In this document: in pieces, positions 1 through 64,000 of the stretch
Numbering within the stretch: the stretch's first letter is position 1
Layout: every line of letters begins with the position of its first letter
Assembly (NCBI RefSeq): GCF_023634025.1
Contig: NZ_JALJCW010000001.1
Span: forward strand, 1,463,501 to 1,527,500
Source of the DNA: Hanstruepera flava
GTDB taxonomy: Bacteria; Bacteroidota; Bacteroidia; Flavobacteriales; Flavobacteriaceae
Reading direction: 5' to 3'
DNA length: 64,000 nucleotides
Notes under the pieces: model-generated
The model's database searches: none
What the model saw: only the letters and a program-made list of their open reading frames with translations
Told to the model about the DNA's origin: nothing
Program-made: the position numbers and the translations under genes

Positions 1-2
1 TA

Positions 3-2222
3 TTGGCTTCATGGGGTGTTTTTGGAGAAATGCCAGACCACACGGTTCTAGAAAATCCAAAAACTAATTTAGCTACCGAAATTATTTCTTCAGATGGCAA
101 AACACTTGGTAAATTTTATTTTAATGATAACCGAACTCCCGTAGGTTATGACGAGCTGCCAAAGCATTTAGTAGATGCATTGGTTGCAACCGAAGATGCT
201 CGTTTTTTTGAACATTCAGGAATTGACGCACGAGGAACTTTAAGAGCGGTGGTAAAACTAGGAAGTGGCGGAGGAGCAAGTACCATTTCCCAACAATTGG
301 CCAAGCAATTATTCCATGGAGAAGGCTCGTCTAACATAATTGAACGTGTTTTACAAAAAGCCAAAGAATGGATTATTGCCATTCGTTTAGAACGTCAATA
401 TACCAAAGAAGAAATCATAGCGATGTATTTCAATATTTATGATTTTGGTAACAATGCCGATGGTATCCGTTCTGCCGCTAGTATCTATTTTGATAAGGAA
501 CCGCATGAATTGGATGTGAAGGAATCAGCCATGTTGGTTGGAATGTTCAAGAATTCATCGTTGTATAACCCAAGAGAACATCGTAACCCAGTTGGTACGC
601 GTAATAGAAGAAATGTAGTGCTATCTCAAATGGAGAAGTACGATTATATTTCAGAGGAAACCAAAGACTCGCTCCAAGGTTTGGATTTAGGTTTGCGTTA
701 TTCACCACAATCGCATCGCGATGGCATTGCTACTTATTTTAGAGCCTATTTAGACGGCTTTATGAAAGATTGGATTAAGAACAATCCAAAACCAGATGGC
801 GAAAAGTATAATTTGTATGGCGATGGCTTAAAAGTTTATACAACCATAGATTCGCGTATGCAGCAATATGCCGAGGACGCCATACAACAACACATGCCAA
901 GGTTGCAAGCGGAGTTTGACCATCAAAACACACCAGATAGAAATCCAACAGCACCATTTTTAGAGCTGAGTCAAAGTGAAATAGATGCTTTAATGAAACG
1001 TGGCATGCGTCAATCTGAACGTTGGCGAGTCATGAAAAACGAGGGAAAAACAGATGAAGAAATTATTTCCTCTTTTGATAAGCCTACGAGTATGACTGTT
1101 TTTTCTTGGAAAGGAGAAATAGATACCGTAATGAAGCCCATAGATTCTATGAGGTATTATAAGTCCTTTTTACATCCTGGTATGATGTCTATGGATCCTC
1201 AAACAGGTCATGTAAAAGCTTGGGTTGGCGGCATGAACTATAAACATTTTCAGTATGACCATGTTAAGCAAGGTAAGCGTCAAGTAGGTTCAACTTTCAA
1301 ACCATTTGTTTATGCTACAGCTATAGATCAATTGCATTTATCACCATGCTATAAAATGCCACGCTCTCAAATTACCATTGAAGCAGGAAGGCATGGTGCA
1401 ATGGAGTCTTGGACACCATCAAATGATGATGGTGATTATGCAGGAGAGTTAACTTTAAAAGCAGCATTAGCGAGTTCGGTTAATACCATTTCAGCACGAT
1501 TAATGGATAAGGTTGGACCACAACCAGTTATTGATTTAGTTGAGAAACTTGGTGTAGAATCTAATATTCCAGCTGTGCCATCCATTGCATTAGGAACACC
1601 CGATTTAAGTGTTTACGAAATGGTTGCGGCATATGCCACTTTTGCTAATCAAGGTGTGTATACAAAACCTGTAATGGTAACACATATTGAAGATAAAAAC
1701 GGAACAATATTGTATCAATTTACACCAGAATCTCGTGATGTCATAAGTGAAGAAACAGCCTATGTAACCGTTAAACTTATGGAAGGTGTTACAGATGGAG
1801 GGTCAGGTGTTCGATTGCGCACTAAAGGAGCAGATAAATACAGAGCAGATTATAGAGAAGTCGTTACAGGATATCCTTACGAATTTAAAAACCCAATTGC
1901 AGGAAAAACAGGAACCACACAAAACCAAAGTGACGGTTGGTTTATGGGTATGGTGCCTAATTTGGTAACAGGTGTTTGGGTTGGTGCAGAAGATCGGGCA
2001 GCTCATTTTAGAAGCATAACTTATGGACAAGGTGCAGCTATGGCACTGCCAATTTGGGGATTGTATATGAAAGCTTGCTATGCTGACGAAACGTTGGATA
2101 TTTCTCAAGAAGAATTTGTAAAGCCCAAGGACTTAACCATCGAAGTTGATTGCGAAGTTTACGAACAAGAAGTTAATGATTCCCTACCAGATGAAGAAAT
2201 TCCAGACGAGTTGGATTTTTAG
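3..2222 (+). CDS. Penicillin-binding protein 1A, bifunctional transglycosylase/transpeptidase (5' partial)
   Basis: Class A penicillin-binding protein that polymerises and cross-links peptidoglycan in the periplasm. Seen (numbering from the first in-frame codon after the window edge): glycosyltransferase 51 motifs EDARFFEH with catalytic Glu64 and GASTISQQ at 91-98, then KEWIIAIRLE near 121-130. The transpeptidase domain has the active-site tetrad STFK at 430-433, SVN at 492-494 and KTGT at 635-638. The reading frame is open to the left edge and the TTG at position 3 is not convincing as a start. The cytoplasmic tail and membrane anchor expected before the glycosyltransferase domain are missing, so the gene continues upstream of the window. 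The acidic C-terminal tail is usual for Bacteroidota PBP1A. An intrinsic terminator follows immediately. Confidence 0.95.
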   Translation: MASWGVFGEMPDHTVLENPKTNLATEIISSDGKTLGKFYFNDNRTPVGYDELPKHLVDALVATEDARFFEHSGIDARGTLRAVVKLGSGGGASTISQQLAKQLFHGEGSSNIIERVLQKAKEWIIAIRLERQYTKEEIIAMYFNIYDFGNNADGIRSAASIYFDKEPHELDVKESAMLVGMFKNSSLYNPREHRNPVGTRNRRNVVLSQMEKYDYISEETKDSLQGLDLGLRYSPQSHRDGIATYFRAYLDGFMKDWIKNNPKPDGEKYNLYGDGLKVYTTIDSRMQQYAEDAIQQHMPRLQAEFDHQNTPDRNPTAPFLELSQSEIDALMKRGMRQSERWRVMKNEGKTDEEIISSFDKPTSMTVFSWKGEIDTVMKPIDSMRYYKSFLHPGMMSMDPQTGHVKAWVGGMNYKHFQYDHVKQGKRQVGSTFKPFVYATAIDQLHLSPCYKMPRSQITIEAGRHGAMESWTPSNDDGDYAGELTLKAALASSVNTISARLMDKVGPQPVIDLVEKLGVESNIPAVPSIALGTPDLSVYEMVAAYATFANQGVYTKPVMVTHIEDKNGTILYQFTPESRDVISEETAYVTVKLMEGVTDGGSGVRLRTKGADKYRADYREVVTGYPYEFKNPIAGKTGTTQNQSDGWFMGMVPNLVTGVWVGAEDRAAHFRSITYGQGAAMALPIWGLYMKACYADETLDISQEEFVKPKDLTIEVDCEVYEQEVNDSLPDEEIPDELDF

Positions 2223-2243
2223 TTATATAGCAATTAAAATCAG

Positions 2244-2270
2244 AGCCATTCTCTTCCGAATGGCTTTTTT
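2244..2270 (+). terminator. Intrinsic terminator after PBP1A
   Basis: Perfect 8-bp stem AGCCATTC / GAATGGCT (2244-2251 and 2258-2265) with a 6-nt loop TCTTCC, followed by a run of T to 2270. It lies 22 bases after the PBP1A stop and before scoA, so it separates the two transcription units. Confidence 0.85.
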
Positions 2271-2305
2271 ATTTTGTAATTTTCCACAGCAAAAACAGAA
2301 TAAAA

Positions 2306-3007
2306 ATGATTAATAAACAAGTATCGGGTGTACAAGAAGCCATCGCAGGTGTTTCAGATAATATGACCTGCATGTTTGGTGGTTTTGGCTTAAGTGGCAT
2401 ACCTGAAAATGCCATAGCAGCATTAGTGAAATCTGGTGTAACAGGTCTAACATGCATTTCTAATAATGCAGGAGTAGATGACTTTGGTTTAGGTTTATTA
2501 TTACATCAACATCAAATAAAAAAAATGGTATCATCATATGTGGGTGAGAATGATGAATTTGAACGCCAAATGTTAAGTGGTGAATTGGATGTAGAGCTTA
2601 TTCCACAAGGTACTTTAGCCGAACGCTGTCGTGCTGCGCAAGCTGGTTTCCCGGCTGTTTATACACCTGCAGGTTACGGGACTGAAGTTGCAGAAGGTAA
2701 GGAAACCCGTGAGTTTGATGGTAAAATGTATGTATTGGAACATGCTTTTAAAGCTGATTTTGCATTTGTAAAAGCTTGGAAAGGTGATGCTGCAGGAAAT
2801 TTAATTTTTAAGGGAACTGCCCGAAATTTTAACCCTAATATGTGTGGTGCTGCAAAAATTACAGTTGCAGAAGTTGAAGAATTAGTTCAAGTTGGTGAAC
2901 TAGATCCTAACCAAATTCATATTCCAGGAATATTTGTACAGCGCATTTTCCAAGGTGAAAAGTATGAGAAACGTATTGAACAACGAACTGTAAGAAAAAG
3001 AGAATAG
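2306..3007 (+). CDS. scoA: 3-oxoacid (succinyl-CoA:acetoacetate) CoA-transferase subunit A
   Basis: Alpha subunit of a family I CoA-transferase, which moves CoA from succinyl-CoA to acetoacetate in ketone-body and short-chain acid use in the cytoplasm. Seen: the CoA-binding stretch [10 protein letters not shown] near residues 25-34 and [10 protein letters not shown] near residues 98-107, with a full length of 233 aa that matches the family. The stop at 3007 is followed two bases later by the ATG of subunit B, so the two are translated together. The ATG at 2306 is the first good start after the preceding terminator. A related substrate (another 3-oxoacid or acetate) cannot be excluded by sequence alone. 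Confidence 0.93.
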
Positions 3008-3009
3008 AC

Positions 3010-3666
3010 ATGGCTTTAGATAAAAACGGAATCGCTAAACGTATAGCAAAAGAAGTCCAAGACGGTTACTACGTAAATTTAGGCATAGGTATTCCCACAT
3101 TAGTTGCCAATTATGTTCGAGATGATATAGAAGTAGAATTTCAAAGTGAGAATGGGGTTTTGGGAATGGGGCCATTTCCTTTTGACGGTGAAGAAGATGC
3201 CGATATTATAAATGCAGGAAAACAAACCATAACAACTTTACCTGGAGCTAGTTTTTTTGATTCGGCTATGAGCTTTTCTATGATTCGAGGCCAACATGTA
3301 CACCTTACTATTTTAGGGGCAATGGAAGTTGCTGAAAATGGCGATATAGCCAATTGGAAAATTCCAGGGCGCATGGTAAAAGGTATGGGTGGCGCCATGG
3401 ATTTGGTAGCCAGTGCTGAAAATATTATTGTGGCCATGATGCACACCAACAAAGCAGGCGAGTCTAAACTATTAAAGCGTTGCTCACTCCCTCTGACAGG
3501 TGTGGGCTGCGTTAAAAAGATAGTTACCAATTTAGCAGTTTTGGAAGTTACCGATTCAGGTTTTAAACTATTGGAACGTGCTCCAGATGTTTCAGTAGAA
3601 GACATTCAAAAAGCAACAGAAGGCACCTTGATAGTTGAAGGGGATATTCCAGAAATGAAACTATAA
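3010..3666 (+). CDS. scoB: 3-oxoacid CoA-transferase subunit B
   Basis: Beta subunit of the CoA-transferase, which carries the catalytic glutamate. Seen: SENGVLGMGP with Glu47, the residue that forms the glutamyl-CoA thioester in this family, and an N-terminal GIGIPTLVANY. The 218 aa length is normal. The gene starts two bases after scoA and ends at 3666, overlapping by 6 bp the 3' end of the convergent gene on the other strand, so there is no room for a separate terminator. Confidence 0.93.
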   Translation: MALDKNGIAKRIAKEVQDGYYVNLGIGIPTLVANYVRDDIEVEFQSENGVLGMGPFPFDGEEDADIINAGKQTITTLPGASFFDSAMSFSMIRGQHVHLTILGAMEVAENGDIANWKIPGRMVKGMGGAMDLVASAENIIVAMMHTNKAGESKLLKRCSLPLTGVGCVKKIVTNLAVLEVTDSGFKLLERAPDVSVEDIQKATEGTLIVEGDIPEMKL

Positions 3667-4296
3667 CCCTTTATTACCATCAACTGTTAATATAATTCCA
3701 AACTGCATTTGTATTTGATTGACTTTATTAAAGTAATCTTTCCAATTGCTATTAGTATTGATATTAAATCGGATATTATTATAATTAATTCCTGTAAAAA
3801 CAGATAGATATTTGGTTAACTTAAAAGTAAAATTACCTCCTGCGTAAAAATTCATACCATAAAAATCATCTCTGGCAGAATTAATATATCGCTGTTGAAT
3901 TCGCGTCGCTCCTAAACCTAGATAAGGTTCGATAGACCACCTTTTTAAAATATCCCATTGATACTGAAATTTAGCAAATGCAGCGTGGTAAAATGAACTG
4001 TTAATATTTCCAATAGTGCTTTTATCAGTTACATTATATTCATGATATTCCCAACCTAGACCAAATTTTACGTTGTGATACTTTATAAAATTAATTTGAA
4101 TTCCTCCTCCAAAAAAATCAGGTTTATGTCCATCTGCTAAAAAATGTTCACCTTTGTTAATATGATGACTGATATAAAAATAAAATTGTGGTTTATGAAA
4201 GAAAGTTTGTTCTACTTCCTGATCTGCATTATCATTTTTTGATTGAGAAAACAATAAATGAGGTAAAACGATTAATAAAAAAAGAACTTTTTTCAT
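3661..4296 (-). CDS. Small outer-membrane beta-barrel protein, unknown function
   Basis: Begins with a clear signal peptide (MKKVLFLLIVLPHLLFSQ) and continues with alternating aromatic and hydrophobic strands typical of an 8-stranded outer-membrane barrel, for example FYFYISHH, FGLGWEYHEY, FAKFQYQWDI, SIEPYLGLGATR and YLSVFTGINYN. The last residues are not the usual aromatic-terminated barrel signature. No enzymatic motif is visible, and a PagL or OmpW-like fold is possible but unproven. It follows the lipoprotein gene at 4299-4952 by two bases on the same strand, so the two probably form a small envelope operon. Confidence 0.6.
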   Translation of the reverse strand: MKKVLFLLIVLPHLLFSQSKNDNADQEVEQTFFHKPQFYFYISHHINKGEHFLADGHKPDFFGGGIQINFIKYHNVKFGLGWEYHEYNVTDKSTIGNINSSFYHAAFAKFQYQWDILKRWSIEPYLGLGATRIQQRYINSARDDFYGMNFYAGGNFTFKLTKYLSVFTGINYNNIRFNINTNSNWKDYFNKVNQIQMQFGIILTVDGNKGL

Positions 4297-4298
4297 GC

Positions 4299-4952
4299 TT
4301 AATAATTAATAACATATGGTGTAGTATCGTCAGATCCTACATTTATAATTTCATTAAATTGATTGGTTTGTCCACTTGTGTTGTTACGCACTTCGTAAAG
4401 TAAGTTAAGTGCCTGATTTTTGGCCACTTGTTTGTAATAACTATCATGGTAGTGTTCTGGATATTCTTCTTGCACTGGATTTACCCATATGGTCTGATCT
4501 GCCAAAACACCAGAAACTTGAATGTCGGTAATGGTGTTTTCTTGATTTGTTTGGTTAAGCGTTATTCTTAATTCTGAAATATCTTCAAGCTCAAGAAGTG
4601 TAATTTCGCCAACGTTAAAATAATAATCTTGGAAATCTGTACGGTATATATTTATGTATTTTTTTCCTCTGTATATTGAATTACCTTTTACTGTAATTTC
4701 AAAATCAGTTTCGTTTTTCGGACTTGGAATTACCAATTCAAAATGTCCATCAGAGTTTGTTGTTGTAAACCCAATAAGGTCAATATCACTAGCGTTCTTA
4801 ATCCATGCCTCTATGTCGTTATTTGATATTGGATTACCTTGTCTGTCGTTAACCTGACCTTCAAATACCAGTCGAGTAGATACATCATATTGTATAGTAG
4901 TGCAGTTTAGGCATAACAGACCTAATGCAAAAAAGAATATTTTTTTCATCAC
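4299..4952 (-). CDS. Lipoprotein with a carboxypeptidase-regulatory-like domain
   Basis: The N-terminus (KKIFFFALGLLCLNC) has a lipobox ending in Cys at residue 16, so the mature protein should be lipid-anchored. From about residue 28 the sequence VFEGQVNDRQGNPISN, followed by a set of beta strands, matches the carboxypeptidase D regulatory-like fold common in Bacteroidota envelope proteins. The remaining C-terminal half is beta-rich and unrecognised. The stop is two bases before the start of the barrel protein downstream. Function is unknown; it may pair with that barrel protein at the outer membrane. Confidence 0.6.
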   Translation of the reverse strand: MMKKIFFFALGLLCLNCTTIQYDVSTRLVFEGQVNDRQGNPISNNDIEAWIKNASDIDLIGFTTTNSDGHFELVIPSPKNETDFEITVKGNSIYRGKKYINIYRTDFQDYYFNVGEITLLELEDISELRITLNQTNQENTITDIQVSGVLADQTIWVNPVQEEYPEHYHDSYYKQVAKNQALNLLYEVRNNTSGQTNQFNEIINVGSDDTTPYVINY

Positions 4953-5027
4953 AATTTTTATTTAAATGTAAAAAAATAAAATTAGGAACATGAAAATTGT
5001 AAGAAAAAAGATTTAAAATCGTGTTAA

Positions 5028-5348
5028 ATGTTAAAAAAACATGCGTTTCATCGAAAAATAATGCTTTTAAACTGGTTTATTGAAAATAAGTTTCATATTA
5101 GCAGTCCCAAATTTATTGAACAGATTAACCTATTTCTTTTGGAAATTTGGATTATAATTTTCCCCAAATCTATTATAATTCATATAGAAGAAAGAAACCC
5201 AAATCTACCAAAAACCTACGTTATGAATTTTGCATCAAATCTACCAGAACAACCTACTTATGAAAATGGTTTGCATGTGAAAGTACAACAGACCAAACGA
5301 TTCATTAAGAGCTTGATGTATCTTACTAAAAAGTTGTTCATGCTATAG
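5028..5348 (+). CDS. Doubtful small hypothetical protein
   Basis: A 106-codon open frame starting at ATG 5028 and ending 6 bp inside the 3' end of the convergent ABC ATPase gene. The first half is rich in Ile, Phe and Lys, as expected from AT-rich non-coding DNA. The second half (NFASNLPEQPTYENG and KRFIKSLMYLTKKLF) looks more protein-like. No family is recognised. It occupies an otherwise gene-free interval (4953-5342) in which I see no other structure. It could be a real small gene, a decayed gene or chance. Confidence 0.28.
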   Translation: MLKKHAFHRKIMLLNWFIENKFHISSPKFIEQINLFLLEIWIIIFPKSIIIHIEERNPNLPKTYVMNFASNLPEQPTYENGLHVKVQQTKRFIKSLMYLTKKLFML

Positions 5349-7034
5349 TCCTTTTGGAATAGCATGAATAAGTTTTTTGGTATAATCGTTTTTAGGATGG
5401 TCATAAATTACATCAGCATCGCCCATTTCCTCTATTTCTCCTTTATTCATTACAATTAAATTGTCTGACATATATTTTACAATAGCTAAATCGTGTGAAA
5501 TAAATATGTAGGTAAACCCATAATTTTCTTTCAAGTCATTTAATAAGTTTAAAACTTGGGCTTGAACCGAAATGTCTAATGCAGAAACTGATTCGTCGCA
5601 AATAATTAGTTTAGGCTGCAAGGCTATAGCTCTAGCAATACCTATACGTTGCCTTTGACCGCCAGAAAATTCATGCGGATATCTATTGAAAAAACTTGAA
5701 TCCAATCCAACTTTTTTCAGTAATTCGTAAACTAGATTTTTTCTTTCTTTATCCGAAGTTCCAATATTATGAACTCTCATAGGCTCTAGAATAGCTTTTC
5801 CAATAGGAATTCGCGGATTTAAGGAAGCAAAAGGATCTTGAAATATAATCTGAATATCCTTTCTTAAGTTTCTGATGGCTTTTTTTGATAAATTAGTAAT
5901 GTTAGCCCCTTTGTACAAAATTGTACCACTAGTTGCTTTATCCAACAACAAAACAGCATTTGATAACGTAGATTTACCACAACCAGATTCACCAACAAGT
6001 CCTAAGGTTTCGCCTTCATATAATTTAAAGCTAACTCTGTTAACGGCTTTAAAACTTTCAGGTTTAGAAAACCAACCAGATTTTGATAGATATTCCTTTT
6101 CTAGGTTGATAACCTCAAGAAGTGGCGGTTTAGAATATAACGTTTCATGATTTACTTCGCGTTGTGTTTTGGTGACAATAGTTTTATCAACTGTTTCATC
6201 CATAAAATCTTTTATGGTCGCCAATCGCTTGTATCTAACATCCAAAGGTGGTCTTGAATTAATAAGCGCTTTAGTATACGTATGTTTGGGGTTATTAAAG
6301 ATTTCAGTTACTGGGCCTTGCTCAACTACTTGACCTTGATACATAACTAGAACACGATCAGAAATCTCGGAAACCAAAGCAAGATCATGAGATATAAATA
6401 AAACACTCATTTGTTCCTCCCGTTGAAGTTGCTTTAGCAGCAATATTATTTCTTTTTGAACGGTTACATCTAAAGCAGTAGTTGGCTCATCGGCTATTAA
6501 AATTTTTGGTTTACAAGCAATGGCCATAGCAATCATAACCCGTTGCTTTTGTCCTCCAGAAATTTCATGCGGATACGCTTTAAAAACACGATTATGGTCT
6601 GGCAATTTTACTTTTTGAAACAACTGTAGTGTTTCTACTTTTATTTCTTGTTTAGAAAGTGATGTATGTAGCTGTAAAATTTCTTGAACTTGTTCTCCAC
6701 ATCTCATGGATGGATTCAAGGAACTCATAGGTTCTTGAAAAATCATCGCAATGTCATTCCCTCTAATTGATTGAAATGCTTTTGGAGATAGTTTCGTTAA
6801 ATTTTCACCTCTAAAGTTTATCTCACCATTCTTAATTTTAGAAATGTTTTTTGGAAGCAATCCTAAAATAGCCAATGTAGAAACAGATTTTCCTGAACCC
6901 GATTCACCAACAATCCCAAGAATTTCGTTAGGATTTAAAGCGTATGAAATATTGTGAATAATTTCCTTTTCAATTTGATTGCTGAAAAAAGAAATGGATA
7001 AATTTTTTACGGTGAGTACAGGTTCCATTTGCAT
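5343..7034 (-). CDS. Dual-ATPase peptide/nickel-type ABC transporter ATP-binding protein (DppD-DppF fused)
   Basis: Two complete ABC ATPase domains in one chain, the arrangement of YejF and GsiA. Domain 1 (about 1-265) has Walker A GESGSGKS, signature SGGQKQR and Walker B ILIADEP. Domain 2 (about 300-563) has GESGCGKS, signature SGGQRQR and Walker B LIICDES. An oligopeptide-transporter C-terminal extension follows each domain (for example [16 protein letters not shown]). It should energise import of peptides or similar solutes, but no permease or binding protein is adjacent, so the partners are elsewhere in the genome. The start MQMEPVLTV could equally be the second Met at 7028. Confidence 0.9.
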
Positions 7035-7197
7035 GAGTAAATGTAGCTATTTTCACATTTTATTTTACGGTTTTTCCGTACTTATTTTTTTTTAATAGTT
7101 TTTAATCGAAAATAGCCCGTAAAAATTTTCATATTAATAATTTATTAATATTTTCACAATCAATTATTCAATAAAATCACCAAAATTCTAAACAATC

Positions 7198-10100
7198 ATG
7201 AAAAAAATACTACTATTCATTATCTTAATGAGTACAGGGTTTGTTTTTTCTCAAAACAAATCTTTTTGGAAGAGAGAGACTGTAAAACCTACGGTTTCAA
7301 TTAAGGAAAGCAAACAAGCTTTGCCTAAAGCCCAAACCTTTACTTTAGACATAGAAGGATTGAAACAAGCACTACTTCAATCCCCTAAACGGGAAGAATT
7401 TAGAAGGCAATCAAATGTTATTTTGTCTTTCCCCAATTCAGAAGGCGTAATGGAACGCTTCAGAATATTTGAAGCATCAAATCTCCATCCAGATTTACAG
7501 GCTAGATATCCAGATATCCGTTCCTATGCTGGTCAAGGTATTGATGATCCGTCTGCTGTTATAAGATTTAGTATGTCGTCTCTGGGCTTCCAAAGTATGA
7601 GATTGTCAGCAAATAGTCCTGCGACTTTTATTGAATCTATTTCTGAAGATGGGCAATTATATACTGCCTTCACTCGTGCTGAACGCATAAATAGGCAGAA
7701 TCAGTTTGAATGCGAAATTTCGGAAAGTTTAAATCAGCAAGTTCATGGTTCATCAATGATGCGCAATGCTGACGACAGCATATTAAGAACCTATAGGTTA
7801 GCAGTTTCTGCTACAGGTGAGTACACACAATATCATGGCGGCACTAAAGCCCAAGCTTTGGCTGCTATCAATAATACAATGACACGTGTAAATGGAATTT
7901 TTGAAGTTGATTTTAATGTCACTATGATACTTATTGCTAATACAGATGATGTGATTTACACAAGTACAAATTCTGATCCTTACGGTAATACTACAAGTGG
8001 TTATAATTCTGCTTTACAAAACACTTTAACTTCAGTAATTGGAGAATCAAATTACGACATAGGACATTTATTCGCAAACTTACAGAATAACGGAAATGCT
8101 GGTTGTATAGGTTGTGTATGTGTTAATGGACAAAAAGGTAGTGGTTGGACTTCAGCTACTGTTCCAGAAGGTGATTTTTTTGACGTTGATTATGTGGCTC
8201 ATGAAATGGGTCACCAATTCGGAGCTAATCATACATGGACATTTAATGGTAACGAGGGGACTAATGTACAAGTAGAACCAGGCAGTGGTTCTACCATAAT
8301 GAGTTATGCAGGAATTACTGGGGCTACTGATGTTCAGAATAATGTGCATCCAAATTTTCATGCTGTTTCAATTGAACAAGTAACAGATTATATAAAAACA
8401 ACAAGTTGCCAAACAAATACCAATACAGGAAATTCAGTTCCTACTGTAAATGCAGGAGCAAATTATACAATTCCAAAAGGGACAGCGTTTGTTCTTGAAG
8501 GTTCTGCTTCAGATGCTGATGGAGGCGTATTGTCTTACTCCTGGGAACAAATGGATGAAAACAACGCATCTACTACCTACCCAAGCACGACGGCTACTTC
8601 TGGAGTTGCGTTTAGGGCTTATGAGCCAACATCTGATAGTAAGCGTTATTTTCCAAGATTATCAACTATAAAATCTGGTGCTACGTCTTGGCAGTGGGAA
8701 GCCGTTCCTAATGTGGCAAGAACGTTAAATTTTAGATTAACGGTAAGAGATAATGTTGCTGGAGGAGGAACTAATAATAGTGACGATATGGTCGTTACTG
8801 TAAATGGTACAGCTGGACCATTTGTTGTGAATTCGCCTAACACAAATGTGACTTGGAATGCTGGGTCAACGCAAACAGTTACTTGGAATGTAGCAGGAAC
8901 AACAGGGAATGGTGTTAATGCAGCAAATGTTGACATTTTCTTATCAACAGATGGTGGAGACACATACCCAATAGCTTTAGCAGCAGGTGTTCCTAATGAT
9001 GGTTCCCATGATATAATTGTTCCTAATAATCAAGGAACTCAAAACCGTGTAATGGTAAGAGGATCGAATAATATTTTCTTTGATATTTCTAACACAAACT
9101 TTACGATTGCTGGACAAGTAGTGTGTAATGCCACAGTTCCTAATGGGTTAAATGCTTCTGGTTTAACAGATAGTTCAGCAACCTTAAGTTGGGATGCTGT
9201 TCCTGGAGCAACGTACAATTTACAATATCGTGAAGTGGGTTCAGGTTCTTGGACAACGGTAAATGTTGCAGGTGTATCAACTCAACTTTCAGGATTAAGT
9301 GCTTTAACACAATATGAAGCTCAAGTTCAGAGTGTTTGTCCAGATACATCAACTTCAGCTTATAGTAGCACAATTAATTTCACAACTACAGATGTACAAT
9401 TGAATTACTGCAGTTCAGCAAGTACAAACATCAATGATGAATACATAGGTAGAGTGCAATTAAATACTATAGATAATTCATCTGGCGGACAGTTTTATAC
9501 AGATTTCACAAGTATTTCAACTACTTTAACAAAAGACACCCAATACACAATTACAGTTACACCAACTTGGACTGGTACAGTTTATTCTGAAGGCTATGCA
9601 GTTTGGATTGACTATAACCGAGATGGAGATTTTAATGATGCCGGCGAACAGGTTTGGACACAATCGGCTACGCAGTCAACACCTGTTAGTGGTAGTTTTA
9701 CTATTCCATCCAATGCTGTTGAAAATGCAACAAGAATGCGTGTTTCAATGAAGTATAATGGAACTCCTAGTTCATGCGAAACGTTCCAGTATGGTGAAGT
9801 AGAAGATTATACTGTAATTATTGAGGGAAGCGGTCCAGATACAACACCACCAGTAATAACATTAAATGGAGCTTCAACAATAGATTTAGAATTAGGAGAG
9901 GGTTATACAGAACTTGGTGCTACTGCAACTGATAATGTGGATGGCGATATTTCAGCAAATATTGTAATTGGTGGAGATACAGTAGATTCAAATACTGTTG
10001 GGACTTATTTGGTTACTTATAATGTTAGTGATGTAGCTGGGAATAATGCTGTTGAAGTAACACGTACTGTTAATGTAAATCCTGACACAACAGCTCCAGT

Positions 10101-11964
10101 AATTAGCCTAAACGGTTCTTCTATAGTTAACTTAACAGTAGGAGATTCTTATACTGAATTGGGAGCAACAGCAACCGATAATTTGGATGGTGATATTTCA
10201 GCCAACATTGTCGTTGGTGGAGATTCAGTAGATACAAATACTGCTGGAACTTATGTAATTACTTATAATGTAAGTGATTCGTCTGGAAATGCAGCCGATG
10301 AAGTAATAAGAACAGTAAATGTTTCTGAACCATCTAATGGTTGTTCAGGCGGTATTTCATCTTTCCCTTACAATGAAAGTTTTGAAAACACTTTAGGAGC
10401 ATGGTCGCAATCATCTGCTGATGATTTGAATTGGTCTATAAATTCTAATGGAACACCATCATCCAATACAGGACCTTCGAGCGCAAACGATGGCACATAT
10501 TATATTTATGTTGAAGCTTCTGGAAATGGTACAGGTTATCCAGATAAACGCGCTATTATTAATTCACCATGTTTTGATTTATCAAGCATGACAGAAGCTA
10601 CATTTAGTTTCTCATATCATATGTATGGAGCTTCAGACATGGGTACAATTGATTTAGAAATTAGTGATGATGATGGTGCAACTTGGACAAGTATTTGGAA
10701 CCAAACAGGTAATCAGGGTAATGCTTGGTTAGATGTAAATATTAATTTAAATACTTATGTAGGTAAAGGAATACAATTGCGTTTTAACAGATTTGTTGGA
10801 AGCACTTGGCAAGCCGATATTGCAATCGATGGCGTGAGCATTTCAGGACCAGCTGGACCAGATACTGAAGCTCCAATTGCACCAACTCTTTCAGCTTCAA
10901 ACACTACCGAAACAACAACCGATTTATCTTGGTCTGGTGCAACTGATAATGTTGGAGTTACGGATTATGATGTGTATCAGGATGGAAGTTTTATTACAAA
11001 TGTAACAGGAACAACGTATCAGGTTACGGGACTTTCTGAAAGTACAAATTATATATTTTATGTGATTGCTAATGATGCAGCTGGAAATAGTTCATCTGCA
11101 AGTAATAGCGTAAATGTAACAACACTAGCTGCGCCAACGTGTAACGACGGTATCCAGAATGGCGATGAAACTGGTGTAGATTGTGGCGGATCATTTTGTG
11201 CACCATGTCAAGTTACAGATGTTGTTTTAAATGAAGGTTATTTTGAAACTGGCTGGGATGGCTGGGCAGATGGAGGAAGTGATTGTGCCAGATATTCAGG
11301 TTCTTATTCATATGAAGGAAGTTACTCTATAAGAATTAGAGATAATTCTGGAACTGCTTCAGCTATGACCTTATCAAATATAGATGTCACTTCTTTTTCT
11401 CAAGTTGTCATAGATTTTTACTTCTACGTCAGAAGTATGGAAAATGGAGAGGATTTTTGGCTTCGTTATTTTGACGGGTCATCGTGGAATACAGTAGCAA
11501 CTTATGTTAGTGGTTCAGGTATTAATAACAACACGTTCTATCAAGGTACAATTACAATTACGCCTTCTCAATATGCATTTGTATCTAATGCTGGATTTAG
11601 ATTCCAATGTGATGCTTCAGGTAATAATGATCAGATTTACATAGATCAAGTTACTATAACTGGTACTAACTCTAGTAGAGGTGAAATTAATCAACTAATT
11701 GCGTTAAATACTTTAGATGTTGATGATGATTTTGGAGATCAAGAAATTATGGTGTATCCAAATCCAGTAAAAGGAAATGTGCTTAATGTAAAGCTACCAG
11801 GAAATCAAGATGCGACTTATACAATAGTTAATATGTTAGGTCAAACGGTTTCGAAGGGTAACTCCATTTCAAATGTAGATGTGAGTACCCTGGAAGCTGG
11901 TGTTTACTTTATTAAAGTGAATGAAGGTGAGGAAGTTATTACTAAAAAGTTCATCAAACAGTAA
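7198..11964 (+). CDS. Secreted reprolysin-family (M12B-like) zinc metalloprotease with T9SS sorting domain
   Basis: Signal peptide, a propeptide-like region, then a zincin catalytic domain with [11 protein letters not shown] (His335, Glu336, His339, His345) and the Met-turn IMSYA around Met368. Downstream modules by rough residue: a beta-sandwich to about 640; fibronectin III (642-730); GEVED domain (735-872, ending [10 protein letters not shown]); two tandem DUF5011/HYR-like repeats starting near 881 and 963 (each with TATDN and GDISANI); a MAM-like lectin fold (1049-1220); a second fibronectin III (1222-1312); a Cys-rich [12 protein letters not shown] motif (1314-1337); another beta domain; and a T9SS type A sorting domain from VYPNPV to the end. 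It should be exported through the outer membrane and degrade extracellular protein. It is transcribed alone and followed by a strong terminator. Confidence 0.92.
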
Positions 11965-11984
11965 GTATTTGTTATACTATTTGA

Positions 11985-12015
11985 AAAAGTCCAGATTAAA
12001 AATCTGGACTTTTTT
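11985..12015 (+). terminator. Bidirectional intrinsic terminator between convergent genes
   Basis: Stem AGTCCAGATT / AATCTGGACT with a 3-nt loop (11998-12000), flanked by a run of A on the left and a run of T on the right, so it can work from both strands. It serves the protease gene on the plus strand, and its right edge overlaps the stop codon of the minus-strand exonuclease-like gene at 12014. Confidence 0.85.
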
Positions 12016-12727
12016 ATATGTGAACAATTTCGCTATCGTGGAGTAGTTCATCACCTCGCAATCGTAAAAATATTTGCGCAACCGCTACAGTGTCTTTTTC
12101 GCAATAGGTAATAATACGGTCAATGTTATTTTCTTCGTAATATACCCTATAAACTTCACTACCATCAATATCGTCTTTTGGGGAAGGGATTCCTAAAACA
12201 TTCGTCAATAGCTTTAAAGAGGTAAAGGTTTTATAATCTCCAAATTTCCAAAGTTCTAATGTATCCAAATGTGGTACTTCCCAAGGTTTTTTACCAAAGA
12301 GATTTAATTTATAAGGTAATTCAATATTATGAATTATCATACGTCTGGCTATATAAGGAAAGTCAAATTCCTTACCATTATGCGCACATAATAAATGCTT
12401 GTTTTGACTAAAATGCGTTATAAGAAGATTTTTAAAGTCCTTCAATATTTTTACTTCGTCACCATAAAATGATGTGACCCGAAATGTTCTAACATCACCT
12501 TGCATTTTAAAATATCCAACAGAAATGCAGATTATTTTGCCAAATTCAGCCCAGATTCCAGCACGATCGTAAAATTCTTCGGCTGTAAAATCGTCTTTAC
12601 GTTGGTATTGCGACTTGGCTTCCCAAAGGGCTTGTTTGGTGTTGTCTAAATCTGAAAAATGCTGTGTCTCTGGAACGGTTTCAATGTCCAAAAAAAGTAT
12701 GTTTTCAAGATTTAGTTTACTAATCAT
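12014..12727 (-). CDS. Predicted 3'-5' exonuclease, PolB-like DEDD fold
   Basis: RNase H-like exonuclease of the 'predicted 3'-5' exonuclease related to PolB proofreading domain' family. Seen: ExoI motif LFLDIETVPE with Asp14 and Glu16, ExoII-like LCAHNGKEFDFPYI, and a C-terminal CEKDTVAVAQIFLRL that supplies the last acidic residue. Length 237 aa is normal. It should act on single-stranded DNA or RNA ends, but its substrate is not known. The start lies 3 bases after the stop of the upstream serine hydrolase, so it is probably cotranscribed with that gene. Confidence 0.8.
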   Translation of the reverse strand: MISKLNLENILFLDIETVPETQHFSDLDNTKQALWEAKSQYQRKDDFTAEEFYDRAGIWAEFGKIICISVGYFKMQGDVRTFRVTSFYGDEVKILKDFKNLLITHFSQNKHLLCAHNGKEFDFPYIARRMIIHNIELPYKLNLFGKKPWEVPHLDTLELWKFGDYKTFTSLKLLTNVLGIPSPKDDIDGSEVYRVYYEENNIDRIITYCEKDTVAVAQIFLRLRGDELLHDSEIVHI

Positions 12728-12730
12728 TGT

Positions 12731-13897
12731 TTATTCTGTTTTATTCAGCATGGTATAAGCTTCTTCAATATATGTTGTAATGTCTGGTGTAAATGTAGCT
12801 ATGGCATCTCCTGGTCCTTTTGAATGACCAAGTCTAACAATTATAACATTATCATTTGGCTCTACAATTACATATTGCCCTAAATGGCCACGCATCATAA
12901 AAAAGGATTTACCATTCATCTTTTTTAGCCACCAACCATAGCCATATTCTGGGCTTTCTGGGAACCTTGGTTTAATGGATTTAGCTATAAATGAAGAATC
13001 TAAAAGTTGCTGACCATTCCTCTTACCATAATCTTTATAGAGCTTACCCATTCTCGCAAAATCTTTAGCATTACTGGCTATACAACAATAGGCTTTAACC
13101 ATGTCATGATCTTCACTATCAACTTGCCATAACGTGGCGTTTTCTGAATTTAAAGGCTTCCAGAAACTCTCAGTTAAATAATCATATAACTTTTTACCAG
13201 TAGCGCGTTCTAATACCATGGCTAGCATTTGTGTATCACCACTGGCATATTTATAACTCGTTCCAGGTTCACGAACCACATCAAGACCTAACATTACTTT
13301 GTCTAAATCGTCATCAAAATAAGCACGTGTAGTGATTGAAAATGGCGAATAATAGCGTTCATCCCAATTGGTGCCTGATGCCATGGAAGACAAATCACCA
13401 ACGGTCATTTTTTTAGCTTTATCATCTTTGCCTTCGCAAAATTCTGGAATAAAATCGCAAACCGGTTGGTCCAAATTTTTTATATAGCCATCCATGATAG
13501 CTTTTCCTAACAAGGCAGACACGTAACTTTTTGCCATGGAGAAGGAGTTTGATTTTGCATTTTCGTCAAAACCATCATAATATGATTCATACCATATGCT
13601 ATCATTCTTTATGATGACATAGGCGATAGTGCCGTTTTGTTTATGGATTTCTTTTAAAGTTTCTGTTGCTTCAACGGTGTTGTAGTCTTTGTGATTTGGC
13701 CAAGGTTGAGGCATGTTGTTTTCAATAACAGCATTATCAAATTCTTTATAATCTTCAAGATATGCTGTAGTATAACCTTTAAAATATATGGTCCTTACTG
13801 CTTTAAGTAAATAATCCGTATCCGTTAAGTAGAGTGTTATTATGAGTAGTCCAAAAATAATGATTACCCATTTAAGAATTTTCTTTAAAAATTTCAT
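12731..13897 (-). CDS. Membrane-anchored serine hydrolase, class C beta-lactamase/esterase fold
   Basis: An N-terminal membrane helix (residues 9-25) is followed by a beta-lactamase-related domain. Seen: SMAK at 120-123 (catalytic Ser120 and Lys123), YAS at 217-219 as the second motif, and a C-terminal RGHLGQYV in the place of the KTG/HxG motif. Proteins of this family act as esterases, peptidases or nylonases more often than as true beta-lactamases, so no antibiotic resistance is implied. Catalysis should occur on the periplasmic side. Two bases of context link it to the exonuclease-like gene downstream. Confidence 0.85.
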   Translation of the reverse strand: MKFLKKILKWVIIIFGLLIITLYLTDTDYLLKAVRTIYFKGYTTAYLEDYKEFDNAVIENNMPQPWPNHKDYNTVEATETLKEIHKQNGTIAYVIIKNDSIWYESYYDGFDENAKSNSFSMAKSYVSALLGKAIMDGYIKNLDQPVCDFIPEFCEGKDDKAKKMTVGDLSSMASGTNWDERYYSPFSITTRAYFDDDLDKVMLGLDVVREPGTSYKYASGDTQMLAMVLERATGKKLYDYLTESFWKPLNSENATLWQVDSEDHDMVKAYCCIASNAKDFARMGKLYKDYGKRNGQQLLDSSFIAKSIKPRFPESPEYGYGWWLKKMNGKSFFMMRGHLGQYVIVEPNDNVIIVRLGHSKGPGDAIATFTPDITTYIEEAYTMLNKTE

Positions 13898-13940
13898 GTA
13901 GTAGTTTTAGAAGACTAAATATACTAAAATGAATTTATTT

Positions 13941-14543
13941 TTAATTTTTAAGACCACAATTTTGCAGTAATGTTTTTAAAGCCCAGGACAAAGATTTTTG
14001 AGCTTGAGTGTTATTTAGTTTACACACGTCTTTTGCAGTAATCATTGGTTCAATTCCCATTAAAGCAGTTGCTGAAGCAATTATATTTTGATAATTTTCT
14101 CCAAGTTGACTTTTATATGGTTGTAAAGCTAGTTTTAGTGTGGCTGTTCGCCTTGCTCCTCGAACAGATTTTTTTGAAACAGAAAAATCTTCTTTTAGAT
14201 ATACGCTTAAATATTTTCTAAAAGCAGCTTCGTTGTTAATGGATAGTCGATTGTAATAATCCTGTATAAAAAGTATTTGGTCAATAATGGGCAGGTCTTT
14301 ACATGCTTCAACTAAAGACTCTGGAGACTTTGTATTGATATCTATTCCTGCTTCGGAACATAAAATATCAATATTTGAGAAGTAGCGATACACAGTAGCT
14401 CTTGAGGTTTTTGAGTGCTTCGCAACGTCTTCAAGAGTAAAAGATTTACCTGTAGAGAGTAACTTTTGGGTAGTTTCAAGAAGCTTTTGACGTGTTTTCT
14501 TCTTTTGAGTTTTTCTACCTGTATCTAGTGATATATTTTTCAT
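13941..14543 (-). CDS. TetR-family transcriptional regulator
   Basis: An N-terminal helix-turn-helix (LEDVAKHSKTSRATVYRYFS, about residues 37-56) identifies a TetR-family repressor; the remaining 140 residues form the usual helical ligand domain. It is divergent from the cupin gene at 14616. Two matching palindromes, one covering its own start codon (14542-14559) and one at the cupin promoter (14595-14612), are its likely operators, so it should repress itself and the cupin gene. The ligand is unknown. Confidence 0.85.
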   Translation of the reverse strand: MKNISLDTGRKTQKKKTRQKLLETTQKLLSTGKSFTLEDVAKHSKTSRATVYRYFSNIDILCSEAGIDINTKSPESLVEACKDLPIIDQILFIQDYYNRLSINNEAAFRKYLSVYLKEDFSVSKKSVRGARRTATLKLALQPYKSQLGENYQNIIASATALMGIEPMITAKDVCKLNNTQAQKSLSWALKTLLQNCGLKN

Positions 14544-14559
14544 GAGACAAATATCTCAT
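14542..14559. promoter_or_regulatory. Probable TetR operator 1 (autoregulatory)
   Basis: Palindrome ATGAGA-CAAATA-TCTCAT. It includes the tetR start codon (reverse strand, 14541-14543). Its centre is 53 bp from operator 2, which has the same layout. Two copies of one palindrome in a divergent promoter region next to a TetR gene are the normal autoregulation pattern. Confidence 0.7.
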
Positions 14560-14564
14560 AAAAT

Positions 14565-14595
14565 TTTGAAAGCTCAAAAAAAACAAATACATTTG
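14565..14595 (+). promoter_or_regulatory. Promoter of the cupin gene
   Basis: TTTG (14565-14568), a 19-bp spacer and TACATTTG (14588-14595) match the Bacteroidota consensus TTTG-N19/20-TAnnTTTG. Transcription should start around 14600-14602, inside operator 2, which rules out the upstream GTG at 14595 as the start codon of the cupin gene. Confidence 0.65.
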
Positions 14596-14612
14596 TGAGA
14601 CAAAAATCTCAC
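14595..14612. promoter_or_regulatory. Probable TetR operator 2 (cupin promoter)
   Basis: Palindrome GTGAGA-CAAAAA-TCTCAC, the same layout as operator 1 (GAGA-CAAAWA-TCTC core). It begins at the last base of the -7 element and covers the predicted transcription start, a classical position for repression. Confidence 0.7.
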
Positions 14613-14615
14613 GAA

Positions 14616-15050
14616 ATGAAAACAGCAGAAACTTTTTGGGTACTAGGACATAAGGTTACAAATTATAGTACAACAGGCGATTATGATTTTGCTTTGGGAG
14701 AAACACCAGCGCATACACAAGGGCCACCACCACATCTACACAACGAACTTTCCGAAACGTTTTTAATAACTGAAGGTGAAATGGAGTTTATGGTAAATGG
14801 TGAAATAAAAAACGTTAAAGCTGGCGATTTGGTTGATTTACCTCCGAAAACCCTTCATACATTTACAAACAGAAGCGATTCAACATGTAAGTGGATCAAT
14901 GTACACAGCCCTAAAGGATTTCGAGGTTTTTTTGAGTTTGTAGGTGTTCCTGTAAGTGATAACAATGCTCAAAAAGAATCTATAACTGAAGAAAAAATAA
15001 ACACAGTAATTGAAAGAGCAGCCGATTTTGATATGATTATCAAAGTTTAA
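14616..15050 (+). CDS. Cupin-domain protein
   Basis: A single small cupin beta-barrel of 144 aa. Seen: GPPPHLHNELSETFLITEGE with two His and a Glu of cupin motif 1, and a second motif around LPPKTLHTFTN. It probably binds a metal and acts on, or senses, a small molecule; the reaction is not predictable. I chose the ATG at 14616 rather than the GTG seven codons upstream, because that GTG lies in the promoter/operator and should not be transcribed. Its expression should be controlled by the divergent TetR regulator. The stop overlaps the 3' end of the convergent ogt gene by 4 bp. Confidence 0.8.
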   Translation: MKTAETFWVLGHKVTNYSTTGDYDFALGETPAHTQGPPPHLHNELSETFLITEGEMEFMVNGEIKNVKAGDLVDLPPKTLHTFTNRSDSTCKWINVHSPKGFRGFFEFVGVPVSDNNAQKESITEEKINTVIERAADFDMIIKV

Positions 15051-15520
15051 AACAAACGCTGTTGCTTAAAAGGACTTTCATGCTCCAATAACCACTGTTT
15101 TCTGTGTAAACCGCCAGCATATCCAGTCAAACTACCATCGCTGCCGATAATACGATGACACGGAATAATAATCCAAATAGGATTTTTCCCATTAGCATTT
15201 GCTACCGCTCTTATAGCTTTTACATCACCTAGCTTTTTAGAAAGGTCTAGATAAGATGCCGTTTTGCCAAAAGGAATTTTTAATAGTTCGTTCCACACCT
15301 GTTTTTGAAAATCGGTACCTTGGGGATTTAATTTTAAGTCGAATGATTGGCGTTTACCATTAAAATACTCATTTAGTTGGTAGGCACAGTCCTCTAAAGT
15401 TTCTGGAATAATATCAGAAAACATTTCGTCTGAATTTAAAACTGTAACAGTTTGTATACCATTTTCATCACCAATAATTTTAGTATACCCAAGAGGCGAT
15501 TGAATGATACAGGATTCCAT
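15047..15520 (-). CDS. ogt: Methylated-DNA--protein-cysteine S-methyltransferase
   Basis: Suicide repair enzyme that removes O6-alkyl groups from guanine. Seen: active-site IPCHRIIG with acceptor Cys121, preceded by the recognition helix KAIRAVANANGKNP. The 157-aa length fits the short Ogt type without an Ada regulatory domain. The start codon shares one base with the stop of the upstream CNNM/CBS gene (TAATG), so the two are translationally coupled. Confidence 0.93.
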   Translation of the reverse strand: MESCIIQSPLGYTKIIGDENGIQTVTVLNSDEMFSDIIPETLEDCAYQLNEYFNGKRQSFDLKLNPQGTDFQKQVWNELLKIPFGKTASYLDLSKKLGDVKAIRAVANANGKNPIWIIIPCHRIIGSDGSLTGYAGGLHRKQWLLEHESPFKQQRLF

Positions 15521-16605
15521 TATTCTTCAGTTTCAGGATTATTTAAAATACCAAGTTTCTTTGCACGAGCTTCCCAGTTTTTACGGGCTTGTAATTGTAA
15601 GTCAGAAACGTTATCACTTTCATCCATAATTTCAAGCCCTAGTAATGTTTCAATGACATCTTCCATGGTCACCAAACCACTTACAGAGCCGTATTCGTCT
15701 ACAACTAAAGCCATATGATTTCGGCTTTCAACAAGTTTTTCAAATAATATTGGAATAGACAAGTCTCTATCAACAATTATGATTTCTCGTTTTAATTCAG
15801 ATAATTTTTTGGAATTGTTATCAAGCGCCATTTCTTTAAAAACATCATCTTTTAAAACAAGTCCTTTAATATTGTCTTCCGTATCCACATAAATAGGTAT
15901 TCTCGAAAAGCGTAAATTGAGATTTTTATTGAAAAATTCTTCAACGGTAGAGTTTTCGTTTTCGGTTTTCATAACTGTTCTGGGCGTCATAACGTCTTTA
16001 GCACGGACATCCTTAAACGTTAACAAGTTTTTTATAACCTTACTTTCGTTTTCTTGAAAAACACCTTCTTCGTGAGCCATATCTGTCATTACCATAAAGC
16101 CTTCACGGCTTAACACACTGCCATGTGCACTACCTCCAATAAGTTTTGTAGTCAGACGTAGTAACCATAAAATACCTGTCCATTTTAGAGGAAAGATTAA
16201 AATAGTTAAGGCCTTTGAGGTAAAATTGGCCAATTGTTTCCAATAGGTGGCACCAATGGTTTTGGGTATTATTTCTGAAGCAATTAAAATCAAAAGTGTC
16301 ATAATTGCAGAAACAATACCGACTGTATTAATGCCGAATACCTCAACTTTATAGGGTAATTTTTCAGCCTCTATACCAACCATCATAGCGCCTAAAGTGT
16401 GTGCAATAGTATTCAAAGTAAGAATAGCAATCAGCGGTTGGTCAACATCCTTTTTTAGATTTTCAAGCGTTATTGCATAATCTTTGCCCTCTTGTTTTTT
16501 GACGTTTATAAAAGTTGGCGTAACACTTAAAAGCACAGCTTCAAGAATAGAACATAAAAAAGAAAAGAAAATGGAAATGGTTGCCCAGAAAATTAATGCA
16601 CTCAT
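15520..16605 (-). CDS. CNNM (DUF21) membrane protein with paired CBS domains
   Basis: An N-terminal DUF21 transmembrane domain with about four helices (to residue 150) is followed by a CBS pair (about 190-330), for example KDVMTPRTVMKT and HMALVVDEYGSVSGLVTMED. Proteins of this type are inner-membrane Mg/Co transport or regulation proteins; the CBS pair usually binds adenine nucleotides. At 361 aa it lacks the C-terminal CorC/HlyC domain found in longer homologues such as GldE. It heads a two-gene unit with ogt. Confidence 0.85.
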   Translation of the reverse strand: MSALIFWATISIFFSFLCSILEAVLLSVTPTFINVKKQEGKDYAITLENLKKDVDQPLIAILTLNTIAHTLGAMMVGIEAEKLPYKVEVFGINTVGIVSAIMTLLILIASEIIPKTIGATYWKQLANFTSKALTILIFPLKWTGILWLLRLTTKLIGGSAHGSVLSREGFMVMTDMAHEEGVFQENESKVIKNLLTFKDVRAKDVMTPRTVMKTENENSTVEEFFNKNLNLRFSRIPIYVDTEDNIKGLVLKDDVFKEMALDNNSKKLSELKREIIIVDRDLSIPILFEKLVESRNHMALVVDEYGSVSGLVTMEDVIETLLGLEIMDESDNVSDLQLQARKNWEARAKKLGILNNPETEE

Positions 16606-16631
16606 TAATGTTAAATTAAGTTGGAGCTAAT

Positions 16632-17621
16632 TTACGAAATCAATTTCACAATATCCTTGGCAAAATACGATGCTATAATGTCCGCACCTGCTCGCTTTAT
16701 GGCAGTTACTTGTTCCATCATAACGGCGTCATGGTCTAACCAACCTTTTTCGGCAGCAGCTTTAAGCATAGCATATTCACCAGAAACTTGATATACAGCA
16801 ACCGGAACATCCACTTCGTTTTTAATTTCACGGACAATATCCAAATAGCATAACCCTGGTTTTACCATCACAATATCGGCGCCTTCATCGATATCCATTT
16901 CGGTTTCACGAATAGCTTCGAATCGATTGGAAGGATCCATTTGATAAGTTTTTTTGTCCTTCGGAATATTAACCATGTCAACAGGGGCTGAATCTAAAGC
17001 ATCACGAAACGGTCCATAAAATGCAGAAGCATATTTTGCCGAATAACTCATGATTCCAGTATCAGTAAATCCTTCATCTTCCAAGGCTTCGCGAATGGAT
17101 AAAATACGACCATCCATCATATCACTTGGCGCAACAAAATTCGCACCAGCTTGAGCATGAGACACACTCATTTCGGCTAAAAAATCAATGGTAATATCAT
17201 TAACAATTACACCGTTTTCAATAATACCGTCATGACCATAAACCGAGTAAGGATCCAAAGCGACGTCAGTCATGACCAACATCTCGGGACAAACATTTTT
17301 AACTGTTTTTATAGCACGTTGCATAAGACCATCTGGGTTTAAGGCCTCTTTTCCTTGGTTGTCTTTTAGATTGTCTGGAACTTTTACAAAAAGCAGAACT
17401 GACTTTAGACCAAGATTCCAAAGTTCTTTTACTTCTTGCTCCAATAAATCCAAACTGTAGCGAAAGTAGCTTGGCATGGAAGCGATTTCCGCTTTTACAC
17501 CTTTACCTTCTACAACAAATAATGGTACTAAAAAATCGTTTGGAGTTATAATGGTTTCACGAACTAAACCTCTGATGGCTTCACTGGTTCTTAAGCGTCT
17601 ATTTCTTCTTAAAGGATACAT
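16632..17621 (-). CDS. hemB: Delta-aminolevulinic acid dehydratase (porphobilinogen synthase)
   Basis: Condenses two 5-aminolevulinate molecules to porphobilinogen. Seen: the two active-site lysines, Lys196 in SYSAKYASAFYGPF and Lys254 in VMVKPG. The metal region reads DVALDPYSVYGHDG, without the cysteine triad of zinc enzymes, so it is of the magnesium-type class. Length 329 aa is normal. It is the last gene of the leftward hem operon, 2 bases after the DUF4421 gene. Confidence 0.96.
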   Translation of the reverse strand: MYPLRRNRRLRTSEAIRGLVRETIITPNDFLVPLFVVEGKGVKAEIASMPSYFRYSLDLLEQEVKELWNLGLKSVLLFVKVPDNLKDNQGKEALNPDGLMQRAIKTVKNVCPEMLVMTDVALDPYSVYGHDGIIENGVIVNDITIDFLAEMSVSHAQAGANFVAPSDMMDGRILSIREALEDEGFTDTGIMSYSAKYASAFYGPFRDALDSAPVDMVNIPKDKKTYQMDPSNRFEAIRETEMDIDEGADIVMVKPGLCYLDIVREIKNEVDVPVAVYQVSGEYAMLKAAAEKGWLDHDAVMMEQVTAIKRAGADIIASYFAKDIVKLIS

Positions 17622-17623
17622 GT

Positions 17624-18634
17624 TTAGTTTTTTATTTTTTCAATTTCTTCATTCAATTTGTTTTGCATCTTATCAGCAAAAGCGACCAAAGATTTCGGCG
17701 CCCTAAAGCGATAGCCTACAAATATTTGAAAGTAAGGGATGTTATCATTTACTCGTGTTGATCTGTCTGCATTATGATTCAAAATTAGGTAGCTATAGTG
17801 TGTACCTAAATATAAATTATCAATATCATAGGTAGCCGAAGCCCTAAAGTTCAATTCGGTCAATAATGTAGTTAATGAGTCTTCACCATCGTATTTTGAA
17901 TAATTCAGCCCAATTCCGGCAGAAACCCCTGCCGAAAGTAATATGTTTTTTGTAGGAACAAAATTGTAATAATAGGAAGGTGCAAAAGCAATATCGAAAG
18001 ACTTATAATCATCATCAATTGGAGGGTTCACCAAATCTGTTCTAAAATTGAATTTAGAGTAGTAATATATAATGCTTGGAATAAAGCTTCCTGCACTTTT
18101 AAGCTGTTTTTCGTCTTGGGACGTTATAGCACGAAAAGAAAAATTCTCATTCCAGATATAGGATGTTGCACCACCAATTTTAAAATTTCTGGTTTTTGGT
18201 AAATAGACCGAAATATTATCATCCCTTAAATAGAAACCTTTTTCGTTGAAAAGATCAAAGGTTTGCATAAAGTGCTTCCCAAAAAAGGTTCTTAAGTTAA
18301 GGTTAAAAAGTTTAGAATCTTTATTGTCTTCATTTTTAGCCAAGAAATCCGGGGCAAATGAATAGGAAGCTGTTATGCCTCTAAAAGAGATTGAAGCACC
18401 AATACGGTTTTGTTTGTTAGGTTCAAGATTAAAGAAAGTATCAGAATTACGATCTTTAAGTATAAGCGAATTAGAAGTATTAACATAGTAAGCCCTAGCC
18501 GTTATTCTGTTAGGATAAGAAACCTTGTATTCAGTTTCTTCTTTGTAAATAATTTCTTCATTAGTTTCTTGAGAAAAGCACAATAATGGTAATGTAGATA
18601 AAAGAATAGAAAGCAAACTATTTTTTAGACCCAT
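17624..18634 (-). CDS. DUF4421-family outer-membrane protein inside the hem operon
   Basis: A signal peptide (LLSILLSTLPLLCFSQ) is followed by about 315 residues of regularly alternating beta strands, as in an outer-membrane barrel. The overall look, including an IGASISFRGITASYSFAP motif and a C-terminal FQIFVGYRFRAPKS, matches the Bacteroidota DUF4421 family. No biochemical role is known. The gene overlaps the end of hemF by 10 bp and precedes hemB by 2 bp, so it is embedded in heme biosynthesis. Confidence 0.7.
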   Translation of the reverse strand: MGLKNSLLSILLSTLPLLCFSQETNEEIIYKEETEYKVSYPNRITARAYYVNTSNSLILKDRNSDTFFNLEPNKQNRIGASISFRGITASYSFAPDFLAKNEDNKDSKLFNLNLRTFFGKHFMQTFDLFNEKGFYLRDDNISVYLPKTRNFKIGGATSYIWNENFSFRAITSQDEKQLKSAGSFIPSIIYYYSKFNFRTDLVNPPIDDDYKSFDIAFAPSYYYNFVPTKNILLSAGVSAGIGLNYSKYDGEDSLTTLLTELNFRASATYDIDNLYLGTHYSYLILNHNADRSTRVNDNIPYFQIFVGYRFRAPKSLVAFADKMQNKLNEEIEKIKN

Positions 18635-20109
18635 GATTTTGGTTGTTTTAAAACACTTAAAAGTTTTTCTTCTTTACTACCAACTTCTGGATGATGGTCG
18701 TAAACCCATTGTACATGAGGCGGTAAACTCATTAAAATACTTTCAATGCGGCCGTTGGTTTTTAAGCCAAACAAGGTGCCTTTATCGTGAACTAGATTAA
18801 ATTCCACATAACGACCACGACGTATTTCTTGCCAATCGCGCTGTTCTTTAGAAAAAGGTAAATCCTTTCGTTTTTTAACTATTGGAATATAAGCTTCTAA
18901 AAAACTATCACCAATTTCAGTAACAAAGTTAAACCATTTTTCCATAGACATAGTATCGGTAGTCTTGCAATAATCAAAAAACAAACCACCAATGCCTCGC
19001 GCTTCATTTCGGTGCGAATTGTAAAAGTATTCATCGCACCTAGCTTTGTAGGTTTCGTAAAAATCTGGATTATGCTTATCACAAGCTGTTTTACAAACTT
19101 GATGAAAATGTTTGGCATCTTCTTCAAATAAGTAATATGGAGTTAAATCTTGTCCGCCGCCAAACCATTGGTCAACAATGTCGCCATTTTGATTGTACAT
19201 TTCAAAGTAACGCCAATTGGCATGAACAGTCGGAACAAATGGGTTTTTTGGATGTAAAACCAGACTCAAACCACAGGCAAAAAAGTCCGCTTCAGAAACA
19301 CCAAAATGCTTACGCATGGTTTCGGGCAGTTCGCCATGAACTGCCGAAATATTCACACCGCCTTTTTCAAAAACATTACCATTTTCAATCACGCGTGTTC
19401 TTCCACCACCACCTTCAGGGCGTTTCCAAATATCTTCTTGAAATTGTGCTTTGCCATCAACAGTTTCTAATTTAGAAGTGATGGTATCTTGTAAATCTTG
19501 TATGTATTGATAGAATGTGTCTTTGATATCTGAATTGTATTTGGAGGTTGGCCCTAGACCTGTCAGGTTTTTGAAACCTGACAGGTCTAATTGGTGAGCG
19601 TGTTTAAAATTGTCTAAATCATTAAAAAGTGTTAAGATATAGGGTTTATCATTACTGATAAGAGTTTTTTCGTTTAAAAAGTAATTGTTGTAGGATGTAA
19701 ATTTATACTCATAAAACTTATTAGTCAATTTATGATTTTCAGGATTTTTATGAACATATAAGATGAGGTTCTTTAAGTAAGATTCATCATTGATTTTGAT
19801 ACGCTTAAAAGGTCTTTCAAATAAAGTACCAGTTCTATTTTTTTGTTTATTGAATGCTTTCGCATAGGCATTAAAAAGGTTTGAAAATGCTTGAATAGCT
19901 ATTTTTTCTTCAGAAATAATTTTAACAACTAAATGAAAATGATTGTTCAGTAAACAATAGGCAGCAATACTAACCTTATCTTTAAGATGTTTGTCTATGA
20001 GTTTTAGAAAATAAGTCATATTATCTTCAGATTCAAAAAGAACAGAGCTGTTTATTCCTCTATTGAAAATATGATAGTAATGGTCTTTTTCTATTTTTTC
20101 AAGTTTCAT
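18625..20109 (-). CDS. hemF: RAYT transposase-coproporphyrinogen III oxidase fusion (HemF)
   Basis: Two unrelated proteins in one 494-codon frame. Residues 1-170 are a REP-associated Y1 (IS200-like) transposase: NHFHLVV with the HFH pair at 57-59, probable catalytic Tyr82 in NAYAKAFNKQ, then NRTGTLFERPFKR and LYVHKNPE. Residues 174-186 are encoded by a REP palindrome. Residues 195-494 are a complete aerobic coproporphyrinogen III oxidase: GGGGRTRVIENGN, PTVHANWRYFEM, WFGGGQDLTPYY, SHRNEARGIGGLFFDY, GRYVEFNLVHDKG. HemF converts coproporphyrinogen III to protoporphyrinogen IX with O2. Codon 195 (19525-19527) is ATC where flavobacterial HemF normally starts with ATG (M-K-D). No ATG, GTG or TTG lies in frame between the REP and this point, so HemF is apparently made only as a fusion. 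Confidence 0.93.
   Translation of the reverse strand: MKLEKIEKDHYYHIFNRGINSSVLFESEDNMTYFLKLIDKHLKDKVSIAAYCLLNNHFHLVVKIISEEKIAIQAFSNLFNAYAKAFNKQKNRTGTLFERPFKRIKINDESYLKNLILYVHKNPENHKLTNKFYEYKFTSYNNYFLNEKTLISNDKPYILTLFNDLDNFKHAHQLDLSGFKNLTGLGPTSKYNSDIKDTFYQYIQDLQDTITSKLETVDGKAQFQEDIWKRPEGGGGRTRVIENGNVFEKGGVNISAVHGELPETMRKHFGVSEADFFACGLSLVLHPKNPFVPTVHANWRYFEMYNQNGDIVDQWFGGGQDLTPYYLFEEDAKHFHQVCKTACDKHNPDFYETYKARCDEYFYNSHRNEARGIGGLFFDYCKTTDTMSMEKWFNFVTEIGDSFLEAYIPIVKKRKDLPFSKEQRDWQEIRRGRYVEFNLVHDKGTLFGLKTNGRIESILMSLPPHVQWVYDHHPEVGSKEEKLLSVLKQPKSWV
19556..19588. repeat. REP palindrome 1, inside the hemF fusion coding sequence
   Basis: Perfect 15-bp arms AGACCTGTCAGGTTT and AAACCTGACAGGTCT around a 3-nt loop. 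It is translated in frame as part of the RAYT-HemF linker and shares its core with REP palindrome 2 upstream of the same gene. Together the two bound the transposase reading frame. Confidence 0.9.
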
Positions 20110-20148
20110 TTAATAAGATTACAGTGATTTCTTTTTTTTGCGAGTTTT

Positions 20149-20187
20149 GCGAGACCTGTCAGGTTTTTTAAACCTGACAGGTCTCGC
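20149..20187. repeat. REP palindrome 2, between hemE and the RAYT-hemF gene
   Basis: Perfect 18-bp arms GCGAGACCTGTCAGGTTT and AAACCTGACAGGTCTCGC with a TTT loop. The inner 15 bp of each arm equal REP 1. It sits 39 bp upstream of the transposase start codon and 11 bp after hemE. As RNA it would form a stable hairpin between the two genes of the operon. Confidence 0.9.
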
Positions 20188-20198
20188 AGGCTTCAAAC

Positions 20199-21224
20199 TT
20201 AACTTTTATATTCTTTTACAGCATCAATAAAGGCTTTAGCATGATCTAACGGAATGTTAGGCAAAATACCGTGACCCAAGTTTACAATGTATTTATCTTT
20301 CCCAAACTCATTGATCATTTGGGTTACCATCTTCTTAATTTCTGAAGGCGGAGAAAACAATCTGGTAGGATCAAAGTTTCCTTGTAGTGTAATTTTTCCA
20401 CCAGTTAAATAGCGCGCATTTCTTGGAGAACAGGTCCAATCAACACCTAAAGCCGATGCCTTACTTTTAGACATCTCGTTTAGGGCAAACCAACACCCTT
20501 TTCCAAAGGCTATAACTGGAGCATCCTCATGCAATGCCTCAATAATTTGGTTGATATACTGCCAAGAAAACTCTTGATAATCGGTTGGCGATAACATACC
20601 TCCCCAAGAATCAAATACCTGAACAGCATTACAACCTGCTTTTACTTTTTCTTTTAAATAAGCTATAGTAGTATCTGTAATTTTCTGTAATAGTTGGTGT
20701 GCAGCTATTGGGTTTGTAAAACAAAATTCTTTGGCTTTATCAAAATTCTTGCTCCCTTGTCCCTGAACACAATAGCATAAAATAGTCCAGGGTGAACCTG
20801 CAAAACCAATTAAAGGAATCTCATCATTTAATTTTTCTTTGGTTGCTTTTATAGCTTGATACACATAATTAAGTGCGTCTTTAGCATCAGGAACAATAAC
20901 GTTGTCCACATCTTTTTGAGAGCGTATTGGATTCGGTAGATAAGGCCCAAAATTAGGTTTCATTTGTACCTCAATGTTCATGGCTTGAGGTATAACCAAA
21001 ATATCACTAAACAAAATGGCCGCATCCATACCAAATCTTCTTATTGGCTGAACCGTTATTTCACTGGCTAATTCTGGCGTTTGACAGCGCGTAAAGAAAT
21101 CGTACTTGGCTTTAATTTCCATGAATTCTGGAAGGTAGCGACCAGCTTGTCGCATCATCCATACAGGAGGTCTTTCAACAGTTTCTCCTTTTAGGGCTTT
21201 TAAAAATAAATCGTTTTTTATCAT
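20199..21224 (-). CDS. hemE: Uroporphyrinogen decarboxylase
   Basis: Decarboxylates uroporphyrinogen III to coproporphyrinogen III, the substrate of HemF. Seen: [16 protein letters not shown] near the N-terminus with the conserved Arg pair, [14 protein letters not shown], and a C-terminal [18 protein letters not shown]. Length 341 aa is normal for the family. It lies between hemCD and the RAYT-hemF gene on the same strand, with repeat elements in both flanking gaps. Confidence 0.96.
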
Positions 21225-21229
21225 ATTTT

Positions 21230-21303
21230 GTCATTCCTGCGAAGGCAGGAATCTTTTTAAATTATTATAGCTTTTACTGGATTCCTGCCTTCGCAGGAAT
21301 GAC
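21230..21303. repeat. Inverted pair of REP-like palindromes between hemE and hemCD
   Basis: A 24-bp element at 21230-21253 (core ATTCCTGCGAAGGCAGGAAT) and its exact reverse complement at 21280-21303, separated by 26 bp. Each element is itself a hairpin. The pair lies within the hem operon just upstream of hemE and would fold into a long stem in the mRNA. Confidence 0.85.
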
Positions 21304-21330
21304 AACTAATTTGACTTTTATGTAATTAGG

Positions 21331-21383
21331 TCTCGACTCCGCTCGACCGGACAATTTTTGTCACCTCGAGCGAAGTCGTGAGA
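21331..21383. repeat. Imperfect inverted repeat of the flavobacterial TCGA-rich type
   Basis: TCTCGACTCCGCTCGACC (from 21331) and CCTCGAGCGAAGTCGTGAGA (ending 21383) are imperfect reverse complements around an AT-rich loop. It ends 2 bases before the hemCD stop codon. It may act as an mRNA processing or stabilising structure at the hemCD-hemE junction. Confidence 0.65.
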
Positions 21384-21385
21384 TT

Positions 21386-22963
21386 TTAAATATAATTTTC
21401 GTTTACCAATTCTATAACACTTTCAACTGTAGGGACTTTTGCAATGCGTATATCCTTAAAATGTTTTTTAGCTTCTTTGGCGGTTGTTTCGCCTATGCAA
21501 AAGGCAATAATTTCAGCATTGTTTTCTTGTCTGTAGCTTTGTACCGTTGATGGACTATAGAGCATAACCCCTTCAACTGAATCTTTGAGTTTCACAGCAT
21601 CGAATTTCGTTTGATAGGCTTCTACTTCAGTAACCGATATATTGTTTTCTTCTAAAATGGAAGGCAAGGCATCTAACCGGATATCGCTACAGAAGTAGGT
21701 TACTTCGGTTCCTTCAATATAATCAACTAAATATTCAGCTAATTTTTGGGCGTTTTTTTCACTGTGCTTAACAGGGCCTATACGGTTTTCAATAAGTTTT
21801 TTGGTTCGTCTGCCTACGCAATAAATGTTCTGAAACTGTAATTCAGTGGCCGAAAAATTATGTAATAAAGCTTCCACAGCATTTTTGCTAGTTATAACTA
21901 CATTTTGAATCGGTTTTCTAACAACTTGTGGCTTTATTCTGTTGAGACTAATTTTTACAAAATCGGAACTATCGACACCTATATTTTCATTAAATAATTG
22001 TAACTGATCTTCAGTAAGCGATTTGGTAGAATACACTTTAGTCCCAACCGAAGAACGTTTAATAGTATCCATTAAGCGCTTTCCACCACGTTCAATAATA
22101 TAATTAGCACAAAAATTAGCCAAATCGTGATGATGTCCTAATTTTTCAGAACGTTTAACTTCAATTTTCTTACTACCATCTGTACTCAATAAAACGCCTT
22201 CAAGTGTAATTTCTTCATCTTTAATAAATGCCAAAGCACCAATTGGAGCTGTACAACCACCTTCCAGTTTATTTAAAAACTCACGCTCAATGGTTGTGCA
22301 TATTTCAGTTTCCTCGTGGTTTAATTCGGAACAGATTGCCTTAATGTCCTCATCTTCTTCAAGAGCAGTAATCATTATGGCGCCTTGGGCAGGAGCAGGA
22401 ATCATCCAATTTAAGTTAATGGCATTAGCTGGGCGTAGTCCTATACGACCAATACCTGCCGCGGCAAAAATAGCAGCGTTCCAATGTTCGTTTTCTTCCA
22501 ATTTTTGTAAACGGGAATTAACGTTACCTCTTAAATTTTCAACGGTATGGGTAGGATAGCGGTTAAGCCACTGTGCGCGACGTCTTAAACTACCTGTAGC
22601 AATAACAGCATTTTTGGCACCTAAAAATTCTTCATTGTTTTTAAAAACCAAGGTGTCACGAACATTCCCACGCTTTAAAACAGCGACTTGAACTATACCT
22701 TTAGGTAAAAGCGTTGGTACATCTTTTAAGGAATGCACAGCAATATCGATATCGTTGTTGAGCATGGCAATATCAAGCGTTTTTGTAAATATACCTGTAA
22801 TGCCCAACTCGTAAAGCGGCTTGTTTAAAACAACATCACCTGTTGATTTAACAGGTACTAATTCGGTTTTATGACCTAAATGCTCTAATTGACTTTTTAC
22901 AATATTGGCTTGATATAAGGCTAACTCACTATCGCGGGTACCTATTCGGATGGTTCTAGACAT
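21386..22963 (-). CDS. hemC: Hydroxymethylbilane synthase fused to uroporphyrinogen-III synthase
   Basis: Residues 1-300 are porphobilinogen deaminase (HemC), which builds the linear tetrapyrrole. Seen: HSLKDVPT, ATGSLRRRAQWL, NLRGNVNSRL, and the dipyrromethane-cofactor Cys237 in EGGCTAPIGA. From about residue 305 the chain continues as a uroporphyrinogen-III synthase-like (HemD) domain of 215 aa: VVITSKNAVEALL, YCVGRRTKKLI and FCIGETTAKEAKKH. One chain should therefore make and cyclise hydroxymethylbilane. The start overlaps the end of hemA by 8 bp, indicating translational coupling. Confidence 0.94.
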   Translation of the reverse strand: MSRTIRIGTRDSELALYQANIVKSQLEHLGHKTELVPVKSTGDVVLNKPLYELGITGIFTKTLDIAMLNNDIDIAVHSLKDVPTLLPKGIVQVAVLKRGNVRDTLVFKNNEEFLGAKNAVIATGSLRRRAQWLNRYPTHTVENLRGNVNSRLQKLEENEHWNAAIFAAAGIGRIGLRPANAINLNWMIPAPAQGAIMITALEEDEDIKAICSELNHEETEICTTIEREFLNKLEGGCTAPIGALAFIKDEEITLEGVLLSTDGSKKIEVKRSEKLGHHHDLANFCANYIIERGGKRLMDTIKRSSVGTKVYSTKSLTEDQLQLFNENIGVDSSDFVKISLNRIKPQVVRKPIQNVVITSKNAVEALLHNFSATELQFQNIYCVGRRTKKLIENRIGPVKHSEKNAQKLAEYLVDYIEGTEVTYFCSDIRLDALPSILEENNISVTEVEAYQTKFDAVKLKDSVEGVMLYSPSTVQSYRQENNAEIIAFCIGETTAKEAKKHFKDIRIAKVPTVESVIELVNENYI

Positions 22964-24218
22964 GGTGGGTAGTTTCTTCTAATTGAAACACTTTTTTTAT
23001 AAGCTCTAAACTATCATTAGTAGAAATAGCATCATCTTTTAAATGATGGGCAAAATGATTGGTTATTTTTTGAATGATATTATTGCTAATAATTTCGGCT
23101 TGCTCTTCATTAAAGTTAGCTAATTTCTTACGTTGAGAATCCAATTCAGCAACTTTAAAATCCTGAAGTTTATTTTTTAGTGCTTTAATGGTAGGTGCAA
23201 ATTTACGTGTTTCCAACCATGCATTAAAATCAGATTCAACGTCTTGAATTATTTTTTCAGCTAACGGAATGTCCTGTTTGCGTTTTTCTAATGTATCATC
23301 GGTAATTTTTGAAAGATAATCCAAATGAATAAGCTTAACGGTATCTAAATCCGAAACATTTTCATTCACGTTTTTGGGAATAGATAAATCTAAAATAAGT
23401 AACTCCTTATTGCTTTGAATAATGTCTTTATCAACTGTAGGATGTTGAGCTCCAGTAGCCACTATTAATATATCACAAGCGTTTATTTCCTCTTGTAAAT
23501 TGGCATAATCCTTTACAGTTAAGTTGAATTTTCCCGCAATAGCTTCAGCTTTCGTTTTGGTACGATTTATAAGTGTAATATGCGGATTCTGTGTATGCTT
23601 TATTAAGTTTTCACAGGTATTTCTACCAATTTTTCCTGTGCCAAAAAGTAAAATATTCTTGCTTGAGATATTTTTAACAGTATTCAATATATACTGAACC
23701 GATGCAAATGAAACAGAAGTAGCACCAGTTGAAATATTTGTTTCTGTCTTAATGCGTTTACTGGCTTGTATTACAGCGTTAATAAGGCGCTCTAAAAAAG
23801 CATTCAACAACCCTTTTTGTTTAGAAGCTATTGTAGCCTGTTTTAACTGACCTATAATTTCAAAATCACCTAATATTTGACTATCAAGCCCTGAACCTAC
23901 TCGAAATAAATGCGAAATGGCTTCGCTGTTTTTGTAAACGAAAGCCACTTTTTGAAATTCTTCAACGGTTCCAACAGTATTATCACAAAGCAATTTGATA
24001 AGCTGAAAAGGATGTTGCGCAAAGCCGTAAATCTCTGTACGATTACAAGTAGAAGTTACTATTAAACTCTCAACGCCTTCATTTTTGGCCTGTTCCAATA
24101 ATTTGGATTTGGCTTCAGCATCCAGGCTAAAGTGACCACGAATTTCTGCATCGGCTTTTTTATAACTTAAACCAATAGCATAAAAAGAATTTCCTTTTGA
24201 AATATTGTAGCGCTCCAT
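22956..24218 (-). CDS. hemA: Glutamyl-tRNA reductase
   Basis: First committed enzyme of the C5 heme pathway: reduces glutamyl-tRNA to glutamate-1-semialdehyde. Seen: catalytic Cys58 in TSTCNRTEIYG, the NADPH-binding stretch LLFGTGKIGRNTCENL, and SLDLSIPKN-like nucleotide-domain residues. Length 420 aa is normal. It is the first gene of the leftward hem operon. hemL, which makes the next step, is not in the window. Confidence 0.95.
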   Translation of the reverse strand: MERYNISKGNSFYAIGLSYKKADAEIRGHFSLDAEAKSKLLEQAKNEGVESLIVTSTCNRTEIYGFAQHPFQLIKLLCDNTVGTVEEFQKVAFVYKNSEAISHLFRVGSGLDSQILGDFEIIGQLKQATIASKQKGLLNAFLERLINAVIQASKRIKTETNISTGATSVSFASVQYILNTVKNISSKNILLFGTGKIGRNTCENLIKHTQNPHITLINRTKTKAEAIAGKFNLTVKDYANLQEEINACDILIVATGAQHPTVDKDIIQSNKELLILDLSIPKNVNENVSDLDTVKLIHLDYLSKITDDTLEKRKQDIPLAEKIIQDVESDFNAWLETRKFAPTIKALKNKLQDFKVAELDSQRKKLANFNEEQAEIISNNIIQKITNHFAHHLKDDAISTNDSLELIKKVFQLEETTHHV

Positions 24219-24337
24219 TACCTGACTTGGAATTTACCAAGCAAAAATAGAATGGATATATTAATAAAAATAACGCCAAAAGAACTTTTAGTATCGCTTG
24301 TAGTTTTTTAATCAATAAATATTAAATAATATGATAA

Positions 24338-24371
24338 TTGTCATACTTTTGCTGTAATATCAATACTTTTG
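24338..24371 (+). promoter_or_regulatory. Probable promoter of the AraC-hemH-MATE operon
   Basis: TACTTTTG at 24364-24371 fits the TAnnTTTG -7 element; a TTG at 24338-24340 lies 23 bp upstream, slightly beyond the preferred spacing. A second TACTTTTG at 24344-24351 is an alternative -7. Transcription from the first would start near 24378, directly before the palindrome at 24382. Confidence 0.45.
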
Positions 24372-24381
24372 ATTAATTTAG

Positions 24382-24398
24382 TTTAGAACCATTCTAAA
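24382..24398. promoter_or_regulatory. Palindromic operator, TTTAGA-N5-TCTAAA (iron-box-like)
   Basis: Perfect palindrome TTTAGAACCATTCTAAA, 13 bp upstream of the AraC start codon and just after the predicted transcription start. The same layout appears at the TonB receptor and feoA. It resembles Fur/Irr-type boxes; the cognate regulator is not in the window. Confidence 0.6.
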
Positions 24399-24411
24399 TA
24401 AAAACAATATT

Positions 24412-25308
24412 ATGCAAGAAAATAGCCAGCCTAAAAGTATCGCTAAAGGATCTTTTGAGGAATCATTTATTGACGATGGTTTTATAGTTTTAACATTTCA
24501 AAATAATTCAAACGAAATTAAAACGGTTGAACGTGAGATAGATAGCAGTTATATACAATTTCACTTTTGCATTAAGGGTTCTAGCGCGTTTCAGTTCAAT
24601 AACGGAACTTACACCCTAAATATTCAGGAAGAAACGTCATTGCTATTATATAATCCTGAACGTGATTTACCAATTTATATGGATGTTAACCCAAATTCTT
24701 GGTTGGTTTCCGTTTTAATTTCCATAAAAAAGTTCCACCGCCTATTTTCACTAGAAGCTGACTACATTACGTTTTTAAGTGAAGATAATCGCCATAAAAA
24801 ATATTACAAAGATGGAAGCATTACACCGTCTATGGCAATCGTTCTCAATCAATTGGTGAATTATAATTTAAATCAGTCTATCAAGAATCTTTATTTTAAA
24901 GGGAAAGCTTATGAGTTGTTAAGCCTATATTTTAATAGAAGTGAAGATGCCAATATTGAGCAATGTCCGTTTTTAGCCGATGAAACCAACGTTATAAAAA
25001 TTCGTAAAGCAAAAGATATAATTATTTCTAGAATGGCTGAACCACCAACTCTTCAAGAACTGGCAGATGAAATTCAGTTGAGCTTGAAAAAATTAAAAGA
25101 AGGTTTCAAGGAAATTTATGGCGATTCTGTATTCAGTTTTTTATTTGATTATAAAATGGAAGTTGCCCGAAAACTATTAGAATCAGGTGACCACAATGTA
25201 AATGAGGTTGGTTTGCGAGTAGGTTATAGTACAGCGAGTCATTTTATAGCGGCATTTAAAAAGAAATATGGTACCACACCAAAAAAATATGTGATGTCTT
25301 TGAATTAA
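24412..25308 (+). CDS. AraC-family transcriptional regulator
   Basis: The C-terminal 100 residues contain the double helix-turn-helix of the AraC family: LQELADEIQLSLKKLKEGF and NEVGLRVGYSTASHFIAAFK, ending in the usual GTTPKKYV. The N-terminal 190 residues are a beta-rich sensor domain, as in exsA/PchR-like regulators that sense siderophores or iron state. It stands between the divergent hemA operon and hemH, 20 bp upstream of hemH, and so probably controls hemH-MATE or iron uptake. A TTTAGA-N5-TCTAAA box lies in its promoter. Confidence 0.88.
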   Translation: MQENSQPKSIAKGSFEESFIDDGFIVLTFQNNSNEIKTVEREIDSSYIQFHFCIKGSSAFQFNNGTYTLNIQEETSLLLYNPERDLPIYMDVNPNSWLVSVLISIKKFHRLFSLEADYITFLSEDNRHKKYYKDGSITPSMAIVLNQLVNYNLNQSIKNLYFKGKAYELLSLYFNRSEDANIEQCPFLADETNVIKIRKAKDIIISRMAEPPTLQELADEIQLSLKKLKEGFKEIYGDSVFSFLFDYKMEVARKLLESGDHNVNEVGLRVGYSTASHFIAAFKKKYGTTPKKYVMSLN

Positions 25309-25328
25309 TTTCAGGGCAAATAATTGAT

Positions 25329-26366
25329 ATGAAAAAAGGAATATTATTAGTAAATCTGGGTTCTCCAGATAGTCCCAATCCTAAAGATGTAAAAAGGTAT
25401 TTAGGTGAATTTTTAATGGATGAACGTGTAATTGACGTACCGCTTTGGGCCAGAAACCTTTTGGTAAAAGGAATCATTTTAAACACTAGACCTAAAGCAT
25501 CAGCGGCAGCCTATAAAAAAATATGGTGGAAAGAAGGCTCGCCTTTAATTGTTTTGTCAGAACGTTTAAAGAAAAAGGTTCAAGAAAAAGTCGATTTTCC
25601 AGTTGCTTTGGCCATGCGTTATGGCAGTATGACCATAAAGAATGGCTTGCAAGAATTAGTTGATAAAGGCGTTGAAGAAGTTCTGCTAATTCCATTATAT
25701 CCGCAATTTGCCATGGCAACAACCGAAACCATTTTGGTTTTAGCCGAAGAGGTTAGAAAGCAATATTTTCCAAACTTAACTATTTCAGATTTACCAGCTT
25801 TTTACAACAAACCCGAATATATTGAAGTATTGTCTAACTCTATAAAACGTCATTTGGAAGGAAAAGACATGGACCACTTGTTATTTTCTTATCATGGTGT
25901 TCCAGAGCGTCATATTCGAAAAAGTGATATTACTAAATCGCATTGTAAAATAGATGGCAGTTGTTGTAAAACACCATCAAGTGCTCATGAGTTTTGTTAT
26001 AGGCATCAATGTTTTGAGGTAACTCGTTTAGTTGCTGAAAAATTAAACCTTGAGGATGGAACCTATTCAACCAGCTTTCAATCGCGATTAGGATTTGACC
26101 CTTGGTTGCAACCCTACACAGATAGAACTATTGAACGTTTAGGAAAAGATGGTATAAAAAACATGGCTATTGTAACACCAGCTTTTGTTAGTGATTGTCT
26201 GGAAACCTTAGAGGAGATTGCTATGGAAGGACAAGAAATATTTCATGAAATAGGTGGGAATGAGTTTACAACCGTACCATGTTTAAATGATGACGATGCA
26301 TGGGTTCGTATTCTAGCTGATTGGATAAACGAATGGGCAGATTCCCAAACTGTATTATCTGAATGA
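25329..26366 (+). CDS. hemH: Ferrochelatase
   Basis: Inserts Fe2+ into protoporphyrin IX, the last step of heme b synthesis. Seen: NLGSPDSPNPKDVKRYL at the N-terminus, SYHGVPERHIRKSD with the catalytic His, and CYRHQCFEVTRLVAEKL. The cysteines of SCCKTPSS and FCYRHQC could reflect an iron-sulphur or metal site. Length 345 aa is normal. The last four bases overlap the start of the MATE transporter gene (ATGA). Confidence 0.95.
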   Translation: MKKGILLVNLGSPDSPNPKDVKRYLGEFLMDERVIDVPLWARNLLVKGIILNTRPKASAAAYKKIWWKEGSPLIVLSERLKKKVQEKVDFPVALAMRYGSMTIKNGLQELVDKGVEEVLLIPLYPQFAMATTETILVLAEEVRKQYFPNLTISDLPAFYNKPEYIEVLSNSIKRHLEGKDMDHLLFSYHGVPERHIRKSDITKSHCKIDGSCCKTPSSAHEFCYRHQCFEVTRLVAEKLNLEDGTYSTSFQSRLGFDPWLQPYTDRTIERLGKDGIKNMAIVTPAFVSDCLETLEEIAMEGQEIFHEIGGNEFTTVPCLNDDDAWVRILADWINEWADSQTVLSE

Positions 26367-27721
26367 AAAAATCTTCATCAGTTGATTTAGGAACACAGCC
26401 CATAGGCAAATTACTTATTAAACAGGCTGTACCAGCTTCTATTGGAATATTGGTGATGTCCTTGAACATTTTAGTGGACACCATTTTTGTGGGTAACTGG
26501 ATAGGCTCCGCAGCCATTGCTGCCATTAACGTGGTGTTGCCTGTTTCCTTTTTTATTGCAGCTTTAGGAATGAGTATTGGTATTGGAGGTTCTTCAATAA
26601 TCTCACGTGCATTAGGTGCAAATAACTCTAACAAGGCCTTAAAAACATTTGGTAATCAGTTAACTCTAACACTCCTGTTAACAGTTACCATGATTACTTT
26701 CGGATTGTATTATGTTAATGATATTATTCCTGCGTTTGGTGGAAAAGGGAATATTTTTGAGCCTGCAAAAATCTATTATAAAATTGTATTGTATGGTGTT
26801 CCTTTTCTTGCCTTATGCATGATGGGAAATACGGTTATTAGAGCAGAAGGCAAGCCAAAGTTTGCTATGTATGCTATGATGATTCCATCTGTTGGTAATC
26901 TGCTTTTAGATTATTTATTTATCAATGTTTTAGACTACGGAATGGTTGGAGCAGCTTGGGCAACTACTGGATCGTATTTGTTATGCTTTGCCTTTATTTT
27001 ATGGTTTTTCCTTTCTGAAAATTCAGAGTTAAAAATAAAATGGCATCACTTTGGACTGAATCTTTCTATTATAAAAGAGATTAGCTCGCTTGGTTTTGTA
27101 ACCTTGGCAAGACAAGCCGTAGTTAGTATAACCTACCTATTTATGAATAATATTCTATTTGAGTTGGGTGGCGAAACATCAGTAACAGCTTATGCCATAG
27201 TTGGGCGCATGCTCATGTTTGCATTATTTCCAGTTTATGGTATTACGCAAGGGTTTTTGCCTATTGCAGGTTATAATTATGGTGCGCAAAAATATGGCCG
27301 CGTTCGAGAAAGCATCAATACAGCCATTAAGTATGCTATGGCTTTAGCTACATTGGTATTTGTTTTATTGATGATATTTCCTGAAGGGATTACAAAATTA
27401 TTTACCACAAATCCAGATGTAATTGCAGAAACCCCAAGTGCTATGCGCTGGGTATTTGCGGCTACACCAATAATTGCCTTACAACTTATTGGAGCGGCTT
27501 ATTTTCAAGCTGTTGGTAAAGCAACACCTGCGCTTCTACTCACATTAACACGACAAGGATTTTTCTTTATTCCACTCATTTTCATTTTGCCAATATTTTA
27601 TAACGAATTAGGTGTATGGATGTCCTTCCCAATAGCTGATGTTTTAGCAACTATTGTGACGGCATATTTCTTAAACAGAGAAATTAAAATGAATTTAAAA
27701 TTGAAAAAGAATAGTGCTTAA
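26363..27721 (+). CDS. MATE-family efflux transporter
   Basis: 452 aa with about 12 membrane segments in two homologous halves, typical of MATE (NorM-like) Na+ or H+ antiporters. Characteristic stretches are PASIGILVMSLNILVDTIFV, GIGGSSIISRALG and QGFLPIAGYNYGA. It overlaps hemH by 4 bp, so it is translated with ferrochelatase. The substrate is unknown; its position suggests export of a porphyrin, heme or metal-linked toxic compound, but this is inference. Confidence 0.9.
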   Translation: MKKSSSVDLGTQPIGKLLIKQAVPASIGILVMSLNILVDTIFVGNWIGSAAIAAINVVLPVSFFIAALGMSIGIGGSSIISRALGANNSNKALKTFGNQLTLTLLLTVTMITFGLYYVNDIIPAFGGKGNIFEPAKIYYKIVLYGVPFLALCMMGNTVIRAEGKPKFAMYAMMIPSVGNLLLDYLFINVLDYGMVGAAWATTGSYLLCFAFILWFFLSENSELKIKWHHFGLNLSIIKEISSLGFVTLARQAVVSITYLFMNNILFELGGETSVTAYAIVGRMLMFALFPVYGITQGFLPIAGYNYGAQKYGRVRESINTAIKYAMALATLVFVLLMIFPEGITKLFTTNPDVIAETPSAMRWVFAATPIIALQLIGAAYFQAVGKATPALLLTLTRQGFFFIPLIFILPIFYNELGVWMSFPIADVLATIVTAYFLNREIKMNLKLKKNSA

Positions 27722-27764
27722 TAATCCGTATTTTTAGTCCTCATTAACCAAAACCCAAAAAATT

Positions 27765-30700
27765 ATGCGACTGTTATTATTTCTTTTATGCATACTGTTA
27801 TTACCTTTTAATATTGCAGCTCAAACTTTTGAAGAGTCAAAATACGATGCTTTAGAGTATCGATTGTTAGGCCCTTTTCGTGGTGGAAGAAGCGCAGCCG
27901 TTACTGGTGTTCCCAATAAACCCAACTTGTTTTATTTTGGAGCAACAGGTGGTGGAATTTGGAAAACAACAGATGGCGGTAGAACTTGGGAAAATATTTC
28001 AGATGGCTTTTTTGGTGGAAGTATTGGTGCCATTTCAGTTTCAAAAAGCGATCCAAATGTCTTGTATGCCGGAGGTGGAGAGAAAACTGTTCGCGGCAAC
28101 GTGTCATCTGGATATGGGATATGGAAAAGTGTTGATGCTGGAAAAACTTGGGAACAGTCTGGACTGGAAAAGTCAAGACATATTCCTCGAATCGCAATAG
28201 ATCAAACCAACCATAATGTGGTTTACGCAGGTGTTTTAGGAAATATCTATAAACCGACACAAGAGAGAGGTGTTTATAAAAGTGAAGATGGCGGAAAAAC
28301 ATGGCGCAAAACACTATTTGTAAATGAGCATGCAGGTGTAGTTGACCTATTGGTCGACCCAACTAACCCAAGAATTTTATATGCGTCAACATGGCGCGTA
28401 CAACGTACACCCTATAGTTTAAGTTCTGGAGGTGAAGGATCAGCCCTTTGGAAAAGTACCGATAAAGGTGAAACCTGGAAAGAGATTTCAGCAAACAAAG
28501 GATTCCCAACAGACACACTCGGCATTATTGGTGTAACCGTGTCTCCAGTAAATAATCAACGTGTTTGGGCTATGGTTGAAAACAAAGATAAAGGTGGTTT
28601 ATACCGAAGTGATGATGGTGGCGAAACATGGAATCAAGTCAATAGTGAACGTAAATTAAGACAACGTGCTTGGTATTATACACGAGTTTATGCCGATACT
28701 AAAGATGTAGATGTGGTTTACGTTTTAAATGTACGTTATCATAAAAGTACAGATGGCGGAAAATCTTTCGATACCTATAATGCACCTCATGGTGATCATC
28801 ACGATTTATGGATAGCACCAGAAAACCCAAATCGGATGATTATTGGAGACGATGGTGGCGCTCAAGTAACTTACGATGGTGGCGAAACTTGGAGCACTTA
28901 TCATAACCAACCAACTTCTCAATTTTATCGCGTAACTACTGATAATCATTTTCCTTATCGTATTTATGCTGCTCAACAAGATAATTCAACAATAAGAATT
29001 CCACATCGCACAGATGGATGGTCTATAACCGAAGACGATTGGGAAAGCACTGCTGGAGGAGAATCGGCGCATATTGCTATCGATCCAGATGACAGTGATA
29101 TCGTGTATGGTGGAAGTTATGGCGGATTTCTAACGCGTGTAAATCACAAAAAAGGAACGGTTAGAGCTATAAATGTTTGGCCAGATAATCCTATGGGTTA
29201 TGGAGCTGAAGGTATGAAATATCGTTTTCAATGGAATTTTCCTATTATTTTTTCAAAGCATAATTCTGATAGATTATATACCTTTTCTCAATATGTTCAT
29301 GTTACTGAAAACGAAGGACAATCTTGGGAAATTATAAGCCCAGATTTAACCAAAAGTGATCCTGAAAAGATGAAATCGTCTGGAGGGCCAATTACACAAG
29401 ATAATACAGGTGTTGAGTATTACTGTACTATTTTTGCTGCGCAAGAATCACCTTTAAAAGAAGGCTTGCTTTGGGTTGGTAGTGACGACGGATTAATTCA
29501 CATTACCAAAAATGGAGGCGAAACGTGGGAAAACATTACACCAAAAGGTATGCCTGAATGGATGATGATTAATAGTATTGAACCAAGTGCTTTTGATGAA
29601 GGGACTTGCTATGTGGCAGGAACTAAATATAAAACTGGCGATTTTCAGCCGTATTTATACAAAACAACCGACTATGGCAAATCATGGACAAAAATCACCA
29701 ATGGTATAAATCCAGAACATTTTACAAGAGTTGTTCGTGAAGACCCTAAACAAAAAGGCTTGTTATATGCAGGAACCGAAACAGGTATGTATATTTCGTT
29801 TAACGATGGTAAAAATTGGCAACCATTTCAGTTGAATTTACCAATAGTTCCCATAACCGATTTAACAATTAAGGATAATAATTTAATTGTCGCAACACAA
29901 GGTAGAAGTCTTTGGATTATTGATGATTTAACGGTTCTCCATCAACTGTATAATTCCAACACAAATGAAAGCATGCTTTTTAAACCAAAAGACACCTATC
30001 GCATGGATGGCAACGGACGATCTGGAAGTAAAACATCAGGAACCAATCATCCAAAAGGTGTAATGACGTATTTCAATTTGAAAGATTACAACGAAGACGA
30101 TGTGGTTAGTTTAACCTATTTCGACCAGAAAGGTGATACCATTAAGACCTTTAGCACAACAAATCAAAAGAAAGATAAACTTGAAGTTAAAAAAGGTATG
30201 AATCAATTTAACTGGAATATGACGTATGATGGCGCAGAAAAGTTAGATGGAATGATTTTATGGTGGGCAAGTTTAAGCGGACCTCAAGCCGTACCAGGAA
30301 ATTATAGGGTAGAATTGAAAGTTAATGATGAGGTATTGTCAAAACCATTCACAATTTTAGCAGATCCACGCTCTGAAAGCTCATTGGAAGATATGAAAGC
30401 GCAATTCGAGTTCATAACAGACGTGAATAAAACTATGGACGAAGCACACAAGACCATAAAAAAAATTCGTAAAATAGATAAACAGTTGTCAGCCTTTGAA
30501 TCACAATACAAAGATGATGATCGCGTTTCAGATTTAATTGAAAAGTCAAAAACACTTCGTGAACAATTTTCTGAAATTGAAAAAGCTTTATATCAAACCA
30601 AAAATAGAAGTGGTCAAGATCCATTGAATTTCCCAATTCGTTTAACTAACAAATTGGGCCATTTAAACGCATTGGTTGGTATGGGAGATTTTGGGCCAAC

Positions 30701-30848
30701 AGATCAAGATATTGCTGTAAAAAATGAATTAACAGAAAAAATTGACAAACAATTACAAGCTTTTAATTTATTGGTTTCAGAAGAAATTAAAGCGTTTAAC
30801 ACAGCATTCAATAATAAACAGTTAAACTATTTATTCCTTGAAGACTAA
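27765..30848 (+). CDS. Secreted BNR/VPS10-like beta-propeller protein
   Basis: A signal peptide (LFLLCILLLPFNIAAQ) is followed by a large beta-propeller region with many Asp-box repeats of the form S-x-D-x-G-x-T-W, for example KTTDGGRTWENIS, KSVDAGKTWEQS, RSDDGGETWNQV and TKNGGETWENIT. The last 250 residues are a fibronectin-like domain plus a helical, charged tail. Homologues are annotated as glycosyl hydrolases or sortilin-like, but no catalytic residues can be assigned. The stop codon shares a base with the hemJ start (TAATG). Confidence 0.8.
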   Translation: MRLLLFLLCILLLPFNIAAQTFEESKYDALEYRLLGPFRGGRSAAVTGVPNKPNLFYFGATGGGIWKTTDGGRTWENISDGFFGGSIGAISVSKSDPNVLYAGGGEKTVRGNVSSGYGIWKSVDAGKTWEQSGLEKSRHIPRIAIDQTNHNVVYAGVLGNIYKPTQERGVYKSEDGGKTWRKTLFVNEHAGVVDLLVDPTNPRILYASTWRVQRTPYSLSSGGEGSALWKSTDKGETWKEISANKGFPTDTLGIIGVTVSPVNNQRVWAMVENKDKGGLYRSDDGGETWNQVNSERKLRQRAWYYTRVYADTKDVDVVYVLNVRYHKSTDGGKSFDTYNAPHGDHHDLWIAPENPNRMIIGDDGGAQVTYDGGETWSTYHNQPTSQFYRVTTDNHFPYRIYAAQQDNSTIRIPHRTDGWSITEDDWESTAGGESAHIAIDPDDSDIVYGGSYGGFLTRVNHKKGTVRAINVWPDNPMGYGAEGMKYRFQWNFPIIFSKHNSDRLYTFSQYVHVTENEGQSWEIISPDLTKSDPEKMKSSGGPITQDNTGVEYYCTIFAAQESPLKEGLLWVGSDDGLIHITKNGGETWENITPKGMPEWMMINSIEPSAFDEGTCYVAGTKYKTGDFQPYLYKTTDYGKSWTKITNGINPEHFTRVVREDPKQKGLLYAGTETGMYISFNDGKNWQPFQLNLPIVPITDLTIKDNNLIVATQGRSLWIIDDLTVLHQLYNSNTNESMLFKPKDTYRMDGNGRSGSKTSGTNHPKGVMTYFNLKDYNEDDVVSLTYFDQKGDTIKTFSTTNQKKDKLEVKKGMNQFNWNMTYDGAEKLDGMILWWASLSGPQAVPGNYRVELKVNDEVLSKPFTILADPRSESSLEDMKAQFEFITDVNKTMDEAHKTIKKIRKIDKQLSAFESQYKDDDRVSDLIEKSKTLREQFSEIEKALYQTKNRSGQDPLNFPIRLTNKLGHLNALVGMGDFGPTDQDIAVKNELTEKIDKQLQAFNLLVSEEIKAFNTAFNNKQLNYLFLED

Positions 30849-31396
30849 TGGAGTATTACAATTATATTAAATCCTTACACCTCATTTTTGTCATAACCTG
30901 GTTTGCAGGCTTGTTTTATATTCCTAGGCTATTTGTTTATCAAATAGAAGCCTATCATAAACCTTCACCTGAAAAAGAAATTTTAGGTAAGCAATTAAAG
31001 CTTATGGCAAAGCGCTTATGGAATATTATCACTTGGCCATCGGCAATATTAGCAACCCTGTTTGCTGTTTGGTTGTTAATTTTAATGCCGTCTTGGTTAC
31101 AACAACCCTGGATGCACGTTAAGTTAGGTTTTGTGGTTTTATTGATTGTTTACCATCTGAAAACGCATCAGTTTTATAAACAGCTGCAAAACGATGATGT
31201 TCGCAAAACATCTAACTTCATGAGGCTTTGGAATGAAGGCGCCACCTTTATTCTGTTTGCTGTGGTATTCTTGGTGATATTGAAAAGTGCTTTCAACTGG
31301 ATTTTTGGGGTCATAGGAATTTTTGTATTGGGATTACTAATTATGCTAGGTTTCAAAATCTATAAAAACATTCGCAGTAAAAATCCTAATGTCTAA
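30848..31396 (+). CDS. hemJ: Protoporphyrinogen IX oxidase, HemJ type (CopD-like membrane protein)
   Basis: 182 aa with four to five membrane helices. The N-terminus YNYIKSLHLIFVITWFAGLF and IPRLFVYQIEAYH match the HemJ (UPF0093) family, with conserved His11 as probable heme ligand. HemJ oxidises protoporphyrinogen IX to protoporphyrin IX, the substrate of ferrochelatase; no hemG or hemY is seen in the window. It is translationally coupled to the BNR-repeat gene. Confusion with a generic CopD-family protein is possible. Confidence 0.82.
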   Translation: MEYYNYIKSLHLIFVITWFAGLFYIPRLFVYQIEAYHKPSPEKEILGKQLKLMAKRLWNIITWPSAILATLFAVWLLILMPSWLQQPWMHVKLGFVVLLIVYHLKTHQFYKQLQNDDVRKTSNFMRLWNEGATFILFAVVFLVILKSAFNWIFGVIGIFVLGLLIMLGFKIYKNIRSKNPNV

Positions 31397-31443
31397 ACCA
31401 TTTGGCTTGATTATTGTTATATTTAGTGGACTTTATAGATTAA

Positions 31444-32901
31444 ATGAAATTAGCTAAACTTTCTTTAAGACTTCGCATATTCCTAGCCATGATCCTCCTG
31501 GTTCTATTGGCTTCCATATTAATTGCAGGAGTTACCATTTATCAATATAACGAAGAAGCGCATGATTATCATCAAGATAGGTTAAACCGTAAAGAGGAAA
31601 ACATAAAAGCCAGTGTCGAGTATACCATAAAGGAAACAACGTATCCAGTTATAAGAGAGAATGTAGCACTTATTTTTAAAGATGAGATTTATGAGATTGC
31701 AACCATTCACAACATGGAAATTAATTTATATGATTTAGAAGGCAGTTTACTTAAATCATCAAAGGCCAGTTTTGCTGCAGATTCTATACCAAAATGTTTA
31801 GATGCCAATATATTAAATACCCTATCCAATACGCTGGAAAAGCGGTACGTTACCAAAACCATTGAAAACGGAGAAGGTTATTTATCGTCGTATTCGGTAA
31901 TAACAGACCATAAATTTAAACCTTTAGCCATTCTACATTTACACTATTTAGAAAATGACGATTTCTTAAATAAAGAGTTAAACGAATTTCTAGAACGCTT
32001 GGGTTATGCTTATTTTATTATGCTGCTTATAGCAGTAGCTATGGCTTATTTTCTGTCGAAGTACATTACCAAATCGCTAAAAACTATTAGTGATAAAATG
32101 AACGAAACACGTTTGGAAAAACGCAATAAAAAAATTGATCTAGATAAAACCAGCGAAGAAATATCGGTATTGGTTCAAGCCTATAATAGTATGATTGATG
32201 AGCTAGAAGAAAGTGCTGTAAAATTAGCTACTAGCGAGCGTGAACAAGCATGGCGTGAAATGGCAAAACAGGTAGCCCATGAAATTAAAAATCCGCTTAC
32301 ACCAATGCGTTTGAGTGTTCAGAGTTTTCAGATGAAATTTAACCCTGAAGACTCAGAAATTAATCAAAAGGTAGACGAGTTTAGTAAAACACTTATTCAG
32401 CAAATTGATACCATGAGCTCTATAGCATCGGCTTTTTCAAATTTTGCGAAAATGCCGGCTCAACAAAACGAAACGCTTAATGTGGTAAAAATTGTGAAAT
32501 TGGCATTAGACATTTTCAATGAAGACTATATTATGTTTAAGGCTGAAGAAGACGAAATTATTGCCAAGTTCGATAGAACACAACTAATTAGGGTTGTTAC
32601 CAATTTGGTGAAAAATGGCATTCAGGCAATTCCAGAAAATGTACAAAGAGTACCAGAAATTATAGTTGAGGTTACAAGCAGTGATGGAGCGGTTAATATA
32701 ATTGTTTCTGATAACGGGAAAGGTATTTCAGATGAAAATAAACCAAAAGTTTTTGAACCCAAGTTTACCACTAAAACCAGTGGTATGGGATTGGGACTAG
32801 CTATGGTAAAAAATATTGTGGAAACTTATAACGGAAACATTACCTTTACATCTCAAGAAGGAGTGGGTACAACTTTTAAAGTGACATTTCCTAAAGAATA
32901 A
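31444..32901 (+). CDS. Sensor histidine kinase (NtrY-like)
   Basis: Two membrane helices (about 13-33 and 185-204) enclose a periplasmic sensor of about 150 aa, followed by a HAMP linker. The kinase core has the H-box HEIKNPLTPMRL with His279, N-box NLVKNGIQAI, and G-boxes SDNGKGISDENK and TSGMGLGLAMVKN. It should autophosphorylate in response to an envelope signal. No response regulator is adjacent, so its partner is encoded elsewhere. It may be cotranscribed with hemJ, 47 bp upstream. Confidence 0.9.
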   Translation: MKLAKLSLRLRIFLAMILLVLLASILIAGVTIYQYNEEAHDYHQDRLNRKEENIKASVEYTIKETTYPVIRENVALIFKDEIYEIATIHNMEINLYDLEGSLLKSSKASFAADSIPKCLDANILNTLSNTLEKRYVTKTIENGEGYLSSYSVITDHKFKPLAILHLHYLENDDFLNKELNEFLERLGYAYFIMLLIAVAMAYFLSKYITKSLKTISDKMNETRLEKRNKKIDLDKTSEEISVLVQAYNSMIDELEESAVKLATSEREQAWREMAKQVAHEIKNPLTPMRLSVQSFQMKFNPEDSEINQKVDEFSKTLIQQIDTMSSIASAFSNFAKMPAQQNETLNVVKIVKLALDIFNEDYIMFKAEEDEIIAKFDRTQLIRVVTNLVKNGIQAIPENVQRVPEIIVEVTSSDGAVNIIVSDNGKGISDENKPKVFEPKFTTKTSGMGLGLAMVKNIVETYNGNITFTSQEGVGTTFKVTFPKE

Positions 32902-32908
32902 TATAATT

Positions 32909-32957
32909 GTCATTCCTGTGTGTCACATTGAGCTTGTCGAAATGAATACAGGGATCT
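32909..32957. repeat. REP-like imperfect palindrome
   Basis: ATTCCTGT (from 32912) and ACAGGGAT are nested outside CATTGAGCTTGTCGAAATG. It belongs to the same general type as the repeats near 21.2 kb and 52.5 kb. It lies in the 69-bp gap between the histidine kinase and the enoyl-CoA hydratase. Confidence 0.55.
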
Positions 32958-32970
32958 AAAAAAAACCAAA

Positions 32971-33753
32971 ATGACTTACGAAAATATCTTATCTAAAACA
33001 GAAAACGGAATCACATATATTACCATTAACAGACCGAGTAAATTGAATGCCTTAAATAAGGCGACCATTCAAGAATTGCATGATGCTTTTGAAGCAGCAG
33101 ATACCGATAAAGACACTAAAGTTATTATTGTAACGGGTAGCGGTGAAAAAGCGTTTGTTGCTGGTGCAGATATTTCTGAATTTGCCGATTTCGATGTAAA
33201 ACAAGGTGAGAACTTGGCGGCCAAAGGTCAGGAGCTGTTATTTAATTTTGTGGAAAATTTAGGCACACCTGTTATTGCAGCAGTAAATGGCTTTGCATTG
33301 GGCGGCGGATTGGAATTGGCCATGGCTTGTCATTTTAGAGTGGCTAGCGACAATGCCAGAATGGGATTACCCGAAGTATCATTGGGTGTTATTCCTGGTT
33401 ATGGTGGCACCCAACGTTTACCACAGTTGATAGGTAAGGGTCGCGCTATGGAAATGGTCATGACAGCTGGCATGATAGATGCCCAAACTGCCCATAATTA
33501 CGGATTGGTTAACCATGTTACTACTCAAGAAGAATTGATTCCATTGGCTGAAAAAATAGCTGGTAAAATTATGCGAAACTCCTCGGTTGCCATTAAAGGC
33601 GCTATCAAAGCCGTTAATGCCAATTATCAAGATGGTGTAAATGGCTTTAATGTAGAAATCACCGAGTTTGGAAACTGTTTTGGTACAGCCGATTTTAAAG
33701 AAGGTACTACCGCATTTTTAGAAAAGCGCCAAGCTGATTTTCCGGGGGAGTGA
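32971..33753 (+). CDS. Enoyl-CoA hydratase/isomerase family protein (crotonase)
   Basis: Crotonase fold of 260 aa. Seen: the oxyanion-hole segment VAGADISEFA, FALGGGLELAMACH and the substrate-binding LPEVSLGVIPGYGGTQRLPQ with the catalytic Glu of hydratases. It should hydrate trans-2-enoyl-CoA in fatty-acid or amino-acid degradation. It stands alone, so the exact substrate cannot be set from context. Confidence 0.93.
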   Translation: MTYENILSKTENGITYITINRPSKLNALNKATIQELHDAFEAADTDKDTKVIIVTGSGEKAFVAGADISEFADFDVKQGENLAAKGQELLFNFVENLGTPVIAAVNGFALGGGLELAMACHFRVASDNARMGLPEVSLGVIPGYGGTQRLPQLIGKGRAMEMVMTAGMIDAQTAHNYGLVNHVTTQEELIPLAEKIAGKIMRNSSVAIKGAIKAVNANYQDGVNGFNVEITEFGNCFGTADFKEGTTAFLEKRQADFPGE

Positions 33754-33796
33754 TTTTTCAAGTTTGAATTATTTTTTACTGTTTTTCCTACAGTTT

Positions 33797-34204
33797 TTAT
33801 TCTTTGAAATCAGTTGTAATGCCGTTCAATATGCACGGTTTAGTTTTTAAAAGGTCAGCGCATTCAGAAATATAAATCTCAACAAAATCTCGTCCATTTT
33901 CCGTCATCATTTTGAGTTCACCAGTTTCGTCTAGATTATGAATCCAATAAAAATTTGTCGGATAAATTTCATGTTTAAAATTTACGGGCTCTGAATGGTT
34001 TATAATTCCGATAGATGGAGTGCTTGAGTCAAATTTAAAAATCAAACAAGAGAATTCGATGTCAGCTTTTCTCGTAGTAATCAAATATTCGTCCTTTACC
34101 CATTTTTTCTTAAACTTGGGAAAACCGAATTCAGATTGCAGAAAAGAGAAGTTTTTTAAAATCTCTTTTTCAGATACTTTCCAAGTTGGTTTAAGTGCGT
34201 TCAT
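33797..34204 (-). CDS. Hypothetical protein
   Basis: 135 aa, soluble, with no signal peptide or membrane segment. Its sequence (for example FGFPKFKKKWVKDEYLITTR and TNFYWIHNLDETGELK) is not a family I recognise. It is transcribed alone, opposite to its left neighbour. Composition is similar to neighbouring genes. The size and acidic, aromatic-rich character resemble immunity or SMI1-type small proteins, but this is only an impression. Confidence 0.55.
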   Translation of the reverse strand: MNALKPTWKVSEKEILKNFSFLQSEFGFPKFKKKWVKDEYLITTRKADIEFSCLIFKFDSSTPSIGIINHSEPVNFKHEIYPTNFYWIHNLDETGELKMMTENGRDFVEIYISECADLLKTKPCILNGITTDFKE

Positions 34205-34319
34205 TTTTTAATTGTAGGAATGTTTTGATATGAACCGTTTCAATTGTTTATATAAGCAGTTAAACGAAGTTCGGCTTTTTATTTTACATAGTCAAGTGTT
34301 TAATCAACAAAGGAAGCTG

Positions 34320-35453
34320 TTATTGCTTCTGTGCTTTCTGCTTTTTCTTGTAGGTTCTACCGTACCACAGTAAGATTCCTGTTACGGGTAAACTTGCTGT
34401 TAGCAGACTGACCAAAAAAGCAATAATTTTTCCAGCCAATCCACCTATGGCTCCAATATGGATATCATAATTCATTCGTAGAATTTTTTCGGCCAATTGG
34501 GTGTCTTTATATTTTCCGTAAACACCAGGTGTTTCTATTTCCTCTAAAGTGTTTTGGTCAAAAAAGCGGTAGTCGGCATCGTAATATAAACCTTTGCTGT
34601 TTGAAACTTCAACATATACACTTTCTTCTTTTGTTTTTGGGTAATGCAGCTCAAAAGCTTCAGCATTTGGGTTTTCCTTCTGTAGTTTTACAATTAGGTA
34701 ATCCATTGGGATAATGCTGTCATTTTCAGTAGGTGTACTATTGTTTTCTGGAATGACAAAAGCAGGAACCTTATCGCCACCAGCAGATTTGTAGACAACA
34801 TATTTTAACCAATTATAGGAAATTATGGAACCTGTAAAAGCCAATAATAGAGCCAGCGAACAAACATAGAACCCAACAACAGTATGCAAGTCAAAGTTTT
34901 TGCGTTTCCAACGGGTAGTTTTTTTCCAATCAAACTTTAAGCGCTGTTTTATGTTTTTACGCTTTTTAGGCATCCACAATATAAACCCAGAAATAATTAT
35001 AAGGATAAAGATTAAAATGGAAGCACCTACAACCTGCTCACCAATAGCTTTGGGCAACCATAAACGCATGTGGCCTTTTAAAATAAACGCGAAAAATCCG
35101 GATAAATGGTTGTCTACTTTTATGACGTTTCCAGAATAAGGGTTTAAAAACACACTTTGATAAAATTCGGGTTCGGCATCATAAAAAATGACCTCAATGG
35201 CATCATCTGCTTTTTTAAAAACAGTTCCATGGATGGTATTGTTTGGAAAAACAGCTTTGGCAAGTTCTTTTACTTGGGTTGGTGTTAAAATAGACAGGTC
35301 TTGAGGTTGTACCTTTTTGTAATCGTCATAGGTACTTTCAATTTCATCTCTAAAAGCCCAACAACAGCCCGTTATGGCAACAATAAAGACAACCAAACCT
35401 GTGGTGAGGCCTAAAATTTTATGAAGCTGAAATATAAATTTTTTAAAGGTCAT
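34320..35453 (-). CDS. PepSY-associated transmembrane protein
   Basis: About four membrane helices with two PepSY-like periplasmic regions. Seen: LHKILGLTTGLVVFIVAITGC at the N-terminus, FDLHTVVGFYVCSLALLLAF in the middle and MNYDIHIGAIGGLAGKIIAF near the end. Such proteins are often paired with TonB-dependent siderophore receptors and are proposed to reduce or release iron at the inner membrane. Here the receptor gene lies just upstream on the same strand, 53 bp away, with a hairpin in between. Confidence 0.88.
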   Translation of the reverse strand: MTFKKFIFQLHKILGLTTGLVVFIVAITGCCWAFRDEIESTYDDYKKVQPQDLSILTPTQVKELAKAVFPNNTIHGTVFKKADDAIEVIFYDAEPEFYQSVFLNPYSGNVIKVDNHLSGFFAFILKGHMRLWLPKAIGEQVVGASILIFILIIISGFILWMPKKRKNIKQRLKFDWKKTTRWKRKNFDLHTVVGFYVCSLALLLAFTGSIISYNWLKYVVYKSAGGDKVPAFVIPENNSTPTENDSIIPMDYLIVKLQKENPNAEAFELHYPKTKEESVYVEVSNSKGLYYDADYRFFDQNTLEEIETPGVYGKYKDTQLAEKILRMNYDIHIGAIGGLAGKIIAFLVSLLTASLPVTGILLWYGRTYKKKQKAQKQ

Positions 35454-35466
35454 GATACTACTTGAT

Positions 35467-35496
35467 AAAGGGTGGTTTTTAGAAAAACCACCCTTT
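35467..35496. other. Hairpin between the TonB receptor and PepSY genes
   Basis: GGGTGGTTTTT and AAAAACCACCC form a long stem with a 2-nt junction; the outer AAA/TTT extend it. On the plus strand a run of T follows, but both genes lie on the minus strand, where the downstream tract is only TTTAT. It could be an attenuator or stabiliser that makes more receptor than PepSY transcript. Confidence 0.55.
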
Positions 35497-35506
35497 TTTT
35501 GACTAA

Positions 35507-37930
35507 TTAAAATTGATAAGAAATATTAGCTAACAAAGCTCTAGGTTGTTGTGGATTGGTAGTAGACCACCCTTTGTAGTATTCTTTGTTGAATGCATTG
35601 TTAAGTTTTAATCCTATTCTGTATTTGTTGGCTTGATAGAACACAGAGGCATTAAAAATGGTATAACTTGGTAGTATAAATTCGCCTGTTGATTCGTAGT
35701 TTATGGCAAAACGCTCGCTGGCACCATTAAAACCCAAGCCAAGACCAAAGCCGTTTAATTTACCGCTTTGAAATTCATAGTTTGCCCAAAAGTTATACAA
35801 GGTTTCAGGTCCTGCTTCTAGGGGTCTTCGATTCAAAATTTCGGTATTATCAGATTTTGTTGTTTTGCTATCGTTGTTGCTAAAACCTGCTCTAATGTTT
35901 AACCCGTTTAATGGATTGACATTGATTTCAATTTCAAATCCTTTACTGACAACCTCACCACCTTGAATTTTATTAAATGGAGAAGAAGGGTCGGTAATTA
36001 CACGGTCTTTCACTTTAATATCGTAGTAACTAATGGTGGCATTCAATCGGTTGTTAAACAAATTGGTTTTAATACCAAATTCTAACTGGTTAGCCTGCTC
36101 TGGATCAAAAGTTTTTAAAGTTTGTGGGCCATCATCAGGATTCCCTACCAATTGTGGTGCTACGTTTGTAAATCCGTTTTGGTAGTTTGCAAAAACCGAC
36201 AGCTTATCTTTTATGGGTTGATAAACAATACCAAATTTAGGAGAGAGAGTTGTTTGTTTGTAATCATCATCAGGATTTGTCAAATTGCCTTCGTTGTCAA
36301 AATGATCTAATCGTAAACCTACCATAGCAGAAAGGGTTTCGGTGAGATTAATAACATCTGAAGCGTACAAACTATAAATATGATATTTAGATTTTACATT
36401 GCTGACACCTTGAGTGGCCAAAGCAGCATCGACGCCAGATGTTGAAAGCGGATAGGCATCATCTTCTATTTCAGGTGTAAATGGATTGTCGCCATTTGAT
36501 CCACCATTTGGTGTAATGTTTCCGTAGAAAGTATAACCTGTACTATTGTTGGTTTGTGTTTCGTTAAAATAGTCAAGCCCAATAACAACTCTGTTTCTTA
36601 AGCTTGCAATTTTGAAATCGCCAATAAAGTTTTGTTGAATATCAGTTGTTTGTGTGTTGGCATTTTGCTTATTGATAAAACGCGAATAAGTATTACCTTC
36701 TAAAATGCCATAGTCAAACAAGTAGGAATAATAACCTTTGGTTGATGTGGTGCTTCTAGAGAGTAGGGTTTGCGATTGCCAAGTATCGGATAGTTTATAA
36801 TCCATTTCAACCCTGTAATTTTGTGTAGGGTTTTTCAGGGATAAATCGTTGCTGGTAAAAGATAGTTTGTTGTTATACCCTAGTTCCTCAAGGTTTGATG
36901 CTTCGGTTGGTGCGCTACGATTTAAGAATAAAAAGGTTGGATTGGTTTGCTCTGCCTGTGTAATTTCGCCATAGAAAGAGAAAGATAATCGGTTATTTAC
37001 CTTATAAGATAATGAAGGTGCAATAAAAAACGATTTTCTAAAACCTGCATCCTGAAAGCTTTGCTCTGTAGTGTAGGCCGTATTTAACCTAAAATATAGG
37101 TTGCTTTCAACGCTTAAGGCTGTATTGAAATCGCCAACAATTTGATTGAGACCATAACTACCTGTTGTATAAGACAATTGACCTCCTGTTCCAACAAAAG
37201 GCTTTTTGGTAACCACATTTATAAGACCACCATAAGAACTCACTGCATTTCCAAAAAGAGTTGCCGATGGACCTTTAAGTACTTCAATACGTTCAATATT
37301 TGCAGGGTTAATGGTTCCGTTGGTTAATCCTGGTAAGCCATTTACCAATTGCGGTTGTACTGAAAACCCACGAAGTGAATAGTACCCAGCGCCGTCGCCT
37401 CCACGACCAGTAGATGTCCATAACTGTTCTACTCCCGTGGCATTTTTTAAGGCATCATCAAAATTGATAACAACTTGGGATTCTAAAAGCTCGTTGGTAA
37501 CTGTACTATAAACTTGTGCGTTTTCAATATCTTTTAGCGGTAGCTTGGAGACATAGGCCGTTTTTCTTCTTGAAAATTTATTTCGACGTTCACTTTGAAT
37601 AACCACTTCACTCAAAATTTCGTTTCCTTCATAAAGTAATACGGTTCCTAAATCGGTATTTTGGTTATTGAAAGTTGAAACGGGTATTTCTTTAGATTTA
37701 AATCCTAAATAAGATACAAGAAGTGTATAATTACCTTCTGTTAGATCTGTTATTTCAAAAAAACCACTCTCATTTGTTTGTGTTCCTTTAGAGAGTTTTT
37801 TTATTGAAATATTTACACCAACAAGAGGCTTTAGGTTATTGTCTGTGATGTTTCCGGTTATGGTAGAGTTTTGTGCTAATGTTAAATTTGTTAGTATCAA
37901 AAGTGTTAAAAAAGGAAATATGTTTTTCAT
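35507..37930 (-). CDS. TonB-dependent siderophore receptor
   Basis: Signal peptide, a carboxypeptidase-regulatory-like domain (about 22-105, ITGNITDNNLKPLVGVNIS), a plug domain (about 135-235, YSLRGFSVQPQLVNG and IERIEVLKGPSATLFG) and a 22-strand barrel ending in a terminal Phe (LLANISYQF). The whole matches FecA/FhuA-type receptors that take ferric siderophores into the periplasm using TonB energy. Length 807 aa is normal. It forms a unit with the PepSY gene. Its promoter is flanked by two iron-box-like palindromes. Confidence 0.92.
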   Translation of the reverse strand: MKNIFPFLTLLILTNLTLAQNSTITGNITDNNLKPLVGVNISIKKLSKGTQTNESGFFEITDLTEGNYTLLVSYLGFKSKEIPVSTFNNQNTDLGTVLLYEGNEILSEVVIQSERRNKFSRRKTAYVSKLPLKDIENAQVYSTVTNELLESQVVINFDDALKNATGVEQLWTSTGRGGDGAGYYSLRGFSVQPQLVNGLPGLTNGTINPANIERIEVLKGPSATLFGNAVSSYGGLINVVTKKPFVGTGGQLSYTTGSYGLNQIVGDFNTALSVESNLYFRLNTAYTTEQSFQDAGFRKSFFIAPSLSYKVNNRLSFSFYGEITQAEQTNPTFLFLNRSAPTEASNLEELGYNNKLSFTSNDLSLKNPTQNYRVEMDYKLSDTWQSQTLLSRSTTSTKGYYSYLFDYGILEGNTYSRFINKQNANTQTTDIQQNFIGDFKIASLRNRVVIGLDYFNETQTNNSTGYTFYGNITPNGGSNGDNPFTPEIEDDAYPLSTSGVDAALATQGVSNVKSKYHIYSLYASDVINLTETLSAMVGLRLDHFDNEGNLTNPDDDYKQTTLSPKFGIVYQPIKDKLSVFANYQNGFTNVAPQLVGNPDDGPQTLKTFDPEQANQLEFGIKTNLFNNRLNATISYYDIKVKDRVITDPSSPFNKIQGGEVVSKGFEIEINVNPLNGLNIRAGFSNNDSKTTKSDNTEILNRRPLEAGPETLYNFWANYEFQSGKLNGFGLGLGFNGASERFAINYESTGEFILPSYTIFNASVFYQANKYRIGLKLNNAFNKEYYKGWSTTNPQQPRALLANISYQF

Positions 37931-37936
37931 TTATTT

Positions 37937-37959
37937 TTATTTAGACTTAATACAAATAA
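37937..37959. promoter_or_regulatory. Iron-box-like operator A at the TonB receptor gene
   Basis: TTATTTAGA-CTTAA-TACAAATAA, with two mismatches to the ideal TTATTTAGA-N5-TCTAAATAA. It lies 6 bp upstream of the start codon and just after the predicted transcription start. Confidence 0.5.
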
Positions 37960-37969
37960 TTATTTTCGA

Positions 37970-38001
37970 CAAAAATATTTAGGCGACTTGAAACAGCCAA
38001 A
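37970..38001 (-). promoter_or_regulatory. Promoter of the TonB receptor-PepSY operon
   Basis: On the minus strand, TTTG (complement of 37998-38001), a 20-bp spacer and TATTTTTG (complement of 37970-37977). This is the full Bacteroidota promoter pattern. It lies between operators A and B. Confidence 0.65.
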
Positions 38002-38024
38002 TTATTTATAATAAATCTAAATAA
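38002..38024. promoter_or_regulatory. Iron-box-like operator B at the TonB receptor gene
   Basis: TTATTTATA-ATAAA-TCTAAATAA, with one mismatch between the 9-bp arms. It directly abuts the -33 element of the receptor promoter on the upstream side. The centre is 65 bp from operator A. The rest of the 422-bp gene-free interval (37931-38352) is AT-rich. It holds only a 49-codon frame at 38145-38294 that I do not accept as a gene. Confidence 0.5.
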
Positions 38025-38352
38025 GAATTTTTTAAACTGCTGATTAGCTGTGATTTTGAACTTGTTTTTATAGACAATAGTTAATTTATCTTATAAACAA
38101 TTTGTAATTGAAGTTTAATCAACCTTAATATCTTCATGTACAATATGTTAGTAAGTATTGAATTGTTCAATCAATCTGTTTCTAGATTATTTTTAAAATT
38201 AGGTTTAGGTATTAAGGTTAAACGAATTACTACTTTATCTTTTAATATAACCAAGCATGTTATTCCTGCTATTGAAAAGGTTACTGTGTTTTAAAGTTGT
38301 AATTTTTCTAATTAATAAAATTGATTAATTTTATCCCCCTAACTTCCAAATT

Positions 38353-39669
38353 ATGAAATTCAGAGCCATAGCCGTTATTTTGGTGTTAATGGTAACAGCA
38401 TGCCAAAAGACATCAACATCAACAGAACAAGTTTTTACATCTCAAGATTTAAGACAAACCAATACGGTACTACTTGAAGGTGTTATGGATGGAGCATTTT
38501 CGCCACCTGTAGCAAGTAGGATTTATGCCTATAGCCATCTAGCTAATTATATTATAACCCAATCTTTTTATAAAGACAGTTTAGTAGATATAAGTTCAAA
38601 ATTAAACGGACTCAAGCTAGACATACCGGAAAATAAAGAGAATGTAAATCCAGAGTTAGCAGGCTTATTGGCTTTTTCCAATATCGGTAAAAAATTAATT
38701 TATGCAGAGCATTTTTTTAATGACCACATCGACACCTTGCAGATTAAAGCCTTAAATTATGGGTTATCTCAAGAAACCATAGATGCCTCTTTAGAATATG
38801 CCAATAAAGTATCTAAACAATTAAGTGCTTGGATAGATAAGGATATGTATATTGAGACGCGAACTTACGATAGATTTACCAGTACTAAAAAGCCAGAGAA
38901 CTGGAGAGAAACACCTCCAGATTATGCTACGGCATTAGAGCCGCATTGGAATAAGATTAGACCATTGGTTATAGACAATCCAGATATCTATAAACCAAAA
39001 CCTTTACCAGTATACGATACGGCTGAAGATTCTGATTTCTTTAAAATGGTAAAAGAAGTTTATGATGAATCTTTAAACACCACCGAAGAGAAAGGTAAAA
39101 TTGCTTGGTTTTGGGATTGTAACCCTATACTTACCGTACATAAAGGGCATATGATGACAACTATTCATAAATATCCACCACCTGGACATTGGATGAATAT
39201 CATAACTCAAGTTTCACAGAAGGAAGCATCTGATTATTTTACAACCACAAAAGCATATACTCTAACTTCTATGGCTATGTTTGATGCCATAATATGTTCT
39301 TGGCATATAAAATATACTACCGATCTTGTAAGGCCAATAACATATATCCAAGAATTTATTGATCCAGATTGGGAACCTGTATTGCAAACACCGCCTTTCC
39401 CAGAATATACAAGTGGACATAGTGCTACATCGGCTTCAGCGGCAGAAATACTAACGTCTATTTATGGCGATAATTACGCATTTACCGATAATACACAATT
39501 GCGGTTTGGGTTAGAACAACGCTCTTTCTCATCGTTTAAAGAAGCGGCGGATCAAGTGAATTTAAGTCGTTTCTATGGAGGTATTCATTATATGCAAGGT
39601 GTAGAAGAAGGTGCAAAACAAGGTGCTTTTGTTGCAAGTGCTATTTTAAAGAAAATATACAATGAATAA
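38353..39669 (+). CDS. Vanadium-haloperoxidase/PAP2-like lipoprotein
   Basis: The N-terminus (AVILVLMVTAC) has a lipobox with Cys17. The C-terminal region carries PAP2/vanadium-peroxidase signatures: TSGHSATSASAAE with His356 and LSRFYGGIHY with Ser405, Arg406 and His412. The fourth residue after His412 is Gly rather than the Asp usual for this motif. Members oxidise halides with a vanadate cofactor or hydrolyse phosphoesters; which applies here is not decidable. The gene overlaps the FG-GAP lipoprotein gene by 8 bp, so the two products probably act together at the cell surface. Confidence 0.82.
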   Translation: MKFRAIAVILVLMVTACQKTSTSTEQVFTSQDLRQTNTVLLEGVMDGAFSPPVASRIYAYSHLANYIITQSFYKDSLVDISSKLNGLKLDIPENKENVNPELAGLLAFSNIGKKLIYAEHFFNDHIDTLQIKALNYGLSQETIDASLEYANKVSKQLSAWIDKDMYIETRTYDRFTSTKKPENWRETPPDYATALEPHWNKIRPLVIDNPDIYKPKPLPVYDTAEDSDFFKMVKEVYDESLNTTEEKGKIAWFWDCNPILTVHKGHMMTTIHKYPPPGHWMNIITQVSQKEASDYFTTTKAYTLTSMAMFDAIICSWHIKYTTDLVRPITYIQEFIDPDWEPVLQTPPFPEYTSGHSATSASAAEILTSIYGDNYAFTDNTQLRFGLEQRSFSSFKEAADQVNLSRFYGGIHYMQGVEEGAKQGAFVASAILKKIYNE

Positions 39670-42600
39670 ATATAGCATAAGTATTCTGTTAATTTTTATT
39701 TGCTTCTTTCAATGTGCAAAAAAAGAAGAGAAAACAATATCTTCGGAAGAAAACGATGCTTCAAAAAGTAAAGTAGAAACAGAAAACAAACTTTTTGAAT
39801 TTTTAACTCCAAGTGAGACCAATATTACCTTCCAAAATAGTATCAACGAGACAGATACCTTTAATATGCTTCTATATGAGTATTTATATAATGGTGGAGG
39901 TGTAGCTTTAGGCGATATTAATAATGATGGGTTATTGGATATTTACTTTTCTGGGAATACAGTTTCTAACAGGTTATATTTAAACAAGGGCGATTTTAAA
40001 TTTGAAGATATTAGTGAAAGCGCTGGTGTATCAGGAGGTCAAGGGTTTAAAACGGGAGTAAACATGACAGACGTTAACAATGATGGCCTGTTGGACATTT
40101 ATGTTTGTAAATCTGCAATTGCCGATGCTTCTTATAGACAGAATATGCTTTATATCAATAATGGAGATTTAACATTTACAGAGAGTGCTCAACAATTGGG
40201 ATTGAACGATTCAGGGTTTTCTGTTCAAGCCTATTTTTTTGATATGGATGGAGATAAGGATTTAGATGTTTACGTATTGAATCATCCTAGTGATATGCGT
40301 GAAGCTAATTCTATAAAAGTCACACAAAATGATAAAGGGGAATTAGAGGTTGCTAAACCTAAAAACTTCGAGCATATTGCCGATAGACTCTATGAAAATA
40401 AAGGAGGTAAATTTGTTGACATATCTGAAAAAGCCGGTGTTTTAGATATCGCTTTTGGTTTGAGTGCTGTGATTGCCGACTTTAATAATGATTTTTTACC
40501 CGACATCTATGTTTGTAACGATTATATTAAACCAGATAGATTGTTGTTAAACACTGGAAATAACACTTTTGAAGATCATATCTATGATTATTTTAACCAC
40601 ACTTCATTTTCTTCAATGGGTTCTGATTATGCAGACATAAACAATGATGAACACCCAGATTTAATAACTCTTGATATGTCTCCAAGAGATAATTACAGAA
40701 GAAAAATGCTTATGATGGCTCAAAACTATGATAAGTTCGAAAAGATGAAGTTGTTTGACTATGGTGCGCAATACTCTGTAAATGCCTTGCAGCTTAATTC
40801 AGGGACTGGGTTTTATACTGACGTTGCTTTTTTAGATAACCTAGCTCAAACAGACTGGAGTTGGAGTGCTTTAATGGCTGATTTTGATAACAATGGGCTA
40901 AAGGATATTCATATTACAAATGGCTATAAACGCGATGTAACAAACAATGATTACGCACGTTATGATATGGATATTCTTCAAAAGAAGTTTAATGCAAAGG
41001 AAATTACATTAAAAGATTGGATAGAAAATATTCCAAGTGTACCAGTATCATCGTTTTTGTTTAAAAATGAAGGTCAAGTTACATTCAAGGATGCTTCAAA
41101 AACATGGAATAGTGGACCACCAGCATTTTCAAATGGTTCAGCCTATGGCGATTTAGATAATGATGGGTATTTAGATTTGGTTGTTAGCAATATAAACGAT
41201 CATCCATTTATAATGAAAAATACTGGAGCAAATTCTACAAACAATAACTACTTATCCATAAAGTTTGAACCCATACCAAACGAAACACAATTAGGTACAA
41301 AAGCCAAGTTGTATTTGTCTAATGGTACAGTTCAAACAGAAGTCCTTTACCCTACAAGAGGATTTTTGTCATCATCCCAACATCGATTACATTTTGGGTT
41401 TTCTAATGATCTCACTATTGATAAGCTAGAAATTATTTGGCCAGATAGAAATATGCAAACTTTTGAAAATCCGATTCCAAATCAAATCATGAATGTTGTC
41501 AAAAACCCTAATGGTAAATTTAAAGAGTCGTCAAAACCAAAAACACTATTGACAGATGTTTCAGATAAGCTGCCAAAAAATATGCGGCATGAGGAAAATA
41601 CGTATATAGATTTCAAAAGAGAAGTTTTGCTTCACCATAAAATTAGTGTTGAAGGACCTGGTTTAGCGGTTGGAGATGTAAATGGTGACGGGTTGGATGA
41701 TATTTATGTTGGAGGTGCATCGGGATTTGCAGCTAAACTATTTGTTCAAGACAATAAAGGAAGGTTTAATGCCAACGAAATTTTAGATTTTGAAAAGGAT
41801 AAGGACCATGAGGATGTTTCTGCATTGCTGTTTGACGCCAATGGAGATGGAAGTTTGGATCTCTATGTGGTGAGTGGTGGAAGCGAATTTGATAGTAATA
41901 GCTCATTATACCAAGATAGACTCTATATAAATAATGGAAAAGGAAACTTTAAAAGAGATCACAAAGCCATACCTAAAATAAGCTCAAGTGGTTCAGTAGT
42001 AAAAGCTAACGACATTGATGGTGATGGGCAGATGGATTTGTTTGTTGGAGGAAGAGTTGTTCCTGGCCGATATCCAGAGGCACCAAAAAGTTATTTGTTA
42101 AAAAACAATAACGGTGTTTATACAGACGTAACATTAGAATGGTCTAAAGACTTACAAAAAATTGGAATGATTACTGATGCTGCGTTTAATGATATAGATA
42201 ATGATGGTGTTAATGAACTAATTTTATGTGGAGAGTGGATGCCAATTTCTGTTTTTAAATTTGAGGAAAGTATTTTTAAAAACAAAACCCATGACTATGG
42301 TTTGGATAGCAAGATTGGCTGGTGGAATTCGCTAACGGTTGAAGACTTAAATAATGATGGATATGCAGATATTATTGGAGGGAATTTAGGACTAAATTCG
42401 TTTCTTAAAGCTTCTACAAAAGAACCGTTGGAACTATATTACAAAGATTTTGACCGTAATGGCAGTCTTGATGCTATTCTTTGTTCATATATTGATGGCG
42501 TGAGTTATCCAGTTGACGGTAGGGATAGATTGTTAAACCAAATGGTAATGCTTAAAAAGCGTTTTACGCGTTATGATCCCTATGCTAGGGCAACTGTAAA

Positions 42601-43024
42601 TGATATTTTCACTTCAGAAGAGCTTAAAGATGTAAAGGTCTTAAAAGCAAACCATTTGTCCCACACTCTGTATACCAATGAAAAAGGTAAAGGCTTTATG
42701 GCCAAAGAACTCCCTAGAAATGTACAAACATCCGTTTTACAATCCTGTAGTGCGTTAGACATTAATAATGATGGTAATATGGATGTTGTATCTGGTGGTA
42801 ATTTTTATGAAACAGATGCCGAGTTTGGACGTTATGATGCTTCAATAGGAGATGTTATACTCAATAAAGGGGATAATAACCTAGAGGTTGTTCCAGCTTA
42901 CAAAAGTGGCTTTAAAATACCGGGACATGTATGTCAAATATTACCTATAAACATAGGCGATAAAAGCCATTTGTTAATTGCCAGGAATAATGACAAGTTT
43001 AGTCTTTTTAAAATTAATGACTAA
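39662..43024 (+). CDS. FG-GAP/VCBS-repeat lipoprotein with an ASPIC/UnbV domain
   Basis: The lipobox Cys18 in LIFICFFQC is followed by two series of calcium-binding FG-GAP/VCBS repeats of the form G-D-x-N-x-D-G, for example GDINNDGLLDIYF, DVNNDGLLDIYVC and GDVNGDGLDDIYVG. These fold as an integrin-like beta-propeller. Around residues 545-612 an ASPIC/UnbV domain (RGFLSSSQHRLHFGF) separates the two propellers. The protein is probably exposed on the outer membrane and binds ligand or partner. It overlaps the haloperoxidase-like gene by 8 bp and has no other neighbour on that strand. Confidence 0.85.
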   Translation: MNKYSISILLIFICFFQCAKKEEKTISSEENDASKSKVETENKLFEFLTPSETNITFQNSINETDTFNMLLYEYLYNGGGVALGDINNDGLLDIYFSGNTVSNRLYLNKGDFKFEDISESAGVSGGQGFKTGVNMTDVNNDGLLDIYVCKSAIADASYRQNMLYINNGDLTFTESAQQLGLNDSGFSVQAYFFDMDGDKDLDVYVLNHPSDMREANSIKVTQNDKGELEVAKPKNFEHIADRLYENKGGKFVDISEKAGVLDIAFGLSAVIADFNNDFLPDIYVCNDYIKPDRLLLNTGNNTFEDHIYDYFNHTSFSSMGSDYADINNDEHPDLITLDMSPRDNYRRKMLMMAQNYDKFEKMKLFDYGAQYSVNALQLNSGTGFYTDVAFLDNLAQTDWSWSALMADFDNNGLKDIHITNGYKRDVTNNDYARYDMDILQKKFNAKEITLKDWIENIPSVPVSSFLFKNEGQVTFKDASKTWNSGPPAFSNGSAYGDLDNDGYLDLVVSNINDHPFIMKNTGANSTNNNYLSIKFEPIPNETQLGTKAKLYLSNGTVQTEVLYPTRGFLSSSQHRLHFGFSNDLTIDKLEIIWPDRNMQTFENPIPNQIMNVVKNPNGKFKESSKPKTLLTDVSDKLPKNMRHEENTYIDFKREVLLHHKISVEGPGLAVGDVNGDGLDDIYVGGASGFAAKLFVQDNKGRFNANEILDFEKDKDHEDVSALLFDANGDGSLDLYVVSGGSEFDSNSSLYQDRLYINNGKGNFKRDHKAIPKISSSGSVVKANDIDGDGQMDLFVGGRVVPGRYPEAPKSYLLKNNNGVYTDVTLEWSKDLQKIGMITDAAFNDIDNDGVNELILCGEWMPISVFKFEESIFKNKTHDYGLDSKIGWWNSLTVEDLNNDGYADIIGGNLGLNSFLKASTKEPLELYYKDFDRNGSLDAILCSYIDGVSYPVDGRDRLLNQMVMLKKRFTRYDPYARATVNDIFTSEELKDVKVLKANHLSHTLYTNEKGKGFMAKELPRNVQTSVLQSCSALDINNDGNMDVVSGGNFYETDAEFGRYDASIGDVILNKGDNNLEVVPAYKSGFKIPGHVCQILPINIGDKSHLLIARNNDKFSLFKIND

Positions 43025-43124
43025 ATTTTTTGTTAATAACCCGTTTTTGATTTAACACTTTTAGGCTAAAAAATAAGCTAATTTTAAGGTGTCAGGTTTT
43101 TCCATTCACACAAGTTTTAGCTAT

Positions 43125-44198
43125 ATGAACCCTAAGTCTTTTATAAAAGGGCGTGGTGCCCAACACAACGTGCCTAACCGTTTTTTTGAATTGAGCCATG
43201 AACAACGAAACGATTTTTTAGAGTACTGTGCTAAAGAAGGAGAAGAAGCCGACAAAAATAAAACACTGTATTTACCTGTTTTTCCTAAAACTATAGTCAA
43301 TAAAGTTACAAGCCCAGATGTGGGTATGGGATATTCCATGAACATGTACCAAGGTTGCGAGCATGGTTGTGTTTATTGCTATGCCAGAAATAGCCACGAA
43401 TATTGGGGTTACAGTGCTGGGTTGGATTTTGAGCGCCGTATTTTAGTAAAAAAGGATGCGCCAAAATTATTGGAAGTGTTACTTAAAAAGAAGTCTTGGC
43501 AAGCTTACCCAATTGTCATGTCTGGGAATACCGATTGTTATCAACCAGCTGAAAAACAATTTAAGATAACAAGGGAATGTTTAAAGATGTTTTTAAAATA
43601 TAAACATCCAGTTGGAATTATTACCAAGAATGCATTAATACTTCGTGATTTGGATGTATTAAAGGAACTGGCAAAAGACAATTTAGTTGCTGTCAATATT
43701 TCCATAACATCATTATCAGAAGATACCAGACGTATTTTAGAACCTCGAACTGCAAGTATTAAAAAGCGTTTAGAAACGGTGAAAGTACTTTCTGAAAACG
43801 GAATTCCGGTCAATGTGATGTTGGCGCCCATTATTCCATCAATTAACAGTCATGAAATTTTGCCTTTGTCTAAAGCCGCTGATCAAGCAGGTGCATTGTC
43901 CATAGCGCATACCATTGTACGATTAAATGGTGCTATTGGTGAAATTTTTACAGAATGGATTAAAAAAGCATTACCAGACAGAGCCGATAAGGTTATTCAT
44001 CAAATAGAAAACTGCCATGGCGGAACACTTAACGATTCGCGTTATGGAACACGTATGCGAGGTGAGGGTCAGATTGCCAAACAAATCAATGATTTGATAA
44101 AACTGGCCAGACAAAAATATTTTAAGGATAAAGAGATGCCTAGATTAAACACCCAACTTCATGAAGCGTATAAAGATGGTCAGTTACGGTTGTTTTAA
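43125..44198 (+). CDS. PA0069-family radical SAM protein
   Basis: Radical SAM enzyme related to spore photoproduct lyase. Seen: YQGCEHGCVYCYARN with the iron-sulphur Cys78, Cys82 and Cys85 (numbered from the ATG chosen here), and later VNVMLAPIIPSINSHEI. The 4Fe-4S cluster should cleave S-adenosylmethionine; the substrate is unknown. I prefer the ATG at 43125 (MNPKSFIKGRGAQ), which fits the family N-terminus, over the GTG at 43089. The gene ends in a 4-bp overlap with the convergent acetyltransferase gene. Confidence 0.88.
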   Translation: MNPKSFIKGRGAQHNVPNRFFELSHEQRNDFLEYCAKEGEEADKNKTLYLPVFPKTIVNKVTSPDVGMGYSMNMYQGCEHGCVYCYARNSHEYWGYSAGLDFERRILVKKDAPKLLEVLLKKKSWQAYPIVMSGNTDCYQPAEKQFKITRECLKMFLKYKHPVGIITKNALILRDLDVLKELAKDNLVAVNISITSLSEDTRRILEPRTASIKKRLETVKVLSENGIPVNVMLAPIIPSINSHEILPLSKAADQAGALSIAHTIVRLNGAIGEIFTEWIKKALPDRADKVIHQIENCHGGTLNDSRYGTRMRGEGQIAKQINDLIKLARQKYFKDKEMPRLNTQLHEAYKDGQLRLF

Positions 44199-44665
44199 CC
44201 CAGATTTTTTTCAAAAATAATTTTGGCTTGCCTTTTTTCGTTTGTGTAAACTTTAGTGATGTTGAACCCGTTTTTTAAGTTTAATATCATCATAGGTTTA
44301 AAACGATTCATGGATTTTGTCTGAAGAATTTTGTAACCCGTTTCTTTAGCATGTATTTCTTGGAGTTGGGCTAGCTCTTTACCAATACCTTGATTTCTAT
44401 ATTTTTGTTTTACTCCACCAATCCAGCTGTAAAAGGTTTCCATGTTTTTAGGATAACCAATTTTAAAACCAATAAGTTCATCATTACTAAATGCTAAAAC
44501 AGAAAACACGTGTGTTTGAGTTTGTATCCTTTCCTTAAAAAAATCACAGTCAGCATCAATAAAGAGGTCTTTATACAAGTCTAAAACCGAATTTAGTAAG
44601 CCGTCGTTTAGTGAGCCTTTTAGAGGAGTATATGTTATATTATTTTTTTCCATCCCATTCCGCAT
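44195..44665 (-). CDS. GNAT-family N-acetyltransferase
   Basis: 156 aa with the acetyl-CoA-binding motif QKYRNQGIGKELAQLQEIHA and an ILNLKNGFNI tail typical of GNAT enzymes. It should acetylate an amine from acetyl-CoA; the substrate cannot be inferred. The start could be the Met at 44653 (MEKNNITY) instead of 44665. In both cases the gene overlaps the end of the upstream HD-domain gene, so the two are coupled. Confidence 0.85.
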   Translation of the reverse strand: MRNGMEKNNITYTPLKGSLNDGLLNSVLDLYKDLFIDADCDFFKERIQTQTHVFSVLAFSNDELIGFKIGYPKNMETFYSWIGGVKQKYRNQGIGKELAQLQEIHAKETGYKILQTKSMNRFKPMMILNLKNGFNITKVYTNEKRQAKIIFEKNLG

Positions 44666-45296
44666 AGAATTGATCGAGATATTGCAACATAAATTTGTGT
44701 CGCTTTTCAGCTAAACGCTTACCCGTTTTAGTATTCATATTGTCTTTTAAAAGTAACAACTTCTCGTAAAAATGATTGATGGTTGGAGCTGTCGAGGTTT
44801 TATATTCGGCTTTACTCATATTCAGATTTGGTTTTATATCTGGATTATAAAGCGCTCTGTTTTTAAAACCACCATAATTAAAAGCTCTTGCAATACCAAT
44901 GGCGCCAATGGCGTCTAAACGATCGGCATCTTGAACCACTTCCAGTTCGGGTGATGTAAATAAACCACCCTTACCCAATGATTTACTAAAAGACATATTG
45001 GCTATAATGCTAACCACATGTTCAATGACCTCGGATGATACATTTTGACTGAATAGAAACTCACGTGCTTTTTTGGGTCCAATAGTTTCATCGCCATTAT
45101 GAAACTTACTATCAGCTATATCATGAAGTAAAGCACCAAGTTGAACAACTTCTAAATTAACAGATTCCTGTTTAGCAATATTAATTGTGTTTTTATAGAC
45201 GCGCTCAATATGAAACCAATCGTGTCCACCTTCAGCATCTTTTAATTCTTTTTTTACAAAAGCTATAGTGTTTTCTATGAGTTTAACATCAGTCAT
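44640..45296 (-). CDS. HD-domain phosphohydrolase
   Basis: 218 aa of the HD superfamily (YedJ-like). Metal ligands visible are His25 and His29 in GHDWFHIERV and His58-Asp59 in LLHDIADSKF, with a later Asp in VVQDADRLDAIGAIGI. It should hydrolyse a phosphate ester of a nucleotide or similar; the substrate is unknown. The start overlaps the end of the acyltransferase gene by 8 bp. Confidence 0.88.
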   Translation of the reverse strand: MTDVKLIENTIAFVKKELKDAEGGHDWFHIERVYKNTINIAKQESVNLEVVQLGALLHDIADSKFHNGDETIGPKKAREFLFSQNVSSEVIEHVVSIIANMSFSKSLGKGGLFTSPELEVVQDADRLDAIGAIGIARAFNYGGFKNRALYNPDIKPNLNMSKAEYKTSTAPTINHFYEKLLLLKDNMNTKTGKRLAEKRHKFMLQYLDQFYAEWDGKK

Positions 45297-46026
45297 TTAC
45301 AATATCTTTAACTATGTCATTTTCGATTTTTGAAATCAAATTATCGCCTTTATAATCTTTTAAAGAAATGGGCTCTTGAACTTTAAAAGTTAAATGATTA
45401 CCTATTCCCATAGGAAATTTTCCGTAACGCAACATTTTCCATGAATTGTTAATTGTTATAGGAACTACTATTGCTGATGGTATTTTTTTGAACAACATAT
45501 CCAACCCTTTAGTTTGAAAAGGTTTGGGTTCACCATTCTTACTTCGGGTTCCTTCAGGAAAAATAACTGCGGTACGATTGTTTTCTTCAATATATTCACC
45601 AAACTTCATAATGGCAGGTAATGCTTGTTTCGGATTTTTTCTATCAATTAATACCGAGCCGCCATGTCGTAAATTGTAGGAGACGCTAGGAATACCTTTT
45701 CCCAATTCCTTTTTACTGATAAATTTCGGATGATGTTTTCGCATATACCAAATAATGGGTGGAATATCATACATGCTTTGATGGTTGGCAACAATTATCA
45801 AAGGCTTATTAATGGGTATATCAAAGTTGTTTTCAAAAGAAAACCGTGTGCCTAGTAAGTTCAAACACCTCATGATAAAAAACTGTAACCAATCTACACT
45901 TATTTTATGTGCCTGATAACCCAAAACATTAAAACAAAACCATTGAATAGGTTGAAAGACCACTAGCGTGAGTAAGAAAAAAAACGCATAAATTGAGGTT
46001 AGTATGTAAGCTAGTAATTTTCGCAT
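45289..46026 (-). CDS. plsC: 1-acyl-sn-glycerol-3-phosphate acyltransferase
   Basis: Membrane acyltransferase that makes phosphatidic acid. Seen: an N-terminal membrane segment, catalytic NHQSMYD (His82 and Asp87) and the substrate-binding FPEGTRS at 156-162. Length 245 aa is normal. It is the first of three overlapping minus-strand genes (plsC, HD, GNAT). Confidence 0.92.
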   Translation of the reverse strand: MRKLLAYILTSIYAFFFLLTLVVFQPIQWFCFNVLGYQAHKISVDWLQFFIMRCLNLLGTRFSFENNFDIPINKPLIIVANHQSMYDIPPIIWYMRKHHPKFISKKELGKGIPSVSYNLRHGGSVLIDRKNPKQALPAIMKFGEYIEENNRTAVIFPEGTRSKNGEPKPFQTKGLDMLFKKIPSAIVVPITINNSWKMLRYGKFPMGIGNHLTFKVQEPISLKDYKGDNLISKIENDIVKDIVND

Positions 46027-46075
46027 GAAAATGAATTAATAAACAAAATTAACCAATAAGATTAAAGCACAAAAA

Positions 46076-46096
46076 AACCACGATAGAATCGTGGTT
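46076..46096 (-). terminator. Intrinsic terminator after the bacilliredoxin gene
   Basis: Stem AACCACGAT / ATCGTGGTT (46076-46084 and 46088-46096) with a 3-nt loop. The A run at 46070-46077 on the plus strand is the T run for minus-strand transcription. It lies between the bacilliredoxin stop and plsC. Confidence 0.8.
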
Positions 46097-46118
46097 ATAA
46101 TTTAAGGGTTGCGTTTTT

Positions 46119-46529
46119 TTAGCAATGTTCGTTGTAAGCATCAACTAAATTTTCAGCAATCAATTCAGCAGGACGACCTTCAATATGATGACGCTCTAAC
46201 ATGTGCACCAATTCACCATCTTTAAATAAAGCCATACAAGGTGAACTCGGTGGAAATGGTATCATATGTTCACGAGCTTTATCTACGGCTTCTTTATCGA
46301 CGCCTGCAAAAACAGTCACAATATGGTCTGGCTTTTTGGCATTCTGCAAACTCATTCTAGCACCTGGACGTGCATTGGCTGCAGCACAACCACAAACCGA
46401 ATTTACGACAACCAATGTAGTGCCTTCTTTTGCTAAAGCGGCATCAACAGCTTCTGCAGTTTGTAATTCTTCAAAACCAACATTGGTTAAATCTTCTCGC
46501 ATGGGTTTTACTAATTCCGCTGGATACAT
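46119..46529 (-). CDS. BrxA/BrxB-family bacilliredoxin
   Basis: 136 aa of the YphP/YqiW family with the active-site CGC (Cys46 and Cys48) in NSVCGCAAANARPG. In Firmicutes these proteins remove bacillithiol from oxidised proteins; flavobacterial members are thought to work in thiol redox control. It ends in a clear terminator. A TATCTTTG -7 element (complement of 46565-46572) upstream supports its own promoter. Confidence 0.9.
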   Translation of the reverse strand: MYPAELVKPMREDLTNVGFEELQTAEAVDAALAKEGTTLVVVNSVCGCAAANARPGARMSLQNAKKPDHIVTVFAGVDKEAVDKAREHMIPFPPSSPCMALFKDGELVHMLERHHIEGRPAELIAENLVDAYNEHC

Positions 46530-46564
46530 ATATTTTAAATTTTAAGATTAATATTTAGATGGTG

Positions 46565-46589
46565 CAAAGATACCAATTGTGTAACAATT
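46565..46589. promoter_or_regulatory. -7 element and palindrome in the divergent bacilliredoxin/DnaJ intergene
   Basis: On the minus strand TATCTTTG (complement of 46565-46572) fits TAnnTTTG. Just upstream of it is AATTGT-GTA-ACAATT (46575-46589), a 15-bp palindrome. It could be an operator, but no regulator gene is adjacent. Confidence 0.35.
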
Positions 46590-46647
46590 TAAGCAGGCAA
46601 TCTACTAACAAATAGTATATTTACCCATAAATAAAATTGATAGGTAC

Positions 46648-47409
46648 ATGAGTTTTTCAAAATGGATTGGAGCAGCATTAGGATGGTCATTTGGTGGTCC
46701 AATAGGAGCCATAATAGGAATGGCATTGGGAGGTGTTGTTGATGCTGTATCTGGTAATGGAAATGAAACCATTTTTGGTCAAGAACAGTATAGAAGAGCA
46801 CAAGACAGAGGCAGAAGCAGTGTAAGAACCCAATCGGGTGATTTTGAAGTGAGTTTATTAATATTAGCTTCAATTGTTATAAAGGCTGATGGTAAGCAAG
46901 ATCAAAGAGAATTGGATTTTGTAAGGCAACAATTTGCTGGTATGTATGGTAAAGAACGTGCCAACCATGCCTTTAAGCTATTTAAAAACATTAATAAGCA
47001 ACAAATTCCTGTACGTCAGGTTTGTTTGCAAATCCGGCAGATGATGGATCACCCATCGCGTTTGCAATTGCTTCATTTTTTGTTCGGAATTGCTAAAGCT
47101 GACGGGCATGTTACGGAAGATGAGGTTAAGCAAATTTATACTATTTCAGGGTATTTAGGAATCAGTTCGCGTGACTACGAAAGCATTAAAGCTATGTTTT
47201 ACAATAGCAGTGATAATGCTTATAAGATTTTAGAAATAGACAAAAGCGCTTCAGTAACTGAAATAAAAGCGGCTTACCGAAAAATGGCTAAAAAATATCA
47301 TCCTGATCGAGTGGTTCATTTGGGTAAGGAGCACCAAGAAGGAGCAGAAGAAAAGTTTAGACAGGTGCAACAGGCTTACGAACAAATACAAAAAGAGCGT
47401 AAATTTTAA
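46648..47409 (+). CDS. TerB-J-domain protein (DjlA-like)
   Basis: An N-terminal glycine-rich hydrophobic segment ([20 protein letters not shown]) precedes a TerB-like helical domain (about 65-180, [18 protein letters not shown] and [15 protein letters not shown]) and a C-terminal J-domain with HPD at 218-220 in [10 protein letters not shown]. The J-domain should stimulate a DnaK ATPase; TerB domains are linked to membrane stress. It resembles DjlA in domain order. The DksA-like gene follows after 5 bp. Confidence 0.87.
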
Positions 47410-47414
47410 TCTTT

Positions 47415-47738
47415 ATGGATAAAGAGCAGATAAAGCAAACTATAATAGATGAAATTGCGAAAACAGAAAAAGCTATTGTAGGCTACAAAGAATTGACCAA
47501 ACCCATTTCGCCAAATAATGCTATTGGTAGGGTAAGCCGAATGGACGCCATTAACAACCGAAGTGTTAATGAAGCCTCATTGAGACAGGCCGAAACCAAA
47601 CTTACAAATCTTAAACGAGCCTTATCAAAAGTTGAGGATGACGATTTTGGCATTTGCTTAAAATGTCAAAACCCAATTCCCGTTGGAAGAATACTTATTC
47701 GTCCTGAAAGTTTTTTGTGCGTGAATTGTGCGCGATAA
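47415..47738 (+). CDS. TraR/DksA-family zinc-finger protein
   Basis: 107 aa with a helical N-terminal part and a C-terminal C4 zinc finger: CLKC (Cys81, Cys84) and CVNC (Cys102, Cys105), with RILIRPESFL between. It may act on RNA polymerase as DksA does, or be a small relative without that role. It follows the TerB-J-domain gene by 5 bp on the same strand. Confidence 0.85.
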   Translation: MDKEQIKQTIIDEIAKTEKAIVGYKELTKPISPNNAIGRVSRMDAINNRSVNEASLRQAETKLTNLKRALSKVEDDDFGICLKCQNPIPVGRILIRPESFLCVNCAR

Positions 47739-47799
47739 AAAAACAGAAATTTTTCAGGTGACCTTTTTAAAATTTGACCATTAAGTAATAAAACGTTTT

Positions 47800-48342
47800 A
47801 TGAACGATCAAAAAATCTTACAGTGTTTTAAAAATGGTCAACGCGAAAAGGCTTTTAAGAAGTTGTACCAGCTGTATCCTAAAATTGAACGACTGGTATT
47901 GTCTAAAGGAGGTCAAAAACAGGATGCATCTGATGTTTTTCAGGAATCCCTTATAATTCTGTATCGGAATTTAGAAAAATCGAACTTCAAGCTTACGTCA
48001 TCATTCTACACCTACTTGTATTCTGTTTCAAGATTTGTTTGGAGCGATGTGCAAAAAAAGGAATCTAAACTACTTTCTAACCAACTGAATGAAAACGAAG
48101 CAACCATTACAAAAACTATTCATGAAGACAAACAATTTCAATTAGCCGAACAAGCTTTTTCTGAATTAGGAGAACGCTGTAAAAAACTCTTGCTGCTGTT
48201 TTATCACAAGCGGATGTCTTTTAAAGACATCGCCAATGTTATGCAATTTTCTACTGAAAAAATTGCCAAAAACCAGAAGTATAAGTGCTTATCTAAAGCT
48301 CGAGGTATTTACAAGAATAAACAACAAACCGTCCAATCCTAA
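47800..48342 (+). CDS. RNA polymerase sigma factor, ECF type
   Basis: 180 aa with region 2 (QDASDVFQESLIILYRNL and FYTYLYSVSRFVWSDV) and region 4 (AEQAFSELGERCKKLLLLFY, MSFKDIANVMQFSTEKIAKN). The layout is that of an extracytoplasmic-function sigma factor. The next gene, 12 bp downstream, is a membrane protein of anti-sigma type, so the pair probably forms a regulatory unit for an envelope signal. Confidence 0.88.
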   Translation: MNDQKILQCFKNGQREKAFKKLYQLYPKIERLVLSKGGQKQDASDVFQESLIILYRNLEKSNFKLTSSFYTYLYSVSRFVWSDVQKKESKLLSNQLNENEATITKTIHEDKQFQLAEQAFSELGERCKKLLLLFYHKRMSFKDIANVMQFSTEKIAKNQKYKCLSKARGIYKNKQQTVQS

Positions 48343-48354
48343 ATTCCAGAAATC

Positions 48355-50208
48355 ATGAAAACAGATATAAAACATATTGAGCTAATTACAAGATATTTAA
48401 ACGGAGAGCTTACCCTTTCCGAATCACAAGCTTTTGAAGAACGTTTGCGTACGGATATCGATTTCAAGCAATTGTTTAACGAACAGAAAACAATAATTCA
48501 AGGTATTAAGCGTGCCGGATTAAAAGAAGATATCGCTATTGCTAGGCAACGTTATTTTACGGCGAAATGGTTGAAAATTATTGGTGTTTCAGGAACCGTT
48601 ATTCTGGCTTTAATTGTAGTAGGAGCTTTATGGTTCAACAAACCAAATTCCGAACCCACACCTATTCAAGACAACATAAGTTTAGAAATAGAAGAAGCGC
48701 CCAAAATAGAAACTTCCTCTGCGCCAGAAATTGAAGTTTTAAATGTTCAAACAGATACGATAAAAAGTGACGAGCCTACTATCTCCAATATGAAATCTAG
48801 TGATTTAGCAAATGAGGTAGAACAAAATCCAATAAAAAAAGAAGTTGAAGAAACAGAAGAAATGGCCACAATTCTAAACGATTCTTTAATTGAAAATGAG
48901 CCTGTAGATGCAGTCAACACAAGACATCAATCCCTGAATTCATTTTTTGAAGCTGTTAAAAAGAAACCACAGGTTATTGAAATACATGTTGAAGAGAAAA
49001 CATCCCTTACCCTTGATGAGGGAACGACAATTACAATACCAAAACATGCTTTTGTTGACGAGAAAACAAATCGGTTAGTTCGTGGCAGGGTTCAATTAGA
49101 GGTTACAGAGTACTATAAGCTTTCTGATATGCTTTTAGGAAATTTATCAACCACATCAAATGGCGAAGCTTTGGAAACAGGGGGAATGCTTTATATTAAT
49201 GCTACCAAAAACGGTAAAAAGCTAAAACTGCAAAAACAGATTTCGTTAGCCTTTCCGTTTACCAAGCCCAAACCAGATATGCAGTTGTTTTCGGGCAAAA
49301 AAAACGATGGTAACATTAATTGGATTCCTAATGGTAATAGAAAAATTACAGCCGAGACTCTAGAGTCATTAGATTTTAATGTTGAAGTACCATTTAACAT
49401 TGTTGAAAATGTACCATTATTTCCTGGTTGTGAAGAATTTTCTACCAATGCCGAACGGAAGCAATGCTTTAACGATAAAATTCAAGAGGAATTTTTCAAG
49501 AAGTTCAATTTGAAAATCGCCGAAGATTTAAATTTAACAGGAAAGGTATTCGTAAACAGTTTTTTCAAGATTAATGAAGAAGGGCAAATTACCGATATTA
49601 GAACACGAGCTAGTGACGCTGCATTAGGAAGAGAAGCTATACGTGTGTTAAAAACGTTTCCTAAAATGCAACCCGCTTTACAAAGAGGCCAAGTAGTAAC
49701 TGTCCCTTATTTCTTTCCATTTGAAACGATGATGGAAGGTAAAACAAGGCCTAGGGCAAGTGTGATTATTAACGACATTAATGGTATTGAAGAACGTATA
49801 GTTAGCAAAGATAGTGTAAGAGTCAGCTCTTCAGATATGTCTTCTTATGCATTTTCTAATACTAATTTAGGCTGGATTAATTGCGACCGATTTGTGAACG
49901 GTTGGAAAAATAAAATAAAATATAAGTTTAAAATCAAGAATGCTGAAGGGGCAAACGTAAAAATGGTCTTTAAATCTTTAAACTCAATCTTGCCTAGTAA
50001 GACAGTAAATAATCAAGTAGATTTTGGACTAGTCCCTAAAGATGAAGAAATTGTTTTGGTTGCCATTAAAAAGGAAAACGACACCTTTTACTTGGGTATT
50101 AAAGAAACAAAAATTGAAGATATATCAGAACTGGATTTTGAGTTTAAGCCCCTTACAATTGAAGAATTGAAACATGAAATGGTTAAACTGAATGATTTTT
50201 TTGATTAA
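48355..50208 (+). CDS. Anti-sigma-like membrane protein with a TonB C-terminal-type domain
   Basis: The cytoplasmic N-terminus (ELITRYLNGELTLSESQAFE) is like the short helical region of zinc-less anti-sigma factors. A membrane helix at 74-94 follows. The large periplasmic part has an acidic linker, a beta domain (about 215-315, KTSLTLDEGTTITIPKHAF) and a TonB C-terminal-like domain near 375-465 (NSFFKINEEGQITDIRTR). The ECF sigma gene lies 12 bp upstream. The product probably holds the sigma factor and senses an envelope ligand or contact. The stop overlaps the convergent permease gene by 4 bp. Confidence 0.72.
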   Translation: MKTDIKHIELITRYLNGELTLSESQAFEERLRTDIDFKQLFNEQKTIIQGIKRAGLKEDIAIARQRYFTAKWLKIIGVSGTVILALIVVGALWFNKPNSEPTPIQDNISLEIEEAPKIETSSAPEIEVLNVQTDTIKSDEPTISNMKSSDLANEVEQNPIKKEVEETEEMATILNDSLIENEPVDAVNTRHQSLNSFFEAVKKKPQVIEIHVEEKTSLTLDEGTTITIPKHAFVDEKTNRLVRGRVQLEVTEYYKLSDMLLGNLSTTSNGEALETGGMLYINATKNGKKLKLQKQISLAFPFTKPKPDMQLFSGKKNDGNINWIPNGNRKITAETLESLDFNVEVPFNIVENVPLFPGCEEFSTNAERKQCFNDKIQEEFFKKFNLKIAEDLNLTGKVFVNSFFKINEEGQITDIRTRASDAALGREAIRVLKTFPKMQPALQRGQVVTVPYFFPFETMMEGKTRPRASVIINDINGIEERIVSKDSVRVSSSDMSSYAFSNTNLGWINCDRFVNGWKNKIKYKFKIKNAEGANVKMVFKSLNSILPSKTVNNQVDFGLVPKDEEIVLVAIKKENDTFYLGIKETKIEDISELDFEFKPLTIEELKHEMVKLNDFFD

Positions 50209-51365
50209 CCCCTAAACAAAAAGAAGTCATCTTTCATGTCTTCAATTTGGGCATCTTCATTAGTAATGATATAGTCAATGGCTTGAGAGGTAAAGTCATC
50301 ACCTTTTTCAGTTAAAGAAACAATATGCTTATCTATGGTAATCATATTGTTTTTTAATGCTAAATCTACAACTGTCTTGGCTCTTATCTTTTGCCAATTG
50401 ATATGCTCGCGTAAATGATTAACATGGCGTTCGTTTTCTTCGGTATGATTTTTTAAATGAAGCAGGAAGGTCAATAGAGACACCTCAATTTTTTGCTGTT
50501 TTTCACGATACATTACGGCTATCAAACCTTTGCTAGGTGCAAATAAATAAACAACTAAAAACAGTAAACCTAAAATAGTGGTTATTGAACCAGCAATGGA
50601 AGCATCCAACCAATGCGCAACCCAATACCCAGAAATAGCACTAAACACACCAAAAAATATAGAGAGGAAAAGCATCTTTTTTAAATCTGTTGTTAAAAGG
50701 TAGGCGCTAGCTGCAGGTGTAATCATAAGTGCAACCACCAAAATAGCTCCAACGGCATCAAAAGCACCAACAGTTGTAACAGATGCAACAGTCATTAATC
50801 CATAATGAATAATAACTGGTGAAAATCCTAGAGAAGCAGCCAGGCCAGCATCAAAAGTACTTAATTTTAATTCTTTAAAAAATGCGAATAGAAGCGCAAC
50901 AGTAATCACAAGAATACTACCTATTATCCATAATGATTTTGGTCCGACATCAACTCCTGAAATGAGTAGTCTATCAAAAGGCGCAAAAGCTAATTCACCT
51001 AAAAGAACCGCATCAACATCCAGATGCACATCATTAGCATTTTTAGCAATCATAATGACACCAATACTGAACAGAGCAGGAAAAACCAATCCTATGGCAG
51101 TATCCTCTTTTACCAATCCTGTTTTTTGAATTTGTTCTACCAATACCACGGTTATTACACCTGTTAGTGCGGCTAAAACAATCAATAATGGCGAGTTGAG
51201 GTCTTGTGTGATAAAGAATCCAACAACAATTCCCGGTAAAATGGAATGACTAATGGCATCACTTATCATAGCCATTTTGCGCAATACCAGAAACGTTCCT
51301 GGAATAGCACAGGCTATGGCAACCAAACTAGCAATGAGTTGTATTTCAAGTTGTGCGCTACTCAT
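50205..51365 (-). CDS. Metal ABC transporter permease with C-terminal winged-helix-like extension (second permease)
   Basis: Residues 1-280 form a ZnuB/MntB-type permease with about eight helices, for example SLVAIACAIPGTFLVLRKMA and SDAISHSILPGIVVGF. The last 100 residues are cytoplasmic and are not part of the permease fold. They read as a winged-helix (INWQKIRAKTVVDLALKNNM followed by VSLTEKGDDF), resembling a DtxR N-terminal DNA-binding domain. A similar permease-repressor fusion is known in chlamydial YtgCR. The gene overlaps the first permease by 8 bp. Confidence 0.86.
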   Translation of the reverse strand: MSSAQLEIQLIASLVAIACAIPGTFLVLRKMAMISDAISHSILPGIVVGFFITQDLNSPLLIVLAALTGVITVVLVEQIQKTGLVKEDTAIGLVFPALFSIGVIMIAKNANDVHLDVDAVLLGELAFAPFDRLLISGVDVGPKSLWIIGSILVITVALLFAFFKELKLSTFDAGLAASLGFSPVIIHYGLMTVASVTTVGAFDAVGAILVVALMITPAASAYLLTTDLKKMLFLSIFFGVFSAISGYWVAHWLDASIAGSITTILGLLFLVVYLFAPSKGLIAVMYREKQQKIEVSLLTFLLHLKNHTEENERHVNHLREHINWQKIRAKTVVDLALKNNMITIDKHIVSLTEKGDDFTSQAIDYIITNEDAQIEDMKDDFFLFRG

Positions 51366-52485
51366 CTTTTTTTAGTTGTTGGTTATATAAATTAGACGCC
51401 GTTTCAAATCCTTCTTGAGTCAAGCTCCACATGTTTCCATTTAATGTCACATAGTTTTTATCAACCAGTTTTTTAAGCGTGCCTTTGGTGTACCCTTGAA
51501 AATTATTAAGGATTTTTATGGTATGTGGATGCGAAATATTTTCGTGTGTTTTCGCAATATTGAACATAAAGGATAGGGTCTTATGCAATTCTAAATCACG
51601 ACGATTTTTTATAAACCGAATTTGGCGAAACAACAAACCACGATTGGGTGAAAAAATAAAAGAAAAAATCACAAAAACTGAAGCCACAATAACTATTACT
51701 GGCCCAGTTGATAGGTTATTTTGAGTGGCACTAATTGCCGTGCCGAAAACTCCCGAAAAAGCACCAAAAAGCGCTGCCAAAAACACCATCATACTCAAGC
51801 TGTTTGTCCACTGTCTTGCAGCAGCGGCAGGAGCCAAAAGCATGGCGCTCATTAAAACCACACCAACTGTTTGTAGGCCTAAAACAATAGCCAAAACAAT
51901 AAAAGAGGTAATTAAAATGTCTATAGTTTTGGTGTTAAACCCAAGGGTATTGGCATAATCTTTATCAAACAATAAAATTTTGAATTCTTTCCAGAATAGG
52001 AGTAAAACAATTAGGCATAAACCTGTTACAATTGCCATAAGCCAAACATCACTTTCCACTAATGTTGCAGCTTGTCCAAATAGGTATTTGTCTAATCCAG
52101 CTTGATTAGCATTGGGTTGTTTTTGAATAAAGGTTAATAATAAGATTCCGAAACCAAAAAATAAAGACAAAATTAACCCTAAAGCGGTATCAGATTTTAA
52201 ATGTGTTTTAGTAATAATACCTCTTATCCAAAACGTCCCTATTAATCCACTTATTAACGCACCAAGAAGTAATGTATTGCTTTCTTTTGCTCCAGTTAGT
52301 AAGAACGCTAAAGCAATGCCAGGTAAAGCGGCATGTGAAATGGCATCTCCCAATAAACTTTGTTTACGTAGTACAGCAAAACTTCCTAGCATTCCAGTTA
52401 CAGCACCGAGTATAGCAGTACCAAGCGTTATGGTTCTTAAGGTGTAATCGTTAATTACGAGTTCTATGTATTCTAGTAAGTCCAT
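51358..52485 (-). CDS. Metal ABC transporter permease with C-terminal winged-helix-like extension (first permease)
   Basis: Paralogue of the adjacent permease: permease core to about residue 280 (AILGAVTGMLGSFAVLRKQS, GDAISHAALPGIALAF), then a cytoplasmic tail with FQGYTKGTLKKLVDKNYVTL and MWSLTQEGFETASNLY, again a winged-helix-like pattern. With the other permease, the ATPase and the binding protein it forms a Zn/Mn/Fe importer. I start at ATG 52485 (MDLLEYIELV); the in-frame GTG at 52500 lies inside a repeat element and is less likely. Confidence 0.86.
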   Translation of the reverse strand: MDLLEYIELVINDYTLRTITLGTAILGAVTGMLGSFAVLRKQSLLGDAISHAALPGIALAFLLTGAKESNTLLLGALISGLIGTFWIRGIITKTHLKSDTALGLILSLFFGFGILLLTFIQKQPNANQAGLDKYLFGQAATLVESDVWLMAIVTGLCLIVLLLFWKEFKILLFDKDYANTLGFNTKTIDILITSFIVLAIVLGLQTVGVVLMSAMLLAPAAAARQWTNSLSMMVFLAALFGAFSGVFGTAISATQNNLSTGPVIVIVASVFVIFSFIFSPNRGLLFRQIRFIKNRRDLELHKTLSFMFNIAKTHENISHPHTIKILNNFQGYTKGTLKKLVDKNYVTLNGNMWSLTQEGFETASNLYNQQLKKDE

Positions 52486-52488
52486 TTT

Positions 52489-52566
52489 GTCATTCCGCAC
52501 TTGATGCGGAATCTATTATGTTTATTTTAGTTTATAGATTGGAGATTCCTGCTTTCACAGGAATTC
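52489..52566. repeat. REP-like hairpin pair inside the metal ABC operon
   Basis: Hairpin ATTCCGCA-CTTGA-TGCGGAAT (52492-52512) and a second hairpin ATTCCTG-CTTTCA-CAGGAAT (52545-52564), arranged in opposite orientation. They lie between the permease start and the ATPase stop, and could set different mRNA levels for the two halves of the operon. Confidence 0.7.
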
Positions 52567-53303
52567 TATTTTTGTATACTCACTTTATAATTAATACCAT
52601 AGGTTTTGGTTAGATTGTCATCATTAAAAATATCCTTTACAGGCCCTGTGGCTATTTTTTTTACGTTCAAAAAGGTTACCCAATCAAAATATTCGGGAAC
52701 TGTTTGTAGGTCATGATGCACAACGATTACCGTTTTATTGGCTTTTCGTAATGCTTTTAAAATATTGATGATGGCAATTTCAGTGGTTGCATCAACACCT
52801 TGAAAGGGTTCATCCATAAAGTAAATAGATGCATCTTGTACCAAAGCACGTGCCAAAAATATACGTTGTTGCTGTCCGCCAGATAATTGACTTATTTGCC
52901 TATTTTTAAAAGGTAACATGCCTACTTGCTCTAACGCTTCAAGAGCAGCCTTTTTTTCTTTTTGTCGAGGACGTTTTACCCATCCTAAACTGCCATAGGT
53001 TCCCATCATAACAACATCTAAAGCTGTTGTTGGGAAATCCCAATCTACACTACCTTTTTGTGGTACATAAGCCACAAGAGAACGTTGTTTTTCATATGAT
53101 TTACCATAGATACTAACACTTCCAGCAATTGGTTTTAAAATACCTAGAACAGATTTTATAAGTGTAGATTTTCCAGCACCATTTGGGCCAACAATAGCCA
53201 TTAGTACCCCTTCTGGAATTTCTAAATCAATATCCCAAAGCACTGGCTTATAGTTATAGGCTACAGTTAAATCGTCTATTTGGACTGCTGTTTTTTTGCT
53301 CAT
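52566..53303 (-). CDS. Metal ABC transporter ATP-binding protein
   Basis: 245-aa ATPase of the ZnuC/MntA type: Walker A GPNGAGKS, signature LSGGQQQR, Walker [11 protein letters not shown] and a switch His in VVHHD. It powers import of a divalent metal. The start codon lies on the same base as the end of the binding-protein gene, so the two are translated together. Order in the operon: DtxR, outer-membrane protein, binding protein, ATPase, two permeases. Confidence 0.93.
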
Positions 53304-54217
53304 TATTTTAAAGCGTTAACTATAGTGTTTACGTTATATTTAAACATGCCAATATACGTGCCTTCAATGGTTCCGGCATCACCTAAAGCATCAGAATATA
53401 GTGTTCCGCCAATCTTAACATCATGACCTTTGGATTTTACAGCAGCTTGCAAGGCTTCAATGGTTCGTTTTGGCACTGAACTTTCAACAAAAATTGCTTT
53501 TACTTTTTTCTCAATGATAAATGCTGCTAATTTTTGCACATCTTGAACACCAGCTTCAGTAGCCGTTGATAAGCCTTGTAATCCAACAACTTCAAAGCCA
53601 AAGGATTTTCCAAAATAGTTGAAGGCATCATGTGCCGTTACTAATATACGTTTATCTTCTGGTAACGTATTGATTGTTGTATTGATTTCAGCTTTTAAAT
53701 CACTTAACTCCTTAAGATATCGATTTCCGTTTTCTTGAAACGTATTTTCTTCTGATGGTAGAGCTTCAGATAGTTTATCAACAACAAATTGCGTGACTTG
53801 CTCCCAATACGTAATGTCAAACCAAATATGCGGATCGTAATTTGAAGCAAAATATTCTGAACCAATTAGAGTGCTTTTGTCTATTGCATCAGAAACAGCA
53901 ATTGTTTTAATGTTTTGACTGCCCATTTTTTCAAATACTTCAACTAATTTACCTTCTAAATGCAATCCGTTGTAAAAAATTAAATCGGCATTTGCTAGTT
54001 TTGAAACGTCTCCTTCACTGGCTTTGTATAAATGCGGATCGACACCACTTCCCATCAAACCTTTTACGTTAATGGCATCACCTCCAATATTTTTAACCAG
54101 ATCTGTTATCATGGTTGTTGTAGTAACTATATTGAGCTTTTCATTCTCTTTAACATCGGTTTTACAGCTTAAAATACTGAATAAAAGTGTTAATATAAGT
54201 AATGTTAATTTTTTCAT
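53303..54217 (-). CDS. Metal ABC transporter substrate-binding lipoprotein (ZnuA/TroA family)
   Basis: Lipobox Cys18 (TLLFSILSC) and a two-lobe cluster 9 binding-protein fold. Probable metal ligands are His62 in [10 protein letters not shown], His130 in NYDPHIWFD, His196 in [10 protein letters not shown] and Asp276 or Asp280 in [11 protein letters not shown] His at the third position is found in TroA and ZnuA, whereas classical Mn proteins of the PsaA type have Glu, so Zn, Mn or Fe are all possible. No His-rich loop is present. The gene starts 2 bases before the stop of the upstream outer-membrane gene. Confidence 0.9.
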
Positions 54218-54219
54218 TT

Positions 54220-55059
54220 TTAATTGTTATTTACTGGAATTCTAAAACTTAATCCTGCGCTTAATAATATATCTTGACCTTCTGTTATACTAGTTCCAAA
54301 GGACATATCTAATTGTAGATCATTTGAAACCAGATAAGTCATACCAGCATCCCATAAATGATTTGCTTTACTATCTTCTGGAAGGTCACCATATAATTCA
54401 ACATAGGCACCAAACTTTTCAGAAATACTATAACCATAAGCAATTGTATAAATGTAATTGGCTTCTGGTGAATCATTTCCCCAAGCCATACCTAAATTGT
54501 ATCCTAAACTGGATTTCTCACTTAATGTATGTGCTAACGAAAATCTAAAATCTACACCTGTAGTTTCAGGTCTGTAATCTGTGCTTGCAGTAAATGGTAG
54601 AAAAACATGTCCTATTAAACTGATTTCTGGAATCCACCCTTTTTCTTCAGTAATATAAACTTTCATTCCTAGCAACAAGGGACTAAATCCACTTGAAACA
54701 TCTTCTAATTTCTGACCGTTTTTGTGAGTGACATCTTCTTGTAAATCCCATCCTAAACGCAATTCGAAATTGTCTGACAAACCATAGCGAACTAATGTAG
54801 TATTATAGGTAAAGTTTTCGGTCTTTATTTGGTTACGCTCAAAAGTTTCAAAAAAGGCACCAGTTTCAACCTGTAAAAAGCCTTTAGGGACTGTGCTTGA
54901 GGCTTCGGTCGCATCAGGTCTGTCAGTTTCCAAAGCGCCTAAATTTTTTTCCTCTTGGGCAAAAGATACAGAATAGGAACATAGTAAAAGCCCAAGTATA
55001 ATTTGATATTTAATTTTAATTAATCTCGTTGACATAGATAATATTAGTGAAATCTTCAT
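54220..55059 (-). CDS. Outer-membrane barrel protein, phenol-degradation MetA-like transporter family
   Basis: Signal peptide (LGLLLCSYSVSFAQ), then an amphipathic barrel: PKGFLQVETGAFFETF, NFELRLGWDLQEDV and LSAGLSFRIPVNN at the end. It matches the family called 'transporter, MetA-pathway of phenol degradation-like', whose function is unproven. Placed between the DtxR repressor and the metal binding protein, it may pass metal through the outer membrane. The N-terminus could be the Met at 55035 (MSTRLIKIK). The start overlaps the end of the DtxR gene. Confidence 0.72.
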   Translation of the reverse strand: MKISLILSMSTRLIKIKYQIILGLLLCSYSVSFAQEEKNLGALETDRPDATEASSTVPKGFLQVETGAFFETFERNQIKTENFTYNTTLVRYGLSDNFELRLGWDLQEDVTHKNGQKLEDVSSGFSPLLLGMKVYITEEKGWIPEISLIGHVFLPFTASTDYRPETTGVDFRFSLAHTLSEKSSLGYNLGMAWGNDSPEANYIYTIAYGYSISEKFGAYVELYGDLPEDSKANHLWDAGMTYLVSNDLQLDMSFGTSITEGQDILLSAGLSFRIPVNNN

Positions 55060-55675
55060 TTAGTAAAATGGTATTGTGGTTAATTGAAATTTGAGTCATT
55101 TTATTGTTTTGGAATTGGTTGGTAACCATTATCCTATTGCCGTACTTTAGGCCATGTAGTGCACAGAAATCAAAGAATTCCTTATCGTCGCTCATTAATC
55201 TAGAAATGATGTAGGTTTCGCCAGCCTTTGTTTGCGATAAGGCTACTGAATTATCCACAGTTGTAATTTCACCCTGAGCATTAGGAATAGGATCACCATG
55301 AGGGTCAAATTTAGGATTACCTAAATAAGCACTAATCTTATCGGCCAAAAAATCTGATGTCTGATGCTCAAGTAATTCGGCTTCTTTATGAATTTCATGT
55401 AATGACATGTCAAATAGTTTGAATAAAAGCGCTTCCCAAAGTCTATGCTTTCTTACGATATTCAAGGCCATTTGCGTTCCCTTGTCGGTAAGCTGAAGTT
55501 CCTGATACTTTTCATAGTGAAGCAAATCTTTTGAAGCTAGTTTTTTTGCCATATCCGTTGCAGCTGCATTAGATATGCCTAGTTTTTTTGCAATGTTACC
55601 AGGCTTTGTATTATTGCTGTCGTTTTTATCATTTTTATAAATTGCTTTAACGAAATTTTCAATAGCTATAGACAT
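55016..55675 (-). CDS. DtxR/MntR-family metal-dependent transcriptional regulator
   Basis: 219 aa. N-terminal winged helix (NIAKKLGISNAAATDMAKKL, LQLTDKGTQMALNIVRKHRL), then the metal-binding dimerisation domain with HEIHKEAELLEHQ and PHGDPIPNAQG, and a C-terminal SH3/FeoA-like part (ALHGLKYGNRIMV). It should repress metal uptake when Mn2+ or Fe2+ is plentiful. It is the first gene of the metal-import operon. A perfect operator palindrome lies at its transcription start. Confidence 0.92.
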   Translation of the reverse strand: MSIAIENFVKAIYKNDKNDSNNTKPGNIAKKLGISNAAATDMAKKLASKDLLHYEKYQELQLTDKGTQMALNIVRKHRLWEALLFKLFDMSLHEIHKEAELLEHQTSDFLADKISAYLGNPKFDPHGDPIPNAQGEITTVDNSVALSQTKAGETYIISRLMSDDKEFFDFCALHGLKYGNRIMVTNQFQNNKMTQISINHNTILLNEDFTNIIYVNEIN

Positions 55676-55696
55676 TTATATTTGCTTTAAATAAAA

Positions 55697-55712
55697 TTTA
55701 AGTATACTTAAA
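55697..55712. promoter_or_regulatory. DtxR/MntR-type operator
   Basis: Perfect 16-bp palindrome TTTAAGTATACTTAAA. It covers about +2 to +17 of the predicted transcript and lies 22 bp upstream of the DtxR start. Its even length differs from the odd TTTAGA-N5-TCTAAA boxes, so it is probably read by a different regulator, most likely DtxR itself. Confidence 0.65.
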
Positions 55713-55720
55713 AATATTTT

Positions 55721-55751
55721 CAAATATAATTAAATTAAATTTAGTTGCAAA
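55721..55751 (-). promoter_or_regulatory. Promoter of the dtxR-metal ABC operon
   Basis: On the minus strand: TTTG (complement of 55748-55751), 19-bp spacer and TATATTTG (complement of 55721-55728). It is a full match to the Bacteroidota pattern. Transcription should begin near 55714. Confidence 0.68.
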
Positions 55752-55789
55752 TTTTTATTACTTTGGTATAATACCTTATAAATGGAATT

Positions 55790-56215
55790 GTGAAGTACCA
55801 ATTATTTACACTAATGTTAATGCTTTCTGTGGCTATAAGTGCTCAAGACACTATAAATGTTCATGTTGAAAGCCCTAAAATTGTTACTAAACTTTTATTA
55901 GGTAATAAAATACAGCTTGGAGAATTTGATATTGAGTTTAAAGATGTATCAAATGATTCACGTTGCCCAAAATATGTTAACTGTGTCAGGGCAGGAGAAG
56001 CTAAAGTAAAATATCAAGTCGCTAAAAATGGTGAAACAATTAAAAATGAAGTAGCTACTATTACGCCTAGCACTTATCTTCAAAATGACTATCCAGTTAT
56101 TCTAGAATGCGAAAGCCTAACAGTAGAAATCTATAATGTTTTACCGTATCCCGAATATACTTTTAAGATTAATAAAGCTGATTATTATCTTCAATTAATA
56201 ATTATAACTGATTAA
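55790..56215 (+). CDS. Small secreted protein, unknown
   Basis: 141 aa starting with GTG: an earlier ATG at 55782 runs into a stop at once, and only the GTG gives the signal peptide (QLFTLMLMLSVAISAQ). The mature protein is beta-rich, with three Cys (RCPKYVNCVRAGEA and VILECES) that may form a disulphide. No family is recognised with confidence. It is divergent from dtxR, and its end overlaps by 4 bp the convergent FeoB-associated gene, so it lies within the metal region. A role there is only positional inference. Confidence 0.6.
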   Translation: MKYQLFTLMLMLSVAISAQDTINVHVESPKIVTKLLLGNKIQLGEFDIEFKDVSNDSRCPKYVNCVRAGEAKVKYQVAKNGETIKNEVATITPSTYLQNDYPVILECESLTVEIYNVLPYPEYTFKINKADYYLQLIIITD

Positions 56216-56349
56216 TGACAGCCACAATCGCCTGAACTGCAATGTTTTGATTTAGATTGTTTTGGTCTCCAAAAGAATTTAGTTACCAGATATACAAGGG
56301 CTATGCAAAGTGTTGTAATGGCCAATATGTTTTGAATAACAATGTTCAT
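56212..56349 (-). CDS. FeoB-associated Cys-rich membrane protein
   Basis: A 45-residue gene found by reading the strand downstream of feoB. It has one membrane helix (IVIQNILAITTLCIALVYLV) and a C-terminal Cys-rich tail, KHCSSGDCGCH. The start ATG shares a base with the feoB stop (TAATG), and this arrangement is characteristic of the FeoB-associated family found in many bacteria. It may aid Fe2+ transfer through FeoB. The 3' end overlaps the convergent secreted-protein gene by 4 bp. Confidence 0.85.
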   Translation of the reverse strand: MNIVIQNILAITTLCIALVYLVTKFFWRPKQSKSKHCSSGDCGCH

Positions 56350-58448
56350 TATTTTAATAATTGAAAGGCAATTAAAGCTACAATGTAAGCAAAACTACTC
56401 ATTATTACTAATTGTAAGGTAGGCCATTTCCAGCTATTAGTTTCCCGTTTAACAATGGCCAGAGTGCTCATGCATTGCATAGCAAACGCATAAAAGAGCA
56501 ATAAAGAAATACCTGAAGCGAAATTAAACAAGGGACCACCTAAAATTGGATTAACCTCTCCAGCCATTCTATTTTTAATAGTTTCTTCTTCGTCGCTACC
56601 AACACTGTAAATAGTGGCAAGGGTACCAACAAATACTTCTCGTGCTGCAAATGAACTTACAATGGCAATACCAATCTTCCAGTCGTATCCTAAAGGTCTG
56701 ATAAGCGGTTCAATGGCTCTTCCAGTAATACCAATAAAGGAGTGTTCTAATTTATATGAAGCTATTTCTTGTTGTAAATCTTCTTGAGAAATATTTTGTG
56801 AAGCATATTGCTCGGTAATTATAGTTTCGGCATTATTAAAATTATCCCCTGGACCATAGGATGCTAAAAACCATAACACAATAGAGATAGCTAAAATAAT
56901 TTTACCAGCCCCAAAAACAAACGACTTGGTTTTTTCAATAACGGTTAAAGCAACATTTTTAAACAGCGGTAACTTGTAGTTAGGCATTTCAACTACGAAA
57001 AAGGTTTTACTTTTTATTTTAAGAACTTTATTTAAAATATAAGCTGAACCTACAGCAGCTCCAAAACCAATTAAATACAGCAGCATTAACGTTAATGCTT
57101 GATAGCTCAATCCTAAAACACGCCCTTCAGGAATAACTAATGCAATTATAATAAGATAAACAGGAAGCCTAGCAGAGCACGTTGTAAACGGTGTAACAAG
57201 TATCGTAATGAGGCGTTCTTTCCAACTTTCTATATTTCGAGTAGCCATAATGGCTGGTATTGCACATGCAGTTCCAGAAATAAGAGGTACAACACTTTTT
57301 CCGCTTAAACCAAAACGACGCATTATGCGATCCATTAGGAAAACCACACGACTCATATAACCACTTTCTTCTAAAACAGAAATAAAAAGGAATAAAAAGG
57401 CAATTTGCGGAATAAATATAACAATACCTCCAAGGCCAGGAATAATGCCTTCGGCAATTAAATTGGTAAAAGCACCTTCAGGCATGACGTTTTTTGTCCA
57501 TTCACTAAACGATGCAAAAGTACTATCAATAAAGTCCATTGGTACGCTAGACCAATCGTAAATAGCTTGAAAAATGGTCAATAATATAATACCGAAAATT
57601 AAATAACCCCAAACTTTGTGAGTTACTATCCTATCTAGTTTTATTCTTAAATCTTTAGCCGTACTTAAATCTATAGTCTGCCCCTTTTTTAGCGTATCAT
57701 TAATAAATTGATAGCGTTTAATGGTTTCTTTTTGCTGCAGACGTTTTAAATCGGCTTTAGATTTGGTTTTAAAATCGGCTACGGCATCAATTTCATTTCT
57801 GTCTGTTTTTCCGAAGTTAACATCTTGAGTAATTACCAACCAAAGTTTATATAATAACTGATTAGGAAAAGCTTTTTTTAAGTTATCGAAATACTCGGTA
57901 TCAATTTCAGAAGCATTTAAACAAGGCTTAACAGATAGCTCTTTAAAATTTGCTATAAGATCTTTGAGGGCTGAAATACCTTGGTTTTTTCTTGTGCTTA
58001 TTAAAGCAATTTTCGTTTCAAGTTGTTGTTCTAAATACGGAATGTCCAACGAAATACCCTTATAGGCCATTCTGTCGGCCATGTTAATGACTAATATTGT
58101 AGGGATTTGAAGGTCTTTTATTTGTGTAAATAAAAGAAGGTTGCGCTTAAGGTTTTCAACATCGCTAACCACTACAGCCACATCGGGAAAATCTTTGTCC
58201 TTTTTATTTAATAGCAGTTCTATAACGACGTTTTCATCAAGAGATGAAGCATTTAAACTATAGGTGCCAGGCAAATCTATGATATGTGCTTTTACTCCAC
58301 GAGGTAACTTACATATACCTTCTTTTTTTTCAACTGTTATACCAGGATAATTTCCTACTTTTTGATTTAAGCCGGTTAAAGCATTAAATACCGAAGTTTT
58401 TCCTGTATTTGGATTTCCTATAAGTGCAACATTAATTTGTTTACCCAT
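56349..58448 (-). CDS. feoB: Ferrous iron transport protein B
   Basis: GTPase-coupled inner-membrane Fe2+ transporter of 699 aa. Seen: G1 GNPNTGKTS at 11-19, G3 DLPGTYSLNA, G4 VINMADRM, and two gate regions of membrane helices (SVVPLISGTACAIPAIMA and SSFAAREVFVGTLATIYSVG). It is complete and lacks deviations in the GTPase motifs. It overlaps feoA by 8 bp and the downstream Cys-rich gene by 1 bp, forming feoA-feoB-small protein. Confidence 0.96.
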   Translation of the reverse strand: MGKQINVALIGNPNTGKTSVFNALTGLNQKVGNYPGITVEKKEGICKLPRGVKAHIIDLPGTYSLNASSLDENVVIELLLNKKDKDFPDVAVVVSDVENLKRNLLLFTQIKDLQIPTILVINMADRMAYKGISLDIPYLEQQLETKIALISTRKNQGISALKDLIANFKELSVKPCLNASEIDTEYFDNLKKAFPNQLLYKLWLVITQDVNFGKTDRNEIDAVADFKTKSKADLKRLQQKETIKRYQFINDTLKKGQTIDLSTAKDLRIKLDRIVTHKVWGYLIFGIILLTIFQAIYDWSSVPMDFIDSTFASFSEWTKNVMPEGAFTNLIAEGIIPGLGGIVIFIPQIAFLFLFISVLEESGYMSRVVFLMDRIMRRFGLSGKSVVPLISGTACAIPAIMATRNIESWKERLITILVTPFTTCSARLPVYLIIIALVIPEGRVLGLSYQALTLMLLYLIGFGAAVGSAYILNKVLKIKSKTFFVVEMPNYKLPLFKNVALTVIEKTKSFVFGAGKIILAISIVLWFLASYGPGDNFNNAETIITEQYASQNISQEDLQQEIASYKLEHSFIGITGRAIEPLIRPLGYDWKIGIAIVSSFAAREVFVGTLATIYSVGSDEEETIKNRMAGEVNPILGGPLFNFASGISLLLFYAFAMQCMSTLAIVKRETNSWKWPTLQLVIMSSFAYIVALIAFQLLK

Positions 58449-58674
58449 TGGAAATCTCTATTAAAATGTGAATAGCTGTTTCTTTACGAATAGCAAGATG
58501 ACTTCCATTAATGTTTAGATACATGGGATCTGCAAAAGGAGCAACCTGGACCAGTTCAACTGAATTACCGGGAAGACAACCCATTTCTAATAATTTAAGA
58601 GGGATATGAATAGATGAAACATCAGTAATAATACCTTTTTCACCACGTTTAATATCTGCTAAAGTCACCTTCAA
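58441..58674 (-). CDS. feoA: Ferrous iron transport protein A
   Basis: 77 aa SH3-like protein that assists FeoB. Seen: LADIKRGEKGIITDVSS, LLEMGCLPGNSVELVQ and GSHLAIRKETAIHILI. No ATG is available: the start is TTG at 58674 or, more like family N-termini (MTLADIK), GTG at 58668. An iron-box-like palindrome lies just upstream of the start. Confidence 0.92.
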   Translation of the reverse strand: MKVTLADIKRGEKGIITDVSSIHIPLKLLEMGCLPGNSVELVQVAPFADPMYLNINGSHLAIRKETAIHILIEISNG

Positions 58675-58676
58675 GC

Positions 58677-58699
58677 TTATTTAGATTGATTTTAAAGAA
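58677..58699. promoter_or_regulatory. Iron-box-like operator of feoAB
   Basis: TTATTTAGA-TTGAT-TTTAAAGAA, the same 9-5-9 layout as at the TonB receptor, with two mismatches. It lies between the -7 element at 58701-58708 and the feoA start, covering the transcription start. Confidence 0.5.
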
Positions 58700-58700
58700 G

Positions 58701-58708
58701 CAAAAATA
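58701..58708 (-). promoter_or_regulatory. -7 promoter element of feoAB
   Basis: Minus-strand TATTTTTG fits TAnnTTTG. The -33 element is not clear (no TTTG at 19-21 bp). It is directly next to the iron-box-like palindrome. Confidence 0.45.
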
Positions 58709-58735
58709 AGGCAAAAACTTTGCGTAGAAAAACTA

Positions 58736-59404
58736 TTAATATTCTTTTTTTAGGGTTTCAATGTCGTTTAGCAAACGCTCAATATCTTCAGGATTGGTTC
58801 CGTCGTAAAAACCACGAATTTGCCGTTTTTTATCAATAAGCATGAAATTCTCGGTATGAATCATATCATATTGATCACCATTTCCTTGATCTTTAACAGC
58901 TAGATAGCTTTTGCGAGCCAAATCGTAGATTTGTTTTTTGTCACCCGTAACTAAATTCCACTTACTATCGTTAACTCCTTTTTTTAAAGCATATTTTTTT
59001 AATTGCGCCACAGAGTCTATTTCTGGAGTTACAGAATGTGAAAGTAGCATGACATCAGTATCATCCAAAATTTCATTTTGAATGTCTACCATATGATTGG
59101 TCATTATTGGGCAAATGGTTTGACATGTGGTAAAAAAGAAATCGGCAACATAAATCTTGTCTTTATAGTTGTCTTGGTTTACAATTTCGCCATTTTGATT
59201 TAAGAGACTGAAATCAGCAATTTTATGATATTTCTTTACATCTAAAAGTGTGCTGTCAACCAATTCAGAGTTTACCATTGTAGGTTGATAAATAGGAAGT
59301 GGTTTATCAACATTTAGAATATTAAAAATTATTGAAATTATTATAATTGAAATAATAGCAAATACAATGGCGAAATATTTGTAGTCTTTAAAAAACGATA
59401 GCAT
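58736..59404 (-). CDS. SCO1/SenC-family copper chaperone or thiol-redox protein
   Basis: A membrane-anchored thioredoxin-fold protein (helix at 12-32 from the chosen start). Seen: CQTICP with Cys94 and Cys98 as the CxxxC metal/redox pair and a conserved His in MIHTENFMLID. It usually delivers copper to cytochrome c oxidase CuA, or acts in thiol redox. I use the ATG at 59404 (MLSFFKDYKYFAIV), which places the signal anchor at the start; the frame is open to a TTG at 59458. It is separated by 61 bp from feoA. Confidence 0.9.
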   Translation of the reverse strand: MLSFFKDYKYFAIVFAIISIIIISIIFNILNVDKPLPIYQPTMVNSELVDSTLLDVKKYHKIADFSLLNQNGEIVNQDNYKDKIYVADFFFTTCQTICPIMTNHMVDIQNEILDDTDVMLLSHSVTPEIDSVAQLKKYALKKGVNDSKWNLVTGDKKQIYDLARKSYLAVKDQGNGDQYDMIHTENFMLIDKKRQIRGFYDGTNPEDIERLLNDIETLKKEY

Positions 59405-59536
59405 AAGGCAGTATTGTTGGCATTGCTTTTGCAAAAATACATTGATTTTTGAAGCCAATAAACAATTCAGGACTATAATTATATGTTAAATGCCAATGTG
59501 CTTTGATTCATGTTTTATTCTTGAGTTAAAAAACAC

Positions 59537-59544
59537 TACTTTTG
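59537..59544 (+). promoter_or_regulatory. -7 promoter element of rseP
   Basis: TACTTTTG matches TAnnTTTG, 27 bp upstream of the rseP start codon. No clear -33 TTTG at the proper spacing is seen. Confidence 0.35.
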
Positions 59545-59571
59545 TGCGTTATTTAAAAGAAGACAGATTTT

Positions 59572-60894
59572 ATGACCGTTATATTAATTAAGGCAGCGCA
59601 ATTATTTTTAAGCTTGTCTATCCTTATAGTCCTTCATGAATTAGGACATTTTATTCCCGCTAAACTTTTTAAAACACGTGTAGAGAAATTCTATCTGTTT
59701 TTCGATATAAAATTTTCATTGTTTAAAAAGAAAATTGGCGAAACCGTTTATGGTATTGGTTGGTTGCCGTTAGGCGGTTATGTGAAAATAGCCGGAATGA
59801 TTGATGAAAGTATGGATAAAGAGCAAATGGCACAACCACCGCAACCTTGGGAGTTTCGAACCAAACCAGCATGGCAGCGATTAATTATCATGCTTGGTGG
59901 TGTAATTGTGAATTTTATTCTAGGCTTTTTAATTTATATGATGATATTATTTGTTTGGGGAACCGATTACTCCAATAAAGATGATATTACCTATGGGTTT
60001 GGTGTATCGGAAACTATGGAAAAATATGGTTTTCAGCAAGGTGATAAAATAGTGTCTGTAGATGGTAAGCCTTTTAATGAAGTTACAGATATTAATTCGT
60101 ATTTGTTATTTAGAGATATTAATACGATACAAGTAGAACGCGAATCAGGAGAAATAGAAGATTTAAGTGTTCCTGAAGATATTGGCACACAATTATTTGA
60201 AGCTGGTGATTTACCTGCAATGTCACCTCGTTTACCATTTAAATTAGATTCGGTTGCATCTGATTCTCCTGCTGATAAAGCTGGATTGTTGCCTACAGAC
60301 AAAATTGTGAGTTTAAATGGAGAGGCTGTTAATTATTTTACCGATTTGAAATACGGCTTAAAACGCAATGGCAACAACACATTAAATCTTGGAGTTGAAA
60401 GAAATAATAAGATTGTAAATTTAGAGATTAAGCCAACCGAAGATGCCACCATCGGAATTGTAAGTTTGGAGACAGAACGTATAGTTACCAATCACAAGGA
60501 CTATTCGTTTGGTGAGGCCATATTTCAGGGCACCTCATTAGGCTATTGGACTATTAAAGATTATTTGGCGCAGTTTAAATATATTTTCACAAAAAAAGGC
60601 GCTTCACAAGTTGGAGGTTTTGCCGCCATTGGGAATATGTTCCCACCTAGTTGGGATTGGAAAGCTTTTTGGGCCATTACAGCCTTTTTATCTATTATGT
60701 TGGGTGTTTTAAATCTGTTGCCAATTCCAGCGTTAGATGGTGGTCATGTTATGTTTTTATTATATGAAATGATTTCTGGGCGTAAACCTGGCGATAAGTT
60801 TTTAGAATACGCTCAGCTTATTGGGTTTATTCTTTTAATAGCATTGGTATTATTTGCTAATGGCAATGATATTTATAAAGCTATATTTAATTAA
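59572..60894 (+). CDS. rseP: RseP-like site-2 intramembrane zinc protease
   Basis: 440 aa with the zinc motif HELGH (His22, Glu23, His26) in the first membrane helix, one or two PDZ domains (about 140-310, GDLPAMSPRLPFKLDSV and DSPADKAGLLPTDKIVSLNG), and the C-terminal LLPIPALDGGH that provides the third zinc ligand. RseP-type enzymes cleave anti-sigma factors and remnant signal peptides in the membrane. It is a single gene here. The anti-sigma factor at 48.4 kb is a possible, unproven substrate. Confidence 0.93.
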   Translation: MTVILIKAAQLFLSLSILIVLHELGHFIPAKLFKTRVEKFYLFFDIKFSLFKKKIGETVYGIGWLPLGGYVKIAGMIDESMDKEQMAQPPQPWEFRTKPAWQRLIIMLGGVIVNFILGFLIYMMILFVWGTDYSNKDDITYGFGVSETMEKYGFQQGDKIVSVDGKPFNEVTDINSYLLFRDINTIQVERESGEIEDLSVPEDIGTQLFEAGDLPAMSPRLPFKLDSVASDSPADKAGLLPTDKIVSLNGEAVNYFTDLKYGLKRNGNNTLNLGVERNNKIVNLEIKPTEDATIGIVSLETERIVTNHKDYSFGEAIFQGTSLGYWTIKDYLAQFKYIFTKKGASQVGGFAAIGNMFPPSWDWKAFWAITAFLSIMLGVLNLLPIPALDGGHVMFLLYEMISGRKPGDKFLEYAQLIGFILLIALVLFANGNDIYKAIFN

Positions 60895-60923
60895 AATTTT
60901 AAGTAGATTTTTTAATTAATATA

Positions 60924-60954
60924 TTTGTAGTAAATAATAAATACTTTATATTTG
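60924..60954 (+). promoter_or_regulatory. Promoter of tRNA-Asn
   Basis: TTTG (60924-60927), 19-bp spacer and TATATTTG (60947-60954), a full match to the Bacteroidota pattern. It lies 22 bp before the tRNA gene. Confidence 0.7.
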
Positions 60955-60976
60955 CGCTCGCAAAAGCGAATAACAC

Positions 60977-61050
60977 TCCTCCTTAGCTCAGTTGGTTAGA
61001 GCATTTGACTGTTAATCAAAGGGTCCTTGGTTCGAGCCCAAGAGGGGGAG
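60977..61050 (+). tRNA. tRNA-Asn (anticodon GTT)
   Basis: 74 nt that fold as a standard tRNA: 7-bp acceptor stem TCCTCCT / AGGGGGA with discriminator G at 61050, D-arm GCTC/GAGC, anticodon loop CTGTTAA with anticodon GTT, and T-arm CTTGG-TTCGAGC-CCAAG. CCA is not encoded. It is preceded by a good promoter and followed by a terminator. Confidence 0.96.
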
Positions 61051-61061
61051 CTTAACAACAG

Positions 61062-61092
61062 AAAGCCTTTACAGAAATGTAGAGGCTTTTTT
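61062..61092 (+). terminator. Intrinsic terminator after tRNA-Asn
   Basis: Stem AAAGCCTTTACA / TGTAGAGGCTTT (one G-U pair) with loop GAAA, followed by a T run to 61092. It ends the tRNA transcript. Confidence 0.85.
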
Positions 61093-61380
61093 AGTTAAAT
61101 GCTTGATATACTTGCATTTACTGCATTATATGCAAAACTACTCAAACAGTCAACTTGCCAACTTTTTTTCTAAAAAAGGTATCCCTATAGGTATCCCATT
61201 CCAAAAGGCTGGGTATCCCATTTTTAAGCTGATTTGTATGCCAATTGTTTAACTCAAAACAGTTGGAAATGAAACAACAAGAATAAACGATTTTATCCAA
61301 TTTTAATAGGAATTAAATCAATTAAAAAGGAGTGTTTCCACTCCTTAATAAATTTCCCATAATAAATAGAAAGCTTCAAG
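61093..61380. other. Gene-free stretch with three GGTATCCC direct repeats
   Basis: No convincing gene. It contains three exact copies of GGTATCCC at 61178-61185, 61190-61197 and 61212-61219, spaced 12 and 22 bp apart. They lie 130-170 bp downstream of tRNA-Asn, a common integration site. This could be a remnant of an integrase-binding region of a lost mobile element, but no integrase or tRNA 3'-end duplication is visible. Confidence 0.4.
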
Positions 61381-62199
61381 CTAGCGTTTAATAAGTTTTA
61401 TGTTCTTGATGCCAGATTCTGTGTGGATATTCAATACATAAATACCTAACGGTAATGTGCCAATATCAATACGTTGAATATTATGATTATTGGTAAAAGA
61501 TTTTATTAATTGGCCATTTATTGTGTAAACCGTTACTTTTTTTAAGTTTTCTACACCTTTAATATTTACGATTCCTGTTGTTGGGTTTGGTGATATAGAC
61601 ACATCAAAAACTACATGTGTGTTTATTCCTAGTGTATCAAAACTAAAAGAGCTCATCCCAGATACGGCAGAACCATTAGCATCAACAACATTGGTATAAA
61701 TAGTTACACTATCGTCAACCATGTCGGCTTGCATAAAGGATTTTAAAGGTGTCACTGTTGTGGCTAGCGTGGAATTGTTCTCCAGGATATATAATTCGCC
61801 ACTCGATGGGTTACCATTTACCGTAAAGCTGAACACATCAGAATTAGTCGCGGAAGATGGTGGCAATAATGCAATAGGACTGCTTAAGGTTTCAGTTATT
61901 AAATAACCGTCAATTGAAGACATTCCAACGTTTGTGCCATCAAAAAAAGTAGTATCAGCACCATTACCTAAAGAAGACGTTTGTGTAATGGTAACACCAT
62001 CTGGTAAAATAATAGTAAAACCATAACTCTGCACCGAAGTAGCAAAATTATTGGAACTACTATTTGGTACAGCCTGTACAATAAAATCATATCCGCCATT
62101 ATGGAGTAACGTGTATGTATATCCATCTTGAGCCTTAATATTTATTGTGTAAAGGCTCAATTTTATTAGAAAAATTGTAGGTAAAGTAATTGTTTTCAT
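61381..62199 (-). CDS. Secreted protein with cohesin-like domain and T9SS sorting domain
   Basis: A signal peptide (ITLPTIFLIKLSLYTINIKA) from Met at 62199; the Met at 62229 is an alternative. Then a single beta-sandwich of about 170 aa (QSYGFTIILPDGVTITQ and FSFTVNGNPSSGELYI) whose strand pattern resembles a cohesin or related fold. The C-terminal 75 residues (ISPNPTTGIVNIKG to NIKLIKR) are a T9SS type A sorting domain, so the protein should be moved to the cell surface. It lies just after the repeat protein with dockerin-like motifs on the same strand. Confidence 0.72.
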   Translation of the reverse strand: MKTITLPTIFLIKLSLYTINIKAQDGYTYTLLHNGGYDFIVQAVPNSSSNNFATSVQSYGFTIILPDGVTITQTSSLGNGADTTFFDGTNVGMSSIDGYLITETLSSPIALLPPSSATNSDVFSFTVNGNPSSGELYILENNSTLATTVTPLKSFMQADMVDDSVTIYTNVVDANGSAVSGMSSFSFDTLGINTHVVFDVSISPNPTTGIVNIKGVENLKKVTVYTINGQLIKSFTNNHNIQRIDIGTLPLGIYVLNIHTESGIKNIKLIKR

Positions 62200-62233
62200 T
62201 GTTATTGTTTTTAATAGATTAGGTATCATTTTT

Positions 62234-64000
62234 TTAAGGTAGTTGTTCTGTTATTTGGTAAGTGCTGAAGCCCAAGAAATTGCTCGGGTGCGCTAATACG
62301 TTCTGTAAAATATAGGGTACATCAGGATTGGTTCCAGAGTATTGGGTTTCACCATCCATATTAGTATCATAATTATTATATCCGTTTATGGTGTAGGTTG
62401 GAAAACTTAAGAAATTACCCGAATCGTTTAGTACTTCAGATAAAATGCTAGGCGTATCAGGTTCTGTTCCAGAATATTGAATAATTCCATCGCCATTTAC
62501 ATCTCCAGCCCACATGGCTACCACATTATTAGGCATGCCAAAGGTAGTTTGAGCGTTGTTACCTTGAGTGATTTGGTTGTTAGCATCGGTAAAATCGATT
62601 GTTGTTTCAGACTGATTTAAAGCTATAGCACTCGCTGTCATAATACCCAAGTGATTTCTGTGCGATATAGCCACATAATAATTATCTGGGTTAACGTTGA
62701 ATGTTAGCGCAGTTGACAAATCATTCACGTTAGATACAACATCTCCATCTCGTTGTAAAATGGCTGATTGTCCCGCTATAACTATTGTTGGATCTGTAGC
62801 ATCTCGCAATTCAACCCAAATCCAGTCTACCATAGAATCTTCACCATTATCATCTTGGTTAATGGTTTCGGTAATGACCTGACCATCGGAGTATGGAGAA
62901 TCGTTATCAATTATTCCATTAGCTCTTAAATCATCACGCATTAAAGTTTCTTCACCAGTATAAGGATTTAGTAAAGCGCCTTGCAAAAGGACATCGATAT
63001 CAACCATTACATAATTGCAAGATGTTTCATTAAAGCTAGTTTGAGCATCTATACTAGTCCAATTTACTGTACTGTAGGAAGCATCGTCTACTAAAATACA
63101 TTTTAAGTTCGGGTTGCTAAATGCAGAGAAATTTGAAATATTGGTATTGTTGCCGTTTTGGGCATTAAATGAAGTTAAATTATTATTATTAACTTTTAAT
63201 TCATTAATGTTTGGATGGTTGGAAAAATCAAGCTCTTCAAGATTATTGTCTTGTAATCGAACGCGCTCTAGCAAGGTATTGTTACTTAAATCAATTTCAT
63301 TTAATTCATTACTATTTATTTGAAGAATGGTCAATTGGGTTAAGGTGCTAAAATCTACTGAGGTTAAAACATTGTTTTCTACACGTATATCTCTAACTAA
63401 TGGATTGTTTGATAGGTCAAGAGATATTAAGCTGTTATTTAGCGCCCAAATACGCTCAAGATTTACCAAAGTAGAAAGATCAAGATTTGTTAAATTGTTG
63501 CTTTTTATGTAGAGTTCTTCTAAAGCCACAAAATCTTCTAATCCTGTAGCATCAGATATACTTTGACTGTTTACGTTTAATGAGGTTACCACTTCAATTA
63601 ATGCTGTTGGCACCTGTCCATCACCAGAAATATCGTCATAGCCCAAAGCCTCCAGTGCAGATTCAAAATTTGAATCTGGAATTTGAGTATATATTATTGA
63701 CATTAGATTAGCTTCATCTGAAGTTAGGCTATCGCTGCATGCATTTGTTAAAATGGCACGATAATACAAGTCTGTGGTTTCAGGAACATTTGTAATCGAA
63801 AGGGTAGTCGTTTCACTTCCTGAATAAGTTGTGCCATCAGCATTTCCATCATTTACTGTGAGCCAAGTGTCGCCTCCATCTATAGACTCTTCCCATTGCA
63901 CTGTATCATAATTTTCAGCTACAATTGTAAATTGAGCTGTACCGTTGTTTGCTTCTACAGTAGTATGTTGTGGTTGTGTTGTTATAACAATATCATCGCA
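62234..64000 (-). CDS. Secreted leucine-rich-repeat protein with dockerin-like repeats (5' partial)
   Basis: The frame is open to the right window edge; the GTG at 63901 is not a real start, because in-frame sequence before it continues the same Ig-like domain. Order from the edge: Ig-like domain (VQWEESIDGGDTWLTV), leucine-rich repeats (for example LTNLDLSTLVNLERIWA and LLERVRLQDNNLEELDF), a beta domain, and two C-terminal motifs with calcium-type loops DVNGDGIIQYSGTEPD and DTNMDGETQYSGTNPD about 45 residues apart. The chain lacks a T9SS sorting domain and ends in YQITEQLP. Adhesion or carbohydrate binding is plausible. Confidence 0.75.
   Translation of the reverse strand, partial: CDDIVITTQPQHTTVEANNGTAQFTIVAENYDTVQWEESIDGGDTWLTVNDGNADGTTYSGSETTTLSITNVPETTDLYYRAILTNACSDSLTSDEANLMSIIYTQIPDSNFESALEALGYDDISGDGQVPTALIEVVTSLNVNSQSISDATGLEDFVALEELYIKSNNLTNLDLSTLVNLERIWALNNSLISLDLSNNPLVRDIRVENNVLTSVDFSTLTQLTILQINSNELNEIDLSNNTLLERVRLQDNNLEELDFSNHPNINELKVNNNNLTSFNAQNGNNTNISNFSAFSNPNLKCILVDDASYSTVNWTSIDAQTSFNETSCNYVMVDIDVLLQGALLNPYTGEETLMRDDLRANGIIDNDSPYSDGQVITETINQDDNGEDSMVDWIWVELRDATDPTIVIAGQSAILQRDGDVVSNVNDLSTALTFNVNPDNYYVAISHRNHLGIMTASAIALNQSETTIDFTDANNQITQGNNAQTTFGMPNNVVAMWAGDVNGDGIIQYSGTEPDTPSILSEVLNDSGNFLSFPTYTINGYNNYDTNMDGETQYSGTNPDVPYILQNVLAHPSNFLGFSTYQITEQLP

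Follow-up and report, generated by a model that had tools for sequence, protein, structure and literature searches.

REP-associated tyrosine transposases (RAYTs) have been described as single-copy, vertically inherited and domesticated genes, for which the accessible part of one study gives no evidence of significant species-level transfer (PMC8049555). Transfer of RAYTs was proposed before, as far as the available sections of two further papers go (PMC2817692; PMC6006769), so that transfer as such is not new. In the latter survey, the patchy distribution of TnpA-REP proteins is read as transfer and loss, in-frame REP insertions characterize subclass 2.4, Bacteroidetes hosts are given for subclass 2.6, and unexpectedly long proteins were discarded as gene fusions or annotation errors (PMC6006769). 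Literature searches for RAYT-HemF fusions and for RAYTs in Bacteroidetes among open-licence PMC papers showed no description of such a fusion among the matches listed. The window analyzed here, a stretch of 64,000 nucleotides from Hanstruepera flava, contains a frame of this kind, which probably represents a horizontally exchanged REP-RAYT cassette that serves as the N-terminal domain of HemF.

Architecture of the Fused Locus

The locus comprises the following features (window coordinates):

17624..18634, minus strand: DUF4421 gene, overlapping the 3' end of the RAYT-HemF fusion
18625..20109, minus strand: RAYT-HemF fusion frame, ATG start, 494 codons plus stop
18628..19527, minus strand: HemF domain, aa 195-494 (PF01218), codon 195 being ATC
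19528..19590, minus strand: linker, aa 174-194, mostly translated REP (LDLSGFKNLTGLGPTSKYNSD)
19556..19588, no strand: right REP palindrome, within the coding frame (pattern search)
19591..20109, minus strand: RAYT domain, aa 1-173, with HFH at 57-59 and Tyr118 in YVHKNP (profiles, model)
20152..20184, no strand: left REP palindrome, ahead of the RAYT start codon, with arms reaching 19 nt (20148-20188)
20199..21224, minus strand: hemE (URO-D), upstream neighbor of the cassette (profile match)

The initial annotation had reported a 494-codon frame joining a RAYT to a complete HemF, and a REP-RAYT-REP unit lying between hemE and hemF and fused in frame. Both descriptions are correct, the former by translation of the frame and by profile matches. 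The predicted protein has 494 aa (~58.0 kDa), with a complete HemF half (PF01218, 451 bits, aa 199-493, profile positions 2-295 of 295). HemF starts at codon 195, an ATC in the window and ATG or TTG in most of the unfused relatives examined, and in-frame ATG, GTG or TTG codons are absent between codons 128 and 240, so that the window HemF cannot initiate alone with a usual start. The search for other HemF or HemN genes, which had also been proposed, found a full-length HemN scoring above the cut-off in the window genome, so that the essentiality of HemF is unproven and the label "essential" is not supported. Translation would run from the RAYT ATG through the right-hand REP into HemF and give a single protein of ~58 kDa, in which a HUH/Tyr single-strand DNA nuclease would stand ahead of coproporphyrinogen oxidase. 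Judged from the sequence, this fused protein is presumably made and stays joined.

With up to two mismatches, AGACCTGTCAGGTTT occurs four times in the window and forms the two palindromes (19556-19588 and 20152-20184), whereas 100 shuffles gave 0.07 on average and never more than 1. The RAYT is thus flanked by two matching REPs, one upstream and one translated as the linker, as the first reading had it; the upstream copy, which had been placed 39 bp from the start codon, ends 42 nt short of the ATG, a distance that shrinks to 38 nt if the 19-nt arms are counted. The linker LDLSGFKNLTGLGPTSKYNSD consists of the translated palindrome and a short tail, and two of the three forward frames of the right-hand REP are open. 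In the fusions of genus g158 the REP was seen by eye to be read in two different frames (16/26 and 10/26). Among the fusions in general, three have a degraded REP and one lacks it, likewise by eye. That a stop codon between the domains was lost through faulty sequencing or assembly, the event named at the outset as fatal to the fusion, is ruled out for practical purposes: the architecture recurs in 43 distinct fusion loci, with linkers of differing length that are all in frame.

Identity and Conservation of the RAYT Domain

The NCBIfam profile REP_Tyr_transpos matches aa 24-137 of the window protein (E 5.9e-11) at 42.4 bits, under its 80-bit cut-off; the RAYT domain taken alone scores 45.1 bits there and 20 bits in Pfam against a cut-off of 23, so that the E-values are significant while both curated thresholds are missed. 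All 27 aligned members are matched by NF047646 and by Y1_Tnp, at E-values up to 0.01 and 1, respectively. The window RAYT carries HFH at 57-59, as stated before, together with YVHKNP at Tyr118. The motif tyrosine had been assigned to Tyr82; the Y[IV]xxNP motif, as given in the available text of PMC6006769, places it at Tyr118 instead. In the alignment of hem-linked RAYTs Tyr118 and the second histidine are present in 34/34 rows and the first histidine in 33/34 (the RAYT of G134 reads QFH and lacks it); Tyr82 is, like Tyr118, invariant in all 34.

A PDB sequence-profile search with the RAYT gave no match at E 0.01. The AlphaFold model of the domain (pLDDT 87.4) has as its best PDB structure match 4er8, a RAYT bound to a REP hairpin (E 9.5e-7, TM 0.60), and IS608 and ISDra2 are among the further structure matches. 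For the fusion as a whole, the model is of low quality (pLDDT 61, 6 sequences). The dN/dS of the RAYT is 0.09-0.19 in seven of 13 pairs, namely those with dS 0.37-1.5, and by this sequence measure the RAYT half is under purifying selection, with its catalytic motifs kept. It would presumably still act on REPs. The window RAYT itself has no close relative, the best protein identity being 75%.

Distribution of the Cassette

Among 397 sampled Flavobacteriaceae genomes, 16 carry the fusion, and in nine others a RAYT of this lineage lies in the hem cluster as a separate gene. Neighbors were read for 61 RAYT loci of this sample: the 25 best matches all lie within the hem cluster (16 fused, nine unfused), and none of 36 lower-scoring loci does (neighbors up to 4 kb). 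RAYT matches from outside the family, in a search of 396 genomes of the class, included none with a frame near 500 aa among the matches listed, and none of seven loci of other families (L380-L384, L386, L387) is beside hem genes. The window genome has one RAYT match, and the 26 carriers in g158 have one strong match each except G416, the second RAYT of which falls outside the hem clade; the multiple copies of an IS200/IS605 insertion sequence are thus not seen for hem-linked RAYTs. The fusion is a family-wide, repeated arrangement in many marine bacteria and not a one-off.

Alignment with related hemE-hemF junctions, as the initial annotation had proposed, revealed that occupied and empty sites coexist. 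In g158, 26 of 68 genomes have an occupied hemF site; in the window's genus one genome of five is occupied, and the four others lack the cassette and match the query only over HemF, so that a gain in the window's lineage is the simplest reading, transfer being deduced here from the absence in congeners and not from a donor. The earlier view that the unit had entered and been domesticated agrees with a gain in this lineage; it does not hold for a single event or a simple domestication, since the arrangement is family-wide and repeated and its RAYT has been exchanged between species. Scars of a decayed cassette are found in G401 and in G461/G413.

Separate Histories of RAYT and HemF

In the RAYT tree 33 hem-linked rows stand on one side of a branch with support 100/98, and in an enlarged tree with ten more rows 35 hem-linked rows are separated from 42 others (100/99; 100% of 200 bootstrap trees). 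L150 and L178 (under 130 aa) were dropped from the RAYT trees, and L008 from the 33-row tree. All 42 RAYTs outside the hem clade are away from hem genes, and all 35 inside are beside them. The window HemF groups with three Hanstruepera sequences (SH-aLRT 98).

One clade of hem-linked RAYTs would agree with an ancient vertical domestication, in which one REP-RAYT insertion in the family ancestor was fused early and later lost in most lineages, with no horizontal movement. Losses do occur, as the scars show, and RAYT and HemF trees agree for Arenibacter, Aequorivita with G074, G127 with G317 and G393 with G007. This account is nevertheless improbable, since within g158 the RAYT has a history at odds with that of gyrB. 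There, the correlation with gyrB identity is 0.83 for HemE, 0.76 for HemF and 0.17 for the RAYT (25 fused genomes, 300 pairs; outside this comparison were G436 and G446, with no gyrB over the cut-off, and G450, with no HemE in its stretch). RAYT DNA identities between clades are low (about 58-62%), and saturation by itself would lower the RAYT correlation. For each of three gyrB-sister sets, a tree that keeps the RAYTs of the set together is rejected by the AU test (p 2.6e-4, 1.6e-53 and 1.3e-60), the groups having been drawn from the gyrB tree when the RAYT tree had already been inspected. G326 and G138, of the same genus, are sisters in HemF at 99, whereas their RAYTs lie on opposite sides of a 100/89 branch, and the two reading frames of the REP linkers in g158 likewise speak against one early fusion. 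Within the same frame of G406 and G425, RAYT dS is 0.03 and HemF dS 1.01, so that halves of very different age are joined. Vertical domestication is thereby refuted as the sole process in g158 and may still hold for the oldest branches. By these sequence comparisons, the RAYT and HemF halves are of different ancestry.

Possible Routes of Cassette Exchange

Movement of the element without its target gene is clear in G406/G425 and indicated elsewhere by tree conflict, with flanks that partly co-move in other pairs. The most similar block of G406/G425 extends from -837 (range -840 to -821) to +2 (-17 to +44), ending close to HemF codon 1, and their HemE and HemF are at the gyrB level. Among the six recent pairs, which share a near-identical RAYT, only this one is at background on both flanks: HemE exceeds gyrB by 5.7-13.5 points in five of the six (mean of the other 294 pairs, 1.9) and HemF by 3.3-8.7 in four (other pairs, -0.3). 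Larger hem-region tracts were therefore moved in most cases. Since the flanks, too, are unusually similar in five of the six recent pairs, the cassette may be carried by homologous recombination, in which the hemE/GNAT side and the hemF side of the donor would pair with those of the recipient. At the left edge the insertion points vary by several bases; in G402/G411 the left breakpoint falls within the neighboring GNAT gene, and two others cannot be placed. On the right, the similar block stops no more than ~100 nt into HemF in four of five pairs.

An exchanged cassette could have spread passively, the RAYT being inert for its own movement and hem-region homologous recombination carrying it by crossovers in the flanks, often near HemF codon 1. 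This is a route for exchange, not its opposite, and has roughly an even chance of being right. The raised flanks and the GNAT breakpoint point to it, as does the strict split of the RAYT tree by hem linkage, in which no free-moving member was seen. Against it, the block of G406/G425 ends where the cassette ends, within about 20-45 nt, with both flanks at background, and ordinary tracts should end more scattered than the right ends do. Alternatively, and more tentatively, the cassette may be an active mobile element specialized for the 5' end of hemF. There the RAYT would insert or replace cassettes; it would also copy REPs genome-wide, and the REP ends would act as reading-frame adaptors, the left one providing a stop for the upstream gene and the right one being read through into hemF; the heme enzyme would carry an exchangeable N-terminal transposase, the loss of which costs the start codon. 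RAYT-driven single-strand transposition would then be the way by which the cassette enters.

Translation Start of HemF

In 23 of 43 distinct fusions, that of the window included, HemF has none of ATG, GTG and TTG at codon 1, while among 43 unfused rows (41 of the 68-genome g158 set plus G230 and G385) this codon is ATG or TTG in 37. In 12 of the 26 g158 fusions these three codons are absent from the RAYT end to HemF codon 1. G438, whose HemF is cut by the contig end, was left out of the junction and codon counts. The other 20 fusions keep ATG or GTG at codon 1, so that free HemF could also be made there. On this basis the fused frame might not be a functional unit, HemF being made by internal initiation or after proteolysis with the RAYT frame as a passenger, and the nine sampled genomes with an unfused RAYT beside hem genes would suit such a view. 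It is unlikely, however, given the 23 lost starts, the 12 g158 fusions without any start from the RAYT end, the lack of a start between codons 128 and 240 in the window and the purifying selection on the RAYT; proteolysis after translation of the fusion could still take place. As an N-terminal domain of HemF, the exchanged cassette would be protected by the fusion, because its removal leaves hemF without a start codon.

An element bringing its own hemF 5' end should leave a remnant of the old hemF start ahead of the cassette. Such a remnant was rejected as a general feature: in 25 of the 26 g158 fusions no local match was better than in shuffles (lowest p 0.105), the contig of the 26th, G450, beginning there. 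By eye, G449 alone keeps TATAATGAAAGAT before the left REP.

REP Copies Beyond the Locus

An exact-pattern search of the 3.09-Mb window genome found the palindrome only at the two flanking places. Cognate REPs are thus not dispersed in this genome; the search suggested earlier for further palindromes gave none, and the proposed link between heme production and REP spread finds no evidence here. Relatives have more copies (30 in G260, 23 in G036). In g158, at least three REPs outside the locus occur in 22/26 fused genomes compared with 8/42 without the fusion (uncorrected p 1e-9). After phylogenetic correction over eight supported independent g158 pairs the association is not significant (median p 0.125-0.5) and therefore only suggestive; over the eight pairs, the REP count agreed with the fusion in 2.6-4.7 and ran against it in 0.1-0.2, according to the threshold chosen. 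In a hand-picked set of 33 genomes REPs are higher in fused genomes than in unfused congeners in eight of ten genera, the excess in g1 and g154 coming only from copies at the locus itself; for G248, G346, G134 and G168 the REP positions are not among the matches listed. In g133 and g75 it is unfused species with a free RAYT elsewhere (L148, L151) that have more REPs. G036, G134 and G207 also have a free RAYT (L146, L144 and L154), which could account for the REP spread there. With the reversed pattern as a control, none of the 68 and none of the 33 genomes gave a match.

Comparison With Known Systems

The window feature would belong to a lineage of REP-RAYT-REP cassettes that sit just upstream of hemF in Flavobacteriaceae. 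The RAYT of this lineage has probably passed from species to species at a single locus, joined to an enzyme of core metabolism, and a repeat element is used as in-frame linker. This suggests a way in which a transposase can persist, as hemF would be broken if the RAYT ahead of it were removed. Groups of closely related species, some with differing cassettes and others with empty or scarred sites, offer natural material for studying what the RAYT does, how REPs spread and what the fusion costs.

With REP-RAYT systems (TnpA-REP or REPtron; E. coli TnpA-REP, 4er8) the hem-linked RAYT shares the HUH and Tyr motifs, the fold, the flanking REP palindromes and, in several carrier genomes, similar dispersed REPs. 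By contrast, it is fused to a metabolic enzyme with a REP as translated linker, and it is exchanged between species at one fixed locus. Frame-keeping REPs in coding frames, Bacteroidetes hosts and a patchy distribution recall TnpA-REP subclasses 2.4 and 2.6, as presented in the accessible sections of the survey, although in subclass 2.4 the REP is inside the transposase and here it is in the RAYT-HemF linker (PMC6006769). The Y1 transposase fold and hairpin ends are shared with IS200/IS605 insertion sequences, whereas the hem-type RAYT is single in each of the genomes examined, sits at one locus and has REP-type ends. Site-specific elements such as integrative elements and inteins keep or rebuild the 5' end of their host gene. 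As with these, the host gene of the cassette stays readable and empty and occupied sites coexist among relatives; unlike them, the cassette shows no integrase or splicing, its entry mechanism is putative, and HemF gains an N-terminal domain.

The RAYT-HemF fusion and its flanking REPs

The initial annotation proposed that a RAYT transposase is joined in frame to HemF, and this fusion proved both real, as a single 494-codon frame, and recurrent, with 43 distinct fusions across genomes (two sets of loci combined, three overlaps counted once). In the window it is located as follows:

18625..20109, minus strand, RAYT-HemF frame of 494 codons with an ATG start

The RAYT domain spans residues 1-173 and a complete HemF residues 195-494, the segment between them being a translated REP, the palindrome that flanks the RAYT. 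A second REP with identical arms lies upstream of the RAYT start codon, and none beyond these two copies was found in the window genome with the patterns used. Two forward frames of the REP are open and the third is interrupted by TGA. The RAYT part has a GC content of 25.6%, as opposed to 37.1% for HemF, and carries HFH at residues 57-59 with Tyr118 as the motif tyrosine. NCBIfam REP_Tyr_transpos and Pfam Y1_Tnp match 27/27 aligned RAYT members, the window RAYT scoring under the curated cut-offs of both. The best PDB match of its AlphaFold model (pLDDT 87) is 4er8, the E. coli RAYT in complex with a REP hairpin, with the IS608 and ISDra2 transposases next. A genome search returned this one RAYT-HemF match and no second; HemN, above its cut-off, is also encoded.

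Between its codons 128 and 240 the window fusion contains no usual in-frame start codon, and HemF codon 1 is other than ATG, GTG or TTG in 23 of the 43 distinct fusions (13/26 in g158, a genus with 68 sampled genomes, and 10/17 of the remainder). In unfused HemF it is ATG or TTG in 37 of 43 rows (41 from g158 plus G230 and G385), the other six comprising three scars and three rows with an ATG two codons upstream. Half-way states are seen at two loci, L085 (G328) and L086 (G162), where the RAYT frame crosses the REPs and terminates at, or immediately ahead of, the hemF ATG, overlapping it as ATGA in G328.

By eye, 16/20 linkers of the first fusion set hold a REP that translates to DLxGFxNLxG or a close variant, 3/20 a degraded REP and one (G168) no REP; within g158 the linker frames are DLxGFxNLxG or a near form (16/26) or RPxRFxKPxR (10/26). 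On the left, a GNAT acetyltransferase gene (Pfam Acetyltransf_3 in the Algibacter copy) precedes the REP-RAYT-REP cassette in many g158 genomes. By eye, its C-terminal residues look REP-encoded at 11 or more of the 23 occupied g158 sites that have the gene, terminating at the TGA of the REP or at a TAA in the REP loop. Among Hanstruepera (window 20110-20198; L310 in G230; L311 in G385), H. marina and H. neustonica have GNAT between the hemE and hemF genes, and the window and H. ponticola lack it at that position.

Distribution and phylogeny

In a sample of 397 Flavobacteriaceae genomes, 65 had a RAYT match and 331 a HemF match. All 25 best RAYT matches lie in the hem cluster, 16 fused to HemF in frame and nine separate from it:

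RAYT in the hem cluster, separate from HemF: G328, G162, G212, G206, G138, G127, G317, G393, G007

Neither hemE nor hemF stood beside any of 36 lower-scoring RAYTs, the stronger part of those below the top 25 (two of the 36 loci end at contig ends). A contig scan, in which 80 of 102 loci were kept, revealed the fusion at full length in Algibacter, Seonamhaeicola, two Winogradskyella and Aequorivita, as well as six Arenibacter with an unfused RAYT upstream of hemF. The fusion occurs in 26/68 genomes of g158, to which W. eckloniae and W. luteola belong, and in 1/5 Hanstruepera genomes, that of the window.

A 67-row RAYT tree places all 33 hem-linked sequences (beside hemE/hemF, fused or unfused) together on one side of a branch supported at 100/98. 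With ten rows added, a branch at 100/99 divides 35 hem-linked from 42 other RAYTs, and G416's second RAYT, which is not hem-linked, lies outside the hem-linked clade. The window HemF groups with three Hanstruepera (SH-aLRT 98) and is thus native. The fused label requires 12 changes on the HemF tree, at least five forced by supported branches, and 13 on a 66-genome gyrB tree, at least eight forced. The 61-row RAYT tree needs three changes for g158 alone and nests G168, of another genus, within a g158 group. AU tests rejected uniting the RAYTs of three gyrB-sister sets.

Separate history of the cassette

Across 300 pairs from 25 fused g158 genomes, identity correlated with gyrB at 0.83 for HemE, 0.76 for HemF and 0.17 for RAYT, the last value being lowered by saturation between RAYT clades. 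In six recent g158 pairs RAYT identity is 97.7-99.8%, compared with 87-95% for HemF and 83-91% for gyrB, whereas G405/G453, G419/G422 and G403/G417 show the opposite pattern (gyrB >91%, RAYT 60-68%). Within one frame, synonymous divergence between G406 and G425 is 0.03 for RAYT vs 1.01 for HemF. On the right, the best breakpoint falls at HemF nucleotide 2, 8, 41 or 68 in four pairs, and its placement is poor in a fifth. The left breakpoint of these five pairs coincides with the end of GNAT in G406/G425 and in G398/G428, lies within GNAT in G402/G411, and has no resolvable position in the remaining two. HemE identity is 5.7-13.5 points above that of gyrB in five of the six recent pairs (mean 1.9 in the 294 others) and HemF identity 3.3-8.7 points above it in four (-0.3 in the others), G406/G425 being the only recent pair at background on both flanks. 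These raised flanks indicate that DNA beyond the cassette moved in most recent pairs, as homologous recombination would do, with the RAYT as the most similar part.

Selection, dispersed REPs and loss

Among 13 RAYT pairs, two of them saturated, dN/dS ranges from 0.09 to 0.19 in seven (dS 0.37-1.5) and from 0.22 to 0.55 in the four youngest, with few changes each; HemF values are 0.03-0.09. In G134 (L093) the first HUH histidine is lost (QFH) and the fusion frame is still open.

Outside the locus, the median REP number is 8.5 in 26 fused vs 0 in 42 unfused g158 genomes, an excess that is not significant after phylogenetic correction. By eye, exact arms of the resident cassette are found in 14/27 outside REPs of Algibacter G260, where the family search gave no other RAYT match, and in 13/21 of G036, which also holds a free RAYT flanked by REPs with different arms. 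Also by eye, G402, G403 and G405 each contain dispersed REPs of several arm types, some of them fitting a RAYT clade different from that of the resident RAYT, as previous occupants might have left behind.

Three loci are scars of former RAYT-HemF fusions: in G401 (L293) a broken RAYT remnant adjoins a HemF with a linker-derived N-terminus, and in the gyrB sisters G461 (L250) and G413 (L255) a single REP and an ATG precede a HemF without its own start. G424, gyrB sister of the carrier G157, lacks the cassette yet has 15 REPs.

A RAYT fusion of a second kind occurs in G224 (L183:3986-7072, plus strand), where a distant RAYT and a PIF1-like helicase carrying HRDC and HTH_40 domains share one 1029-aa frame; the frame contains two palindromes of ~34 bp (ACTCACACCGTGACTCAAAGTCACGGTGTGAGT), translated in frame as THTVTQSHGVS.

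From these sequence comparisons we conclude that the feature is a REP-RAYT cassette that resides at hemF and has been exchanged horizontally, forming a predicted N-terminal domain of HemF, and that it probably reached the window strain once that strain had diverged from the congeners sampled. In the RAYT literature considered here (PMC2817692, PMC8049555, PMC6006769), acquisition of a RAYT by a betaproteobacterium from gammaproteobacteria is described in PMC2817692.
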